From positions 1 through 53,386 of IMG/VR virus record IMGVR_UViG_3300040807_002454: a stretch of DNA of 53,386 bases; one strand, 5' to 3'. This document shows positions 1 through 53,386 of this stretch, in pieces. Each line of letters begins with the position of its first letter. Within the stretch, counting starts at the first letter, position 1. The notes under the pieces were generated by a model. The model made no database searches. It was not told the DNA's origin and saw only the letters and a program-made list of their open reading frames with translations. A program made the position numbers and the translations under genes. The stretch is from a virus.

Positions 1-1109
1 TTATTATAGACAGCTTGCATTTCAGGTGAATTAGCTTTTGGTAATTCTTTAAACATGCCTGTCAAGCCATCAAATTCTAAAGGTAGTATTAGTCCTTCTT
101 TTCCTCTACGATTCTTTCTTACAAATAGGATTCTTTGATTATGCCCTAGTTTATTGATATCATAACCTCTATAATCATCTACTTCATATCTAGCAGGGTT
201 AAATAACATGATAACCGTTAAGGCATCATCTGCTGTTACTTTAATCTTACCTAAGTCTGTAATCTTAGGTTCAATTTTATGAAGTATTTGTCCTCCCTTA
301 TAGTTGTAGGCAGTAGTTTGAGATGCTGCCTCCCGTTGCTGGACTAAAATGGGAGAAGTCTGAAATATCAATGATAAACGTCGTCTAATATAGTATGCAG
401 ATAATTTCTCTGCACTCTCATACCATGTAAGACCTTGTTCAGGTCTCATAAGACCTAAATGATCAAACACTGGTACCACTATATGATTAGGATCATTGGG
501 TACATATGTAAAGTTCTTAGGTATTTCTTTCCAGTTATCATTTTGGATAGGATATTCTATTCCTTTTACATAAACAGTACCCTTCTTATATAATTCTCTA
601 CGACATGCTCTATAAAAGCCTCCAGGAGTAGGTTCATCTATTAAAATAACATGAGACATTATTTCTTGAACCCATTCTTCCCCTTTTAAGGTTAACTTTA
701 TTATCTCCTTATCTAAAGGCCTTTTAGAATAACCATTCAAGTCATTAAGAGTAACTCTCTTTTTATGTACTTGTTCTAGATATAAGACCATTAATCCATC
801 TTTAAACTCTTCTTCACTTTCTTCTAATCTATTCCATATTACTGTGAAGTTAAAATCTAATGTAGGATTATTCTTTTTAAAAAAGAAGGGTACAAATATA
901 CTTAAAAATTTTGTAAGTTTTGTCTTTCCTGTCCCTTTACTCGCTGCAATTACTGTAGAAGATTTAGGAATTAAACCAGGAAAGGCTTCTGAGAATCTAG
1001 GTAAAGATTCATAGAAGGGAATATAGTTAATCTTTCCTTGTAGCTTTTCTTCTCTAGCTTTATTATACCTATCATATAAGGGTGTCTTTTTTGGTTTGAT
1101 CTTGTACAT
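1..1109 (-). CDS. DnaB-like (SF4/RecA-fold) replicative helicase, 3' part cut by window edge
   Basis: I translated this by hand from an ATG at 1109; 369 codons stay open to base 1, so the C-terminus is missing. A RecA-type Walker A, ASKGTGKTKLTKF, lies about 50 residues in, and a hydrophobic-then-acidic VILIDEP follows as Walker B. The protein lacks the usual DnaB N-terminal domain and starts almost directly at the ATPase core. By family it should unwind the phage replication fork. It overlaps the upstream 195-aa gene by 38 bases and lies in the same minus-strand unit as the SF2 helicase and polymerase. A RecA-fold recombinase is the alternative, but replication context favours a helicase. 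Confidence 0.7.
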   Translation of the reverse strand, partial: MYKIKPKKTPLYDRYNKAREEKLQGKINYIPFYESLPRFSEAFPGLIPKSSTVIAASKGTGKTKLTKFLSIFVPFFFKKNNPTLDFNFTVIWNRLEESEEEFKDGLMVLYLEQVHKKRVTLNDLNGYSKRPLDKEIIKLTLKGEEWVQEIMSHVILIDEPTPGGFYRACRRELYKKGTVYVKGIEYPIQNDNWKEIPKNFTYVPNDPNHIVVPVFDHLGLMRPEQGLTWYESAEKLSAYYIRRRLSLIFQTSPILVQQREAASQTTAYNYKGGQILHKIEPKITDLGKIKVTADDALTVIMLFNPARYEVDDYRGYDINKLGHNQRILFVRKNRRGKEGLILPLEFDGLTGMFKELPKANSPEMQAVYN

Positions 1110-1659
1110 CGTTTTTATCTGTTAGGTTATCTACCCACATAGCTAAATCAGATTCTACTACTCCATTTTTCTCTTGTAGGATGAAGTTTCCCATACGTTT
1201 TAAAGCACGGTCTGAAGTTTTACAATCATCTATATAAGCTTTACAGGCCATAGGGATTAGCTCTACATCTAAATGAGGATATTTGATTCTCCATTTCCCA
1301 ATTAATTCACTAATACTTTGAGGATCACCATGGTAATGGGAATATCCACTGTATTGTTTCTTAAAATACCCACGAGCTTTCTCTACTACATTGCCTAAGT
1401 TAGATATAAATGTAGCATAAATAGGTTTTATAAAGTTTATTCTGGTATGTTCTCCAGAATATAAATCTATATGTCCTTCGTTATAAAATTTCAAGACAAT
1501 TTCATTAATAACATCATGAAGTTGTTTCTTAAATTGAAATCCATGTTTAGGTTCTGTTATAAAATCATATAGATTTCCTCCTTCTGTACTTGCTAAAATT
1601 ACAAATTTAGCTAACCACCGTCTTTCAGGCGATATACACTCTAATAATTCTTCATTCAT
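1072..1659 (-). CDS. hypothetical protein, 195 aa, between two helicases
   Basis: I do not recognise a family. The protein is predicted soluble and mostly helical, with an aromatic and histidine-rich middle (GYFKKQYSGYSHYHGDP) and an acidic, lysine-containing C-terminus. Its ATG overlaps the stop of the SF2 helicase gene by 4 bases, and its end overlaps the DnaB-like start by 38 bases, so the three are probably translationally coupled. A helicase loader or accessory factor would fit that position, but this is inferred from context only. Confidence 0.75.
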   Translation of the reverse strand: MNEELLECISPERRWLAKFVILASTEGGNLYDFITEPKHGFQFKKQLHDVINEIVLKFYNEGHIDLYSGEHTRINFIKPIYATFISNLGNVVEKARGYFKKQYSGYSHYHGDPQSISELIGKWRIKYPHLDVELIPMACKAYIDDCKTSDRALKRMGNFILQEKNGVVESDLAMWVDNLTDKNDVQDQTKKDTLI

Positions 1660-3113
1660 AATTTAAAATTAGGGAGACTTAAAGCTAAGGATGGTATTTC
1701 TCTAACTATATTCAAGTCCATTTTTCCTATTAATTTTTTATCTGTGCCATAAATATATTGCATAGATTCAAACCATGCTTCTTCATACGTATTTATAGTT
1801 CTAAATACATATAAATTGGCAGTCTTTTTTAATTTACCATCTGTCCGCCATGTTCGAGCTACTTTCTGACTCATAGGGGTATGTTTAGATCCATATGATA
1901 GTAATATACCATTATCTACATTATCTAGTGTCATACCTCTTCCTATAGCCTTAGACGATGCTATTTCGGTTATTTCACCTCTATTAAACTTTTCAAAGAG
2001 TACCTTAGACTCTACTCTTGTAGTAAGCCAAATACTTTTTGCAGTCTCATACTCTGTTTGAGTAATGAATTTTTCTTTAAGCTCTAGTAAATGACGTTTT
2101 AGATACCTAAACACATCTTGTCCATCCTTTTTTACTTTCTTTTTATTATAAAAGATATTGTCTACTACAAAGGATGATGACGCCTTACTAGTAACTACAT
2201 TAGGAGTAATTAAGTTTAATAAAGCTAATCGTTCAGAAAAAATAATAGTCTTTCCGGGCAGTAACTTAAGTAATTTCTTAGCTGCTACTGCTTTAGATGG
2301 TAAATTATATAAAAATCTACTCATCTGTTGTCCTATTACTTGTTTAGCTCTAGTAGGAGTATATTGGTATTGTATAGCTCCTTTCTTTTTTGCATACCAT
2401 TCCTTTTCAGTATATTTAGGAACAATTTCTTTTTTGGTTTTTTTTCGGGATCTGTACCAAATTCTTTTATGAGTATCATCAAGAGTATGGTTTATGATGA
2501 TTGTTTGCATATCTGCAATAATACCATCTAGAACTGCTTGTTCTCGGGTATACCTATAAGATACAGGTAAATAAATCTCAATCAATTGTCCTTTAGTAAT
2601 TAAATGAGTTACTTTACCCATTCTTGTAGAAGCATCTGATTGAACTAATCCAGTTTGCTCTGCTATATCTTTGAATACATATTCTCCTGCTGATTCTGTT
2701 CCTGTAAGACCTAGTTTGTAACGTGCTGGAGATTGAGTAAGATTTCTCATGTATTCAGGGGTGAGGGTAGCATCAAGCTCATCATAAACATCAAACGTTC
2801 TTGGGTGCCTAGGAATACTTTGATAGCACCAGAACTCAAGGTTAAAATCTTTTAAAGGATTTTTTCCATACACAGATTCAAAGACACTAGCTTCTTTTTT
2901 TAAATTAGAGCCTTGGTCTTTAGTAAAGGAAAAGATAAAAATAGGATCAGTATTAGTAATCCATCCTAATGTTAAAGCTCTGTAAAAGGCTTTATACATT
3001 ATGAAACTCTTACCAACCCCTTGAGAGATGATGAGAGAGGAGTTGCCCCCTCTCTCAATCCAAGATTCAAGCCCTTCCTCTTGAATCTTATTTCTTTTTG
3101 TAGATACTTCCAT
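1656..3113 (-). CDS. SF2 (DEAD/SNF2-type) helicase-like ATPase
   Basis: At 485 aa this carries superfamily 2 motifs in order: Walker A SQGVGKS at residues 30-36, Walker B DELD at 111-114, motif III LTGT at 136-139, and a motif VI-like QKVARTWRTDG near 416-426 with the arginine pair expected to contact ATP. The sequence GRGMTLDNVDNGIL just before motif VI fits motif V. Such proteins translocate on DNA. crAss-like phages usually carry an SNF2-type helicase in their replication module, and this is the likely counterpart. It overlaps its upstream neighbour by 26 bases. Confidence 0.85.
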   Translation of the reverse strand: MEVSTKRNKIQEEGLESWIERGGNSSLIISQGVGKSFIMYKAFYRALTLGWITNTDPIFIFSFTKDQGSNLKKEASVFESVYGKNPLKDFNLEFWCYQSIPRHPRTFDVYDELDATLTPEYMRNLTQSPARYKLGLTGTESAGEYVFKDIAEQTGLVQSDASTRMGKVTHLITKGQLIEIYLPVSYRYTREQAVLDGIIADMQTIIINHTLDDTHKRIWYRSRKKTKKEIVPKYTEKEWYAKKKGAIQYQYTPTRAKQVIGQQMSRFLYNLPSKAVAAKKLLKLLPGKTIIFSERLALLNLITPNVVTSKASSSFVVDNIFYNKKKVKKDGQDVFRYLKRHLLELKEKFITQTEYETAKSIWLTTRVESKVLFEKFNRGEITEIASSKAIGRGMTLDNVDNGILLSYGSKHTPMSQKVARTWRTDGKLKKTANLYVFRTINTYEEAWFESMQYIYGTDKKLIGKMDLNIVREIPSLALSLPNFKL

Positions 3114-3561
3114 TTGCTTTAATTTTCAAAATGGTTCTTGGGTCTACTAATTTAAACTCTCCTTTAGAAGTATATACTTCAATATACCCATTGTTATTCT
3201 TGTTTCGACTTGCTTTCAATGAGTAAGTTCTTTCTCCACTCGCTGCTTTCCATGTTACTGTTTGGAATTTTCCGCTTGGATCCATGAATATCTGTTGTAA
3301 TTTAGTTTTATTAACAGATATTACTTCTTTTTTCTGTTTAGGAATTGTATAAGTACGATACTTACCATTATCCCTAAATTGTAAATTCTTGATAAGTCCA
3401 TTACTACAGAGAAGATCCATAGTACCAGATACAAGTGATTGGTTCCACTTGACAGTATCATAAATACTGATAAGTCGATTCTTGACTTCTAAAGTAGTAA
3501 TTTCTCCTCTTAAAGAGATTAATTCTTTTACCACTTTTCTAATGATCTTAGTTACATTCAT
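3088..3561 (-). CDS. small protein with N-terminal winged-helix-like region
   Basis: The first 75 residues (157 aa in total) read as a winged-helix: helices, then a WNQSLVSGTMDLLCSNGLIKN recognition-type segment followed by a basic beta wing (DNGKYRTYTIPKQKK). Residues 95-150 form a separate beta-rich unit (GERTYSLKAS, GYIEVYTSKGEFKLVDP). I infer a DNA-binding accessory or regulatory protein of the replication cluster. The gene sits between the PARP gene (8-base gap) and the SF2 helicase gene (26-base overlap). No specific family could be named. Confidence 0.65.
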   Translation of the reverse strand: MNVTKIIRKVVKELISLRGEITTLEVKNRLISIYDTVKWNQSLVSGTMDLLCSNGLIKNLQFRDNGKYRTYTIPKQKKEVISVNKTKLQQIFMDPSGKFQTVTWKAASGERTYSLKASRNKNNNGYIEVYTSKGEFKLVDPRTILKIKANGSIYKKK

Positions 3562-3569
3562 AATTAAAT

Positions 3570-4697
3570 TTATTTAAACCAAATAATATAATCAATAACT
3601 ACTTGATCTTCTTTGTAGAAAATTAATTCAGAGGACAGTAAACCATCACCAGAATGTACATACAAAGAATCACAATTACGTTTCTTCATCCCTTGATAAG
3701 ACATTTCACTTCTAGAAATGTCTTTTCCGTCTCTATACCATCCTTTATACTCATATTGTTTGCCTATATGACAATTAGATATGAGAAATAAAGCATCAGG
3801 GTCATTACCTACATATCCTAATGATTTCCCTGTATCCTTGCTCATATAAATACCATCACCATATGCTGCACCTGAAATATACGCAGCATTAGTTGGACGA
3901 ATCATAAGCCCAGATTTAAGAATAGAGAAAATATTAGGACAACGAGTGCCATGAAATAAATGTTCTGTAACAGGATTTTTTTGATCTTTAATCCAATTTT
4001 CAAATCGTTCTAAACGTGGCGTAGCTAGTTTAAAGCATTTATAAATGTCTCTACGCCTATAACCCGTATTGGTTGCTTCTATTTTATCACGTAACCACGT
4101 AGGCGGTTGATCTAACTCTTTAAACTCAATGTTCAAATCTTCATATGGATTAACTGTATTAATGACATTAGCTGAATCCATACCATCTAATGCATTTTGC
4201 TCCCTAGCTAACAAAGTATTTTTTTGAGCTACATCACTAATGAGATAGTCAGATACTTTACCCATTCTTCTAGGAATTACTTTGTATAATTCTTCTAATC
4301 TACTGTTTATCTTTTTTACTTTCTTAAGGGCAGTAATTTCATCAAGAAGTTTTTGTGCTTCTTGTATTTGTTGCGGTGTAGTAGTATCTACTAAATAAGA
4401 AGAGGATACTGATCCTTTAGTGTATTTAGAAAAGACTTGATAAAAGTTATCAAAGTCTGTATTACCTGATTTAGACTGTACAACAGTCTTTACAGCTTTC
4501 AAATCACTAATATCCTTATACCCTTTTCTTAATTTACTAGAGATAGTCCGACCCCATCTAGACATGGGATATGTCTTTGTAGTTTCATGTCCTCCTACTC
4601 GCCCATATTTAACAATAAATTCAGATCCATTCTGAATCATATTATAATATTTATTGTTATTCTTGTCTCCTGCTACAAAAATTAAAAACTTTTTCAT
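3570..4697 (-). CDS. WGR-PARP: poly/mono(ADP-ribose) polymerase-like protein
   Basis: The layout of this 375-aa protein matches PARP1/PARP2 without zinc fingers. Residues 1-70 are a WGR domain (KYGRVGG in place of WGRVG, then KLRKGYKD). Residues 110-195 resemble the helical PARP regulatory domain (LEELYKVIPRRMG). Residues 215-375 are the catalytic domain. The H-Y-E triad is present: H249 in LFHGTR, Y284 in YGDGIYMSKD and E357 in SSELIFY. By family it transfers ADP-ribose from NAD+, and WGR/helical-domain PARPs are switched on by DNA breaks. Targets in the host are unknown. The start ATG overlaps the next upstream gene by 4 bases. Domain calls are strong; poly- versus mono-transfer cannot be told from sequence. 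Confidence 0.9.
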   Translation of the reverse strand: MKKFLIFVAGDKNNNKYYNMIQNGSEFIVKYGRVGGHETTKTYPMSRWGRTISSKLRKGYKDISDLKAVKTVVQSKSGNTDFDNFYQVFSKYTKGSVSSSYLVDTTTPQQIQEAQKLLDEITALKKVKKINSRLEELYKVIPRRMGKVSDYLISDVAQKNTLLAREQNALDGMDSANVINTVNPYEDLNIEFKELDQPPTWLRDKIEATNTGYRRRDIYKCFKLATPRLERFENWIKDQKNPVTEHLFHGTRCPNIFSILKSGLMIRPTNAAYISGAAYGDGIYMSKDTGKSLGYVGNDPDALFLISNCHIGKQYEYKGWYRDGKDISRSEMSYQGMKKRNCDSLYVHSGDGLLSSELIFYKEDQVVIDYIIWFK

Positions 4698-4915
4698 AAT
4701 AGGTAAACTTCATATAAATAGCCCCCTCCACTTTTACCATGTTTCCAATGTACTTTAAGTTGTAGTGTATCAACATTTTCTAGTACATCTAATACATCTC
4801 CCGGGAAGTAATGGTTACTATTTAAAAATAGTTTGAAAACATTCCTAGTGGAATCATAAAGAATCCACCAGAAATATACTATAGCATAAATGATTATTAT
4901 ATTTTCTAACACCAT
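4694..4915 (-). CDS. single-pass membrane protein, 73 aa
   Basis: An N-terminal hydrophobic helix (residues 2-20, IIIIYAIVYFWWILY) is followed by a short soluble tail ending in a glycine-rich GKSGGGYLYEVYLL strand. It is most likely an inner-membrane protein with the tail on one face. It overlaps the PARP start by 4 bases and is probably co-translated. Function unknown; anchoring or a superinfection role would be a guess. Confidence 0.6.
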   Translation of the reverse strand: MVLENIIIIYAIVYFWWILYDSTRNVFKLFLNSNHYFPGDVLDVLENVDTLQLKVHWKHGKSGGGYLYEVYLL

Positions 4916-4925
4916 AGAGTTATTG

Positions 4926-5123
4926 TTATATATTAAAGTAGTTTAAGAAAAAGATTTGAATAGTCCAATAAAATACTTCTAATATAAGAAATATAGTTAC
5001 ACTACCTAATTGTATTTCTAGAAAAGTAGGTACTTCATTACTTTTAAATACCTCAAAACCCCATATTAAACTTAATATTAGACTTATTAGAATAAAGACT
5101 CCAATGTGATTTAATAAAGTCAT
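4926..5123 (-). CDS. two-helix membrane protein, 65 aa
   Basis: Two hydrophobic helices (about residues 5-23 and 40-60) are joined by a short charged loop (FKSNEVPTF). Size and topology resemble small phage holins, but the gene is not beside the cell-wall hydrolase (10973-11449), so a lysis role is only one possibility. It lies 10 bases upstream of the 73-aa membrane gene, and the two look like a membrane pair transcribed with the PARP. Confidence 0.55.
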   Translation of the reverse strand: MTLLNHIGVFILISLILSLIWGFEVFKSNEVPTFLEIQLGSVTIFLILEVFYWTIQIFFLNYFNI

Positions 5124-5149
5124 TTTTCTTCATTTGTGATTAGAAAGAA

Positions 5150-5177
5150 GGAGAGGGGTACTTACTACCCACTCTCC
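5150..5177 (-). terminator. hairpin between 5205 and 5123 genes
   Basis: The arms GGAGAG and CTCTCC enclose a second pairing GGTA/TACC. On the minus strand the stem is followed by a T-rich stretch (CCTTCTTTC). It would end or attenuate transcription coming from the polymerase side before the membrane/PARP cluster. The T-run is imperfect. Confidence 0.45.
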
Positions 5178-5204
5178 CTCGAAACTAAATACGGATTCTT
5201 AATT

Positions 5205-5432
5205 TTATACTAATGTATACTCAATGTCTATTGTAACTGGCTCATAAATAGTATCTACAATTTTTTCAAATGGATAATTAATATGTCTCAACCATCTAAA
5301 GAAAGCTATTCCAAACATAGACTTAGATATACGTTTACCTTTAACATTCTGTGTATAAAAGGCGTATAACTCTAACATAACTTGCTCTTCTGGAGAACCA
5401 ACTTCATATCCAAAATTTCCAAATTGAAACAT
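5205..5432 (-). CDS. hypothetical protein, 75 aa
   Basis: Small soluble protein with a mixed aromatic and charged pattern (PEEQVMLELYAFYTQNVKG, FRWLRHINYPFEKIV). No motif recognised. It lies 16 bases downstream of the DNA polymerase gene and just before the hairpin at 5150, so it looks like the last gene of the polymerase unit. Confidence 0.6.
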   Translation of the reverse strand: MFQFGNFGYEVGSPEEQVMLELYAFYTQNVKGKRISKSMFGIAFFRWLRHINYPFEKIVDTIYEPVTIDIEYTLV

Positions 5433-5448
5433 ACTGTATAGTTTTAAT

Positions 5449-7671
5449 TTAATGTACCCAACAAGATGCTACTTCACAGTCTGCATCCATAGGAACATCG
5501 CTACATAAATAAGTACCAGCTCTCTTCATAGCCTCTTCAATTATAGGAGCATGTTCTTCTAAACCAATACAGTTTAGTTCGTCATGTACAGGAATGACCA
5601 TCTGTAAGTCTAAATCCTCTTCTAATATTCTATTATAAAGAATAGTCATTGCTATCTTTGTCATAGTACTACTTAATCCTTGTACAGGGGTATTAAGACC
5701 ACGCCTTTCCGCTTTTCCTTTATAAGACATATATTCTTTCCATATTTTACTCCACTCAGTTTCTGTTCTAAGTCTTAATTTTTCTTCTGGTGGAATTCTT
5801 TGCCCCTCATGATAAGAGGTAAGCCTATATGCTTGTTTTTTTAATTCCTTCATTCTTTCAAAATAAGGAAAGAAATATCGTTTATCTATAGGTTTTTTGG
5901 GTGACGAGGATATAACTGAATATCCTTTCTCAAGAATAAACTTTTTACGCTTATGGAAAGATCTGTCCAATCCTTCAAAGCCTCCAAAATATGCATTATA
6001 TAATTCTTCAGCCTCTTCTTCAGTAATCCCTAATCGTTTAGCTAACGTAAAAGGGGATCCTCCGAATTGTAAGAGAAAGGAAATAGTTTTACTATGACCT
6101 CGTTCTTTAGAATGTTCATTAGTAAAATCTGGAGAAGACTTAGGAGGTACCATGTAATGAGGGTCTTCCCTCATAATTCGTTGAATATTAGTAGCAGCGA
6201 ATGAATGATAGTCTGAATCAAAAGCATTAGGTACCAAAAAGAAATCTTTCATCTTTTGATTATTATGAACTTCTGCTGCAACTCTAATTTCTTGTTGTGC
6301 ATAATCACACGATAACCACTTCTTACCTTTAGGTGCTATAAAACAATCTCTAAAGTCTTTAGTAGCAGGGATTTGCTGAATATTTGGGGATGTGGAACTA
6401 AGTCGATTAGTAATCATATACTGATTAAATCGACTATGTACTTTTTTGGTTATGGGATGTATATATTTTAGCCAATCTTTACCAAAAGTAGTTACTAATT
6501 GTTCACTACGTTTATATAGTAAATAGGCTAAACATAAAGTATCAGCATCTGTTATAGGTACATCTTTTTGCTTAAAATATGCACCTTTTAATTTAGCAGG
6601 TAATTCATCTAGTAAATGAGTAGCTCCCACTGTCCATTCGAGTCTATTTGTACTCTTAGACTTAACTCGTAATGCCAGATCGTATTTCTTAAATAGAGGA
6701 AGCACCTGTTTAGAAGAACTCCACTGAATTAAACAGTGAGCTTTGTAATTAAATAAATCTATAGTTCCTGTAAATTCAGGGTGATTTTCTTCTACATAAG
6801 TATTAAGTATTTCTAAACGTCTTTCTGCTCTTTTCTTATTCTTTTCATATGTCTCTAACCATCTCTCTACATCTATATTAAAGCCATGGTAAGTAATGTT
6901 TGCTAATACTTGTGTAAAATTAGATTCAAATCTAATGTCAAAATTAGGTTTATATAACCCTGTAGTAGTAAGTCGTCCTCTTCGTTGTATCCCATAAATA
7001 TCCAATACCATTCTACTATCTTCAACTCCATATTTAATTTGTTTAATTGTAAAAGGTTTATCACCCCAATTTACAAACTGCATACGAGTTGATTTATCTA
7101 AATACGAAGATTCTATTAGTTGCATAGCCTCTTCATCTGAATGGAATCTAATAAGTCTTGTAAATTCAGCACTAATAGTATTATCAAATAAACTATTGTC
7201 AGAAATGTCCTTTATATTTAGGTATCTATTAGCTAAAGCTGCTAAGGAATATTTTATAAATAATCCATTATATAATACCTTTTCAGCCAGCATGGTATCC
7301 CAAATGTTTACAATTCTCATACCATAATGGAGAAAGTGTAATCCTTCAAACTGTGCATTATGTATTACTTTTAGATAATTCTGACTCTCTAAAATCTCTC
7401 TAAAAGGTTCTAGATTTATTACTCTTGCATCTATGACATAATCTCTATTACCTGCTGAAAATTGTACCATACATATTCTACTTAGATAAGGATCTAAGCC
7501 AGGTTTATACACCTTAGATACATATTTATGTCTATCAAATTTCCTACTTGTTTCTATATCTAGTCCTATTACCTGATGCCCTCTCAAATATTCAAGACAG
7601 TCATCTACACTAGAAGATTTGATTTCTTCCTCTTCATAATCTATGAGAGTGTTACCTATAAAGTAAATCAT
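5449..7671 (-). CDS. family A DNA polymerase with 3'-5' exonuclease domain
   Basis: This is the 740-aa replicative polymerase candidate. The proofreading domain opens with LDIETS (D38, E40). Polymerase motifs follow in order: NRLSSTSPNIQQIP, motif A SCDYAQQEIRV, motif B SKTISFLLQFGGSPF (K-x3-F-x3-F-G in place of K-x3-F-x3-Y-G), and motif C VIPVHDELNC (H696-D697-E698). No 5'-nuclease domain is present, as is usual for phage PolA enzymes. The motif-B tyrosine is phenylalanine (QFGG), as in E. coli Pol I-type enzymes that discriminate against dideoxynucleotides. The ATG overlaps the upstream 117-aa gene by 4 bases. Confidence 0.95.
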   Translation of the reverse strand: MIYFIGNTLIDYEEEEIKSSSVDDCLEYLRGHQVIGLDIETSRKFDRHKYVSKVYKPGLDPYLSRICMVQFSAGNRDYVIDARVINLEPFREILESQNYLKVIHNAQFEGLHFLHYGMRIVNIWDTMLAEKVLYNGLFIKYSLAALANRYLNIKDISDNSLFDNTISAEFTRLIRFHSDEEAMQLIESSYLDKSTRMQFVNWGDKPFTIKQIKYGVEDSRMVLDIYGIQRRGRLTTTGLYKPNFDIRFESNFTQVLANITYHGFNIDVERWLETYEKNKKRAERRLEILNTYVEENHPEFTGTIDLFNYKAHCLIQWSSSKQVLPLFKKYDLALRVKSKSTNRLEWTVGATHLLDELPAKLKGAYFKQKDVPITDADTLCLAYLLYKRSEQLVTTFGKDWLKYIHPITKKVHSRFNQYMITNRLSSTSPNIQQIPATKDFRDCFIAPKGKKWLSCDYAQQEIRVAAEVHNNQKMKDFFLVPNAFDSDYHSFAATNIQRIMREDPHYMVPPKSSPDFTNEHSKERGHSKTISFLLQFGGSPFTLAKRLGITEEEAEELYNAYFGGFEGLDRSFHKRKKFILEKGYSVISSSPKKPIDKRYFFPYFERMKELKKQAYRLTSYHEGQRIPPEEKLRLRTETEWSKIWKEYMSYKGKAERRGLNTPVQGLSSTMTKIAMTILYNRILEEDLDLQMVIPVHDELNCIGLEEHAPIIEEAMKRAGTYLCSDVPMDADCEVASCWVH

Positions 7672-8021
7672 ATAACTGTAACTATTTTACCATTTTTAAT
7701 AACCAATGTCTGGCCATTTCCATTGGGGAATTCTCCATCATTAGGTAGTACTTCGTAAATATCCAAAAAAGTTCTAGTAATTAAAAAATCTTCAATCTCT
7801 TTTTTACTAAAATTTTTATATCGTACTAAATATTGTACAATAGCATGATCAGTAATATGAATATCTTTATTCTGTCCTTTGTTTATCCTGGTCTGTAATG
7901 TCAACTGCCTTGTTCTAAGTCTATTTAACTTAGTTTTAAGCTGATTTAACTCATAGGTTAAAGCCTCGATACTTGTATTCGTATTTCTTAATTCCTTTTT
8001 TAGAATTGTTATTTTTTTCAT
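7668..8021 (-). CDS. coiled-coil plus DUF4258-like domain protein, 117 aa
   Basis: Residues 1-50 are a lysine/leucine-rich coiled coil. Residues 55-117 contain HITDHAIVQYLVRY and end in a GQTLVIKNGKIVTVI strand. That histidine-helix plus final 'IKNGKIVTVI' pattern recalls DUF4258-type small domains, some of which are toxin-like RNases. I make this link from pattern memory only. It is coupled to the polymerase gene by a 4-base overlap, suggesting a role in replication or its regulation. Confidence 0.6.
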   Translation of the reverse strand: MKKITILKKELRNTNTSIEALTYELNQLKTKLNRLRTRQLTLQTRINKGQNKDIHITDHAIVQYLVRYKNFSKKEIEDFLITRTFLDIYEVLPNDGEFPNGNGQTLVIKNGKIVTVI

Positions 8022-8047
8022 TTTTTTTCATTGTCTCTAGTTAAATA

Positions 8048-8076
8048 AGGGAGGAAGCATCTATATCTTCCTCCCT
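8048..8076 (-). terminator. 10-bp stem-loop after 8082 gene
   Basis: Perfect arms AGGGAGGAAG and CTTCCTCCCT with a 9-base loop lie immediately downstream (minus strand) of the 129-aa gene. The T-rich tail (TTATTT) is short. It separates the duplicated module from the polymerase unit. Confidence 0.6.
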
Positions 8077-8081
8077 ATAAA

Positions 8082-8471
8082 TTAAGCTAATAAAGCTAAC
8101 ATTTCTTGCAAACTCAGTATCTCTTTTTCTACTCCTTTTATTTGAGCTTCGAGGTTCAATTGTTCCTCTTTAGCATCATTTATTTTATTTTTTTCCTCTA
8201 ATATATCATCAATCCACTGTTTCGGAGTTTTGATAGTTTTACTGCCAAAAATGTTTACTTTACTACTTACAAGACATTTTGCAGCTTTACTCTCTTTTCT
8301 TTTTACTTTTGTCACCTCTAATTTCAGTTGAGGTATTACAGATGTCTGCCTAATGGCAATTTCCGATTCAAGAAAAATACGTGTATCCTCCTGAAAATCA
8401 GATACTTGATCTTCCAAAATAGCACGTTCACTTTTATTCTTGTTCGCTAGTACTTTGTCTTTAAAGTTCAT
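8082..8471 (-). CDS. coiled-coil protein, paralogue of 9399-9806
   Basis: This 129-aa helical protein shares a long segment with the 135-aa product of 9399-9806: DFQEDT, then an acidic heptad stretch, then IPQLKLE. It ends in a second coiled coil (EAQIKGVEKEILSLQEML). It overlaps the following gene by 4 bases, exactly as its paralogue sits 2 bases from its own partner, so the two-gene unit has been duplicated as a block. Function unknown; a structural or adaptor role is plausible for a coiled coil. Confidence 0.75.
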   Translation of the reverse strand: MNFKDKVLANKNKSERAILEDQVSDFQEDTRIFLESEIAIRQTSVIPQLKLEVTKVKRKESKAAKCLVSSKVNIFGSKTIKTPKQWIDDILEEKNKINDAKEEQLNLEAQIKGVEKEILSLQEMLALLA

Positions 8472-9217
8472 TTGAATTTAATTTTTAACATATGATCCCA
8501 TTTAGTAACACATTTAGATGCTACTACTCTAGGACTCTTATTGAAGGATATTAAAGGTTCTTTATAATATTCTCTATCTATCGTCAATTCTTCTCTTTCC
8601 TGTAGTTGTTCATTATTAGAAGGCGCTAAGTATTTGGCAAAAAAGAAAGACTCAGGCGTACTCTTATATACAGTATCAAATGAACCTCCCGTTGCTCTAC
8701 CTTTATTATTAATGTTATAAAAGGGAAAGTTATATTTAAATGTACTTCCTCCTAAAACATTATAAAACTGTCTAAAAGAAGAATAGATTAGTTTATCATC
8801 CATCCTAATAGATATTGCTTTAGGTACCTCTATTATATCAAAATGGCCATCACTATATACATACTCATACTCATTTAAATAATTGGCAGCATCCAATCTA
8901 AAAGAGTGGAAAGTACCTATCATTTTATCCATTTTCTTAGCCCAGTTGTATTTTGATCTCTTTATTCTACCTATAACTCGATGGGTACAAATATCACTAC
9001 GAAGAGGTATATATTGTAATTTAGATATTAAACCTAAGTTTATCTCCCATACTCTATCATTACCTTCTAGAACAATTTTGCTTTCATCTACACTGAAAGA
9101 TTTTATCTGTACTTTGTAAGGGTAAGTTACACAACTTCCTCCGATTCTACACTTATCTAAATTATGTAGTATCATTACATCCCCAGGACTAACTTTATAG
9201 ATATCATTAATATCCAT
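8468..9217 (-). CDS. beta-rich protein with WxKxMDKxIG motif, paralogue of 9809-10423
   Basis: I start this at the ATG at 9217 (249 aa). A longer frame upstream would need a TTG start and overlap the 60-aa gene by 76 bases. The shorter start also aligns with the paralogue (MDINDIYKVSPGDVMIL against MTKKEIESLSVGTRLTIL). Shared landmarks are a YPYK/YPYN strand and the NWAKKMDKMIG segment, a motif I associate with small SH3/KOW-like phage repeats. The C-terminal 100 residues (FRQFYNVLGGS, FFAKYLAPS) have no counterpart in the paralogue. Role unknown; possibly nucleic-acid or protein binding. Confidence 0.75.
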   Translation of the reverse strand: MDINDIYKVSPGDVMILHNLDKCRIGGSCVTYPYKVQIKSFSVDESKIVLEGNDRVWEINLGLISKLQYIPLRSDICTHRVIGRIKRSKYNWAKKMDKMIGTFHSFRLDAANYLNEYEYVYSDGHFDIIEVPKAISIRMDDKLIYSSFRQFYNVLGGSTFKYNFPFYNINNKGRATGGSFDTVYKSTPESFFFAKYLAPSNNEQLQEREELTIDREYYKEPLISFNKSPRVVASKCVTKWDHMLKIKFK

Positions 9218-9219
9218 AT

Positions 9220-9402
9220 CTAATAGTTTAGATTTAGAAATTCTTTGAAGGCTTTCGAGGGATCCTCTGGTAACCTTCTTAATGAGAAATACCAAGCTGT
9301 AAATCTTTTGTTCATTTCTTCTTCTGTTTCAGTATGCTTTACTGATATTTCTACCTGACGCTCTGTTACTGCGTCAACAAAAGATATCTGAAAGGTATTC
9401 AT
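9220..9402 (-). CDS. hypothetical protein, 60 aa
   Basis: Short protein with an N-terminal beta pair (FQISFVDAVTERQVEISVKH) and a helical end. It lies precisely between the two copies of the duplicated module, 2 bases before the restarted 249-aa gene and overlapping the 135-aa gene by 4 bases. It has no equivalent in the second copy, so it is either an insertion or was lost once. Confidence 0.6.
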   Translation of the reverse strand: MNTFQISFVDAVTERQVEISVKHTETEEEMNKRFTAWYFSLRRLPEDPSKAFKEFLNLNY

Positions 9403-9806
9403 ATTAAGTCTTCTTTGAAAGTCTCTAATGTAATTATCTCTCCTTCAATTTCATCAATCTTTCTTTCAAGAGAGGTTACAAGACTTAATGCATCAGTAAT
9501 TACATCTAATGCATCTTTACGATTAGATATATAACCCAGAGGTGTATATGGGTCTGTACTCCCGGGTTTAAATACAGCAGTAGCTGTCTTTTCGTATCTA
9601 AGTTTAGCTTTATCTAAAGCTCTAAGAGCCCTATCTAACTCTAACTTTAATTGAGGAATAGTAATAGTTTTTCTGCTCATGATTTCTCCTTCTAATAATA
9701 GAAGAGTATCTTCTTGGAAATCCTGCACTTGTTCTAATTGTAAATCGGCATCAGTTTTGTTTAACTCCGTTTTAACACGATTTAAAAATGATATTTTCTT
9801 TGGCAT
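9399..9806 (-). CDS. coiled-coil protein, paralogue of 8082-8471
   Basis: The 135-aa sequence shares VQDFQEDTLLLLEGEI and IPQLKLELDRALRALDKA with the 129-aa neighbour and ends in a second coiled coil (SLVTSLERKIDEIEGEI). The central stretch around residues 75-95 (FKPGSTDPYTPLGY) differs from the paralogue. It sits 2 bases downstream of its 204-aa partner gene. Function is not known. Confidence 0.75.
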   Translation of the reverse strand: MPKKISFLNRVKTELNKTDADLQLEQVQDFQEDTLLLLEGEIMSRKTITIPQLKLELDRALRALDKAKLRYEKTATAVFKPGSTDPYTPLGYISNRKDALDVITDALSLVTSLERKIDEIEGEIITLETFKEDLI

Positions 9807-9808
9807 GA

Positions 9809-10423
9809 CTATAGTTTTATAGTTTGATATGCTCTGTTAAGATGAATAACAGGAGTATATCTATTAGATTTAAAAATTATTTTTTGCACTTCTTTTTCAG
9901 ATGGCTTTTCAGGGGATTCTTCAGGTAACTTTTCAACTACACCTTCAGGTAAATCTTCAAGATCCCCGAAAGACATACTCATATCCCACTTTTTAGCGTT
10001 AATTTCATCTTTTGTAGCAGGTCTAAAATGATTATCTACATAACACCATGACCATCCTTCAAACCCATCAAAAGTAATACAATCAAACAAGGGATCTACC
10101 TTAGTTATCTGGACAGTTCTTCCTATAAATTTGTCCATTGCTTTTGACCAGTTACTTCCTTTAGTAATGGTAATCCAGTTACCTACGCTAAAAGAAAAAG
10201 TATAAAAGTCTAAATTCTTTTCATGAAGACTCCATCCATAACCCTTTTCACAAGTAAAACTAGGATAAGGTCCTGTTAATTTTAACTTTGTTATCTTAAG
10301 ATTATATGGATAATCTACTGAATCTAAACCATGGCTACCTGATTCAACATTATAAGAAAGAGGCCTTTCTAAAATAGTTAAACGAGTTCCTACTGATAAG
10401 CTTTCTATTTCTTTTTTTGTCAT
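9809..10423 (-). CDS. beta-rich protein with WxKxMDKxIG motif, paralogue of 8468-9217
   Basis: The 204-aa sequence shares the YPYN strand and SNWSKAMDKFIGRTVQI with the 249-aa paralogue. The glycine/aspartate spacing around the motif (VGNWITITKG, FDGFEGWSWCYVDNHFRP) fits a compact SH3-like barrel. The C-terminus carries a proline/glutamate-rich linker (LPEESPEKPSEKE) and a short basic tail, absent from the other copy. The pair looks like an early-gene module of unknown purpose. Confidence 0.75.
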   Translation of the reverse strand: MTKKEIESLSVGTRLTILERPLSYNVESGSHGLDSVDYPYNLKITKLKLTGPYPSFTCEKGYGWSLHEKNLDFYTFSFSVGNWITITKGSNWSKAMDKFIGRTVQITKVDPLFDCITFDGFEGWSWCYVDNHFRPATKDEINAKKWDMSMSFGDLEDLPEGVVEKLPEESPEKPSEKEVQKIIFKSNRYTPVIHLNRAYQTIKL

Positions 10424-10432
10424 GATTTTAGA

Positions 10433-10888
10433 TTATTTTTTATATCTGTTAATAAGTTTCCTAGAAGGTTTTTGTCCTTCATTGTCTTTCACACTTACTC
10501 CCCATTTTTTATCATTCCAATTGTTCCATTCTATAATTGGAAGTTTAGCCTTTAACAATTGTGTCCTAAAAGGTCCTTGACTCCACTTATGAAGTAAGGC
10601 TTTTTTCATTACCTTAATAGCCATAGTGTCATCCCAATCTTCTCTTAGTACAAGTTTTCTAGCCTCTCTTTTAGCTCTATGAGGCTCTAATCTAGCTATG
10701 TACAAACGTTTTCTTGCGTCTTTAAATTTCATAGCCTGATAATAGTTCTCAACACTGTAGTAAGCTATATTCTGAACAATAATAGGGGTAGTAAAAGGAA
10801 TCATATTTGAAAACCAATTATAAATCCATTGGCCTTTGTACTCAAATGCTCTAGGTCTATATTCTTCCCAATTTTTTATCTTGTCCAT
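10433..10888 (-). CDS. NADAR (YbiA-like) domain protein, 151 aa
   Basis: The first ATG is at 10888; a TTG three codons earlier is less likely. Nearly the whole protein is a NADAR domain: WFSNMIPF near the start, SVENYYQAMKFKD, a basic AKREARKL segment, MKKALLHKW, IIEWNNWNDKKWGV and a final G-x3-S/G turn. NADAR proteins bind ADP-ribose-like ligands. Known members remove ADP-ribose from guanine bases (partnering DarT-type transferases), and E. coli YbiA acts on riboflavin-pathway intermediates. Together with the PARP at 3570-4697 it suggests an ADP-ribose-handling pair, or a shield against host ADP-ribosylating defence. A terminator follows upstream at 10906. Confidence 0.85.
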   Translation of the reverse strand: MDKIKNWEEYRPRAFEYKGQWIYNWFSNMIPFTTPIIVQNIAYYSVENYYQAMKFKDARKRLYIARLEPHRAKREARKLVLREDWDDTMAIKVMKKALLHKWSQGPFRTQLLKAKLPIIEWNNWNDKKWGVSVKDNEGQKPSRKLINRYKK

Positions 10889-10905
10889 ATTTTTCAATTT
10901 AAGAA

Positions 10906-10940
10906 TAAAAAAGGGCTCCTGAAATACATCAGAAAGCCCT
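10906..10940 (-). terminator. intrinsic terminator of the hydrolase unit
   Basis: On the minus strand the arms AGGGCT and AGCCCT, with an inner TGA/TCA pairing, are followed by six Ts. It lies between the SleB-like gene (ends 10973) and the NADAR gene and should end transcription from the hydrolase side. Confidence 0.75.
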
Positions 10941-10972
10941 CTAAATGAAAGTCTTTATCTAACTTCTTCTAC

Positions 10973-11449
10973 TTACTCTCCGTGAAATAAATGGTTGTCT
11001 ATAAAAAAAGTATTAGGATATTTCTTATAGACCCATCTTATAAATCTTGTATCAGTAGATGAACAAGGGTTATAAAAGAATAAATACTTGGATACATATT
11101 TCTCCAAGTACCATTGCTTCACTAGTTTATATGTCTCCTCAGTATAGATGAAATACTTTGTACCTACTCCATCAAACTGCCCTTTATCATAAATAACGCC
11201 TAATATAGAATTAGGAAATTTCTTATGTAGGACTCGGGACATAATTACTCCTAGTACTTCTCTTTTACCTAGAAAGCCTTCAGACCAACATTCACTATTG
11301 ATCAATTTGGTAAGTTCTACTAATACTGTATGAGTACTAGGCTTTATATCAACTACTTCTATGCAGGAAGAAGATCCAGCATACATAATGTTAGGGTGTC
11401 TTACTCCTAAGGTAGTAAACCAAAGGAGTAGTAATAGTGTGTATTTCAT
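10973..11449 (-). CDS. secreted SleB/CwlJ-like cell-wall hydrolase
   Basis: A signal peptide (MKYTLLLLLWFTTLGV) is followed by a Hydrolase_2-type domain. It shows INSECWSEGFLGKREVLGVIMSRV with the conserved glutamate, FPNSILGVIYDKGQFDGV, and a terminal FFIDNHLFHG matching the family's closing aromatic-His-x-Phe. Members cleave peptidoglycan. In a phage this is the best endolysin candidate in the window; the signal sequence suggests Sec export rather than holin dependence. It is 158 aa, close to a single-domain family length. Confidence 0.8.
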   Translation of the reverse strand: MKYTLLLLLWFTTLGVRHPNIMYAGSSSCIEVVDIKPSTHTVLVELTKLINSECWSEGFLGKREVLGVIMSRVLHKKFPNSILGVIYDKGQFDGVGTKYFIYTEETYKLVKQWYLEKYVSKYLFFYNPCSSTDTRFIRWVYKKYPNTFFIDNHLFHGE

Positions 11450-11470
11450 GGGTATCTTATTTATAAGGTA

Positions 11471-11671
11471 TTAACTTCTAATCAATTTTACTTTCTTTAC
11501 AAACTTCCAATCAATACTTTTTTTAGGACTAATAAAATTCGTACAGGCATACCACATGTCGCCATTAGCTAAAGAACCAACAGCAGCGAGTGACTTGCCT
11601 CCTCCAACGGATTGTTTCCAATAAATTGTGTACAGTCCATGATCAAGTTCTTGAACTTTATCCTTTTTCAT
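11471..11671 (-). CDS. hypothetical protein, 66 aa
   Basis: The middle of this small basic protein is tryptophan-, tyrosine- and glycine-rich (LYTIYWKQSVGGGKSLAAVG) and it ends in VKKVKLIRS. The GGGKS string resembles a P-loop only by chance, since no ATPase core follows. It lies 21 bases upstream of the hydrolase and 2 bases after the 55-aa membrane gene, so it belongs to the lysis-like cluster by position. Confidence 0.6.
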   Translation of the reverse strand: MKKDKVQELDHGLYTIYWKQSVGGGKSLAAVGSLANGDMWYACTNFISPKKSIDWKFVKKVKLIRS

Positions 11672-11673
11672 AT

Positions 11674-11841
11674 TTAAAAAGTAATGATTTTACTCGTTGC
11701 CATTCTATAAATAGTTAGACTACCTAACAAAATAGCTAAGATCAAGCTTATTAAAGATAATACTTCAATGTTAATTAATAGCATACTTAAAGCAATTAAA
11801 CACAAAAACACTACTATATTAGGTATAGCGTTATTAAACAT
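11674..11841 (-). CDS. 55-aa two-helix membrane protein (holin-like size)
   Basis: I found this frame by hand: ATG at 11841, stop at 11674. It encodes MFNNAIPNIVVFLCLIALS, then a second hydrophobic stretch ending LAILLGSLTIYR and a short basic tail (ATSKIITF). Two helices, tiny size and its position two genes upstream of the SleB-like hydrolase make it the best holin candidate here, although that is inference. Confidence 0.5.
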   Translation of the reverse strand: MFNNAIPNIVVFLCLIALSMLLINIEVLSLISLILAILLGSLTIYRMATSKIITF

Positions 11842-11898
11842 AATAAAAATTTTGTACTTTAAGATAAAAGTATTAGATACTAATTATAATAAAGTAGA

Positions 11899-12057
11899 TT
11901 AAAGTTTTCTTTTTAATCTTAAAACACGAATATGTGCTTCTAAATTATCAATACGTCGCATATATACTAGTTTCATCTTTTCATTTGTACTAGTACTTAG
12001 TAACGCCTTGTAGTATTCCAGAGCGTTTAGACTCTCTTCTAATGTTTCTGGTAACAT
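11899..12057 (-). CDS. helical protein, 52 aa
   Basis: I begin at the internal ATG at 12057 because the longer frame would start inside the tRNA at 12088-12160. The product is an amphipathic, basic helical hairpin (LPETLEESLNALEYYKALL then a KMKLVYMRRIDNLEAHIRVL segment). No family recognised. Confidence 0.5.
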   Translation of the reverse strand: MLPETLEESLNALEYYKALLSTSTNEKMKLVYMRRIDNLEAHIRVLRLKRKL

Positions 12058-12087
12058 AATATTTGATTTAGTGTGTAATATAAATAG

Positions 12088-12160
12088 TTGGCCCATAGGG
12101 ATTTGAACCCTAAATACCGCGTTATGAGCGCGACGTGATAACCAGTTTCACCATGGGCCA
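12088..12160 (-). tRNA. tRNA-Met or tRNA-Ile2 (anticodon CAT)
   Basis: A cloverleaf is read on the minus strand. The acceptor TGGCCCA pairs with TGGGCCA, the D-stem is GTGA/TCAC, and the anticodon stem CGCG/CGCG has loop CTCATAA. The T-stem is AGGG/CCCT and the discriminator is A. CCA is not encoded. Anticodon CAT could read AUG, or AUA if its C is converted to lysidine. It is not initiator-like, because 1:72 is T-A, which is an ordinary pair. Confidence 0.9.
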
Positions 12161-12163
12161 GAA

Positions 12164-12193
12164 TTAGGTCTTTCTAGAGTAAGAAAGACCTAA
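12164..12193 (-). terminator. 12-bp stem-loop between 12198 gene and tRNA
   Basis: Perfect arms TTAGGTCTTTCT and AGAAAGACCTAA surround a 6-base loop. There is little T-run after it on the minus strand, so it may act as an RNA-processing or 3'-stabilising hairpin just before the tRNA instead of a strong terminator. Confidence 0.5.
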
Positions 12194-12197
12194 AACA

Positions 12198-12620
12198 TCA
12201 GATACTCTTTAAGAGTTTTTTCGCCTGCTTACGCAATGCATCGCCACCTTTTGCTTTTAATGCCTCCAAATCAGCTGATTTAGCTAACTCTAAAATCTCC
12301 TGTACTTCTTTCTTTACAGAAGACATCTTAGTCTGTTTTATGTATAAATCTTTTTTATACTCAAAAACAGCTTTCACTACTTCAATTTGTAAAGATAGAG
12401 TAGAATCTTCCCCTACATTAGTCAAAGTTTCTACTTCTGTAGTCTTCCTTAATTTTGAAAGCTCTCTAAGAGCATAGTTAAGGGACGGACGTTGATTCTC
12501 ATTATTATCCATCTCCCTGCTAAAACAGGCATGTAAATCAAATAATTGTTCAGTGCTAACCCAACCTTTAACGGTTGGAAACTTTAACTTTTGTATTAGG
12601 GCTTGTTTGAAAATGTCCAT
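12198..12620 (-). CDS. helical hypothetical protein, 140 aa
   Basis: Two long helical regions flank a threonine-rich turn, and the C-terminus is alanine/lysine-rich (EALKAKGGDALRKQAKKLL). The start overlaps the end of the 671-aa gene by 53 bases, an unusually deep overlap that implies coupling. No domain recognised; perhaps a partner of the 671-aa protein. Confidence 0.65.
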   Translation of the reverse strand: MDIFKQALIQKLKFPTVKGWVSTEQLFDLHACFSREMDNNENQRPSLNYALRELSKLRKTTEVETLTNVGEDSTLSLQIEVVKAVFEYKKDLYIKQTKMSSVKKEVQEILELAKSADLEALKAKGGDALRKQAKKLLKSI

Positions 12621-14583
12621 TGAACTTAAGTTTTATAACTTTCCCATCTGCTCTCACTGTAATACTATCTTTAGTATTAACAGAGAAACCTAGACCAGCA
12701 AGTTGGTTATCAGAATAAGAAGCTCTTGTTCTAGCTCCCAATGCTTCAAAAACTCTTTTCTCCTGTTGTAATACAGGATTTAAAAATTCATTGTATATTC
12801 CTCTTACAGAACTAGGATTTTTAACCCCATCTATAATGAAGAAGTAATGAGGATTTCCTACTTTATCTTTCCAATAATTAGGAGAGAGCATAAAGGTATC
12901 GACTTTATGATACTTTTGCGTATTAATTCCCCAAATATTTCGAGATTGTGCTTCACTAGGTATATGAGATTTCATACTCATTTTACCATTTTTGCACGTT
13001 ACAGTAGCTACATTTACAAACTCTCCCTGACGTAATCCCTTGTTATAAACAAAAGAGTGAGTAGTCCCTCCAAATACTACTTCGGCTTTAAATCCTTTTT
13101 GAACACCCCTAAGGGCATAATTGTGTACTCTAAACTTAAACTTTGCATCTACTAGTTCAGTGAATACTATATTCTCCACAATATCACTCTTATAACTTTT
13201 GGGAGTTTGTATGTCTACATCTAAGTGTCCATGTTCAGTTCGTTTTCTAGAATAATAAATATGTTTATCTAGATACGAACAATGAGCATCTAAGTCCGAA
13301 TTGTCTTCAGCATTATCAGCCCAAGAAATAGAGAATCTTAATAAACCATCTACATTTCCTCCTCTGTTCTTAACAGATTTAGTAATAGATGATATAGTAT
13401 TCTCTCCATTATAGCTCCATCTGAACCCATTATCCCAGGCCAAGATACTAGGGCCTCGTTCTTGAGCTAACATATTCATAAAGTTACCTTCATGATTGTT
13501 CTCTACTAAAATTTCTAGATCCTTGATAGTAGGAAGAATTTTCATAAAGGCTTGAATATCCATTTCAGTACCATAGGCAGGTTTTTTTTCTACAAGGTCT
13601 TCCAATAGTCCATCCAGAGCTCCTGACATTAGACTCTTTGCTTTGGAACTTGTCCAGAATACATGTTGGATGTTTAAGTCTCCTAACGTTGCATGCCTTA
13701 CAGGAATACTATCCTCAAAGCCTAATGCTTTAAGCTTATTCTCTGCCTCTAGGACTTGTTTTCTTGTAAATATGGCTTTGGGCCTCTTATAGGATACACC
13801 TACTATAGTTCTACCGAACTTAGTAACTGCATCTAATAAAGGTATTCCTTCATTGATTTCAATAAGTAGCGTCCCTATTGCTGTGTTTCTAATGGCTAAT
13901 TTTCTACCATACTTGGCAGTAGCTATCCAAAGTTCTTCTTCAGTACCTTCCCATTCAGATTGGAACCTTTGAAATGTTTCAATAGCAAATCGAAACTGTT
14001 CTGCTCTAGGTAAAGTACCTTCATTAATAAGATCCATTACGCTATCAATGGACTCTTTTGAGAACTCATTCATACTTCTCTTTATTACAGCATAAGTTTG
14101 GAGAAACTCCCCTTTCTTAGTAGCTACATCATTAGAGATACAACTAACTGGTGTTTGAGCTGAGAAGTGCTCAAATCGTTTTTCATACTTTTCAGAACTA
14201 GGGTCAACCCCAAGATTGTAATCAGTACCCATACTGGTTTCTTCAGTAAGGAATACCCCATTAATACTCTTTGTAGCTACTAAAGCATTTAACTTCTCGG
14301 CTACTACATTGTAAGGATGGGGTAAATTCTCATAATTATCCCATAAAGAAATTACTTTATTGTCTATTATCCCCACTACATTACCATAACGTCTTATAAA
14401 AGACTTACAACAGTTACAGGTGTGTACTGTCTCGGAGATGTAAATAGGGTCTGTCCCTGTTGGGAATGAGTTAATATACGTATCCCATAGCTCCTCTTTG
14501 GATACCTCTGTAGTAAAGAGCGTAGACTTGCTTTCTAAGAATTTTACGGCATTCTCCACATGGATTTTAAAGGCTTTAAACAT
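12568..14583 (-). CDS. 671-aa protein with N-terminal HxCxCC motif and DUF2135-like beta domain
   Basis: Near residue 55 the motif HTCNCCKSFIRRYGNVVGI offers a possible metal site. Residues 60-380 are helical. Around 400-520 a beta domain contains SWADNAEDNSDLDAHCSYL, HIYYSRKR, GHLDVDIQTP and VENIVF. The pattern D-x-LD-H ... IYY ... G-LD-D ... ENI resembles DUF2135/YfaP-type domains. No secretion signal is seen, so it is probably cytoplasmic. I recall similar large HxCxCC proteins in other phages, without known function. The 140-aa gene begins inside its end. Confidence 0.75.
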   Translation of the reverse strand: MFKAFKIHVENAVKFLESKSTLFTTEVSKEELWDTYINSFPTGTDPIYISETVHTCNCCKSFIRRYGNVVGIIDNKVISLWDNYENLPHPYNVVAEKLNALVATKSINGVFLTEETSMGTDYNLGVDPSSEKYEKRFEHFSAQTPVSCISNDVATKKGEFLQTYAVIKRSMNEFSKESIDSVMDLINEGTLPRAEQFRFAIETFQRFQSEWEGTEEELWIATAKYGRKLAIRNTAIGTLLIEINEGIPLLDAVTKFGRTIVGVSYKRPKAIFTRKQVLEAENKLKALGFEDSIPVRHATLGDLNIQHVFWTSSKAKSLMSGALDGLLEDLVEKKPAYGTEMDIQAFMKILPTIKDLEILVENNHEGNFMNMLAQERGPSILAWDNGFRWSYNGENTISSITKSVKNRGGNVDGLLRFSISWADNAEDNSDLDAHCSYLDKHIYYSRKRTEHGHLDVDIQTPKSYKSDIVENIVFTELVDAKFKFRVHNYALRGVQKGFKAEVVFGGTTHSFVYNKGLRQGEFVNVATVTCKNGKMSMKSHIPSEAQSRNIWGINTQKYHKVDTFMLSPNYWKDKVGNPHYFFIIDGVKNPSSVRGIYNEFLNPVLQQEKRVFEALGARTRASYSDNQLAGLGFSVNTKDSITVRADGKVIKLKFNGHFQTSPNTKVKVSNR

Positions 14584-14712
14584 GTTTTATATTTTTTAGT
14601 TTGATATAGTTTTAGAAGAACATATGTCCTTAGCTCTCATGCCACGTCAAGGCAACTATTATATGAGAGATTTCTAGGCTTTTAGCCTAAGGGATTTCAA
14701 CCTTAACTCGGT
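14584..14712 (-). other. intergenic leader with short hairpin
   Basis: This 129-base gap between the ArsR-like gene and the 671-aa gene holds a 6-bp hairpin at 14675-14689 (TAGGCT/AGCCTA) and an A-rich stretch before the ATG at 14583. I see no promoter consensus that I would trust. Confidence 0.4.
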
Positions 14713-15306
14713 TTATGTATTTACGAACTTCTTGATTCTCTGTATACAGTCTTTTAAGTACCGTTCATTTATATCATAATAGATATATTTTCCATCACGC
14801 CCAGCACCAACTATACTTGTTTCCCGCAAAATTTTTAAATGCTGCGAAGTAATAGATTGTTCCAACTTTAAAGTGTTGTAAATTTTGTTGACATTAATAA
14901 TGTCTTTTTTTCGTATATACTTCAATATTTTCATACGAAGCGGATGACTTAGTGCTCTAAGTACCCTAGCACATGCGTCTAACCCTCCAAAATAGTTATA
15001 GAAGGCTTTATACTGTAAGAGTCTTTCTTTATTAACCGAATAATAGATACTCTTTCCTTTCCTTTCGTAATGTACTAAGTTGGCTCTTCTTAATACTGCA
15101 AGCTCTTGGGACATTTTAGACTGATCAGTACGTAATTTTACATACAGATCAGTTACATTTAAGGTTCCAAAGGCTTCCAATACGTCTAAAATATGGAATC
15201 GCAGTTGGTTATTTAAAGCCCTTATTAACAATACTGCTTGTCGTAAGGTCACATAGTCGATAGTGACTGCATTAACCTTTATTTTGCGATTTTTTGTCTT
15301 TAGCAT
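14713..15306 (-). CDS. tandem ArsR-like double winged-helix regulator
   Basis: The first ATG is at 15306 (197 aa); an earlier TTG would deepen the overlap with the next gene. The protein contains two ArsR-type winged helices in one chain. The first has NNQLRFHILDVLEAFGTLNVTDLYVKL, DQSKMSQELAVLRRANLV and a KGKSIYYSV wing. The second has SHPLRMKILKYIRK, EQSITSQHLKILRETSIV and a DGKYIYYDI wing. ArsR proteins normally dimerise, so this looks like a covalent pseudo-dimer. No cysteine metal site (CVC) is visible. By position it may be the regulator of early or middle genes. Confidence 0.8.
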   Translation of the reverse strand: MLKTKNRKIKVNAVTIDYVTLRQAVLLIRALNNQLRFHILDVLEAFGTLNVTDLYVKLRTDQSKMSQELAVLRRANLVHYERKGKSIYYSVNKERLLQYKAFYNYFGGLDACARVLRALSHPLRMKILKYIRKKDIINVNKIYNTLKLEQSITSQHLKILRETSIVGAGRDGKYIYYDINERYLKDCIQRIKKFVNT

Positions 15307-15601
15307 CTTTTGTCTTTTTAAAGGTGAAACAATTCTTTTCAATGATTACATCCTTATAAATATTATTAGTAGGTATACACCAAAAAGAATCTTTTGGAAT
15401 TGTTTTTACATAGGATATCGAAGAACCTAATCCTTGGCATAGTTCATACATACCTTCTATTTCAGGTAAGTATACTCTATATGTACCTAATACTGATCCA
15501 TACCTTCGATATATAGGAGTGACATTAGGGAACCTCTCTTTTATTATATCTGTAATAAAAGCCTTGTTATATTTCCCATTAAATTTAAAACTAATCATCA
15601 A
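15272..15601 (-). CDS. hypothetical protein, 109 aa
   Basis: Mixed alpha/beta sequence with a GSVLGTYRVYLPEIEGMYELC core and a lysine-rich tail (TKDAKDKKSQNKG). The double ATG at 15601 is used. Its end overlaps the ArsR-like gene by 35 bases. Not recognised. Confidence 0.6.
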   Translation of the reverse strand: MMISFKFNGKYNKAFITDIIKERFPNVTPIYRRYGSVLGTYRVYLPEIEGMYELCQGLGSSISYVKTIPKDSFWCIPTNNIYKDVIIEKNCFTFKKTKDAKDKKSQNKG

Positions 15602-15610
15602 TAAAAGATG

Positions 15611-15654
15611 AGAAGGGACAAGCCCTTCTCTGTGTGAGACAACACTCTCTCACG
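15611..15654 (-). terminator. two adjacent hairpins before the 15601 gene
   Basis: The arms GAGAAGGG/CCCTTCTC (15611-15631) are followed by GTGAGA/TCTCAC. On the minus strand the pair is followed by ATCTTTTATT and then the ATG of the 109-aa gene. It may be a terminator for the 15667 gene or a leader structure controlling the next one. Confidence 0.5.
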
Positions 15655-15666
15655 GGGAGTTCAGTC

Positions 15667-15873
15667 CTATGTAACTTTTACTGCTTGAGGAAAGATTTGT
15701 TGAGCAGTGCTCAAGTTTTTCCACGCATCAGGATAATTAGTCCTAATTTTTGCAAGTATGTACATACGGGCTGGAGAGTTTTGCACTTTCACTCCTATCT
15801 CCTTCAATCTCTTAATCTCTCGATCAGAAAAGTGAATGCGCTTCTCAATAGCCCAAATAGTAACGGATTTCAT
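15667..15873 (-). CDS. small basic helical protein, 68 aa
   Basis: The sequence (AIEKRIHFSDREIKRLKEIGV then SPARMYILAKIRTNYPDAW) suggests helix-turn-helix-like packing but no family is certain. Its ATG lies 2 bases after the 3' end of tRNA-Arg, so tRNA and mRNA are probably cut from one transcript. A frame on the other strand here is longer but reads through the tRNA. Confidence 0.5.
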   Translation of the reverse strand: MKSVTIWAIEKRIHFSDREIKRLKEIGVKVQNSPARMYILAKIRTNYPDAWKNLSTAQQIFPQAVKVT

Positions 15874-15875
15874 AG

Positions 15876-15946
15876 TAACCCCATCAGGATTTGAACCTGA
15901 ACGAACTGCTTAGAAGGCAGTAATGCTTCCATTACATCATGAGGCT
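15876..15946 (-). tRNA. tRNA-Arg (anticodon TCT)
   Basis: The acceptor AGCCTCA pairs with TGGGGTT (two wobbles) and the D-stem is ATGT/GCAT. The anticodon stem ACTGC/GCAGT has loop CTTCTAA, the T-stem is TCAGG/CCTGA and the discriminator is A, with no CCA. It reads AGA/AGG codons, which dominate arginine usage in the phage genes here. Confidence 0.92.
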
Positions 15947-15957
15947 GTAAAAGGACT

Positions 15958-15992
15958 AAAAGCCCTAAAAGTCTAAAAGACTCAAGGGCTTT
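15958..15992 (-). terminator. stem-loop between 16022 gene and tRNA-Arg
   Basis: AAAGCCCT pairs with AGGGCTTT, with a second pairing inside (AGTCTTTTAGACT). On the minus strand the closing arm runs into TTTTAGTCCTTTT, a plausible terminator or processing site just before the tRNA. Confidence 0.55.
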
Positions 15993-16021
15993 AAGTAAAT
16001 TTTTCCATCCATCCCTCCCTT

Positions 16022-16498
16022 TTACTCTAGTCCTATATCTTTGAAGAATTGCTTCTCTACTTCTGTATCAAAACAATCTCCGCATTCTTCAATAAGGATG
16101 CGATATTCATTGAGGATATACCTTAATTCCTTAAGAGTACATCCTAGTTGATTCTCGTATGTTTGTGTATTAGTGTACGAATATACAACTAATACATTAT
16201 CTTTTTTCTTCGGTTCTAATTGTAGTTCTTCTCCATCTGATGCAATTAATTGCATTTGAATTACACATCTTTTATTATTTTTCATAATAAAAGATTTCTT
16301 TATCTTAGAAGGTAAAATACCTAGAATCTGTTTGCCTCCTACATATAGATTAATTCTATACATAGTATGACTTTTACTCATTTCGAGTACAGATTCTAAG
16401 TCATTACAATAATGAAGTCTTTCTTTACTGTAATAATATTCATTACCTTCATAAGGCAGTATAGCTTCTTCAAGCTTTAGTACTCCATTAAGATTCAT
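16022..16498 (-). CDS. hypothetical protein, 158 aa
   Basis: Alpha/beta protein with a VLVVYSYTNTQTYE strand region and an acidic C-terminus (EECGDCFDTEVEKQFF). No signal peptide, although the neighbouring gene (overlap 4 bases) encodes a lipoprotein. Not recognised. Confidence 0.65.
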   Translation of the reverse strand: MNLNGVLKLEEAILPYEGNEYYYSKERLHYCNDLESVLEMSKSHTMYRINLYVGGKQILGILPSKIKKSFIMKNNKRCVIQMQLIASDGEELQLEPKKKDNVLVVYSYTNTQTYENQLGCTLKELRYILNEYRILIEECGDCFDTEVEKQFFKDIGLE

Positions 16499-16863
16499 AG
16501 GTATTCTCTCTTCGGGAGTTTACCATTCTTGAAAACAAATTTACCTTTATCATCCTTAAATATCTCTCTTCCATCTAATGATACCTCATTAGTAGGTTCA
16601 AAATATGATACAGGAATTTTAATTTTATCTGGTGTTGTCATTACCATTGCTAGTTTGACACTTCCATCCTTTTTAATTTTCCTATATGCTTGAAATCTAA
16701 AGGCTTTAAACCCAATGCTTACCTTATAAGGTTGCCCGGATTTATTCTTATCCTTATAAATCACGTTAGTAGTGATCATAGTGGATGTCTTTAAAAGTCT
16801 TTGAGAATGGCAGGAAGTAATCCCTACCATTAAAAAGACGTAAATCAGAAGTCTTTTATTCAT
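16495..16863 (-). CDS. lipoprotein, 122 aa
   Basis: A basic start (MNKR) and hydrophobic stretch end in a lipobox GITSC, so cysteine 18 should be lipidated and the protein held at a host membrane. The mature part is a lysine-rich beta protein (VSIGFKAFRFQAYRKIKK, FVFKNGKL). Phage lipoproteins often block superinfection or prepare the envelope, which is a possible role here. Confidence 0.75.
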   Translation of the reverse strand: MNKRLLIYVFLMVGITSCHSQRLLKTSTMITTNVIYKDKNKSGQPYKVSIGFKAFRFQAYRKIKKDGSVKLAMVMTTPDKIKIPVSYFEPTNEVSLDGREIFKDDKGKFVFKNGKLPKREYL

Positions 16864-16911
16864 CTTTTTAAATTTAGTGGGATTACTTTCCCTTAAGTTA
16901 AGAAAAAAATC

Positions 16912-18297
16912 TTACATAGATTCTTCAATGTGCTCCAATTTATCTATAATTGGAGAAATTACTGGAGAGAATATTCGTGAAACGGCTGTTTCAAGTGAAT
17001 TATCTTCCTCCAAATCCTCTGCCATGTATTGTGCCTGTCTCACCATGGAAGTGAGCGCTACTTGAAGATCATCATGACTGATTATACCTTTAGTATGGCT
17101 TTTGTACGTATTGGCTCTCTTACAAGCTTCTGCAATAACAGAGGCAGAAACATTGTCTACAATATCAAGAGTATCCCAATCAATATCTCTAAGAGCACTT
17201 CCACAGAAGTTCTTAATAATTTGAATACTTTCAGATCTTGATGGGTTGTCAAAAGCTACTACAATATCAATTCTGCCTGGTCTCCGAAGAGCCTGACTAA
17301 TCTTATTAGCATGATTAGTAGTAAGAATAGTCTTGATATTACGACCTTTAGCCGTAACTCCATCAATTTGATTCAGAAAGGAATTCATTTCAGCATCTCT
17401 TTGAGACCCTGAAGCCTTTTGGTCGATATCTTCAGCAAATACCAGAACGCCCTTTTCTGGGGTAGAATACTTCAAAGCTACATCAATCGCATTTTTGACG
17501 TAATCAGTATTCTCTACATAGAAAAAGGTTAAACCCTTTTCAAGAGCTTTTTCAGCTATATTCATAGCTGTTTCTGACTTCCCATTTCCATACGCCCCCG
17601 TAAATAAATAGGTGCGCTTTTTGGGTTGGGTAAGCTCATTGATGATGTAGTTGTTGATCGTCTTTGCAGAAATCTGATTCAGAACAATATTAGGGTTAGT
17701 TTTAACCTCTAATATCTCCAACTCAATTCCATAATTGCGATGGGACTTGACCATAATGGCTTTGTTCAAATAAATTGAATTCTCTTTTATGAATTCATCG
17801 ACAGACTTCAAGAATTTAAGAACTCTTGTTTTGTACCTTTTTTTACAGGTGAGATTAATACCCACCTTCCCTGCTCGGTTGATACTAATGCTCATGTCAG
17901 CATCTTCCCATGAGGAGATCACAGAGTTTCCATAGAAACATTCCTCATAGACTTTCTTACCATCTTTAATATCCGTGCAGATTTGGATATAGGTTGGTCT
18001 TGAAGAGCCAAAGAAGGAATGGATCGTTTTCCCTTGAATCCATCCGAAGGTATTTTCTGATACCTTCTTTATTGCATGCAGGGTATCTTGCCAGTCCCAG
18101 TCATAGGACTGTGATACGTCAACTTCCTCCTCCTCACTTTCATACTGTCTCATTAGTTCCTCTGATGCTGTTTTTTTATCCATATTTTTTGGGATAATGA
18201 TTTTTTCCGAATCATCAGAGAATGTTGTTTCCGTTATTGGAGCAACCTTGTTTAGTTGCTGGGCCATTAAGGCCATCAAATCTTTCTTGTTGAACAT
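16912..18297 (-). CDS. AAA+ ATPase, 461 aa
   Basis: Residues 1-210 form a phage-specific N-domain. The AAA+ core follows: Walker A GAYGNGKS at 234-241, Walker B VLVFAEDID at 284-292, sensor 1 TTNH with N328, and RRPGRID at 338-344 carrying the arginine finger, closely matching the FtsH/p97 class. The usual Walker B D-E is reversed to E-D. Residues 375-461 are a helical lid. No protease site is present, so it probably remodels or unfolds a target. The next gene (18351-18803) may encode a partner. Confidence 0.88.
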   Translation of the reverse strand: MFNKKDLMALMAQQLNKVAPITETTFSDDSEKIIIPKNMDKKTASEELMRQYESEEEEVDVSQSYDWDWQDTLHAIKKVSENTFGWIQGKTIHSFFGSSRPTYIQICTDIKDGKKVYEECFYGNSVISSWEDADMSISINRAGKVGINLTCKKRYKTRVLKFLKSVDEFIKENSIYLNKAIMVKSHRNYGIELEILEVKTNPNIVLNQISAKTINNYIINELTQPKKRTYLFTGAYGNGKSETAMNIAEKALEKGLTFFYVENTDYVKNAIDVALKYSTPEKGVLVFAEDIDQKASGSQRDAEMNSFLNQIDGVTAKGRNIKTILTTNHANKISQALRRPGRIDIVVAFDNPSRSESIQIIKNFCGSALRDIDWDTLDIVDNVSASVIAEACKRANTYKSHTKGIISHDDLQVALTSMVRQAQYMAEDLEEDNSLETAVSRIFSPVISPIIDKLEHIEESM

Positions 18298-18350
18298 GTT
18301 TATATTTTTAGATAGTTAAAAAATTAAGTAAATATTGATTAAAAGGCTTA

Positions 18351-18803
18351 TTATCCTCTTAATCTCTTAAGAATCTCTGCTAAAGGGTTCTTAGAGGCTT
18401 CCATGACTCGTCCAATTATAAAGTGTAAATATGCTAACTCATTGATAGACGTTGTGAGTTCATCAGCTATTTGTAAGGTTCGGAAGCTGACATTATCGAC
18501 ACCATTCTGTTGTGATTCTTCAGCAGTACTTCTGAAGCCAAAAAATAATTCTTTAGACCTTTCCTTTGAGATTCCTAAGCACTCCTCAATAGTGTCACAC
18601 TTTTCATAGGAAAAGTGGTCTTGATCGGTATTTTCTAATAATCCTATTGCGTCTTGTTTGCCTGCTTCATACAGGAAGGCACAATATTCTAATTCATTTT
18701 GTGCAAATTCAAGCACAAATTTAGGACTCTTATCAGAGTCTTTATAGGCTTGTCTAAATTCAAATATTCGACTTTTTTTTACTTCAAATTGTTCGTAATA
18801 CAT
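18351..18803 (-). CDS. helical hypothetical protein, 150 aa
   Basis: Almost entirely helical and acidic, with a LEFAQNELEYCAFLYEAGKQDAIG stretch and a basic C-terminus (AEILKRLRG). It lies 53 bases upstream of the AAA+ gene and is the first gene downstream of the 18.85-19.33 kb RNA. It may act as an adaptor for the ATPase, judging by position only. Confidence 0.6.
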   Translation of the reverse strand: MYYEQFEVKKSRIFEFRQAYKDSDKSPKFVLEFAQNELEYCAFLYEAGKQDAIGLLENTDQDHFSYEKCDTIEECLGISKERSKELFFGFRSTAEESQQNGVDNVSFRTLQIADELTTSINELAYLHFIIGRVMEASKNPLAEILKRLRG

Positions 18804-18818
18804 AAGTAAGTGGTTTGT

Positions 18819-18850
18819 GAAAAAAAGAAAAGAGGAGCGTTAACTCCTCT
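18819..18850 (-). terminator. intrinsic terminator closing the 18.85-19.33 kb RNA
   Basis: On the minus strand GAGGAG pairs with CTCCTC across a 6-base loop and runs into TTTTC followed by a run of Ts. It lies upstream of the 18803 gene and so would end an RNA transcribed leftward from about 19.3 kb. Confidence 0.75.
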
Positions 18851-19325
18851 TCACCTATCTTCTTCTTCTGAAAAAATCCAATTTCCTACATCCAATTATA
18901 TTATTTTTAAATGCTAATTGAGATGAATGAAATAATATCACTCTACATAAGTAGAGTCGCACAATTATACTATAAATAGTATATACGACAATAACTTTCA
19001 TTATTGAAGGCACTTAGATAGATCTAAATGCTGCCTCATCTATAACTACTTCAGGAGCTTCACCTGCTTTCTATATACTCTCACCTCTGTATAACAGTCA
19101 GTGAGGAGCTTTTTACTTTGTAATTATAAAATCATACGATTACCTGTTGTCATCAACCAAAGATTTTATGTAAACTAAATACATTCAACGTACGGCATCA
19201 TATTAAATAAGAGGTAACTCCTCTTTTGGAGTCCCTCTTACCACTCACCTTTATCCAGAACATCAATCCTAAGATTGACCCCTGTGAACAAAGTGAGTAG
19301 TTAATTATTCTTTTGTCTTAGGGTT
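18851..19325 (-). ncRNA. structured RNA region A (~475 nt)
   Basis: No convincing frame exists here. Instead about a dozen hairpins follow one another: CTCTAC/GTAGAG, GTCG/CGAC enclosing TATACTAT/ATAGTATA, CAATAA/TTATTG, GGCA/TGCC enclosing TTAGAT/ATCTAA, CAGG/CCTG, AAAATC/GATTTT enclosing GTTG/CAAC, AAGAGG/CCTCTT enclosing ACTCC/GGAGT, and ACTCAC/GTGAGT enclosing TCAATC/GATTGA. A terminator closes it on the minus strand at 18819. It shares TCGCACAAT (18957), ATGCTGCC (19028) and CCACTCACCT (19241), in the same order, with region B at 24.1-25.5 kb. Strand is inferred from the terminator. Confidence 0.65.
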
Positions 19326-19329
19326 AAAA

Positions 19330-19362
19330 CCCAGTATCAGGATTTATAGTCCTGATACTGGG
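19330..19362 (-). terminator. 13-bp perfect stem-loop after 19374 gene
   Basis: CCCAGTATCAGGA pairs perfectly with TCCTGATACTGGG around a 7-base loop, and on the minus strand is followed by TTTT. It lies right after the stop of the 115-aa gene and separates that operon from RNA region A. Confidence 0.75.
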
Positions 19363-19373
19363 ACTAGAAAATT

Positions 19374-19721
19374 TCATTTAACTAAATAGATTTTCCTTAG
19401 GGAAATTCTACCTAAATGATTTGTATGAACCTTTAAGTAAAAATGATCCTTAGTTAAAGAGGCTCTTACTTCCTTGCCATTATGCAAGATTCCAGTATCT
19501 TTTCCTATCCAATAAGGATAAAGATGTCCATTTTTATGAGTCAGCTTGACATACCTGCCATTAGACTCATATACTTGAAAAGTAATACCATCAACTAAGA
19601 TAGTACTACCTGTATTGGTACCACTATGTACATCAAATGATGTACTGGTATTGGCTAAAGTATACTGCCCTTGTACAGGAAGTAAGTATAGCCAAGCCAT
19701 TAATGCTAAAAGTAGTCTCAT
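19374..19721 (-). CDS. secreted small beta protein, 115 aa
   Basis: A clear signal peptide (MRLLLALMAWLYLLPVQGQ) has a likely cut after VQG. The mature part is beta-rich (ILVDGITFQVYESNGRYVKL, GHLYPYWIGKD, GRISLRKIYLVK) and reminiscent of SH3-like folds. It is exported to the host periplasm or surface. The ATG overlaps the upstream gene by 4 bases. Function unknown. Confidence 0.65.
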   Translation of the reverse strand: MRLLLALMAWLYLLPVQGQYTLANTSTSFDVHSGTNTGSTILVDGITFQVYESNGRYVKLTHKNGHLYPYWIGKDTGILHNGKEVRASLTKDHFYLKVHTNHLGRISLRKIYLVK

Positions 19722-19912
19722 GGTTTTAATTCTTTTTTTAAGTGAACGATGTTATTTGCCAATTTCTTAAGATAGAACTTAAGTCCTATATTTCTAGTAA
19801 GCGTATGCACCTCTTTAATCTTATCGTAATTAGATTGAAGGGTACTAAGTAACTCTTTTTCATCCAGTTTTCCTTCAACATATTCTGCCAGTAAGGTATC
19901 AAAGTCTTTCAT
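19718..19912 (-). CDS. short helical protein, 64 aa
   Basis: A charged helical protein (LAEYVEGKLDEKELLSTLQSNYDKIKEV). It overlaps the genes on both sides by 4 and 14 bases, so it belongs to one tightly coupled four-gene unit (20515 to 19374). Not recognised. Confidence 0.6.
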   Translation of the reverse strand: MKDFDTLLAEYVEGKLDEKELLSTLQSNYDKIKEVHTLTRNIGLKFYLKKLANNIVHLKKELKP

Positions 19913-20234
19913 GATTCAGGATATTGATTAAGTTATCAAATGTTTCTAAACTATCACAGTAAAAACTTACACCTTTACCTGATATTTTAGCTACTTTTTC
20001 TTTCGGTAAATATACAAATACATTATAAATACTCATGCTAGTAATACCAGCGTAAGTATATGTCTTATAATAGTACTCACTACTGTCACAAGCTAATGGA
20101 CTTTTACCTATCCCAAACTCCTTATTATACCATGCAGGAGTACCAAAGAAATCATCAGGGAATGTTCTGACTTCTTCTCTAGTTGGGATCCTTGGAGGTT
20201 CTTCATTATATTTTAGTTCTACTACTGGTCTCAT
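19899..20234 (-). CDS. hypothetical protein, 111 aa
   Basis: It opens with a proline-rich basic segment (VELKYNEEPPRIPTREE), continues with an aromatic middle (FFGTPAWYNKEFGIG, YYYKTYTYAGI), and ends with a beta stretch. It overlaps both neighbours. No family recognised. Confidence 0.6.
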   Translation of the reverse strand: MRPVVELKYNEEPPRIPTREEVRTFPDDFFGTPAWYNKEFGIGKSPLACDSSEYYYKTYTYAGITSMSIYNVFVYLPKEKVAKISGKGVSFYCDSLETFDNLINILNHERL

Positions 20235-20515
20235 ACTAGTAGTTTATACTTATCAACCGTCACATATCCTGTTCTAACAGAACACAGTTTGTTAGTGCTG
20301 ATGATTTTATGTTCTTGCAAAAATGCAACCATACCTGTATTTTCGGAATAATCCTTAATAAAGGCTTCGTTACTTGGTAATCGCTCATCAAAATTAACAG
20401 TAGCAACAGCTATTGGCTCGCCTGAATCGGCGTCGGTTAATTCTAACCTAGTATTACCATTTTGGTATTTACCTACCTTAAGACAACAGTCCCATAATTT
20501 GTATTTCATGTTCAT
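20231..20515 (-). CDS. hypothetical protein, 94 aa
   Basis: The first gene of the four-gene unit, it has two possible ATGs, at 20515 and 20509. It is beta-rich with a GNTRLELTDADSGEPIAVATVNF stretch and ends in SVRTGYVTVDKYKLLV. No signal peptide. Not recognised. Confidence 0.6.
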   Translation of the reverse strand: MNMKYKLWDCCLKVGKYQNGNTRLELTDADSGEPIAVATVNFDERLPSNEAFIKDYSENTGMVAFLQEHKIISTNKLCSVRTGYVTVDKYKLLV

Positions 20516-20595
20516 TAGTTTAGATGATTACCTTAACAACATTTACTCTCTATTTGGATTTAACTTCAAGAGAACTATTTCTAGCTGCTGTCCAA

Positions 20596-20615
20596 CCTCC
20601 CTAATTAAAGGGAGG
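20596..20615. terminator. GC-rich stem-loop downstream of 20623 gene
   Basis: CCTCCC pairs with GGGAGG around an 8-base AT loop. The long T-run lies on the plus-strand side, while on the minus strand As precede the stem, so its strength for the minus-strand genes is doubtful. The rest of the 107-base gap shows nothing clear. Confidence 0.4.
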
Positions 20616-20622
20616 AATTTTT

Positions 20623-21570
20623 TTAACTATACAGATCAATAAGAAATCCGATAGCCATATTCGCATGGCTATCAAATATAATCTCTCCATCAAAATTATC
20701 CCAGAGGGTTTGGTATAGCAACAAACCATTCTGATTTTTTACTCCTTCATCTGCGAGTTGCTTATAGAATGAAGGCTTCTTTAATTGTACATATCGCTCA
20801 TCAACGTTATGAACTTTGTACATATTGTAAGGGAATCCTCCGATTATAAACACTTTATCCTTTCCCACCAGTAATCTGGTACAATTAGATAATTGTTTAA
20901 TCGCTACTGTAGGATTGATATTCAACTTGTGAAATTTTGCTCCAGGACTTTCACAAGATTGGTCTTCAGTGGTAGTTTTACAGTTACCACTGCCTATATC
21001 CTCACTGGCAGAGTTGTTCCTATATAACCTAGGAACAGAAGAAAGAAATGCATATTTCCCTTCTTCATTAGCCTGTACTTCATTAACAAAGTACCCAGCA
21101 GAGGAAATTGCCTGAGATAGCTCTCTCCCATTGTCAGTCTTCAATGCTCCTGAAGAGATGACAAAATGAATATCTGATCCATTTACCCCATAGTTTATAA
21201 ACCATAAGATATACTCTTTTATAGCAGCTAATATTTCTGCCTTAGAGTTAAAGTCGTCAATAACAAATGAAGTTCCCCATCTGTATTTGACTTTTTCCCA
21301 TCTACCTTGGCTATCAAGATTGATGATGAAGGCATTCAAACCTTCTGCGCCACATTCAACTACGGCCTTCAAGCTTCCATCTACAGGCGTATCTACTCTA
21401 ACAGATACTCCCTTATGGAAGTTTAAATCTGTAGCTATAGTGTTAGACATATTCTCAATGCCTTCTGCTGTAGATATATCATCCACGTAAAAAGTTTTGT
21501 AGCAAAAAACAGATACTGCTACAAGTAACAATACTAAGGCGAACTTTGCGCCTGGTTTCATCCTTTTCAT
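20623..21570 (-). CDS. membrane-anchored ASKHA / Ppx-GppA-like protein
   Basis: An N-terminal membrane helix (residues 9-24) precedes a domain with features in the order of actin/Hsp70-type ATPases, nearest to exopolyphosphatases. A phosphate-1-like strand pair is VECGAEGLNAFIINLDSQGRW. It is followed by FVISSGALKTDNGRELSQAI and GYFVNEVQANEEGKYAF, as in the Ppx SAL-R and E-A segments. A phosphate-2-like DIGSGNCKTTT and an adenosine-like KVFIIGGFPYN come next. The key first aspartate is glutamate. If real, it would be a phage nucleotide- or polyphosphate-handling protein at the inner membrane. The assignment is by pattern only. Confidence 0.45.
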   Translation of the reverse strand: MKRMKPGAKFALVLLLVAVSVFCYKTFYVDDISTAEGIENMSNTIATDLNFHKGVSVRVDTPVDGSLKAVVECGAEGLNAFIINLDSQGRWEKVKYRWGTSFVIDDFNSKAEILAAIKEYILWFINYGVNGSDIHFVISSGALKTDNGRELSQAISSAGYFVNEVQANEEGKYAFLSSVPRLYRNNSASEDIGSGNCKTTTEDQSCESPGAKFHKLNINPTVAIKQLSNCTRLLVGKDKVFIIGGFPYNMYKVHNVDERYVQLKKPSFYKQLADEGVKNQNGLLLYQTLWDNFDGEIIFDSHANMAIGFLIDLYS

Positions 21571-21693
21571 AATATAGTATTTAGTTTAAAAATTAGTTAC
21601 AAAGATGCTCCTGACACTCCCTCTAAATCTGTTTGTGTCTATCCAGTCAGCTAGTGTTTACTGTGCCAGGAGCGATAAGTTATAACAGACATA
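21571..21693 (-). ncRNA. stem-loop leader upstream of the ASKHA-like gene
   Basis: An 11-bp stem at 21608-21618 and 21663-21673 (minus strand GCTCCTGGCAC with GTGTCAGGAGC) encloses about 44 bases. Its single non-Watson-Crick pair is G-T on the minus strand but A-C on the plus strand, so it acts in minus-strand RNA. It lies in the 5' leader of the 315-aa gene and may control its expression. Confidence 0.5.
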
Positions 21694-21730
21694 AAATAAA
21701 AAAGTAGATGAGGCATCACTCCCCATCTAC
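21694..21730 (-). terminator. intrinsic terminator after 21766 gene
   Basis: On the minus strand GTAGATG pairs with CATCTAC and is followed by TTTTTTATTTTAT. It lies 36 bases downstream of the 151-aa membrane gene. Confidence 0.75.
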
Positions 21731-21765
21731 AAAAATCTATCTTGCGCCATGTTAATAAAAATATT

Positions 21766-22221
21766 TTAGCGTAATAAGGAATCGTGATAAAACGCCCTTA
21801 TTAGTGATAATGCTTGGTAATACTCTTTGGTTTCTAAATTGGGTACCATAGCATCTTCATACTCATGATTCTCATCCAGGAAGACAGTATAAGTACTGTC
21901 GAATGGAGAGTAGTACATTTCTGCACACCTCAAATGATCTACTCCAATGCAGACCATGTTGTAGTCTATTCTCTCTATAAACGCTGAAGCTATTCTATTA
22001 GCTTCAATCTGATATAAGTCAACTTCTTCTTCAGCTTCTTCCATTATCATTTCTTCCATTATCATTTCTTGAGGATCAGATTGAGGAGCAAGCACCCCAA
22101 CTAATACAAAAACATAAATTAAAATCCCAATCCCGAAAGGCTCGAAGTTCTTAGTTCTGAATGTCGACATAAGAGATCCTAACAAAAACAAGCACATAAT
22201 TATAAAGATGGTTAATGTCAT
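21766..22221 (-). CDS. two-helix membrane protein with soluble C-domain, 151 aa
   Basis: I use the ATG at 22221; an upstream TTG lies inside the terminator stem. Two membrane helices (about residues 2-20 and 30-48) are followed by an acidic linker with the internal repeat EMIMEEMIMEE, coming from a short DNA duplication. A soluble domain follows (DYNMVCIGVDHLRCAEMYYS). Function unknown. Confidence 0.6.
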   Translation of the reverse strand: MTLTIFIIMCLFLLGSLMSTFRTKNFEPFGIGILIYVFVLVGVLAPQSDPQEMIMEEMIMEEAEEEVDLYQIEANRIASAFIERIDYNMVCIGVDHLRCAEMYYSPFDSTYTVFLDENHEYEDAMVPNLETKEYYQALSLIRAFYHDSLLR

Positions 22222-22236
22222 GACACATTTTAAAAG

Positions 22237-22280
22237 TGTCAAGCTTACCTATTCTTTATAAGAGTAGAATAAGCTTGACA
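22237..22280 (-). terminator. long stem-loop after the CCA-adding enzyme gene
   Basis: TGTCAAGCTTA pairs with TAAGCTTGACA (11 bp) and the loop itself contains TATTCT/AGAATA. On the minus strand it ends in CTTTTAAAA. It lies 4 bases past the stop of 22285 and 15 bases before the next ATG, so it both ends one gene and leads the next. Confidence 0.7.
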
Positions 22281-22284
22281 TATG

Positions 22285-23610
22285 TTATAAAATCCTTTTT
22301 AAGATATTTTCTTTGTTCCAACCTTCAAGCTGTAACTCAAAAGCTGTATTCAGTATTGTTGTGAACTTAGGCGAAGGAGTCATTCCTGCCTGAATTAAGT
22401 CTCTCCCCTTGACAAGAGGTTCTATCTTCTCTGGAAAAGAAGTATGGAATTGAAAACATCTTTCTGATGGAAGATGCTTGTCACGAATACTTCTACCAGT
22501 TCTCCCAGCACTGTCAGCTTTACTTAACCATCCTAAAAGGTCAAGTCTGCATAAAAGATGTAATCTTTTCCAAGCTGACAATTTGGCATTACCTGAAGAT
22601 AGTTGTCCAGGTCTCATATGTAATCCTACCAACTTAGGTACAAGTTCTAATAAAAATTTATTATCAGTAATCCTTTCCATAAAAGTTTTAGCAAGTGGAA
22701 TACCTGCTGTATCATGTTTAGGACTTCTTAAGTCCTTGTCAGTAGTACTAGGCTTACCAATATCATGCAACAATGCTGCAAACATATAAGCAAGTCTATA
22801 TTCTTCTGGTACATGCCGTCTTAGTTGAGCAGCATTATCTAACACCATTAGAGTATGTACCCATACGTCACCTTCTGGATGCCATTCAGGATTTTGTTCA
22901 CATCCAATAAGATCTAACAACTCTGGAAAATGAACTAACCATCCACATTCCTTTAAAAACTCTAAGCCCATTGAAGGCCTTTCGGCTTTAAGGAGTAATT
23001 TTTTAAACTCCTCAAATACTCTCTCCTTAGATAACTCACTAAAGGAGTCAATTATAGTCGAGCACAATACTTTTGTATCATACTCAACTACTCTCCCTTT
23101 CCTTGGTAAGAGTTGCATAATCCTTAGAACTCTCAACGGATCTTCTACGAAGGTATCAGGATTTGTAGCTCTTAAGATACCTGCATGTAAATCCTTTAAC
23201 CCATTATAAGGATCAATTAATTCCCCAGTATGTAAATCTCTATACATACTATTGATCGTTAAATCTCTCCTTAATGCAGCTTCTTTTGGAGTCATCATAG
23301 AATCTAACTCTATGTTAAATCTTTTGTGACCAACTCCTATTTTATTCTCTCGTCGAGGAACAGATAAATCAATATCTACTCCTCCTATTTTTGTTATAAT
23401 TACTCCAAAGGATACCCCTTCTAACTTAAAGGAATGTCCTAACTCTTTTAAAGTAGACAGTATATCAACTAAAGACAAGCCATAGATTTCTATATCCCAG
23501 TCTTTAACTATGCGAGACTGAATAGTGTCTATTACAGCCCCTCCAATTAATAGACATCTACCTCCTTTTTTGGCAATAGTATCTATAAAAACTTGTAAAG
23601 TTTCATTCAT
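22285..23610 (-). CDS. CCA-adding enzyme (tRNA nucleotidyltransferase) with HD domain
   Basis: This 441-aa class II nucleotidyltransferase shows LLIGGAVID at 20-28 (G-G), KDWDIEIYG with the metal-binding acidic residues at 37-41, RRDLTINSM near 115 and EDPLRVLRIMQL. An HD domain follows (VHTLMVLDNAA, FAALLHDIGKP) near residues 250-290. It should add CCA to tRNA 3' ends or repair them. None of the six phage tRNAs here encodes CCA, so it fits their maturation. Its leader carries the tRNA-like fold at 23636-23742, 25 bases before the ATG. Confidence 0.92.
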   Translation of the reverse strand: MNETLQVFIDTIAKKGGRCLLIGGAVIDTIQSRIVKDWDIEIYGLSLVDILSTLKELGHSFKLEGVSFGVIITKIGGVDIDLSVPRRENKIGVGHKRFNIELDSMMTPKEAALRRDLTINSMYRDLHTGELIDPYNGLKDLHAGILRATNPDTFVEDPLRVLRIMQLLPRKGRVVEYDTKVLCSTIIDSFSELSKERVFEEFKKLLLKAERPSMGLEFLKECGWLVHFPELLDLIGCEQNPEWHPEGDVWVHTLMVLDNAAQLRRHVPEEYRLAYMFAALLHDIGKPSTTDKDLRSPKHDTAGIPLAKTFMERITDNKFLLELVPKLVGLHMRPGQLSSGNAKLSAWKRLHLLCRLDLLGWLSKADSAGRTGRSIRDKHLPSERCFQFHTSFPEKIEPLVKGRDLIQAGMTPSPKFTTILNTAFELQLEGWNKENILKRIL

Positions 23611-23635
23611 GATTATTATTTTAAAAGTTAATAAG

Positions 23636-23742
23636 CGGAAGTGGTAGGATTTGAACCTACATTATATGACTACTTATAAAAATAAGTGCCAATATACTAC
23701 CAATGTTTGTTTCTCAGCATATAGCTCCACAAACTCACTTCC
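23636..23742 (-). tRNA. tRNA-like structure of ~107 nt, no normal anticodon arm
   Basis: On the minus strand the acceptor GGAAGTG pairs with CACTTCC, and the T-arm is GTAGG/CCTAC with loop TTCAAAT and discriminator G. The middle is about 20-30 nt too long. One fold gives a GTTTGT/ACAAAC arm with AGC/GCT inside, then a long arm CATT/AATG, ATAT/ATAT, ACTTAT/ATAAGT. Another gives a 3-bp D-arm, an anticodon stem with a 21-nt loop (a GAG triplet inside) and a 6-bp variable arm. It may be a tRNA with an insertion, a decayed tRNA, or a tRNA mimic in the leader of the CCA-enzyme mRNA. Automatic tools may miss it. Confidence 0.55.
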
Positions 23743-23822
23743 ATGTAATAAATTATTTGAACAGTTCCCATTCTCTAAAGAATAAGCCTACCTTTAACGT
23801 AGCTTCTTCTTTGTTTAAGAAA

Positions 23823-23978
23823 ATGGAAACTAAAGATCTTACTTTTTCCCCCTGTGAGGAGATAAAAGTAAAAGACATAAAAGCAAACCCTTTATTAACA
23901 GAGTCTCCTTTTTCGATTAGTTGCCACATAATTAAAGATTTACAACCAAGGGGATGGAAAATTATACATTTTCCTTAA
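23823..23978 (+). CDS. possible 51-aa plus-strand protein (weak)
   Basis: This frame starts at an ATG after the tRNA-like element and has coding-like codon rhythm (ETKDLTFSPCEEIKVKDIKANP). It would be the only plus-strand gene in this block and runs 39 bases into the end of the minus-strand 62-aa frame, so at most one of the two is likely to be fully real. The flanking 23743-23822 stretch shows nothing else. Confidence 0.25.
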   Translation: METKDLTFSPCEEIKVKDIKANPLLTESPFSISCHIIKDLQPRGWKIIHFP

Positions 23979-24128
23979 CGCCTTAGTATTTCTATAATAT
24001 TTCACTCCCCAATTAATCTTACCTTCACTGTCTTTATACGAATAGAAGGAGTGTATCCTATTCATATGTATATGTTTAAGGAATGAATTCCTAGAGTGAA
24101 GGCTTCTAAACTTCTTTGTATAAACCAT
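23940..24128 (-). CDS. small basic protein, 62 aa
   Basis: The ATG at 24128 is used; a TTG upstream sits at the edge of the RNA stem at 24144. The product is rich in lysine, arginine, histidine and tyrosine (VYTKKFRSLHSRNSFLKHIH, INWGVKYYRNTKALRKMYNF). Such composition suits a nucleic-acid-binding or ribosomal-like peptide, but it could also be chance next to an RNA gene. Confidence 0.45.
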   Translation of the reverse strand: MVYTKKFRSLHSRNSFLKHIHMNRIHSFYSYKDSEGKINWGVKYYRNTKALRKMYNFPSPWL

Positions 24129-24140
24129 GATTAAAGGTTT

Positions 24141-25510
24141 AAACAAAGATATACTATCCTAGCTCTTATTCAAGGAGCAAACAAGGATTCAAGTCTTGTC
24201 TTTTGGATAGTAATCTTTGAATGAATATCTTTTTAATACCTACTAACTTAGCTTCTCACACTAACATTAGTAGGTCGCACAATAGCACTTATCTTTGAGA
24301 AGATAAATACTTAGGATAATCGAACGTACACTCGCGGCTGTTCAACTAAACGCAGAAACAATGTTTCATGCTGCCCCAACACATATAATAATCCCAATCA
24401 ACAGGATTATATATACATGCAACTATCTTTTGGATAGTTCCCCTAAATGTGATATCTACATTATCATAAGGGTTGTTATGGTCAGTAACCTGCCAATAAT
24501 AAAATGCTGCTCTCTGACATTGGATTAGAACTAATATAGCCCACTCACCTCATTCTAAGGAGATTATGTCACACACTTCAAGTAGTGCATTGGGTTCATG
24601 TTCTAGCAGCTTGTTCCGTTTGTAAGTTCCTTACTCTATTGTGCCTATTAAACGGAAAAATATAGGTCTTATCCTTCTTATTGGCTGGTAGAGTACTATC
24701 CCCCTACCAAGGAATTAAAAAAAGAATCATATTCTAAATTTATCCTTCCTCACTTATTCCTCGTCACTGGTTAAAAATAATTGCCCTTTGTTAACTCAGG
24801 TTTGGCAACTGCGAACACCCGCATAATATTTTAATAGTTTGAGGTATTGTACAAACTAAATAGGCTCTCTAGTGCCTACAATACTACCACCTAATATTTT
24901 ACTTCCCTTATTCAGCTCAATTGGAAGAATGATACACACTGGAAATAATGTCAAGTCTTTTAAGACTGAGCAATGTGCTTTAATCATTAATAGTTGCATT
25001 ATATTTAATACTCCCTATGCAACTGGGATACAAATGAATATTCCTCTGGCTTTTACTTCTGCCACCTCTTTTAGGTATCCTCAAATTTGTCCTGAAGAGA
25101 ACAACGTTCGGAATATTCCTCATAGCACTCTCAAGAGCATCGAAGCTCTTATTGTATGTTCTCAACCTAATTCCTTTGAAATTAATAGATTTATAAAAGT
25201 AATGTACGTTACTTCTATAAACAGATGATATTACTATCATACTCGTTTAACTATTTCCATTACCTTGCTTATTAGACATCCACAAGGTCATCTTTTTGAA
25301 CATACTCAGCAAACCTGCTGAGAGTAAATTAAGTTGTACAGTATATCAACTGTATAAGAAACTATGTTACCATAGAGTCTATTTTACAGAGTGCAACTTA
25401 CACACTCAAACCTATCATTATAAAGCCTCAAGGTTTTGGCTATAACTTTAAATACTTAGTTTAAAAGTATGCCAGGACTTACAAGAACTGCCTGACATAC
25501 TAATTTAACC
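24141..25510 (-). ncRNA. large structured RNA region B (~1.37 kb)
   Basis: No convincing protein frame occupies this stretch. A three-way element starts it: CAAAGAT+ACTATCC (24144-24159) pairs with GGATAGT+ATCTTTG (24205-24219) around two hairpins. Further stems include CCTACTAA/TTAGTAGG (24239-24274), AGTTGCAT/ATGCAACT (24992-25024), CTCAGCA/TGCTGAG (25305-25322) and GTATGCCAGG/CCTGACATAC (25467-25500). Two candidate pseudoknots lie at 24616-24666 and 24836-24884. The last stem has one mismatch that becomes a G-T pair on the minus strand, favouring minus-strand RNA. Words shared with region A show they are related. Size and tRNA neighbourhood recall GOLLD/ROOL-type phage RNAs, but identity is not shown. 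Confidence 0.65.
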
Positions 25511-25512
25511 CC

Positions 25513-25544
25513 AAAAAACCAATCTTATACGTATATAGGATTGG
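25513..25544 (-). terminator. intrinsic terminator after 25545 gene
   Basis: CCAATC pairs with GATTGG across an AT-rich loop and on the minus strand is followed directly by six Ts. It abuts the stop of the 119-aa gene and separates its mRNA from structured RNA region B. Confidence 0.8.
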
Positions 25545-25904
25545 TCATTTGAGAAACTTTGAGTATTGATAATCATTCTCAATCCTTTCTTCAGGAGAAG
25601 TAGGATTGAGATGAGTCTTTCTTTTCTGTAGTTTCCTTAGTCTAGTAGAATACAATCTATAGACAAAGGTGTCAATCGAGACTTGTTGATCATGCCTATA
25701 CTTGGCAATATCAAATAGTCTCTCCAAAGTAAGAACTCTTAGGATATCTTCCAATAACCTAGAGTCCCGCAATGTAGAATGAGCTACTCCTCTTGAAGGC
25801 ATACGCTTTACAAGAAAAGAAGGGAATTCTATTTTACGATAATCATACCCTACTTCCAATTTAGAAGTAAGGTGATTAAAGTATATGCAAGTTTTAGACT
25901 TCAT
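25545..25904 (-). CDS. hypothetical protein, 119 aa
   Basis: The protein is basic and helical in its second half (ERLFDIAKYRHDQQVSIDTFVYRLYSTRLRKLQKRKTH). It overlaps the 80-aa gene by 4 bases and ends at the terminator. No domain recognised; the basic tail could bind nucleic acid. Confidence 0.65.
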   Translation of the reverse strand: MKSKTCIYFNHLTSKLEVGYDYRKIEFPSFLVKRMPSRGVAHSTLRDSRLLEDILRVLTLERLFDIAKYRHDQQVSIDTFVYRLYSTRLRKLQKRKTHLNPTSPEERIENDYQYSKFLK

Positions 25905-26143
25905 ACATATTTCTTTTTCAACATCTCCAAGATGGAGACATCTATGTAGCGAGCTTCTCCAACAGCACCTCTTTCCTCAATTGATTGAGATGCATCTGGA
26001 ATACTCCAATCTACCACTTCCTTCCACAACTCTCCCAAAAATGTAGTTTCTCCATCTTTATAGATGAAGAACTGTTCTGGGACAACTCGTCCCATTGATA
26101 AATTAAAAGGCTGTGGATTTATAGGTCTGATATCTTTTACCAT
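25901..26143 (-). CDS. hypothetical protein, 80 aa
   Basis: Small alpha/beta protein (VPEQFFIYKDGETTFLGELWKEVVDW, then a VSILEMLKKKYV end). It is the first gene behind the long structured leader at 26144-26976, so its expression may depend on that RNA. Not recognised. Confidence 0.6.
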   Translation of the reverse strand: MVKDIRPINPQPFNLSMGRVVPEQFFIYKDGETTFLGELWKEVVDWSIPDASQSIEERGAVGEARYIDVSILEMLKKKYV

Positions 26144-26976
26144 GGCTAAAGATTTAAACTAGGATACACAAGTGAATTCACACCTATGTATCCTGCGAGT
26201 ACAAAACTGATGACTGCGAAGGATACTCCCTTCTTTGGCAACGTTAAGCTGTTGCTGCCAAGCTAACCGAAATTAGACTATCTTTGGAGATACAATACTC
26301 CTAGTTATTTTAACTCATCTCTTGCTAGTCTTCTATTATTCCTTAGAGTCCGTAGAGTCTAATAGAATAGAAAAGAAGGTGTATTAGCAAAAGACTCGTC
26401 TCACCCTACCAAGGTGAGATTAAACTGCTTTGGTATGCAGTTAGGTATATTTTCATTTTATACTAGTTATATACTCCTCAACCCAATTGAAGTAAATAAC
26501 CAGTGCCTGATTTTAAAGTCCGCACTAACTTTCCTTTATCGTCTACTAGAACGATTTGATATCATAAACTCCCCTAAGCAGTGTAGTAGTCACTACATAG
26601 TTTGATAAAGAGTTTATAAAAAGGAATAGTAGCCCCACAGGCTTGTCAAGGTTTATCAACCTTAAAGAATTTAAGAGAGTCCTACGCTAATAAGACTCTC
26701 TTAAAAGGTTAGTCGTTATCGTAATCCAGGTAATCCTGATACGACCCGACAGTGCCATCTGGCATAAGAATGTAATCCATGATTGTATGTATTTAGTTTG
26801 AGCGTCGTATAGACCTAAACCTACTTGAAGTAGACCAACCCTTTTAAGGATTTGCACTAAATAGTTATTAGCATGCACAGATTTGATGTGTTGCTAATTT
26901 AGGGGAAAGGGAAAAGATGGAATAGGGTAGTTAGGTGAATAGCCCCTTATCTACTCCTTTATTTACCTTACTAAAG
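26144..26976 (-). ncRNA. structured leader region C (~830 nt) with kissing loops
   Basis: This gap lies between tRNA-Lys and the 26143 gene. Hairpins include AGGATACA/TGTATCCT (26161-26194), whose right arm could instead pair with GGATAC at 26221. TCTCACC/GGTGAGA (26399-26419) and AACTGC/GCAGTT (26423-26442) have loops complementary over six bases (TACCAA at 26407-26412, TTGGTA at 26430-26435). AAGGTT/AACCTT lies near 26650, and a perfect 12-bp stem TTTAAGAGAGTC/GACTCTCTTAAA spans 26670-26705. A 23-codon frame at 26709-26780 is noted but unproven. Strand is inferred from flanking minus-strand genes. Confidence 0.55.
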
Positions 26977-27049
26977 TTCTCCCACTAGGACTCGAACCTA
27001 GACTCCCTCGATTAAAAGTCGAGTGCTTTACCAATTAAGCTATGGGAGA
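26977..27049 (-). tRNA. tRNA-Lys (anticodon TTT)
   Basis: Textbook cloverleaf: acceptor TCTCCCA/TGGGAGA, D-stem AGCT/AGC with loop TAATTGGTAA, anticodon stem CTCGA/TCGAG with loop CTTTTAA, T-stem CTAGG/CCTAG, discriminator A. CCA is not encoded. It heads the leader of region C. Confidence 0.95.
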
Positions 27050-27121
27050 ATATTACACCATATATATATATGGTATAAGAGCATTGTCCTCATAATGACA
27101 CAAGGACAATGCTAAAAGATC

Positions 27122-27484
27122 TTAATGCATATGTACAACTTCCTCATTAGAAGCTATCCACTCTTCCACCTGACAATATGCTATGCCAGTTCCCATTCTT
27201 TCTACTAGCCACTCCCCGTCTACTAAAGAGTGTTTGTAAATATCGTACGAATATTTCACCTCTCGACTCCACTTATCATAGGACTCGAAAGTTCTAAGAG
27301 TATCTCCATCTCCTTGTAATTGAGGTGAACAAGAAGTCTTAGGTAGAGATGGTTCGTGAGTTACTCCGCAGAGTATTTCAGTTGCCACTATAGGATTCGG
27401 AGTTGCGTAAACAATCTCTACCAATGCATTTATATCTATATTAAGAAATTTTTCTTCCAAGATGATTTTTATTAGTTTATCCAT
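27122..27484 (-). CDS. hypothetical protein, 120 aa
   Basis: A helical N-terminus (IKIILEEKFLNIDINALVEIV) is followed by a cysteine/proline linker and a tryptophan-rich acidic C-terminus (YDKWSREVKYSYDIYKHSLVDGEWLVERMG, VEEWIASNEEVVHMH). Its leader holds a 9-bp long-range stem, CTTTATTAC/GTAATAAAG (about 27511-27563). Not recognised. Confidence 0.6.
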   Translation of the reverse strand: MDKLIKIILEEKFLNIDINALVEIVYATPNPIVATEILCGVTHEPSLPKTSCSPQLQGDGDTLRTFESYDKWSREVKYSYDIYKHSLVDGEWLVERMGTGIAYCQVEEWIASNEEVVHMH

Positions 27485-27590
27485 GGCTTAAGATTAAAAA
27501 AATCCTTTATTACACCTACGATACTAATACTGGTATGTATTAATACTCTAAGGAGTAATAAAGAACTTTAAGATTAAAAAGTTTGAAGAG

Positions 27591-27621
27591 AGGAGTAATA
27601 AGACCTAAGCCCTATTACTCC
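27591..27621 (-). terminator. stem-loop after 27628 gene
   Basis: GGAGTAATA pairs with TATTACTCC around a 13-base loop, just past the stop of the 151-aa gene. A T-rich tail (CTCTCTTC) follows on the minus strand. Confidence 0.55.
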
Positions 27622-27627
27622 TTCTTC

Positions 27628-28083
27628 CTAATTCATACCATCCACTACAGGTTCTTTCTCTGCTTCTTTCTCAACTTCTTTCTCAACTTCTGCTTCGACT
27701 GGCACTGGAGCTGGAAGGACTATTATCTTTGGAGTTCCTACAAACCCTTTGGCTTGTAACAATTCCAAAGGAGAAGTAATCTCCATTTGAAGAGTACAAT
27801 CGTACTCCTCTGCTGTTACCTCAACCCCGTCTAATCGTGTGTAGGTACGGTTTGGGGACTTTGTAAATTGAACCAAGGCGGTTGTACCAGCCTTAAGTCC
27901 TTTAAGGATGGCAGATGTTCCATTCACTAAGCCAATGGAACTTGGCTCCCCTTTCTTGTTTAGGTTGACGGGCATAGTGCCGCCTAGACAAGTAAGAACT
28001 AAGGGAAAGTTCTTACGCTTGTCTGATTCAAACGCAGGGGATGTTCCCTGGCTGATCTTGACAATTGCATCATATGTTTCCAT
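27628..28083 (-). CDS. beta-rich protein with acidic tail, 151 aa
   Basis: I use the ATG at 28083; the longer frame needs a TTG. The body is beta-rich (FPLVLTCLGGTMPVNLNKKG, TALVQFTKSPNRTY) and the last 25 residues are an acidic repeat (EVEKEVEKEAEKE) encoded by near-identical 12-base units. A compact beta domain with acidic tail is reminiscent of single-stranded-DNA-binding proteins, but no OB-fold signature could be confirmed. It is the first minus-strand gene at the divergence point, so an abundant early product is plausible. Confidence 0.65.
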   Translation of the reverse strand: METYDAIVKISQGTSPAFESDKRKNFPLVLTCLGGTMPVNLNKKGEPSSIGLVNGTSAILKGLKAGTTALVQFTKSPNRTYTRLDGVEVTAEEYDCTLQMEITSPLELLQAKGFVGTPKIIVLPAPVPVEAEVEKEVEKEAEKEPVVDGMN

Positions 28084-28309
28084 AATTAGCAGGTTGCTCC
28101 CCAATAAACCACCTTTTAGTTGGAGAAATGAAACTGAAAACAATTACGGAGCGTAAAGCAAGGTGGTACACTACCCTCCAAGTTTAGGTAGTGCGTTATT
28201 CAAAGGGTACCTCAATATATGAGCCTCATACTTTAAAATAATCAACCCATATTTTTTTCAAAAAAAAATTTTTTTTATTCCCCATTTTGTTGCATAAGGT
28301 TTAATTTTG
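28084..28309. promoter_or_regulatory. divergent intergenic region with A/T palindrome and -7-like box
   Basis: This is the turning point between the two gene blocks. It holds an A8/T8 palindrome near 28262-28277 preceded by another T-run and A-run, and TAATTTTG at 28302-28309, which fits the Bacteroidetes -7 consensus TAnnTTTG. The nearest TTTG (28286) is too close for an ideal -33 box. Promoters for both blocks, and perhaps an origin, would be expected here; only the -7-like box on the plus strand is specific. Confidence 0.4.
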
Positions 28310-28315
28310 TATTAA

Positions 28316-28739
28316 CTTGCTTAAGTCTTTAAATGGTCTGTTTACCCTCGGGAGAGAAGGTCAGAAACCCTAAAGATAAGTAGCAAGGGAACTTTACATA
28401 TCCTGGATGACTTTTCATTGAGATATTTATAGTGTACTACCCACCAGTCTATAAACTGAAAGATGATGATTCTGGTAGAGGAAAGTGGTAGTTTCTAAGG
28501 GATGTTCTTAGAAGGTAAGGTATTAAGGAGGTTAACAACTTCTTAGCTAGACGCCATTATAAGTATTGATAAACTTTACTAAGTATTTACTTAGGATAGT
28601 GTGATAAACTAAATTAATTCAAAGTGGTAATCTTTGTCTATAGGGTCTCCTATAAACTAAAGATTCTCACGAATCTTTCTATGGGATTAATTTTAAAGTA
28701 TATAAGAATTAATGCTAACACCCGAGCTATATTATTTAA
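28316..28739 (+). ncRNA. structured plus-strand leader region D
   Basis: Stems on the plus strand are ACTACC/GGTAGT enclosing CCAG/CTGG, TTCTAAG/CTTAGAA, AAGGAG/CTTCTT (with one G-T pair that fits only plus-strand RNA), TATAGG/CCTATA and ATTAATT/AATTAAT. Three copies of one arm compete: AATCTTT, then AAAGATT, then GAATCTTT. The middle one can pair with the first or the third (AAAGATTC/GAATCTTT, 8 bp), the layout of a riboswitch or attenuator. It ends at a terminator just before the first plus-strand gene. Confidence 0.55.
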
Positions 28740-28769
28740 GCAACTTTATTAATTTAAGGTTGCTTTTTT
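28740..28769 (+). terminator. intrinsic terminator before the plus-strand block
   Basis: GCAACTTT pairs with AAGGTTGC (one T-G) and is followed by seven Ts. It lies 49 bases before the first ATG of the structural block, so either it ends a separate small RNA or it must be read through to express the block. Confidence 0.8.
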
Positions 28770-28779
28770 TATTTAAATT

Positions 28780-28815
28780 AAACAAGTAGTTATAAACAAG
28801 TAGTTAAACAAGTAG
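28780..28815 (+). repeat. three direct repeats AAACAAGTAG before the first plus gene
   Basis: AAACAAGTAG occurs at 28780, 28794 and 28806, between the terminator and the ATG at 28818. The even spacing of 12-14 bases suggests binding sites for a regulator, or an expanded translation-start leader. Confidence 0.7.
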
Positions 28816-28817
28816 AT

Positions 28818-29162
28818 ATGAAAACAGAATGGCAAGAGATCGCTAAGAGAGTAGCTAAGAATTTAGATATACCAGAGAAGGAGGTTATAGATGAGATTAA
28901 AGAGTATACAAAACATTTAAGAGAAGGGATAAGAAAGTTAAAGAAAGTAGACTTTGACTTCTATATGGTAGGAAAATTAAAACCTTCTTCTAAACGTGTC
29001 AATGAGTTTTATAATAAACATACGTATTATAGGGAACATTATAAACCATCTAAGATAGAAAAGGAGAGGCAAGATGTTTTCTTTAATTTCTTTGAACGTT
29101 GGGAGGCTTTAATGAAAAAGGGACGATGGAAAGTCAAAGGACAGTTTAATCCATTTAAATGA
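28818..29162 (+). CDS. basic helical protein, first of the plus block, 114 aa
   Basis: Residues 14-40 (LDIPEKEVIDEIKEYTKHLREGI) plus a strand ending KVDFDFYMVGKLKPSSKRV have the helix-then-beta pattern of small phage HU/IHF-like families. The C-terminus is basic and aromatic. I suspect DNA binding but cannot confirm. It starts directly after three short repeats and a terminator, a position typical of a first regulated gene. Confidence 0.6.
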   Translation: MKTEWQEIAKRVAKNLDIPEKEVIDEIKEYTKHLREGIRKLKKVDFDFYMVGKLKPSSKRVNEFYNKHTYYREHYKPSKIEKERQDVFFNFFERWEALMKKGRWKVKGQFNPFK

Positions 29163-29237
29163 AAGTTATCCACAAATAATATTTATTATTACTTATAATT
29201 CAATTATAGTAGTAGTTTTGTCAAAACAAATAGAAGT

Positions 29238-30059
29238 ATGTTAAAAGATTATTCAGAATGTACAGTAAAGACTTTAAAGCCTGATAATTCTAAGATAGCT
29301 AGAGCTATAGGCACTAGATCTAAATATTGGCAAGAGGGTCGCACTATATCTGTAAGTTTTATGGGAGGTACCCAACCACAGATAGATTTAGTTAAACAAG
29401 GTATTAGTCAATTAATGGGGTTCATTAATTTACGTTTTGTATATGTGGTAGATCATGGAGACATTAGAATATCATTTGTAGAAGGAGGGGGTTCTTGGAG
29501 TTACTTGGGTACTGATGCTAAGTATGTACCTAAAAGTAGTCCTACAATGAATTTTGGATGGTTACACCCTAGTACTCCTACAGACATAGGTACTGTTAAG
29601 CATGAGTTAACGCATATGATTGGTGCTAATCATGAGCATCAGTTTCCTAATGGTATTACTTTTATTTTAGAAGAGATTAAGAAAGATCTACAGCATTGGA
29701 CAGATCAAGATATAATTAATAATATAATTAGACAGTCTGATCCAAGTAAAGTAGATACTACAGAAGATTTAGATTTAAATAGTATAATGCTTTATGCCTT
29801 TCCTGCTCGATGGAATAAGGAAGGAATCAGTACTAAGGTGAATACTGATTGGTCTCAGGAAGACAGGAAATTCTGGAGTAATATTTATCCTAAAAAAGAT
29901 AAGTATAAAGAAGCTCTTCAACGGGTTTATGCTGATAAAAATATTGTAGACTTATTAAAATCTACTCATACTGCTGTTGCTAATATTTTAGGGGCATCAT
30001 ATGAAGGTAGAGAACAAGAAGTAATTAAAAATATTAAACATGAAATTTCTAAAGCTTGA
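29238..30059 (+). CDS. astacin/matrixin-like zinc metalloprotease, 273 aa
   Basis: The zinc site HELTHMIGANH (H122, E123, H126, H132) matches HExxHxxGxxH, followed by the EHQ seen in astacins. The Met-turn is SIMLYAF about 60 residues later. No signal peptide is visible, so it acts inside the cell or is packed into the virion. At the head of the structural block it could process capsid or ejected proteins, or attack host cell-surface protein after packaging; neither is proven. Confidence 0.88.
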   Translation: MLKDYSECTVKTLKPDNSKIARAIGTRSKYWQEGRTISVSFMGGTQPQIDLVKQGISQLMGFINLRFVYVVDHGDIRISFVEGGGSWSYLGTDAKYVPKSSPTMNFGWLHPSTPTDIGTVKHELTHMIGANHEHQFPNGITFILEEIKKDLQHWTDQDIINNIIRQSDPSKVDTTEDLDLNSIMLYAFPARWNKEGISTKVNTDWSQEDRKFWSNIYPKKDKYKEALQRVYADKNIVDLLKSTHTAVANILGASYEGREQEVIKNIKHEISKA

Positions 30060-30270
30060 TGCATTATCAAAGCAGCCTAGATTAAAAGCTGATGACTCTG
30101 CGACTTTAACATTTAGTACTATGTATGAACTTTCGCAAGAAGATTTTACTATGTTAAATGATTGGAGCTATGAGAAAGAAGAAGTTAAAGTTATAGCTGT
30201 AAAGGAGGATGACTATATTGATTTCATTCTATCAGAGGCTAAAAAATTAACCACTAATATTACGGTATGA
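30040..30270 (+). CDS. hypothetical protein, 76 aa
   Basis: It overlaps the end of the protease by 20 bases and the next ATG by 4. A basic N-terminus (MKFLKLDALSKQPRLKAD) precedes an acidic body (SQEDFTMLNDWSYEKEEVKVIAVKEDDYIDF). Not recognised. Confidence 0.6.
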   Translation: MKFLKLDALSKQPRLKADDSATLTFSTMYELSQEDFTMLNDWSYEKEEVKVIAVKEDDYIDFILSEAKKLTTNITV

Positions 30271-30593
30271 TTTTCGAGATTCCTATTTATGTAATGAAGT
30301 ATGACATAACCTCAGAGGCTCCAACTCATGTAGATGATTATACGTCTATACTTAAGGTATTTACAGAAATGATATCTAATTGGGCGGAGTTAAAGAATGA
30401 AGAGTCATCTCATACTTTTTTAGAAGAAGATAATGCAAATTCAATGACACAGTTAACTATAGGTAATGATGTGTATTTAGTGAATTTGTATACAAAAGAC
30501 TTTGAAGCGTTGTTATTGAAACAAATTAAAGCGTGGAAGGGGCCTTATACAGAAAAGACGTTAGTTTTGAAAAATTATCTAGAAAATATTTGA
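30267..30593 (+). CDS. hypothetical protein, 108 aa
   Basis: Small alpha/beta acidic protein (FEIPIYVMKYDIT, SMTQLTIGNDVYLVNLYTKDFEALLL). Overlaps the previous gene by 4 bases; a 31-base gap follows. Not recognised. Confidence 0.6.
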   Translation: MIFEIPIYVMKYDITSEAPTHVDDYTSILKVFTEMISNWAELKNEESSHTFLEEDNANSMTQLTIGNDVYLVNLYTKDFEALLLKQIKAWKGPYTEKTLVLKNYLENI

Positions 30594-30624
30594 AAATAAT
30601 AATATTTAGTATTATATTATTAGT

Positions 30625-30987
30625 ATGGAACAGTTAGAACAAGAAATTAAACAAGACAATATAAGAATGAGCACTGTTAGAAGTGTCAGTAAGATAGAGT
30701 TAATTAAATTCCAATTGGAATGGATTTTGAGTAATTCTCATGTAGAGATAAATAATACTCAATTACTAACTCTATCTTACGTGTTCTTATATCAGGAAAA
30801 AGCCCCCTTAATGTTAGTTCGAGATGGACATATCAAAAGAGAGAAGTCTATTGAGAATGTTATGAGTAAATTTAGAAAGAGAGGACTTATTCAAGGAAAG
30901 GGACAATCAACACGTCTGCATCCAGGTATAACTCCTACCTTATCTGACATTGATTTCACAATTAAATTTAGGTTAAATGGCAACTAG
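30625..30987 (+). CDS. winged-helix-like protein, 120 aa
   Basis: The order of helices and a basic turn (LLTLSYVFLYQEKAPLMLV, then SIENVMSKFRKRGLIQGKGQSTRLHP) resembles a small winged-helix with the recognition helix near residues 75-90 and a beta wing after it. It would suit a DNA-binding regulator. Overlaps the next gene by 11 bases. Confidence 0.55.
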   Translation: MEQLEQEIKQDNIRMSTVRSVSKIELIKFQLEWILSNSHVEINNTQLLTLSYVFLYQEKAPLMLVRDGHIKREKSIENVMSKFRKRGLIQGKGQSTRLHPGITPTLSDIDFTIKFRLNGN

Positions 30988-31312
30988 TAAAAAATCAGAC
31001 TTTTTCGAGTCTAAAATTGGTAAGACTCAAGGCCTTAGAACAGAAAGTTTCAAATCAGACTTAGGTGTAGCAGGTTGCTTCATTGAGAATGCTGGTGAAG
31101 TCATCCAAACATTTGATGATACCTTTTATGATGTAACAGAAGAAAAGGTAAAAATTAAAGGGGATGATGCTATTAATTTGATTCGTTTGCTTTGGGGTAA
31201 GATTGAAGAATCTTATAGTGAATGTCTAGGTAAACAAGTAGAGATAGAATTTGGAGATTCTGCATCTGCTAATTTATTGGAGACAGTAGTAAAATTCATT
31301 ATTAAAAATTAA
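30977..31312 (+). CDS. hypothetical protein, 111 aa
   Basis: A soluble, mildly acidic protein with lysine-rich start (MATSKKSDFFESKIGK) and a helical second half (DAINLIRLLWGKIEESYSECLG, ASANLLETVVKFIIKN). No domain recognised. Confidence 0.6.
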   Translation: MATSKKSDFFESKIGKTQGLRTESFKSDLGVAGCFIENAGEVIQTFDDTFYDVTEEKVKIKGDDAINLIRLLWGKIEESYSECLGKQVEIEFGDSASANLLETVVKFIIKN

Positions 31313-31321
31313 GAATTAATT

Positions 31322-31693
31322 ATGAATTTAAAGTTTAATGGGATAGAATTGGAGATTACTAGAGAAAAGGTAATTAATTATCTTTTTGCAAAGTATAATT
31401 CACTTCTATCTCAATTAACGAAACAGGTATTAGGTAGTTCTTGGAGAGATGACCAAGCTAATTGGCGTTTAGAACAAGTAACTAAATTTTCACCTGTATG
31501 TATTGAAAAAGGGTTTTGTATACAATGTGGCTGTGAATGGGCAGATAAAAAGCATTATGAGCAAGAACCTTGTGATAAGAAGTGTTATCCACGATGGCTA
31601 ACTCGCCATGAGTGGGAAGTTCTTCAGACATTGAAGGACGAAACACAGAGATTAGAATTTATCAACCTTATAACAATTAATGACAATGAGTAA
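31322..31693 (+). CDS. putative zinc-binding protein, 123 aa
   Basis: In the middle, CIQCGCEW followed by EQEPCDKKCYPRW gives a C-x2-C-x-C ... C-x3-C array suited to one zinc ion. Helical regions flank it. Overlaps the next gene by 14 bases. Similar small cysteine proteins occur in phage assembly regions, but no role is clear. Confidence 0.65.
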   Translation: MNLKFNGIELEITREKVINYLFAKYNSLLSQLTKQVLGSSWRDDQANWRLEQVTKFSPVCIEKGFCIQCGCEWADKKHYEQEPCDKKCYPRWLTRHEWEVLQTLKDETQRLEFINLITINDNE

Positions 31694-31910
31694 AGTAATT
31701 GGAATGACTCAACCTAATCAAGTGCCTAATCCAACGGCAAATCAAATGCCTAATGTAGATCCTGCTCAGGATGCTATGGCTAGAGCTACACAAATGTTTA
31801 GAGTGCAGTCTTTAGTATTGGCAACGTCTGTATATAATGGGACAGGTGTAGCACCTGCCGAAGTAGAGAAATGTGCAGATTCTTTCTTTAAATATTTAAT
31901 TGGAGCATAA
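31680..31910 (+). CDS. hypothetical protein, 76 aa
   Basis: A proline/asparagine-rich start (MTQPNQVPNPTANQMPNVDP) leads into a helix (AMARATQMFRVQSLVLATSVY). Alternative ATG two codons in. Its last base is the first base of the DUF1573 gene. The low-complexity N-terminus suggests a virion-associated linker protein. Confidence 0.6.
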   Translation: MTMSKVIGMTQPNQVPNPTANQMPNVDPAQDAMARATQMFRVQSLVLATSVYNGTGVAPAEVEKCADSFFKYLIGA

Positions 31911-32188
31911 TGTTACAGTTTGAAAACACTACAGTAGATTTGGGAGTATTTCCTAAGTCTACTGTTATACATTTTGAAGTACCTGGTAAATCTATATCTG
32001 ATAAGGAATTGGATCTAGAGATTAAACCTAGTTGTGGATGTACTAGTGTGAGTAACATTAAAGTAAAGCCTCAATCAGCGTTTAAGATTAAAGGTACTAT
32101 TAGTGGACGGTCTATGTCTGGAGAAAAGAAAATATCAGTTAGACAACCTGAAGTACATGTAATTACCTTAAAGTATACTATCAAATAA
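31910..32188 (+). CDS. DUF1573-domain protein, 92 aa
   Basis: The whole chain matches DUF1573: FENTTVDLGVFPKSTVIHFEV, then IKPSCGCTSVS (the CGCT signature), VKPQSAFKIKGTISGRSMSGEKK and a final strand. DUF1573 is an Ig-like beta domain common in Bacteroidetes envelope proteins. No signal peptide is present here, so this copy is intracellular or part of the particle. Confidence 0.8.
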   Translation: MLQFENTTVDLGVFPKSTVIHFEVPGKSISDKELDLEIKPSCGCTSVSNIKVKPQSAFKIKGTISGRSMSGEKKISVRQPEVHVITLKYTIK

Positions 32189-32217
32189 AGATTAGATAAA
32201 GATTAAATAATGCTTAG

Positions 32218-32418
32218 ATGAAAATCAAGACAAGAAAACAAATGAAGAGGTATCTTAAATATTATGAGCGAATCAATAAAAATTTAAAATATCTCAATAG
32301 ACAAGGCATTAATCCTTTACTACCTGAGTATAGGCTAAAGATCGTTAAGTCAGGAAAGAAAGTATATTTTAAGTTAGAGAAGAGAAATAACCAGTTATTT
32401 TTAATAGGACTTATATGA
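32218..32418 (+). CDS. very basic protein, 66 aa
   Basis: Lysine/arginine/tyrosine-rich (KIKTRKQMKRYLKYYERINKNLKYLNRQ, then KIVKSGKKVYFKLEKRN). Composition suggests nucleic-acid contact. It overlaps the nuclease gene by 4 bases. Confidence 0.6.
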   Translation: MKIKTRKQMKRYLKYYERINKNLKYLNRQGINPLLPEYRLKIVKSGKKVYFKLEKRNNQLFLIGLI

Positions 32419-33281
32419 TTATATATAAAGATGATGACCATACTTATAAGAACAGCTATGGAGATATGTACACCTCTGTTACTACTGTTATAAAAGAATT
32501 TGTACCTGTAGTAGATTGGGTTAAGATGTCAGAAGTGTATTTGAAGAAAAGAACAAATGCACAGGTAGTACTAGATTTAGCGACTAAGTGGGGATTATCT
32601 ACAGACGATATCATTACTAAGTTTGGAGATACTTTTACGCCAGAAAAATTAAGGGGTATATGGAAAGCTGCTGGAACTAGGGCTACTACTGGAGGATCTA
32701 ATTGGCACAACTGGAAAGAGATTCAGGATGCAAAGATGCCTAATACAGTATTAATACCTATGTATGATGGGATTAAAAGTTTTAATCCAGAAAGTATGAA
32801 ACCTAATACTACTTACTTAGAGCCTATACTTAGAGACCATGCTAGTAGATTAGCAGGACAAGCTGATAAGACTATTCTTAAAGAAATCAGCTCTAAGGTT
32901 CGAGATTATAAGACAGTAAATAAAGACTTAGTACCTGATGTAAAAGCTTATTATAAGCCTCAATTACGTAAAAAAGTAGCTCCTACTTTCAAATCACCTT
33001 TGAAGCATCTTAAACATTCTTCCTACTGGGAGTATGCTGTACAACTGTCTTTGTATGGTGTAATGTTATCTGATATTGGGTTTCCACCTGAAGAACTTAT
33101 TATAGATCAAGTTAAGACTGAATGGGTTAAAGAGGAGGATGTTACAAATCATTTTGTAATAGACACTGATGAAGAGATAAATAAAGTTAGGATTGTAACT
33201 GAGGTTATACCTATAGAACTACCTTTTTTAGAAGAAGAAGCTAGGACTATACTTAAGTATAAACGTTCGCAATTAATTTAA
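32415..33281 (+). CDS. PD-(D/E)XK nuclease-like protein, 288 aa
   Basis: The core shows GQADKTIL, then SSKVRDYKTVNK giving D-x-K on the second catalytic strand, and the helix motif YAVQLSLYGVML (Q-x3-Y) typical of Cas4/RecB-type PD-(D/E)XK nucleases. Upstream, GTRATTGGSNWHNWKE is the expected N-terminal motif with histidine. crAss-like phages carry such a nuclease near the packaging genes. It probably trims or recombines DNA before packaging. Confidence 0.75.
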   Translation: MIIYKDDDHTYKNSYGDMYTSVTTVIKEFVPVVDWVKMSEVYLKKRTNAQVVLDLATKWGLSTDDIITKFGDTFTPEKLRGIWKAAGTRATTGGSNWHNWKEIQDAKMPNTVLIPMYDGIKSFNPESMKPNTTYLEPILRDHASRLAGQADKTILKEISSKVRDYKTVNKDLVPDVKAYYKPQLRKKVAPTFKSPLKHLKHSSYWEYAVQLSLYGVMLSDIGFPPEELIIDQVKTEWVKEEDVTNHFVIDTDEEINKVRIVTEVIPIELPFLEEEARTILKYKRSQLI

Positions 33282-33288
33282 ATAAACA

Positions 33289-33624
33289 ATGAAGCAAGCT
33301 ATTAAAAAAGTTAAGAGTCACGATTATAAAGTCCCTGTATATGATATTACATCAGAGGGACTTGTTAGTATTGGAGAGATTCCATTGAAAATAGTAAAGG
33401 GATCTAAAAATAATGAAGAGAATGATGAATCAAAACAAAAGGGTATAATAGTTGAGAATTTGATAGAACTTTGTATTGACCATTTAATGAGTGTAAATCA
33501 GGGTATTTTATCAACTCGTGATACACTATTAGCAGTAGATTCATTAGAGACAGCATTATTACGTTTAGAGAAGCGCAGTAAGAATCGAAGTAAACGTAAT
33601 GTAATTACTACATATCAGCAGTAA
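33289..33624 (+). CDS. hypothetical protein, 111 aa
   Basis: The chain goes from a basic N-terminus (MKQAIKKVKSHDYKVP) through an acidic turn to a long helix (LIELCIDHLMSVNQGILSTRDTLLAVDSLETALLRLEKRSKNR). Its last base starts the next gene. Not recognised. Confidence 0.6.
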   Translation: MKQAIKKVKSHDYKVPVYDITSEGLVSIGEIPLKIVKGSKNNEENDESKQKGIIVENLIELCIDHLMSVNQGILSTRDTLLAVDSLETALLRLEKRSKNRSKRNVITTYQQ

Positions 33625-33917
33625 TGTTAGAAGTGAATCATATTGAAATTCTACGATTTATAGAATTAATAAAAGAGTGCTTTCCTAATGCTGAACAGAT
33701 ATGTACACAAGGGTCTTGCATTAGGTTTGCATTACTTTTACAACATCAATATCCTAAAGGAAAGATTTTATACAATATAGATCATGCTATTTTTGAATAT
33801 GAGGGACAGTACTTTGATATAGGAGGTATAGCAATTAAAACTACTCATATCCCTATTGAAGAGTATGGTATATTAGCATTAGATAAACTTTTAAAATTAA
33901 GATATGGCACAGTCTGA
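33624..33917 (+). CDS. papain/transglutaminase-fold-like protein with C-H-D residues, 97 aa
   Basis: The order TQGSCIRFALLLQHQYPKG, then NIDHAIFEYEGQYFDIGG gives a helix-capping cysteine (C35), a histidine (H54) and an aspartate, the triad order of the NlpC/transglutaminase-like fold. Small phage proteins of this type are common near packaging genes. Proteolysis is possible but unproven. Confidence 0.55.
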   Translation: MLEVNHIEILRFIELIKECFPNAEQICTQGSCIRFALLLQHQYPKGKILYNIDHAIFEYEGQYFDIGGIAIKTTHIPIEEYGILALDKLLKLRYGTV

Positions 33918-34407
33918 TCACTTTTTTGATCTTGTCAATGATAAGGTGGTATTAAATCCTCATGTTATAAATATACCTGAACTAAAAGAAGTATATACTA
34001 AATATGGAATTCCAGGGATTAACTATGTATATTACATGGCACATCCTGAATCTCCTTATAGAAATTATGAAGAGGATAAGAAACAAGAGGAGGTAAAGAA
34101 AGATCATAAAGGAGATTATAAGCCTGATGATGTTGAAATAGTAAGAGCGATAATAAAAGTGACAGATATTTATTCTACCCCTAAGTTACGTTACTATGAG
34201 GGCCAAAAGGTTATGTTAGATAGGTTAGCTGCTTATTTAAAAAATACACCCTTGGATGATGATAATCAAGATGGTAATTTTGATAAGGTTATAAAGTTAT
34301 TTGAGAAAGGAGATAAGATACTAAGCAGTTTTGATAGTGCAGAAAAAGCTAAAGAGGCTGAACGTAAAGGTAGAGGTAATACAAAATTAGCATATGATCA
34401 AATCTAA
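33904..34407 (+). CDS. putative small terminase or packaging accessory, 167 aa
   Basis: The N-terminus is a mixed domain (DLVNDKVVLNPHVINIPELKEVYTKYG). After a charged linker (KKQEEVKKDHKGDYKPDD) comes a helical part (VRAIIKVTDIYSTPKLRYYEGQKVMLDRLAAYL). It lies two genes before TerL, where a TerS-like protein might be expected, but no HTH signature is certain. Confidence 0.55.
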   Translation: MAQSDHFFDLVNDKVVLNPHVINIPELKEVYTKYGIPGINYVYYMAHPESPYRNYEEDKKQEEVKKDHKGDYKPDDVEIVRAIIKVTDIYSTPKLRYYEGQKVMLDRLAAYLKNTPLDDDNQDGNFDKVIKLFEKGDKILSSFDSAEKAKEAERKGRGNTKLAYDQI

Positions 34408-34621
34408 TTTAATTCAGAGCGTTAATACTACTAGGATAAAAATTCTAGAATCTGTATTAGAAGAGCAAAGTAAAAAGATAGATAATTTAGAAGCTACAGT
34501 AAGTAAACTAGAAGCATGGCAAGAAGAGCAAATGTCCAAGACCTTAAATCAAATATTTTTAAATGGGATAGTAAGAGTAAAATACTTACTAAAGAATCTA
34601 TTACACCTGAAGAAAGACTAG
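34394..34621 (+). CDS. coiled-coil protein overlapping TerL, 75 aa
   Basis: Residues 10-45 are a coiled coil (RIKILESVLEEQSKKIDNLEATVSKLEAWQEEQ). The last 30 residues lie in a different frame from the TerL start, overlapping it by 106 bases, and look less protein-like. Either the overlap is real, or the protein is short, or TerL starts later. Confidence 0.5.
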   Translation: MIKSNLIQSVNTTRIKILESVLEEQSKKIDNLEATVSKLEAWQEEQMSKTLNQIFLNGIVRVKYLLKNLLHLKKD

Positions 34622-36633
34622 CACTTATTGATAGGGTATATAGGTTACCAGGAGAAATGAATTTAGATGAGAGAATTTCTAGGGCAAACAAAGAAGCTAG
34701 GGATTTTCAAAATAATGGTTACTTCTGTGATAGAGTACCAGGTTCTAGAGATTATAAGATATACTGGGATACTCAAAAGGCACTCATATATGGAGGGCTT
34801 TTAATAGATGATGAATATTATATTACAGGAGATACTTATTGGTATTTGAATTTTGCTGAAATTACGTTTAAGGGCGGTATTACTATGCAACCAGAAATTC
34901 GAGATACGGATATCTGGTTTTTTCAGTTAATAGAAAAGGCGGAGTTACAAAAAGAATTTACAGTTACAGCTAAGGTACGTCAGTTTGGATTTTCTTTAAA
35001 ACTGTTATCTAAATTATTAAAACGATTCTGGTTTGAGCATAAATTTAAGGGAAAATTTTCTGCGTCTGATGATGAATATTTGACATCAGGATGGCAAGTA
35101 TTAGAGGGATATAGAGATTTCTTAAATGCAAATACCGGGTGGCATAGAAACTTAGATCCTTCTGGAAAAGGATATTGGCAGCAACGTTTACAGATGCCTG
35201 ATAAGTCTTACTTAGGAAACTTCTCTACACTTAAAACTGTAAATACAAAGAACAAAGCCTCTCAAATAGTATCAGGAGCTACATCAGAGGCTTTTATAGA
35301 TGAAGCAGGAATTAGTAAAAACTTAGGTGAAGTACTAGGTCTTTTAACACCTGCCTTAATGGATGGAAATATAGTTACAGGTTGTGTACATGTAGGGGGT
35401 GCAGCAGGTAATGTATCTGAGAGTCAACAATTAAAAAGTATTATTTATAATCCTGAAGCTTATAATATGTTGGCGTTACCTAATGTATGGGGTAATAAAC
35501 CACATCAAAAAGTAGGTATATTTGTACCTGCATATTATTCATATGGTAGTTGTAAAGATGAGTTTGGAAATAGCTTAATTGAAGAAGCTAAGATAGCACT
35601 AGAAGAACAGGCTCAAAAGGAGAAGTTAAAATCCTTTGCTGATTATCAGATTTTTAAGGCCCAGTATCCTCAAACATTAGAGGATATGTTCAAAACACGA
35701 TTAGAGAATATATTTCCAACAGAACTTATTGAACCTCATTATGAATGGTTAACACAAAACTATGAGCCCAATGCAGTTACTTTACATCGTAATGAAATAA
35801 AAGTATTTCATAAGTTAGGAAGTAAATATCCTGTAGTAAAAGATTTTCCTGTAAAGCGTAGGACAATAACGCATGGTGCCGTATGTGTAGTAGAACCTCC
35901 ATTATCTAATCCTCCTTTTGGTTTATATTATGCAGGAGTGGATACTGTAACGCCTATTAAAACTACTTCATCGGTATCTCTACAGTCTATTCATATTTAT
36001 AAAGCGTCTCATGAGATTGATGGAGAATATGATCAAGATAAATTAGTAGCTTGGTATACAGGACGTTGTGAGGATCCTTATGAAACATATCAAATAACAC
36101 TAGATTTAATTGAGTGGTATAATGCTAGAGCATGTATAGAGAATAATAATAGAAACTTTATACAATGGATGATAGGCAGAAAGAAAACGGGGTATATGAT
36201 GAAAAAGAATCAGATGCCTTTAATTAAAGATATGGTAGTTAGAGCTTCTACGGATACTTCTGATTATGGTATTACAACTACAACTGAATTTAAGAAGGAT
36301 CTATTTAATATACTAGTAGAATATTGTAGGGAGATTATAGGCTATGAATTTAAAGAGGATGGTACTGAAGTGCCGATATTTGGGGTTACAAGAATAAAAG
36401 ACGAGATGGTTTTAAGAGAGATGTTGGACTTTAATCCTCATCCTAAATTTAACTGTGATAGATTAATTTCATATGGTTTATCCATTTTTGCATCTAAGTC
36501 TAATACTAACCGAGGCATAATAGTTAAGTCTAAAATTAGAGAAGATAACAAAAAAGTTGTAAATTATAGAGAAGAACTCGCAAAAAGTTCTTTACTAAAT
36601 AGAGGCTTTCATAATGTAAAATTAGGATTCTAA
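34516..36633 (+). CDS. terL: terminase large subunit
   Basis: This 705-aa packaging motor has an ATPase domain with a divergent Walker A (TAKVRQFGFSLK, K/R-x-G-F-S-x-K type) and Walker B EAFIDEAG. The RNase H-like nuclease domain has YYAGVDT as the first metal aspartate, ENNNRNFIQWM in the middle and KDEMVLREMLDF near the end. Length and motif style fit crAss-like TerL. Its last base is the first base of the portal gene. The N-terminal 47 residues overlap the coiled-coil gene, and an ATG at residue 48 is an alternative start. Confidence 0.92.
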   Translation: MARRANVQDLKSNIFKWDSKSKILTKESITPEERLALIDRVYRLPGEMNLDERISRANKEARDFQNNGYFCDRVPGSRDYKIYWDTQKALIYGGLLIDDEYYITGDTYWYLNFAEITFKGGITMQPEIRDTDIWFFQLIEKAELQKEFTVTAKVRQFGFSLKLLSKLLKRFWFEHKFKGKFSASDDEYLTSGWQVLEGYRDFLNANTGWHRNLDPSGKGYWQQRLQMPDKSYLGNFSTLKTVNTKNKASQIVSGATSEAFIDEAGISKNLGEVLGLLTPALMDGNIVTGCVHVGGAAGNVSESQQLKSIIYNPEAYNMLALPNVWGNKPHQKVGIFVPAYYSYGSCKDEFGNSLIEEAKIALEEQAQKEKLKSFADYQIFKAQYPQTLEDMFKTRLENIFPTELIEPHYEWLTQNYEPNAVTLHRNEIKVFHKLGSKYPVVKDFPVKRRTITHGAVCVVEPPLSNPPFGLYYAGVDTVTPIKTTSSVSLQSIHIYKASHEIDGEYDQDKLVAWYTGRCEDPYETYQITLDLIEWYNARACIENNNRNFIQWMIGRKKTGYMMKKNQMPLIKDMVVRASTDTSDYGITTTTEFKKDLFNILVEYCREIIGYEFKEDGTEVPIFGVTRIKDEMVLREMLDFNPHPKFNCDRLISYGLSIFASKSNTNRGIIVKSKIREDNKKVVNYREELAKSSLLNRGFHNVKLGF

Positions 36634-39224
36634 TGAAAAGTGATGTAAAATTTATATTAAAACAATCGGAAAAATTTAATAAAGATGGCACAGCTAGTGA
36701 TGCAGTAAAGGCAATATTTGAGTATTATGAATCACATGGGTTTGAACAAACATCAGCAAAGAGTACAAAATATACAAAGTTGCATAATCTTGCTCATGGT
36801 AAGATTAATAAGGAAGATTATATAAAAGAATCAGTCCCTAAGGAATTAGAGTTTAATTATCAGGATGCTAATCTTGATGATGTGGGATTGAATTTTTATC
36901 CTATTATTCCTGTATTTAGAAATGCAATTTTAGGAGAGTATGATAAAAAATATATTAAGTATAGTTCTAGGGCTGTAAATCCTGAAAATACTAATCAGGT
37001 TATAGAACGTATGGATGCGGATTTACGAGATAATTTAATAAGACAAGCAGAGAAAGCTTTTTTAGCAGAGAATCCTAATCCTGATGAAGATCAAATAGAA
37101 GCGTTTAAGAATAGTGAGGAAATAAAAAGAATGTATAAGCTAGAATATAGGACTGAAATTGAGAAGTGGGCTATACATACTATGAAGAAAGAGGATATGA
37201 AGTTTGATATGAAAGATATTGAACGTGGTATTTTAGATCAATGTATTATTACTGAGGATCCTGTAGTGCATTGTAACTACCATAATGGAGACTATTTTCC
37301 AGAACGATGGAATGAAAAAGATGTATTTTCTTTAAAGAGTACTGATTTAGATTGTTATTCAGAAAGTTTAATGGTAGGTAAATTTGGGGCGTTAAATATA
37401 GCGTCGATCTTAAATAAATATGCAGATAAATTAAGTGAGGATCAAATTCTTCATTTGGAAACATGGTTATCAAAGTATTATGCTAATGGCTTTACTGTAA
37501 ATGGTATGTATGATAATCTGACTGGAAACAGGAATCAAGATAAAGATTCTATTCAAAACTGGACTACCTTTAAGAGTTTAGAACGAGGTGATAGACGTTA
37601 TGATGATATAAGTCAAGATTTATTTAGAGAAACTACTATTTATTTTCTATTACCTAGAAAGGCAGGATACTTAACGTATAAGAGTAGAGGTGAAGAATTT
37701 AAAACTATTGTTGATGAAACTTTTGTCCCTACATTTCTTCCTAAGTATGACGGAAAGAAACACCTAGATAACCTTATTGAAGGGGAGCATGTAGAATGGT
37801 TTTACTATAATGAATTATGGAGAGGTATTAAATTAGATATAGAAACAAGTAATGAAAATTATTCTACCTCTACGCCTGATGGAGAGTCTATTTGGATAGA
37901 GTTACAGAAACATGATATTCAGTATACAGATCCTAAATATAGATATGGCGTTTTAATTCCTGTATATGGAGGCTCTATATCTAATAGATATAATGAATCA
38001 CAAAGTTTAGTATCTAAATGTGCATCCTGGCAGATATTTTATAATTGGATTTGGAATAGAAACGCACAATTATTAGCAACAGAAGTAGGACGATTTTTTG
38101 CCTTCAACCAATTAGCTATCCCAAGTGAATCTATGGGTGAATCATGGGGTAAGAATAATATCTTAAAATGGGCTCTTACTGGTAGGGATACTTCATTAGC
38201 ACCTTTAGATTTGTCTATGAGTAATATGGGACAAAATGCTATGCAAATGGCAGGAGGTATTGGTCAAGTAGTAGATTTAAATAGAACAGCAGATATTTTA
38301 GAGAAATCTAAATTAGCGTCTATTGTTAAGAATGAATGCTTCCAGATTATAGGAATGACACCTGAATATTTATTTGGGGATATATCACCTAAGCAAACAG
38401 CTACCTCTGTTATTCAAGGTATGCAGCGATCATCTAATCAAGTACAATATTTATTTACTAGATTGCATCAAGTTTTGAGACGTTTAAGAGCAGGTATGTT
38501 ACAGACTGCCCAATATATTGAAAGTCAAAATCCAACTAGTCAAGTAGCGTATTTAACCAGTGATGGTACTAGGCACATATTTTCTACTGCTACGGAAGGC
38601 TTTTTATTACATCAATTAGATATCTTTATAGAATCATCATTATCTGATATAGATACACTAGAACGTATTAAACAATATACCCTTCAAACAAATACGTTAG
38701 GCGCAGATGCGTATGAACTAGGTATAATACAAACTAGTACTTCTACACCTGAATTGATGGGAGTTTTAAAGAAACTGCATGAAGAGAAGAAAGAAGAATT
38801 AGAAAAACAGCAGCAGTTAGATATGAAGAAACATGAAGAAAGTTTACAAGCAGCTAGAGAAGCTCAAGAGAAAGCCTTACAATTTGAAGCATCTGAAAAT
38901 GCTAAAGATAGAGAAACAGAATTAGATAAAGCTGGTATAGTAGCGTTAGGATATGCTAATGATGAAGTAGATGAGATAGTAGCACAAATAGAAAAATTAA
39001 GATCACAATCAGAAGCTTTAAAAGATAAGAACAGAGAATTTGAGTATAAAGAAAGTTTAGCTAAGAGTAAAGATGCACAGACTAAAGCAGGGATTGAGAC
39101 TAGTAAAGAACGTCTTTTATTAGATAGACAATTAAAATTAAAAGCAGCTCAACAAAAGGATAAAGAGCTAGAATTAAGGGAAAAAGAGATAATAGCTAGG
39201 AACAAAAGAACAAAAGTTTTATAA
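36633..39224 (+). CDS. portal protein
   Basis: At 863 aa, directly after TerL, this has the size and place of crAss-like portals. The body is mixed alpha/beta with a conserved-looking ECFQIIGMTPEYLFGDISPKQTATS stretch (portal-type stem/crown region). The last 150 residues are a highly charged coiled coil (KKEELEKQQQLDMKKHEESLQ ... KLKAAQQKDKELELREKEI), longer than in typical portals and probably facing the capsid interior. It forms the ring through which DNA enters. Confidence 0.85.
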   Translation: MKSDVKFILKQSEKFNKDGTASDAVKAIFEYYESHGFEQTSAKSTKYTKLHNLAHGKINKEDYIKESVPKELEFNYQDANLDDVGLNFYPIIPVFRNAILGEYDKKYIKYSSRAVNPENTNQVIERMDADLRDNLIRQAEKAFLAENPNPDEDQIEAFKNSEEIKRMYKLEYRTEIEKWAIHTMKKEDMKFDMKDIERGILDQCIITEDPVVHCNYHNGDYFPERWNEKDVFSLKSTDLDCYSESLMVGKFGALNIASILNKYADKLSEDQILHLETWLSKYYANGFTVNGMYDNLTGNRNQDKDSIQNWTTFKSLERGDRRYDDISQDLFRETTIYFLLPRKAGYLTYKSRGEEFKTIVDETFVPTFLPKYDGKKHLDNLIEGEHVEWFYYNELWRGIKLDIETSNENYSTSTPDGESIWIELQKHDIQYTDPKYRYGVLIPVYGGSISNRYNESQSLVSKCASWQIFYNWIWNRNAQLLATEVGRFFAFNQLAIPSESMGESWGKNNILKWALTGRDTSLAPLDLSMSNMGQNAMQMAGGIGQVVDLNRTADILEKSKLASIVKNECFQIIGMTPEYLFGDISPKQTATSVIQGMQRSSNQVQYLFTRLHQVLRRLRAGMLQTAQYIESQNPTSQVAYLTSDGTRHIFSTATEGFLLHQLDIFIESSLSDIDTLERIKQYTLQTNTLGADAYELGIIQTSTSTPELMGVLKKLHEEKKEELEKQQQLDMKKHEESLQAAREAQEKALQFEASENAKDRETELDKAGIVALGYANDEVDEIVAQIEKLRSQSEALKDKNREFEYKESLAKSKDAQTKAGIETSKERLLLDRQLKLKAAQQKDKELELREKEIIARNKRTKVL

Positions 39225-39286
39225 TAATTTGGTATTGTGAACTATTTGTTCTAAATTATAAATAATAAAATTTTTAAAACAAGCTT

Positions 39287-40456
39287 ATGCAACTAGAAGG
39301 TTTTGCAAACATTGATTTCAATAATCCTTTTCAGAATTTGGAAACGACTGAAGGCGAAGAGGATAATTTAGAGTTAAGCTCAGATGAAAAAGATACAGAT
39401 ACTTCAGAAGAAGTAATGCCTTTAGAATCAGATGAGGAGTTATCTACAGATACAACAGAAGAAGTAGACACCGATGCTGATGTAGAAGAAGATGGTACTG
39501 ATACTGATAAATGGGAACTTACAGATGAGCAGGCTCCAGAAATATTGAATGCTTTAGCGCAACTTGGGATGATTACTGAAATTCCTGAGGAGATAGATCA
39601 AGAAAATATTGATGCTAATGCAGCTAAAGAAATTTTGAAATTTAGGGATAACAAACTTGTAGAGGAAGCTAGACTAGAAGGAGCTAAAGCAGCTCAAACT
39701 AGAATAGTAGGCAAATTAAGTACTACTTTACAAAAGGCAGTAATTCAGAATTTGCAGAATCCTAACATGGAAGATAGTGAGCTAATCAGTTATCTTCAAG
39801 GGATACAAAATGCAGGTAAGATTACAAACCTAACGCCTGACAAGAATGCAGAAGAAATAGTTCGAGAAGCATACAAAGCTGAAGGCTATAAACCTACTCA
39901 AATTAATGAGAAGGTAGCGGATCTGATTCAATTAGATAAGTTGACACGAGAAGCAGAGATTCTTAAGCCTAAATTGGATGCTAGAGCACAGTCTATAGTT
40001 CAAGCACAAGAAGAACATGCTCGTAAGATAGCTGACTTTGAAGTGCAAAGACAGACAGAATTACATCAGAGAACTACTAAACTTTTGAATTCAGGGGCAA
40101 TAAGTGGTATTCCTTTATCAAGGGAATTAAGTTCTTTTTTATATACTACACTAATGAATAATGAAGTGCCAGTAGATATTAAAGGAAAGAGAGTAGAGAT
40201 GGGTGCATTAGAAGCACTGGTCATGAATAATAAATATTCTAAAGAACCAGAGGCTTTGGAAAGAGTAGCATTAGCTGCTATTGTACTTAAGGATGGTGTA
40301 GAAGAATTGAATAAACATCTCTCTAAAAGAGTTATCACTAAAGAAACAGAAAAAGCAGTTAAACAATTTAAATTTTCAAATAAAAGAAAGACGAGTTCTA
40401 CAAGTTCACGACCCGTGAGTAAAGAGGAGGATGCGCCTTTCACTATAAGATTCTAA
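39287..40456 (+). CDS. acidic scaffold-like protein
   Basis: A 389-aa protein between portal and capsid genes. It starts with 80 residues of mostly Asp/Glu/Thr/Ser (NLELSSDEKDTDTSEEVM), followed by long helices with heptads and a basic C-terminus (KQFKFSNKRKTSSTSSRP). Acidic, helical, with a basic end is the profile of phage scaffolding proteins that bind the capsid protein through the C-terminus. It ends 1 base before the capsid start. Confidence 0.7.
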   Translation: MQLEGFANIDFNNPFQNLETTEGEEDNLELSSDEKDTDTSEEVMPLESDEELSTDTTEEVDTDADVEEDGTDTDKWELTDEQAPEILNALAQLGMITEIPEEIDQENIDANAAKEILKFRDNKLVEEARLEGAKAAQTRIVGKLSTTLQKAVIQNLQNPNMEDSELISYLQGIQNAGKITNLTPDKNAEEIVREAYKAEGYKPTQINEKVADLIQLDKLTREAEILKPKLDARAQSIVQAQEEHARKIADFEVQRQTELHQRTTKLLNSGAISGIPLSRELSSFLYTTLMNNEVPVDIKGKRVEMGALEALVMNNKYSKEPEALERVALAAIVLKDGVEELNKHLSKRVITKETEKAVKQFKFSNKRKTSSTSSRPVSKEEDAPFTIRF

Positions 40457-40457
40457 G

Positions 40458-42161
40458 ATGAAAATACAACCTTTAGTATTGAATAACGGAGTTTATCTCC
40501 AAACTACTGAGCACAATCATAAGAGTCACTTAGATTCCGCGCATCTAATGCACTTGAATCAAGGTAATAAGAAGGCTACAGACATGGGGATTATTGAACC
40601 ATTTGTAACTTCAGGCTTTTTGAATGCGCCTTACCTATATGGATCATTTAATGTAAACTCACAGCGAGTTTATGTAGACGATGGTTTATTTAAGTGGAGA
40701 TATCCTATTCACGATGAACCTTTATATATTGTAGAGGATTTATCTACACATTCAAAACCAGGTGTTGCTGGTGAGAAATTTCAAATTAAAGTTAATCAAA
40801 ACAAGTATGACAATGGATATGTACTTGCTGCTGATCAACATTCACCAGAGCAACTATTAATTACAGAGGATGAAATTTACCAAGATGGTGATGGATGGAT
40901 TCTTACTGTAAAATATGCAGGTGTAGACCCAGCTAATCGTTGGTTCCCAAAACAATACTTAAAGCCTAACACAAAACTCTTCCCTATTACTACTGTAGCC
41001 ACTGAATATTCTCAAATGTACAGTTCAATTCCACAATTCTCAGGTGGAATGAGAGAGTACTTCCAAACAGTAGGAGAAACTAATACTCAATTACATTACG
41101 AAGTAACTAGAAAGGCAGCATTCTCTATGGTAAATAGAAAATGTTTAGCATCATTGGATGCTCACCGAGAGGTTATTGAGATGTATGTATTTAAACCTGG
41201 TTCAAAAGGGCATGATATGTCTTTGACAGGACAGGATCCTCGTAAATTAGCTAAAGCGTATACTAAAGAGTATGGGTCTAAAGCTATGCAACAAATGCAG
41301 TATGATACTGTACAACGTGCTTGGATTCCTAAGATTGAAGCATTGGGTATGGGTTACTTGAACTATCTGCATGAAGTTGAAGCTATTTTTGGTGCAGGCG
41401 GTCAAGTTTCTTATGATGGAAAAACTAAAGCTAATCGAAGTGTAGGTTTGTTCCACCAATTGAATATGGGGAATCAGTATAATTTCAACTTATACAACTT
41501 CACATATGCTAAATTAGAAAACATCATTGCAGAGCGTCTTAAAGATCGAGTAGAGCCTTTTGCAAGTTCTTACACTACTACTATTAGAGTAGGTATTGGA
41601 ATGTACACTTTGTTACGTAACCAATTGAGTAAGTTGCCAGGAGAAATGGGCGTTCAATTCCATGCTAAAGATGTACTATCTAATTATGGTAAAGACAATA
41701 CAAGTGTAACATACAATCCTATCCAAGTTACTTCTTGGAATATGCTAAACGGCTATGGTAAAATTCAAATGGAGTTAGTACCAGGTTTGGATCCTACTGA
41801 TGCGAATGAGCAAATCAATCCTAAGGTAGCGGTAGCAGGAGGTATTGGTGGACACAGATTGTCTTCTTATATGATTATCATTGAAGATATTACTTCAAAT
41901 GCTCAAAATAATATTTGCGAGCTAGTATGTTCTCATGACTGGGATGTTCAAAAACGAGTTATTACTGGTAAATTGAACTACTTAGGAGCACCTACCTATA
42001 ACAACGGTATGTTTAACTCTGCTAGTCACCACCCTGGATATCAAATGTTCATGGAGAAAAAGAACAAAGCATACTGGGTTAAGGATATTACTAAATCATT
42101 ACTAATTAAGCCAATTAATCCATTGACAGGTACACCTATCTATGATGGATTTTATAAATAA
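40458..42161 (+). CDS. major capsid protein
   Basis: The product is 567 aa, right after the scaffold-like gene, in the canonical crAss-like position. It is well balanced in composition, without signal or coiled coil, with many tyrosine/asparagine-rich beta stretches (MGNQYNFNLYNFTYAKLENII, HAKDVLSNYGKDNTSVTYNP). The HK97 fold is inferred from place and size, since that fold has little primary-sequence signature. It would build the icosahedral head. Confidence 0.8.
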   Translation: MKIQPLVLNNGVYLQTTEHNHKSHLDSAHLMHLNQGNKKATDMGIIEPFVTSGFLNAPYLYGSFNVNSQRVYVDDGLFKWRYPIHDEPLYIVEDLSTHSKPGVAGEKFQIKVNQNKYDNGYVLAADQHSPEQLLITEDEIYQDGDGWILTVKYAGVDPANRWFPKQYLKPNTKLFPITTVATEYSQMYSSIPQFSGGMREYFQTVGETNTQLHYEVTRKAAFSMVNRKCLASLDAHREVIEMYVFKPGSKGHDMSLTGQDPRKLAKAYTKEYGSKAMQQMQYDTVQRAWIPKIEALGMGYLNYLHEVEAIFGAGGQVSYDGKTKANRSVGLFHQLNMGNQYNFNLYNFTYAKLENIIAERLKDRVEPFASSYTTTIRVGIGMYTLLRNQLSKLPGEMGVQFHAKDVLSNYGKDNTSVTYNPIQVTSWNMLNGYGKIQMELVPGLDPTDANEQINPKVAVAGGIGGHRLSSYMIIIEDITSNAQNNICELVCSHDWDVQKRVITGKLNYLGAPTYNNGMFNSASHHPGYQMFMEKKNKAYWVKDITKSLLIKPINPLTGTPIYDGFYK

Positions 42162-42166
42162 TAATT

Positions 42167-43003
42167 ATGCAAAAGATTAAGCAAGCGCCTATAACATCTG
42201 AAAAACTTGGACATAAATTGAGAAGATTTGAAAATTGTACATCAAGATTTGAAATTTTCTATGATGCTGGACGAAAGAAATTTAATCATGGTCTAAGTAA
42301 AGAAGAACAGGAACGTGTTGAAGCTCATTATGGCAGATCCTTTGAAAATCCTAATGATTTAGAATTCTGGTCGAACATAAACTTTGAGATTAAACATGAT
42401 GTGGAACCTGTAGACATGGAAAATCCACCTGACCTCTTAAAAGTAAGAGCGTTCCAAGCTTTGAAATCGCTAGGTAATTTTAATGATATTATAAGCGGTG
42501 ATAGCACATCAGATTTTATGTTGACAGATGAATCTAAGGAAACTGAATTAGAAGCAACCTTATATGAAAAGAGAGATTTAGCTATTGCTAAATTGATACA
42601 GGTTAAACAATCTACTAAGTATTGTATAGGTATTGCAAAGTTTCTATTGCCAGGTTCAATCAAGATTTCCACCTTAGATGATGCGTATACTAAAATACGT
42701 CAATTCTTAGATGGTAAAATTATCAAAGGGTCTAATGAAGCTATTCGTCAATTTAATAACGCCTGTGACTTACCTAAAGATGAGTTATATGTTACAGTCG
42801 ATTTTAATGAGGCATTACGTAAAAATATTATTCGCAAGAATGCTGATGGAAAATTTCATAATCCTTTAACAGGTACTGAATATGGAAAGACTTCCAAACA
42901 ATCTATTATGTATTTAATGCAACCTAGTAATCAAGAGGAGATTGGAGCAGGTGGAAAAAGTGATAAGCCTTATAGTATAAGGTATCAACTTATGAATAAA
43001 TAA
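42167..43003 (+). CDS. conserved-position structural protein after MCP, 278 aa
   Basis: Soluble charged protein. The N-half is rich in aromatic/charged residues (RRFENCTSRFEIFYDAGRKKF), the centre is helical (ETELEATLYEKRDLAIAKLIQVKQ), and the C-terminus is glycine-rich. It starts 5 bases after the capsid gene. I infer a capsid-associated or assembly role. Confidence 0.6.
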   Translation: MQKIKQAPITSEKLGHKLRRFENCTSRFEIFYDAGRKKFNHGLSKEEQERVEAHYGRSFENPNDLEFWSNINFEIKHDVEPVDMENPPDLLKVRAFQALKSLGNFNDIISGDSTSDFMLTDESKETELEATLYEKRDLAIAKLIQVKQSTKYCIGIAKFLLPGSIKISTLDDAYTKIRQFLDGKIIKGSNEAIRQFNNACDLPKDELYVTVDFNEALRKNIIRKNADGKFHNPLTGTEYGKTSKQSIMYLMQPSNQEEIGAGGKSDKPYSIRYQLMNK

Positions 43004-43020
43004 CCTTTTAAATATAAAAG

Positions 43021-45156
43021 ATGAATACTAGTTTTAACAGAAGCTTGCCTACAGTGATGCTCCCACAGAGTATCGTAGGGGCTGGTAAAAGAGCGCATGA
43101 ATTGAAGCCCTTTGAAATTGGGGTATTTGATTGTGATACAGGTTTATCTGTAGATGTGGCTTCTTTTGCTCCAGATAAAACATATGAGATTGTTTACAAG
43201 TCTCCTTCTAAAGGGATGAGTAATTCAATGTTCCCAGATCAATTTGGTACTAAACTACCTATTAGATCTCTACCTATCAATTTGATTGATAAAGTACATG
43301 TATTTGATAGTGCGTCTGATGTACAACAACCATTTGTTGCCTATCTAGGTTATGATGGATTAAGTGATTGTAAGAATTTAGATTTGACGTGTGGTGAAGA
43401 TTATGCATTGGATATCACTGTAAGAAGTGAAGTAGTGCGTAATACTTTTAATCGTAACTTGAGTCAATTGGTTCCTTTCACTTTACCATGTTGTGAAGAT
43501 TGTACTGCGGAAACTAAAGCAGAGACTATTGCGGATGCAATTATCGAAGCTATCCAAGATGGGCCTTTCTATACTAAGAATTATTTTAAAGCAGAGAAAG
43601 TTCTTTCTTGTTGTCCAGTACTTGCACCTTTTGATAAAATCTACTTTAAGACTTATCAATTAGAGGTATGTGATGATGGTTCTTCAAGAGCAATGGCTTC
43701 AGTACAGGCACAATATCCTACTGCTGATGTCTTCCGTGTAAAAAGAGATAACCCTTACAGTACTTATGAAGTATGTATTGAGAATCCTTTTTCAGAAGAA
43801 GATCAAGCATTAGTTGATGCTGATAAAGCACTTTTGGATGCTGAGACTCCAGGTACTAACGACTATGATGCTGCACTTGCTACATGGGAAGCTACTGTAG
43901 CTACCGCAATTACAAATGCAACAGTAGCTAATGCACCTGCTGACTTTACCATGACTAATGTGAAAGCATTAGAATGTGATGAGTGTCCTGATTGCCCTGC
44001 TGGCTTCACAAAAGTTCCTGCTGGTTTTAAATATGTAGTAAGTGTTCTTAATGAAGACAATACTGATGATTGGGTAGGTAATACTGAAGCACTCGCAGTA
44101 GCTTTAAGTATTCCTGATTATGTAGTCAATTCTGCTCAGTTTATCGCATCTGAAGGTAGTACTGTTACTATTCAAGTAGTAACTAGTGTTGCAATTCCAG
44201 ATCCTACTACTATTGCTAATTTGCAATGGGTAAGCTTAGGTCAAACTGCTGGATACTGTTCAGGTTCTTCAACTGTCGAATGGTGTGCTAAAGACGACAA
44301 ATATAAGATTGAGCGTACCATGTGTATGATCATTGCTGATGATGAATGTGGTAATGATTTCTTAGCTGAAATTCAAGCTGAATTAGGTGATGTCGAAAAT
44401 GTCAACTTAGACAGTATTGCTATTACATCTACTAATAACTGTATTACTGAGTACACTGTTACTCAAAGAAACAATGCATGTTTGGAAGATGGGTGTGATA
44501 CGTATGGTAAAGATGGCGCTAAATTTGATAAACTCCCTACATTTAAAACTGCAACATGGACTATGTGTGCATGTGAAGGTTGGACAGTAGATGGAGATGG
44601 ATGTCCTGTTGCACCAGTTACAACTACTGAAGATTGTAGAGCAGGTGTTAAATTTACAGGAGGTTTAATTGACTCTGAAATTTTGGAATGTACTTTTGCA
44701 ATTGATGATAATATCGAAAGAGAACCTATCACATTAGAAATTAGCTTAGTACCTAATTCAAACAATCCAGATGTCAATACATTATGTGCTCCTATCAATA
44801 TTGATTGGACAGTTGTTCAAGAAGGACGTACAGTACAAGGAGATGGACGATATGTAAATCGTGATGAAGTAGTTTCTAGAGGCTATGAGTTGTATTCATA
44901 CTATAACCCTAAAGAGGAATTAGGAAATCTAATGTCTCAACGTAGTGGTTTTGAGTATACAGCTAGACCTGATAAATTCTACAATCACCTTACATTGTTC
45001 CATAACTCTAACAGAAATAGAGTCCACAATTCAACCTCTCATACTAGAGAGTGTATTAAGATTTTTGTGGAGAAAGATAATGTTACTTTTATGGAGGAAT
45101 TGAAAGATTTCTTCAACAAGACTCTATTGAGTCAAGGTAGCGTAAAATTGTTATAA
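43021..45156 (+). CDS. large cysteine-rich virion protein, 711 aa
   Basis: Multi-domain beta protein with repeated cysteine pairs (LPCCEDCTAE, LSCCPVL, ECDECPDCPAG, CMCACEG-like) and threonine/asparagine-rich strands typical of phage surface proteins. Ala/Asp-rich helical insert at about 255-310. The end (YNHLTLFHNSNRNRVHNSTSHTRE) is strand-like. It closes the head unit and is followed by a strong terminator. A head-decoration or auxiliary capsid role is likely by position. Confidence 0.65.
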   Translation: MNTSFNRSLPTVMLPQSIVGAGKRAHELKPFEIGVFDCDTGLSVDVASFAPDKTYEIVYKSPSKGMSNSMFPDQFGTKLPIRSLPINLIDKVHVFDSASDVQQPFVAYLGYDGLSDCKNLDLTCGEDYALDITVRSEVVRNTFNRNLSQLVPFTLPCCEDCTAETKAETIADAIIEAIQDGPFYTKNYFKAEKVLSCCPVLAPFDKIYFKTYQLEVCDDGSSRAMASVQAQYPTADVFRVKRDNPYSTYEVCIENPFSEEDQALVDADKALLDAETPGTNDYDAALATWEATVATAITNATVANAPADFTMTNVKALECDECPDCPAGFTKVPAGFKYVVSVLNEDNTDDWVGNTEALAVALSIPDYVVNSAQFIASEGSTVTIQVVTSVAIPDPTTIANLQWVSLGQTAGYCSGSSTVEWCAKDDKYKIERTMCMIIADDECGNDFLAEIQAELGDVENVNLDSIAITSTNNCITEYTVTQRNNACLEDGCDTYGKDGAKFDKLPTFKTATWTMCACEGWTVDGDGCPVAPVTTTEDCRAGVKFTGGLIDSEILECTFAIDDNIEREPITLEISLVPNSNNPDVNTLCAPINIDWTVVQEGRTVQGDGRYVNRDEVVSRGYELYSYYNPKEELGNLMSQRSGFEYTARPDKFYNHLTLFHNSNRNRVHNSTSHTRECIKIFVEKDNVTFMEELKDFFNKTLLSQGSVKLL

Positions 45157-45181
45157 GCTTGTTTAATTTTTTGTTTTAAAG

Positions 45182-45211
45182 GGGTAGGCATTTCTGCCTG
45201 CCCTTTTTTTT
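45182..45211 (+). terminator. intrinsic terminator of the head operon
   Basis: GGGTAGGCA pairs with TGCCTGCCC (one T-G) around TTTC and is followed by eight Ts. It separates TerL-to-711aa from the next unit starting at 45215. Confidence 0.9.
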
Positions 45212-45214
45212 ATT

Positions 45215-45853
45215 ATGACTATAAAAGAAACATACCAAACAGTATTAGACAGAGTAAATGAGTTAAATACTAATGTGAATCAACATGTTAGTGAGAGAGC
45301 TTTTATTAATGCATTTAATAAAGTACAATTACATTGGTTAGAAGAACGTATAAAAGTAGCGGAAGCTAATCAAGTACGTCAAGAAGAAATTCAACCATTT
45401 ATTGAAACTTTTAGTAACGGAGCTCAAAAAGTAGGAGATAGTTTAGTATTAAACTTACCTACGGATTACTTTAGGTATTCTAGAGTATATGGGGAATGTA
45501 GTAAGGATTGTGAACAAGTGGTTCATGCCTACCCAAGAGAGGAAGGTAATGCTGGTAGATTATTACAAGATGATCTTCAACGTCCTTCATTTGAATGGGC
45601 AGAAACCTTTTTTACATTAAAAGGAAATACGTTACATTTTTATGCAGATTTTGATTGCTCTACTATTACTTTAATTTATTACAGATGTCCCGTGGTAGTT
45701 GATATGGAAGACGTAGGAGGTTCTAATATTGATCCTGAACTTACTAAAACTAATTTAGAAGAAGTAATAGACCTTACTGCATTGCTAGTATCTGGCGATA
45801 CGTCTAATCCAAGATATCAGACTATTATGAATCACATTCAACAATTTAACTAA
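45215..45853 (+). CDS. connector/ring-like protein, 212 aa
   Basis: A helical N-terminus (ETYQTVLDRVNELNTNVNQHVSERAF) precedes LVLNLPTDYFRYSRVYG. That 'LP-x-D-(F/Y)' turn is common to head-tail connector proteins, which fits this position after the head genes. The next gene starts at its last base. I infer a ring or neck component. Confidence 0.6.
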   Translation: MTIKETYQTVLDRVNELNTNVNQHVSERAFINAFNKVQLHWLEERIKVAEANQVRQEEIQPFIETFSNGAQKVGDSLVLNLPTDYFRYSRVYGECSKDCEQVVHAYPREEGNAGRLLQDDLQRPSFEWAETFFTLKGNTLHFYADFDCSTITLIYYRCPVVVDMEDVGGSNIDPELTKTNLEEVIDLTALLVSGDTSNPRYQTIMNHIQQFN

Positions 45854-46311
45854 TGGCTAGTGAATTAACCTATACTATATTGGAACAATGTGACTGTAAT
45901 ATTATAGCAGTTTTAGATACTTCTAAATATGAAGGAGATATTACTAATCCAGTATTAAGAGTATTTCCTCCTGATTTGAATCAGTATGTGAATCTACAAT
46001 ACAACCAAAGTGCTACTACTTTAATTAGACCTGAATTAATTAAGTTTTCATCTTTACCTTCTGGTATCTATAAGTTTGTACAATCTATTTGTCCAAATGA
46101 AGACACTGAAGTAGAGAGTTGTTATTTACAAGTATGTAAGGAGCGCGAAGACATTAAAAAATTAATTTGTGATGATAAAGATATAGAAGAACTTACTGAG
46201 TTATTATATACTTTAGATATAGCACAAGGCGTAGTATCCGAATGTCCTAATAAAGCAACTGAATTACTTAACATAGTAAGACAGGGTATTATAAAATTAA
46301 AAACTTGTTAG
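45853..46311 (+). CDS. hypothetical virion protein, 152 aa
   Basis: Beta-rich start (LTYTILEQCDCNIIAVLD), a strand-rich middle, and a helical cysteine-bearing end (LLYTLDIAQGVVSECPNKATELLNIV). It overlaps its neighbour by 1 base. The cysteine content matches other proteins of this unit. Confidence 0.6.
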   Translation: MASELTYTILEQCDCNIIAVLDTSKYEGDITNPVLRVFPPDLNQYVNLQYNQSATTLIRPELIKFSSLPSGIYKFVQSICPNEDTEVESCYLQVCKEREDIKKLICDDKDIEELTELLYTLDIAQGVVSECPNKATELLNIVRQGIIKLKTC

Positions 46312-46312
46312 T

Positions 46313-46534
46313 ATGTGTTTACCATGTATGCTAAAGAGACAGTCTCCTTCTACTAGAAATCTTGTACGAAAGGTTAAAAGTAGAAAATATCAAGAGTGTA
46401 AATATACACTAGAAGAATTACAGCGATTAGCTCTTCAGGTAACTGATCCATATTTGACTAGTCAGATTAATATTTATAATGCAGATTGCAATAGGTTTAA
46501 TACTAAGATAGATGAATTATTTAAATCACTCTAA
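46313..46534 (+). CDS. small basic protein with CxxC start, 73 aa
   Basis: It opens MCLPCMLKRQS and continues as a basic helical protein (RKVKSRKYQECKYTLEELQRLALQV). The CxxC at the very N-terminus could hold a metal or disulfide. Not recognised. Confidence 0.55.
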   Translation: MCLPCMLKRQSPSTRNLVRKVKSRKYQECKYTLEELQRLALQVTDPYLTSQINIYNADCNRFNTKIDELFKSL

Positions 46535-46572
46535 AGCTATTATAGCTGAGTATTACGGTGTAAAGAATAAAT

Positions 46573-47091
46573 ATGGCAACCTTAAACAACTCAAACAAGA
46601 TTTCATCAAGTGCGCTGTTCAGCAATCCTGTGAGTGTGAATCAGCTTGTGGATCTGGATGTAGATCTACAATGCCTACCTACAATAGATTTGACATGTGG
46701 TGGCTTGAACCCATTATTACAAGCTCTAATTGATAAGGTATGTGGTACACCTAATTTTGATTTGGGATGTTTAACAGCATCTCAAACATATGACAGTGTA
46801 ATTCAAGCCTTAATTGATCAAGTATGTGTACTTACAGAAGCGTATATTGAACCTTCTACCCCTTTAGATTTATCTACTGTTAATCTAGCACTAGGTTCTA
46901 CCTGGGCCTGCGGTGAATTAAATCCTATTGTTCCTACAGGAGCAACTAATGAAGAGATCATACAAGCCCTAGTATCTAGAGTAATAGATTTATCAGTACA
47001 GGTTCAGACTAATTGTGATTTAATTGCTGATTTAGAGAATAGATTAACACAGGCAGAAGCTGATATTGCAGCTATTAACTGTTGTCCTTAA
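46573..47091 (+). CDS. fibre-like virion protein, 172 aa
   Basis: The pattern VDLQCLPTIDLTCGGLNPLLQALIDKVC and the similar QALIDQVCVLTE, IIQALVSRVIDL segments are repeats of about 50 residues, and the C-terminus is a trimeric-type coiled coil (LIADLENRLTQAEADIAAI). It reads as a small fibre or fibre adaptor, such as a head fibre. It lies 38 bases after the previous gene. Confidence 0.65.
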   Translation: MATLNNSNKISSSALFSNPVSVNQLVDLDVDLQCLPTIDLTCGGLNPLLQALIDKVCGTPNFDLGCLTASQTYDSVIQALIDQVCVLTEAYIEPSTPLDLSTVNLALGSTWACGELNPIVPTGATNEEIIQALVSRVIDLSVQVQTNCDLIADLENRLTQAEADIAAINCCP

Positions 47092-47110
47092 TGCTTTAAA
47101 ATAAAACTAA

Positions 47111-48712
47111 ATGTGTAATTGCACTAAAACTATAGAATGTACTACCTGTAATGAATGTACTACATGTTGTACATGTCCAGATACTATCTCTACTACAGCT
47201 ATACCGTTAGATGGATGTGAGGTAGTGGAGTATTGTTCTGATGGATGTGTAGAACTTGTTCAAGATGAATGTGTAGTAACTAGGTGTGGCACGTTAGAAG
47301 AAGTTATAGATGAGTTATTTGATGAGGATTGTAATGCTATTCCAGGATGTAGAACGTTTGGAGAAGCTCCTGTTATAAATGTCTGCCAAAATGAAGAAGC
47401 AGATGTTATGCAGATTTGGTTAGATAGTAACCCTACTCTTACAGAAGGTATTGTTCATCCTATCTTAACGCCAGAGTTTGTAGGTTCAGATGTATTCACG
47501 CCTACTATAGTAGGTACATATCTATTTCAATTTAGTCAGTTTGACCCTTGTTTTAATGGGCAATTGATTACCTTAAATGTTGTAGATTGTGTGGGATTAT
47601 GTCCTGAATCTATTACTATAGCAAATGCTTACAATAGTCAGACTGATATATTTGACTTTACATTAACGTCTCCATTTCCAGAAGATTCTATTTATAGAAT
47701 TAAAGTTACTTTACCTGATACTACTTTAGTAGCAGAAATAGAAACAAGTCCTGGAGATATTACACTAGTAGGAAATCAAATAGATGCTACAAATTGGAAT
47801 AATTTTGATCAGTATTTATCTGCTATTGTTTTAAATGCTGCTAATCTTAATATGGGAATTAGCTTTACGTTTGACAAAGAACAATGGGCTATAGATAATG
47901 GATACACATACAATTCCAATGAAAACACAGATGCTACACAATTAATCTTTGAATTTTCAATTGAGAAACCTAACTGTGATGTAGAGACCGGCACTACTAC
48001 TGTAAACAGAGTAGTTGGAGCTATGTTAGGAGCTGCTTATCCATTATACGATAATGGAACAACGCCAGGTATTTTGAGGTATGTATTACAGACAGGAAAT
48101 ACACTTGTATCTCCAGTTTTTGCAACACATACTGTAAGTGTAGCAACTGAAATACCAGCTACAGCAATTCCTTTAACTACTACTACTGTTACGCCTACCC
48201 AAATAGAAACTACTTATACAGTAGCTCCTTTTGGAACTGTACCTACTACTTTAAATAGATATGATTTAAATGGTACTACAGATTTAGGACATGCCTTTAC
48301 ATCTAGAGGATTTGAAGCATCTGGTTATGACTTTACTATATTACATTTAATAGATAGCTTTACAAAACAGGAAGAAGCTGCTAATTATAATATTGACTTA
48401 TTATTCAGATGCTATTTCCAAGAAGCTCATTGGGATGAAACTACTATAGAAGCTAAGACTCATTTTAATTCAATAGGAGGCATTCCAATAACTACACCTC
48501 TCACACTTACAGTATCAGGATCTACATCAGTCGCATCTACACATATATATGATGCAGTAGAACCTGCCACTTTAGCAGTAGGTACTTATCAATTATATAG
48601 TTCTTTCCTTTGTGACTTTAACTATGATAATGGAGTAGATGGCCCAGAAGGGGCTACAGTACAGAAAACTGCCTTCCAGTTTAGTGAACTGGAATTAAAT
48701 TATATTTACTAA
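47111..48712 (+). CDS. cysteine-rich fibre/adhesin-like protein, 533 aa
   Basis: The first 45 residues are packed with cysteines (MCNCTKTIECTTCNECTTCC), then a Cys-containing Ig-like region (about 90-165) and several Thr/Asn-rich beta domains to the end (TLTVSGSTSVASTHIYDAVE). Such organisation suits a surface fibre that binds host glycans or envelope proteins. The N-terminal cysteine block probably anchors it. Predicted by composition and place only. Confidence 0.65.
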   Translation: MCNCTKTIECTTCNECTTCCTCPDTISTTAIPLDGCEVVEYCSDGCVELVQDECVVTRCGTLEEVIDELFDEDCNAIPGCRTFGEAPVINVCQNEEADVMQIWLDSNPTLTEGIVHPILTPEFVGSDVFTPTIVGTYLFQFSQFDPCFNGQLITLNVVDCVGLCPESITIANAYNSQTDIFDFTLTSPFPEDSIYRIKVTLPDTTLVAEIETSPGDITLVGNQIDATNWNNFDQYLSAIVLNAANLNMGISFTFDKEQWAIDNGYTYNSNENTDATQLIFEFSIEKPNCDVETGTTTVNRVVGAMLGAAYPLYDNGTTPGILRYVLQTGNTLVSPVFATHTVSVATEIPATAIPLTTTTVTPTQIETTYTVAPFGTVPTTLNRYDLNGTTDLGHAFTSRGFEASGYDFTILHLIDSFTKQEEAANYNIDLLFRCYFQEAHWDETTIEAKTHFNSIGGIPITTPLTLTVSGSTSVASTHIYDAVEPATLAVGTYQLYSSFLCDFNYDNGVDGPEGATVQKTAFQFSELELNYIY

Positions 48713-48800
48713 TTTTTTGAAATATTAATTTTTAATTCTATCTTTATATTGTGAAACTAAGACTTACATACCAGCATAGTTCTTTATCGTGGTCAAACAC

Positions 48801-48873
48801 GTAAGGGATTTGGTATGTTATATTTACAATACTATAAAGTCCCTTACGATTAATTTTGTAAGGGGCTTTTTTT
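48801..48873 (+). promoter_or_regulatory. attenuator-like alternative hairpins before tRNA-His
   Basis: The arm TCCCTTAC (48840-48847) can pair with the upstream GTAAGGGA (48801-48808) or, from CCCTTAC, with the downstream GTAAGGG (48858-48864). The downstream pair is followed by seven Ts and is a normal terminator. The upstream one prevents it. This lies between the 533-aa gene and the tRNA cluster and could decide whether tRNAs are transcribed. Confidence 0.6.
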
Positions 48874-48874
48874 A

Positions 48875-48948
48875 TTCCAAAGTAGTTTAATTGGTAAAAC
48901 ATCTGTTTGTGGAGCAGAAGTAAGTAGTTCAAATCTACTCTTTGGAAC
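48875..48948 (+). tRNA. tRNA-His (anticodon GTG)
   Basis: The acceptor TTCCAAA pairs with TTTGGAA and the anticodon stem TCTGT/GCAGA has loop TTGTGGA. The T-arm is GTAG/CTAC with TTCAAAT, and the discriminator is C as required for histidine. The base before it is A, so the G-1 must be added after transcription. CCA is not encoded. Confidence 0.92.
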
Positions 48949-49000
48949 ATTAGGACTAATACATAGAGAGTACACTTTTCTTTTTACTAAATACTAAAAA

Positions 49001-49234
49001 ATGAGACAATTTATTACAGATTTAAAAACAGGAAGAAAATTCATTGTAGAGCCTATTTCTGAACATGCATATAGAAATGCAGATTGGAATAATGGTTTAA
49101 AAGAATCAGATAAACCAAAAGGAGGAGCAATTCATCCTGACGATTCTATTATTACAGAAAAGACCTGTAAAAATATTACTATGACTGATGGAAGTCCTTA
49201 TTCAGTAATTGAAAAATTATTAAAATCTACTTAA
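49001..49234 (+). CDS. small protein between tRNAs, 77 aa
   Basis: Basic protein (MRQFITDLKTGRKFIVEPISEHAYRNADWN). It sits between tRNA-His and tRNA-Ser. The 'TDLKTGRKFIVE' start resembles small strand-turn-strand modules, but no family is named. Confidence 0.55.
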   Translation: MRQFITDLKTGRKFIVEPISEHAYRNADWNNGLKESDKPKGGAIHPDDSIITEKTCKNITMTDGSPYSVIEKLLKST

Positions 49235-49261
49235 AGACACTTATATTGGAAAGATTTTAAT

Positions 49262-49344
49262 AGAGAGTAAACTTACAAGGTGTAAGAACATCCTGCTAAG
49301 ATGATTGTAGGTAAAACTATGGGATTCGAGTTCTCTGCTCTCTG
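49262..49344 (+). tRNA. tRNA-Ser (anticodon GCT)
   Basis: Type II tRNA: acceptor AGAGAGT/GCTCTCT, D-stem CTTAC/GTAAG, anticodon arm ACATC CTGCTAA GATGA, a long variable arm and discriminator G. The T-stem has a G-T wobble and is only 4 bp. CCA is not encoded. Confidence 0.88.
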
Positions 49345-49350
49345 CAAATT

Positions 49351-49424
49351 GGCTCATCAGCAAGTGGGGTTGCAAACTGATTCCAAACCAGTTGTTTTAG
49401 GAAGTTCGATTCTTCCGTGAGTCG
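49351..49424 (+). tRNA. tRNA-Trp (anticodon CCA)
   Basis: Acceptor GGCTCAT/GTGAGTC with two wobbles, anticodon loop TTCCAAA, T-arm GGAAG/CTTCC with TTCGATT, discriminator G as expected for tryptophan. The anticodon stem ACTGA/CCAGT contains an A-C mismatch next to the loop, an oddity that may be edited or tolerated. CCA end not encoded. Confidence 0.88.
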
Positions 49425-49442
49425 CATATACTCTAATATTTG

Positions 49443-49480
49443 ATAAGGAATAACATTAATTTGTTATTCCTTATTTTTTT
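49443..49480 (+). terminator. 12-bp terminator after the tRNA cluster
   Basis: ATAAGGAATAAC pairs perfectly with GTTATTCCTTAT across an 8-base loop and is followed by a run of Ts. It ends the tRNA unit before 49532. Confidence 0.92.
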
Positions 49481-49531
49481 GCGTATCTTATCTATAGAGT
49501 TTTCCAGTAAAAAGTAATAATAAATATTATT

Positions 49532-49954
49532 ATGAATAGACCTTCTACAAAATATACCTTCTTAGCAGATAAAGAATACCCGAGTAATTTTAAGATTTTA
49601 AGAGAATTTGCTAAAGAAGTAGTAAAAGAATTAAGAGCTAATCCTGATGGCGTTCAACTTCCATTAGGGTTTGTTCAGATAGTACGTAGACTGCGTTCTT
49701 CTAATAATGCCACAGTAAAGAAGAAGTATGGTAAGTCTTATAAATTTACTAATGATAATACAGATGGTGCTATCATAACTACTAGAGCTTGGTTTGTAAC
49801 TAATGCATATAACCATGCTAGAGACAAAAGTAATGGTAAATATTATTCTGCGGCTTTTATTAGGCTTTTTAAAGTAGAGTGGTATAAACCTTTAAAGAAA
49901 GTTCAATATGATATTGCTCAAACTATGGAATACTTAAACTACAGAATATTTTAA
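49532..49954 (+). CDS. hypothetical protein, 140 aa
   Basis: Basic alpha/beta protein with a conserved-looking ELRANPDGVQLPLGFVQIVRR strand-turn, then basic residues and a tryptophan-containing end (FKVEWYKPLKKVQYD). The 'G-x-x-LP-G-F' turn recalls beta-arm DNA-binding families (IHF-like), which Crassvirales carry in this region, but the match is weak. It starts the connector unit. Confidence 0.5.
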   Translation: MNRPSTKYTFLADKEYPSNFKILREFAKEVVKELRANPDGVQLPLGFVQIVRRLRSSNNATVKKKYGKSYKFTNDNTDGAIITTRAWFVTNAYNHARDKSNGKYYSAAFIRLFKVEWYKPLKKVQYDIAQTMEYLNYRIF

Positions 49955-49957
49955 ATT

Positions 49958-50551
49958 ATGACTATAGGCACTGCTATTTCTAGAGTAAGGAATGGAATTA
50001 AAGAAGTAAGTAGAGATTCTTATTATACCAATAGATTATTGTGGAATACATTATTAACTAATTATATTAGATTCTTAAATCAAAAGCCTAATATACACAG
50101 TTTAGATGTATTTACTACTATAGATGTAGATACAGAGTCGGTAAATTTGTTAGAGAATACTTGTGTACCTTTAGATTGTTGGGGCTGTAGAATTAAAGTA
50201 GAAGATGTTTTAGAGACAAAACATGGTATGGTATTTAGATACATTACAACTCCAGATAGATCTATTCCGTTTAAATTAGTAAGTCCTAAACTATTTACAA
50301 AAAAAGCGGATAAAACTAAAGGGAATACACATTATGCATTTCTAGAGGGAGAGTATCTTTATTTTAACAAATGTTATCCTTGTATCAAGATTAGCTACTT
50401 AGCTAAAGATGGTGTTACTACATCGTGTTGCAAGTTAGATAATGCGTTAAATATTCCTGACTATCTATTAGATATAAGTATTAAAGGCGCTATTCAAGAT
50501 TTAGCTCCTAGTTTACAGAAACCAGTAGATAGAACATCTGATAAAAATTAA
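49958..50551 (+). CDS. ring/connector-like protein, 197 aa
   Basis: The N-terminus (ISRVRNGIKEVSRDSYYTNRLLWNTLLTNYIRFLNQ) is helical. A beta part with four cysteines follows (NTCVPLDCWGCRIKVEDV, FNKCYPCIKISYL). It lies 3 bases from its upstream neighbour and 2 from the next gene, so the three are coupled. A neck or ring component is likely from place. Confidence 0.6.
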   Translation: MTIGTAISRVRNGIKEVSRDSYYTNRLLWNTLLTNYIRFLNQKPNIHSLDVFTTIDVDTESVNLLENTCVPLDCWGCRIKVEDVLETKHGMVFRYITTPDRSIPFKLVSPKLFTKKADKTKGNTHYAFLEGEYLYFNKCYPCIKISYLAKDGVTTSCCKLDNALNIPDYLLDISIKGAIQDLAPSLQKPVDRTSDKN

Positions 50552-50553
50552 GT

Positions 50554-51471
50554 ATGAAGACTATACTAGTATCCACTATAATTGATAAGGTTAAAGAGAA
50601 ATTATCTGTATATTTTGAAAATGACAGTATAGATGATGCTATTCTTTATAATAAGTTTGACAATTTAAAATCTAATTTCAGGCTAAATGATTACATTTTA
50701 ACCTCTGATGTTTTAGTAGTTGAAAACTCTCAAGCTACATTACCTGAGGATTTTTATAAAGCATGTTTAATTTTAGGCTGTTATGAATATACAGTAGATG
50801 AAGGATATACAGGTACTTGGACAGTAGATGAGGAGAAAATAGATATATGTGAATATAGCTGTAATGTCAATGCATGTAAGGATGAATGTGGAAATTTGAT
50901 TAACTTAGTGCAAAAATTCAATAGATATGCTCCTAGAGTGTATCAAAAATTTGATTTATTAAGTTTAGGTCAAAATATGACTAATTTTTGCAGTGATATT
51001 TGTATAAATAATTCTTCTAAAAGTGGTAATACTATTACTATTAATCATGGTAAAATTACAACAGAATTTGAAGAAGGATTAATTTATGTAGAATATTTTA
51101 AAGATTTAGATATAGGTACAGATTATGAAATACCATATCATCCAAAAGTAGTACAATGGTTGGAAAGTGAATTTATCTTAGAGATATTTGAAACATTATA
51201 TTACAATGGACTTGAAAATATTGTACAACGATATCAAAATGCAAAAGTAAATGCTAATAGAGATTACTGGTCAGCTAAATCAATATTAAAAACTCCAGAG
51301 TTTACTGAGTTATATGGTATTTCAAACGCATTGATAGAACGATATAATAGAATAAGATATAATATTTGGGACGACACTATTCATAGTAAGAGTTATTACT
51401 TATATAATTCAGAAGTGGCTAATTCTCCTAATAGTACTATAGCACCAATAAATAAGAGTTGGAATGGATAA
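50554..51471 (+). CDS. ring/connector-like protein, 305 aa
   Basis: The chain starts with IIDKVKEKLSVYFENDSIDDAILYNKF and has a TLPEDFYKACLILGCYEY turn resembling the LP-x-D/E-(F/Y) element of connector proteins. Its middle has five cysteines (CEYSCNVNACKDECGN). It overlaps the next gene by 8 bases. A second ring or tail-tube component is likely. Confidence 0.6.
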   Translation: MKTILVSTIIDKVKEKLSVYFENDSIDDAILYNKFDNLKSNFRLNDYILTSDVLVVENSQATLPEDFYKACLILGCYEYTVDEGYTGTWTVDEEKIDICEYSCNVNACKDECGNLINLVQKFNRYAPRVYQKFDLLSLGQNMTNFCSDICINNSSKSGNTITINHGKITTEFEEGLIYVEYFKDLDIGTDYEIPYHPKVVQWLESEFILEIFETLYYNGLENIVQRYQNAKVNANRDYWSAKSILKTPEFTELYGISNALIERYNRIRYNIWDDTIHSKSYYLYNSEVANSPNSTIAPINKSWNG

Positions 51472-53386
51472 GACGTTAAATAATGATTTACATCCTTTAT
51501 TTCTAAATAAAGGCAGTATGATATATTTGCTTAATGGCGATATATCTAGTCATGATGCGGCTGAACAGACAGGATTTGTTCAGAATACCTTATCTAATGA
51601 ATTATGCTATAGATTCACTAAAGAGTTTATGGGCGCTATACCTCTGGATGGTACTGATGTAGTATTATTTGAAGGTACTGGTGATGATTCCAAAATTATT
51701 CTACTAAATACAGAGACGTGTAAATTTAAGCTTATAGCAAAAGATCCATGTCTTAATTTTCAGGCAACTATAAAAGGCAAGTATAGGAAGACTAGTGAAG
51801 GTCGAGTAATTTATTTTGGGAATAAAAATAGATTTAATTTTCTTAATATCGACTGTCCTCCAAAGAAAAGAAAAAATGACTGTCAAGAATGTTTAGATGA
51901 ATATGAGAACTGTATAGATTGTGATGCATTAAATATCAATCGACATATTAATATACCTTGTGTAGAGTTATCTGAAATATCAGGTAATATGCCTAATGGG
52001 TCATATCAGTTTGCTATAGGCTTTTCTGATGAAAAGTCTACACAGACAGAGTATTTTATATTACCTCAAGTAATTAAATTATTTGATAAGGACAATAGAC
52101 CTGGAGGTATTAATATATCTTTTAACGAATGCTTTACTACGTATTTTGATGAGTTTGAATTAGTACTTATTGCAAATAGAGATTCAGGACAAACATATCA
52201 ACGTCTAGAATATTTAAATACCTCTGTAAAATCTTATGCGGTTACAGAACTAGACTCTCCTAAATATACACCTTTAGATATACAAACGTTATTATCTAGG
52301 GGCTCTTATTATCAAGGCTTTAAGTTTATAGCTGAAAATAATGAATCATTAATTCTAGGGGCTCCATGTACACGAAAGTCTTTTGATTATAGAAGTTTAG
52401 CTAATCAAATAGAGATAGAGCCTGTTATAATGTCTGTACGAAAAGAAGATGCTCATCTTTATCCATCATTATTAAGGGATGAAGTATATCCATTTGATAT
52501 AGAGTGGGTATATCCTGATGGACAGACTTCCCATAAAACGCATATTCCAAACATAGTTTCGGATGTATTTGATATTTATGGAACGTCTTTTAATGCTACA
52601 GTACTAGCACCAGATAATTTAGATCATTACGAACGAAATTCTATAGAATGTAATACTGACTTTAAAAAAGTATTTGAAATCTACAATAATGGTACTATAA
52701 CCTTTAATACAGATAACTGTGCAGATTGTACTATTATAGAAGTAGGTACAGGAACTATGTCTTATTGGGAAAGTCAGGAAGTATATCCTGATGATTATCC
52801 TGATTTAGGCTGTACGCCTATTAAGTACCATAAGATGCCAGATGACTGTATAGCTCCTATTATAGAGAATGGATGTGTAAATATCCTTACTATTCGAGCA
52901 AAGAATGTACAACCTCCTTTAGATTGTGATGGTAATGAGATACCTATGCTAGGGTATAGAATATTAGTAGGAGATAGAACTAATCATAAATCTATTTTAC
53001 ATAAGGGGTTAGTATACAATATGGGGGTTCATGAAACAGATTGTGAAAACATCTTATATCCTAACTTTCCATTTAATGACTTAAACAAAAATAAATTTTT
53101 AGCTACTCAATGGGAGCGAGGTTTATTTAATACTAAATCTACTTTAGATACGTATTCAGATAATCAGTTTACCTATCATTCGCCTGATATTCATTATGTA
53201 AAAGGCCAACAAGGAGAAGTATTAAAAATATACACAGAAGCAATTGGAAAGACTCAAGGTATTTATCATTATACTGAAGATTATCCTAAGTTTCAGATTC
53301 TATCTTCCTTTGGAAACTTAATAACTCAAATAGCAGGCTTTGTAGAAGCTACTATATTATTAAATGGAGAAGAATGTGAAACAGTA
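51464..53386 (+). CDS. large cysteine-rich virion protein, 5' part (at least 641 aa, cut by window)
   Basis: The ATG at 51464 overlaps the previous stop by 8 bases, and 641 codons stay open to the window end, so the C-terminus is missing. A CPPKKRKNDCQECLDEYENCIDCDA-like cysteine block lies near residues 128-152 (not all shown). The rest alternates acidic beta segments with aromatic ones (EVYPDDYPDLGCTP, KFLATQWERGL). In crAss-like phages the very large gene after the ring proteins is the muzzle/tail component, so this is the inferred role. Confidence 0.65.
   Translation, partial: MDKTLNNDLHPLFLNKGSMIYLLNGDISSHDAAEQTGFVQNTLSNELCYRFTKEFMGAIPLDGTDVVLFEGTGDDSKIILLNTETCKFKLIAKDPCLNFQATIKGKYRKTSEGRVIYFGNKNRFNFLNIDCPPKKRKNDCQECLDEYENCIDCDALNINRHINIPCVELSEISGNMPNGSYQFAIGFSDEKSTQTEYFILPQVIKLFDKDNRPGGINISFNECFTTYFDEFELVLIANRDSGQTYQRLEYLNTSVKSYAVTELDSPKYTPLDIQTLLSRGSYYQGFKFIAENNESLILGAPCTRKSFDYRSLANQIEIEPVIMSVRKEDAHLYPSLLRDEVYPFDIEWVYPDGQTSHKTHIPNIVSDVFDIYGTSFNATVLAPDNLDHYERNSIECNTDFKKVFEIYNNGTITFNTDNCADCTIIEVGTGTMSYWESQEVYPDDYPDLGCTPIKYHKMPDDCIAPIIENGCVNILTIRAKNVQPPLDCDGNEIPMLGYRILVGDRTNHKSILHKGLVYNMGVHETDCENILYPNFPFNDLNKNKFLATQWERGLFNTKSTLDTYSDNQFTYHSPDIHYVKGQQGEVLKIYTEAIGKTQGIYHYTEDYPKFQILSSFGNLITQIAGFVEATILLNGEECETV

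Follow-up and report, generated by a model that had tools for sequence, protein, structure and literature searches.

The DNA analysed here, referred to below as the window, is the 53,386-base IMG/VR virus fragment IMGVR_UViG_3300040807_002454. Replication genes occupy its left arm, on the minus strand, and structural genes its right arm, on the plus strand, with head genes that match the PHROG terminase, portal and major-head families. The nearest named relatives of its terminase and polymerase are mostly crAss-like phages at 26-29% identity; by sequence resemblance, the source is a distant crAss-like phage. A PARP gene lies in the replication arm, within a tight operon in the order PolA, three small ORFs, PARP, a winged-helix gene, SF2 helicase, a 195-aa ORF and a DnaB-like protein. 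The features referred to below are:

3-1109: DnaB-like protein, a replication gene near PARP
1656-3113, minus strand: SF2-type helicase (Helicase_C, Pfam 1.6e-6), the next operon gene after the partner
3088-3561, minus strand: winged-helix partner, 157 aa, phrog_33401 (profile, synteny with phi4:1, AlphaFold2)
3570-4697, minus strand: WGR-PARP (ADP-ribosyltransferase), 375 aa (ORF, Pfam, profile, AlphaFold2, Foldseek); WGR at about residues 1-70, helical domain at about 78-180, ART at about 190-375, triad H249, Y284 and E357
4694-4915, minus strand: small ORF of 73 aa with hydrophobic N-terminus, no Pfam family above cut-off
4926-5123, minus strand: small hydrophobic ORF of 65 aa from the ORF list, probably a membrane protein
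5449-7671, minus strand: family A DNA polymerase (PolA) with 3'-5' exonuclease, upstream of PARP (Pfam 5.6e-48 and 4.2e-17)
12087-12160, 15875-15946, 26976-27049, 48876-48948 and 49351-49425: five tRNA genes

The genes around PARP are closely packed. The stop of the 73-aa ORF overlaps the PARP start codon, the winged-helix gene starts 8 bp downstream of the PARP stop on the same strand, and the helicase gene overlaps the winged-helix gene by 26 bases. The replication cluster that the first-pass annotation had placed around PARP is indeed present, with PolA, the Helicase_C protein and the DnaB-like protein, and the linkage of the helicase to PARP and its partner is seen in this phage only. The annotation had further singled out two adjoining small membrane genes. 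Both ORFs look hydrophobic by eye, but relatives of them are absent beside the other PARPs compared, and we reject them as conserved PARP partners. The winged-helix gene did not appear in that annotation.

The PARP ORF is genuine, with an ATG start. It had been described as a full WGR, helical and catalytic layout with H249, Y284 and E357 retained, to be checked by HMM searches and by structural comparison with PARP1. The HMM searches gave a clear PARP match (PF00644, 5.6e-17, 62.4 bits, cut-off 26.7) and a WGR match (1.5e-4) that is marginal, since its 22.3 bits barely exceed the cut-off of 22; the motif here reads Y31-G32-R33. The Pfam PARP_reg model gave no match on the window protein, which is usual for the helical domain of prokaryotic PARPs (PMC5966428). 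A family profile built from eight relatives is colinear with the helical and ART domains of PARP1 (E 5.7e-26) and with the whole of PARP2 from WGR onward (WGR-HD-ART, E 6.8e-26). The AlphaFold2 model (mean pLDDT 88.7, pTM 0.83) consists of a WGR sheet and helix, four long helices (80-100, 108-123, 127-140 and 156-179) and an ART domain, with a poorly modelled loop at 268-276 adjoining the active site. In Foldseek this model comes closest to PDB chains of PARP1 WGR-CAT bound to a DNA double-strand break (E 2.6e-21; TMq 0.71 for 4dqy). Homology and the model both support the layout as described. The protein belongs to phrog_23333 (8e-107).

The catalytic residues were numbered exactly. In the family profile alignment they fall on the PARP1 triad positions, and all 137 aligned relatives retain H249 and Y284, with E357 present in 136. 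NAD-contact residues are near-invariant across the same relatives, and the window protein retains every one. D171 is the equivalent of the PARP1 helix-F aspartate D770, as counted along the profile alignment from PARP1 H862, and is kept in 130 of the 137. With its ART domain and H-Y-E triad, the protein is an H-Y-E PARP (ARTD). Its WGR domain, seen by Pfam, in the Y31-G32-R33 motif, in the PARP2 alignment and in the model, is a feature shared with the DNA-dependent PARPs (PARP1-3, clade 1). The helical domain is recognised from the profile alignment, the modelled helices between 80 and 179 and Foldseek, and its autoinhibitory function is a prediction. N-terminal zinc fingers and BRCT are absent, which separates the protein from PARP1 proper; because it begins at the WGR domain, it is PARP2/3-like. 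The kept triad glutamate is compatible with poly-ADP-ribosylation, in a permissive sense only as regards poly- versus mono-modification. Compared with human PARP2, PARP3 and PARP1 WGR-CAT, the domain order, triad, D770 equivalent and predicted fold are common, whereas the window protein is only about 20% identical, is shorter, has YGR in place of WGR, lacks the N-terminal zinc fingers, BRCT and basic tail, and is accompanied by a winged-helix gene.

Such an enzyme is less exceptional than had been claimed. "Unusual in phages" is too strong, given at least 172 related viral loci in our collection scan and a closest relative published in 2014 (PMC4245714). This relative is gp031 of Cellulophaga phage phi4:1 (YP_008240619; 48% identity over 99%), named as a phage PARP together with that of Aeromonas phage Aeh1 (PMC4245714). 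The PARP of phage XacN1 followed in 2021 (PMC7824862), and in 2022 PART/PARP was counted as one of the commonest ART families of viruses (PMC9503650). The enzyme itself is therefore a further member of the known phage PARPs. Together with the window PARP, its closest relatives, those of phi4:1 and of locus L021, form a fully supported clade. The phi4:1 protein and its homologue in phi17:2 share domain order and phrog_23333 with it, and gp031 is likewise followed by a winged-helix gene, gp030. The gene after that encodes an ATP-dependent DNA ligase in phi4:1 and an SF2 helicase in the window. The phages themselves differ: phi4:1 is a 145-kb Lightbulbvirus, the window a distant crAss-like phage whose terminase is at best 27% identical. 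Another 74 related stretches came from scanning bacterial genomes, mainly those of Bacteroidota and Bacillota. Bacterial WGR-PARPs (Herpetosiphon, Clostridioides CD160, Spirosoma, Saprospiraceae) have the architecture and YGR motif of the window protein, with a helical domain that Pfam often misses as it does here, and those of Bacteroidota have the partner gene as well; they differ in identity (about 30%) and in length (about 410-490 aa). The Herpetosiphon enzyme is reported to be DNA-dependent and to make PAR (PMC4245714).

The winged-helix gene came to light through a comparison of neighbours at 158 loci, where, in Bacteroidota genomes, the gene that immediately follows PARP encodes a small protein. 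Its sequence follows the pattern TT-LEVK-x2-LR ... Q-x2-VS ... NG-x-(F/Y)R-x-Y. A profile made from the bacterial and jumbo-phage partner cluster, to which neither the window gene nor phi4:1 contributed, matches the window gene (E 1.6e-11), phi4:1 gp030 (2.5e-11) and the neighbour in L021 (3.5e-5). We define the winged-helix PARP-partner family by a match to this profile together with an adjacent co-directional PARP, and the window gene has both. Most profile matches are found no more than about 150 bp downstream of a PARP, on the shared strand; gp030 is in the equivalent position and is 33% identical to the window protein.

The partner consists of an N-terminal winged-helix domain (about residues 3-72) and a C-terminal beta-rich domain. 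AlphaFold2 models the first 72 residues as a winged helix with pLDDT 96-98, and the closest folds are winged-helix regulators, for example BrxR and BlaI, matched weakly (E 0.01-0.03). No Pfam family covers the protein, its profile finds no sequence homologue in PDB at E<=1, and a collection scan with the single protein recovered only the same phage. Long versions contain a WGR domain of their own (Pfam 1e-6 in L129), which points to DNA, and the modelled fold suggests that the partner probably binds DNA. In L129 (3526-4473) and L151 (8418-9401) the winged helix is fused to WGR and further C-terminal sequence. We rejected homology to HPF1, on the grounds of the same empty PDB search and of the winged-helix model. 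The partner would still be analogous to HPF1 if it completes or directs PARP, with a different fold.

The association with PARP is specific. Of 200 Spirosoma-family genomes surveyed, 47 match the partner profile and 33 have a PARP with catalytic domain; all 33 PARP genes have the partner adjacent, on the same strand and at a median gap of a few bases (Fisher p 6e-27 for co-occurrence, uncorrected for relatedness). Just four of 395 genomes sampled across the class contain the partner, and three of these also have PARP, for which reason we rejected a generic DNA-binding paralogue. Three of the four PARP genomes in this set have an adjacent same-strand partner; the single exception, G532, has a macrodomain-like stretch directly after PARP. 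Ten whole PARP-bearing bacterial genomes contain one or two partner copies each. Its rarity across the class and its low copy number argue that the partner is not a common DNA-binding family found nearby by chance. We found no description of this conserved operon in the open-licence papers searched, and it is the operon, rather than an enzyme of known kind, that deserves follow-up.

The reverse dependence is looser. The partner is present without PARP in 14 of the 47 partner-bearing Spirosoma-family genomes, so it either has a function or survives where PARP is missing. Glycoside phosphorylase, sugar kinase and beta-lactamase-like genes beside these lone partners seem to be chance neighbours. 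Where PARP is present, the partner is retained beside enzymes of widely differing size, including ART-only forms, in hosts and in phages. Shortened or decayed PARPs, with the helical domain absent or ART alone, stand beside an intact partner at L182 (2224-3039), L183 and L184; in that of L182 both the triad tyrosine and the helical domain are gone. Partner-only genomes and the decay seen in L182 indicate that dependence is not mutual. In some Spirosoma-family genomes, the pair of PARP and partner, or just the partner, is flanked by stand-alone pPIWI_RE_Z-domain genes (L100:8005-8460; L182:1311-1763 and 3053-3448). The pPIWI_RE_Z domain has been found before in a PIWI-linked defence island.

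Other phage PARPs keep different company. In a Bacillota-type phage clade a macrodomain gene adjoins PARP at 62 loci, mostly directly upstream; these neighbours have Pfam matches and resemble DarG (E 3.5e-16). Such loci, for example L007 (1149-2795), L027 (5533-7200) and about 60 more, can be read as writer-eraser pairs. They share a homologous PARP and a compact operon with the window, with a macrodomain in place of the winged-helix partner. Among 101 representatives the winged-helix gene is found in 41, the macrodomain in 27 and both in none. Within the window, a fragment of the phage genome, there is no PF01661 match, and as no macrodomain adjoins the transferase we rejected a DarTG or PARP-macrodomain module for this locus. 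A macrodomain search in 16 phage records outside the Bacillota-type clade gave one weak match. It was not exhaustive, since gp002 of phi4:1 (L012:38170-38748), annotated as a macro domain protein, was missed by the Pfam Macro search; phi4:1 may thus carry writer and eraser at a distance. An ATP-dependent DNA ligase lies at most three genes from PARP in 13 of 43 phage representatives, with both kinds of companion; phi4:1 and L021, the two nearest relatives, are among them. Ligases near PARP were noted at L019 (7596-9038), L020 (2512-3804), L021 (3934-4995), L039, L066 and L085. The link is local to some lineages, and no ligase was recognised within the window, fragment as it is.

We propose that the operon encodes a DNA-end-activated ADP-ribosyltransferase which acts with a DNA-binding partner in phage replication or repair. 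This is the best explanation we can offer, and we consider its chances about even. A catalytically competent enzyme of PARP2/3 type would be produced together with the winged-helix protein from the replication operon. By homology to PARP1-3, its WGR domain would bind a DNA end or nick, and this binding would loosen the helical domain, which until then blocks the NAD+ site. The ART domain would then pass ADP-ribose to a nearby target: itself, the partner, a repair protein or the DNA end. Activation by DNA ends had been suggested from the WGR and helical domains, and both homology and the structural model speak for it. The winged-helix protein, presumably in physical contact with PARP, would serve as its cofactor, recruiter or substrate. 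The most likely role would be the handling of breaks and nicks in phage DNA. We favour a role on phage DNA because of the placement in a replication operon, the ligase neighbours and the DNA-binding type of partner.

A DNA-end-activated PARP might instead be directed at the host, modifying its proteins or capping DNA ends and so blocking host nucleases and repair, with ends from host restriction or CRISPR nucleases, or from breakdown of the host genome, as triggers. Phage ARTs mostly serve host takeover, and such a function was proposed for phage PARPs by several authors (PMC7824862, PMC9503650). The spread of the family across many large phages and the pairing of the same enzyme with either a macrodomain or a winged-helix gene are in line with this idea. 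Against it stand the replication operon, the recurrence of DNA ligase near PARP and the lack of any known anti-defence gene in the neighbourhood by PADLOC, and we regard it as unlikely. PADLOC likewise gives no match for PARP or partner, which counts against a toxin-antitoxin or abortive module, where PARP would drain NAD+ on foreign or broken DNA and its small neighbour would restrain it. The (near-)overlapping two-gene operon with its sporadic distribution, the DarG-like macrodomain neighbours of the sister group and the pPIWI_RE_Z-type genes beside some Spirosoma loci would suit such a module. The partner, however, has neither a macrodomain nor a known antitoxin fold, and decayed PARPs with a retained partner are compatible with the idea, not diagnostic of it; altogether we find it quite improbable.

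A rather doubtful option, to be taken more seriously than the previous two, is that the partner only regulates transcription, whether of the operon or of further phage genes, without acting jointly with the PARP protein. Its winged helix and beta-rich C-terminus are shaped most like BrxR and BlaI, if weakly, and it does occur without PARP. Yet its gene is placed downstream of the PARP gene, it accompanies PARPs of varied size, down to ART alone, in hosts and phages alike, and some versions carry a WGR domain. That PARP is an inactive passenger, its fold retained and its catalysis lost, is hardly credible: the L182 homologue gives a precedent, whereas in the window the near-invariant triad and NAD-contact residues are intact. 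Returning to the break-activated enzyme with a DNA-binding partner, a wider version of this proposal is attractive, if decidedly tentative. PARP and winged-helix protein might constitute a two-component, DNA-break-activated ADP-ribosylation system common to Bacteroidota and several of the phages that infect them, in which the partner is a dedicated cofactor (either an end-recruiter or the functional equivalent of HPF1 in prokaryotes). Other phages would have swapped this system for a writer-eraser macrodomain pair.

Prokaryotic and phage PARPs have been known as lists for a decade, without function or partner. A PARP-tied gene that has no Pfam family and seems to bind DNA gives a direct experimental handle, and phi4:1, which infects Cellulophaga baltica, is a culturable carrier of the pair gp031-gp030. 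The mutually exclusive companions, winged helix or macrodomain, suggest ways in which phage DNA-break signalling might be controlled.

A few other genes of the window can be recorded here. The 671-aa protein encoded at 12568-14583 strongly matches phrog_1735, a family of unknown function (1.6e-186). The five tRNA genes are for Met, Arg, Lys, His and Trp. A tRNA nucleotidyltransferase gene lies at 22285-23610, and phi4:1 has one directly before its PARP.
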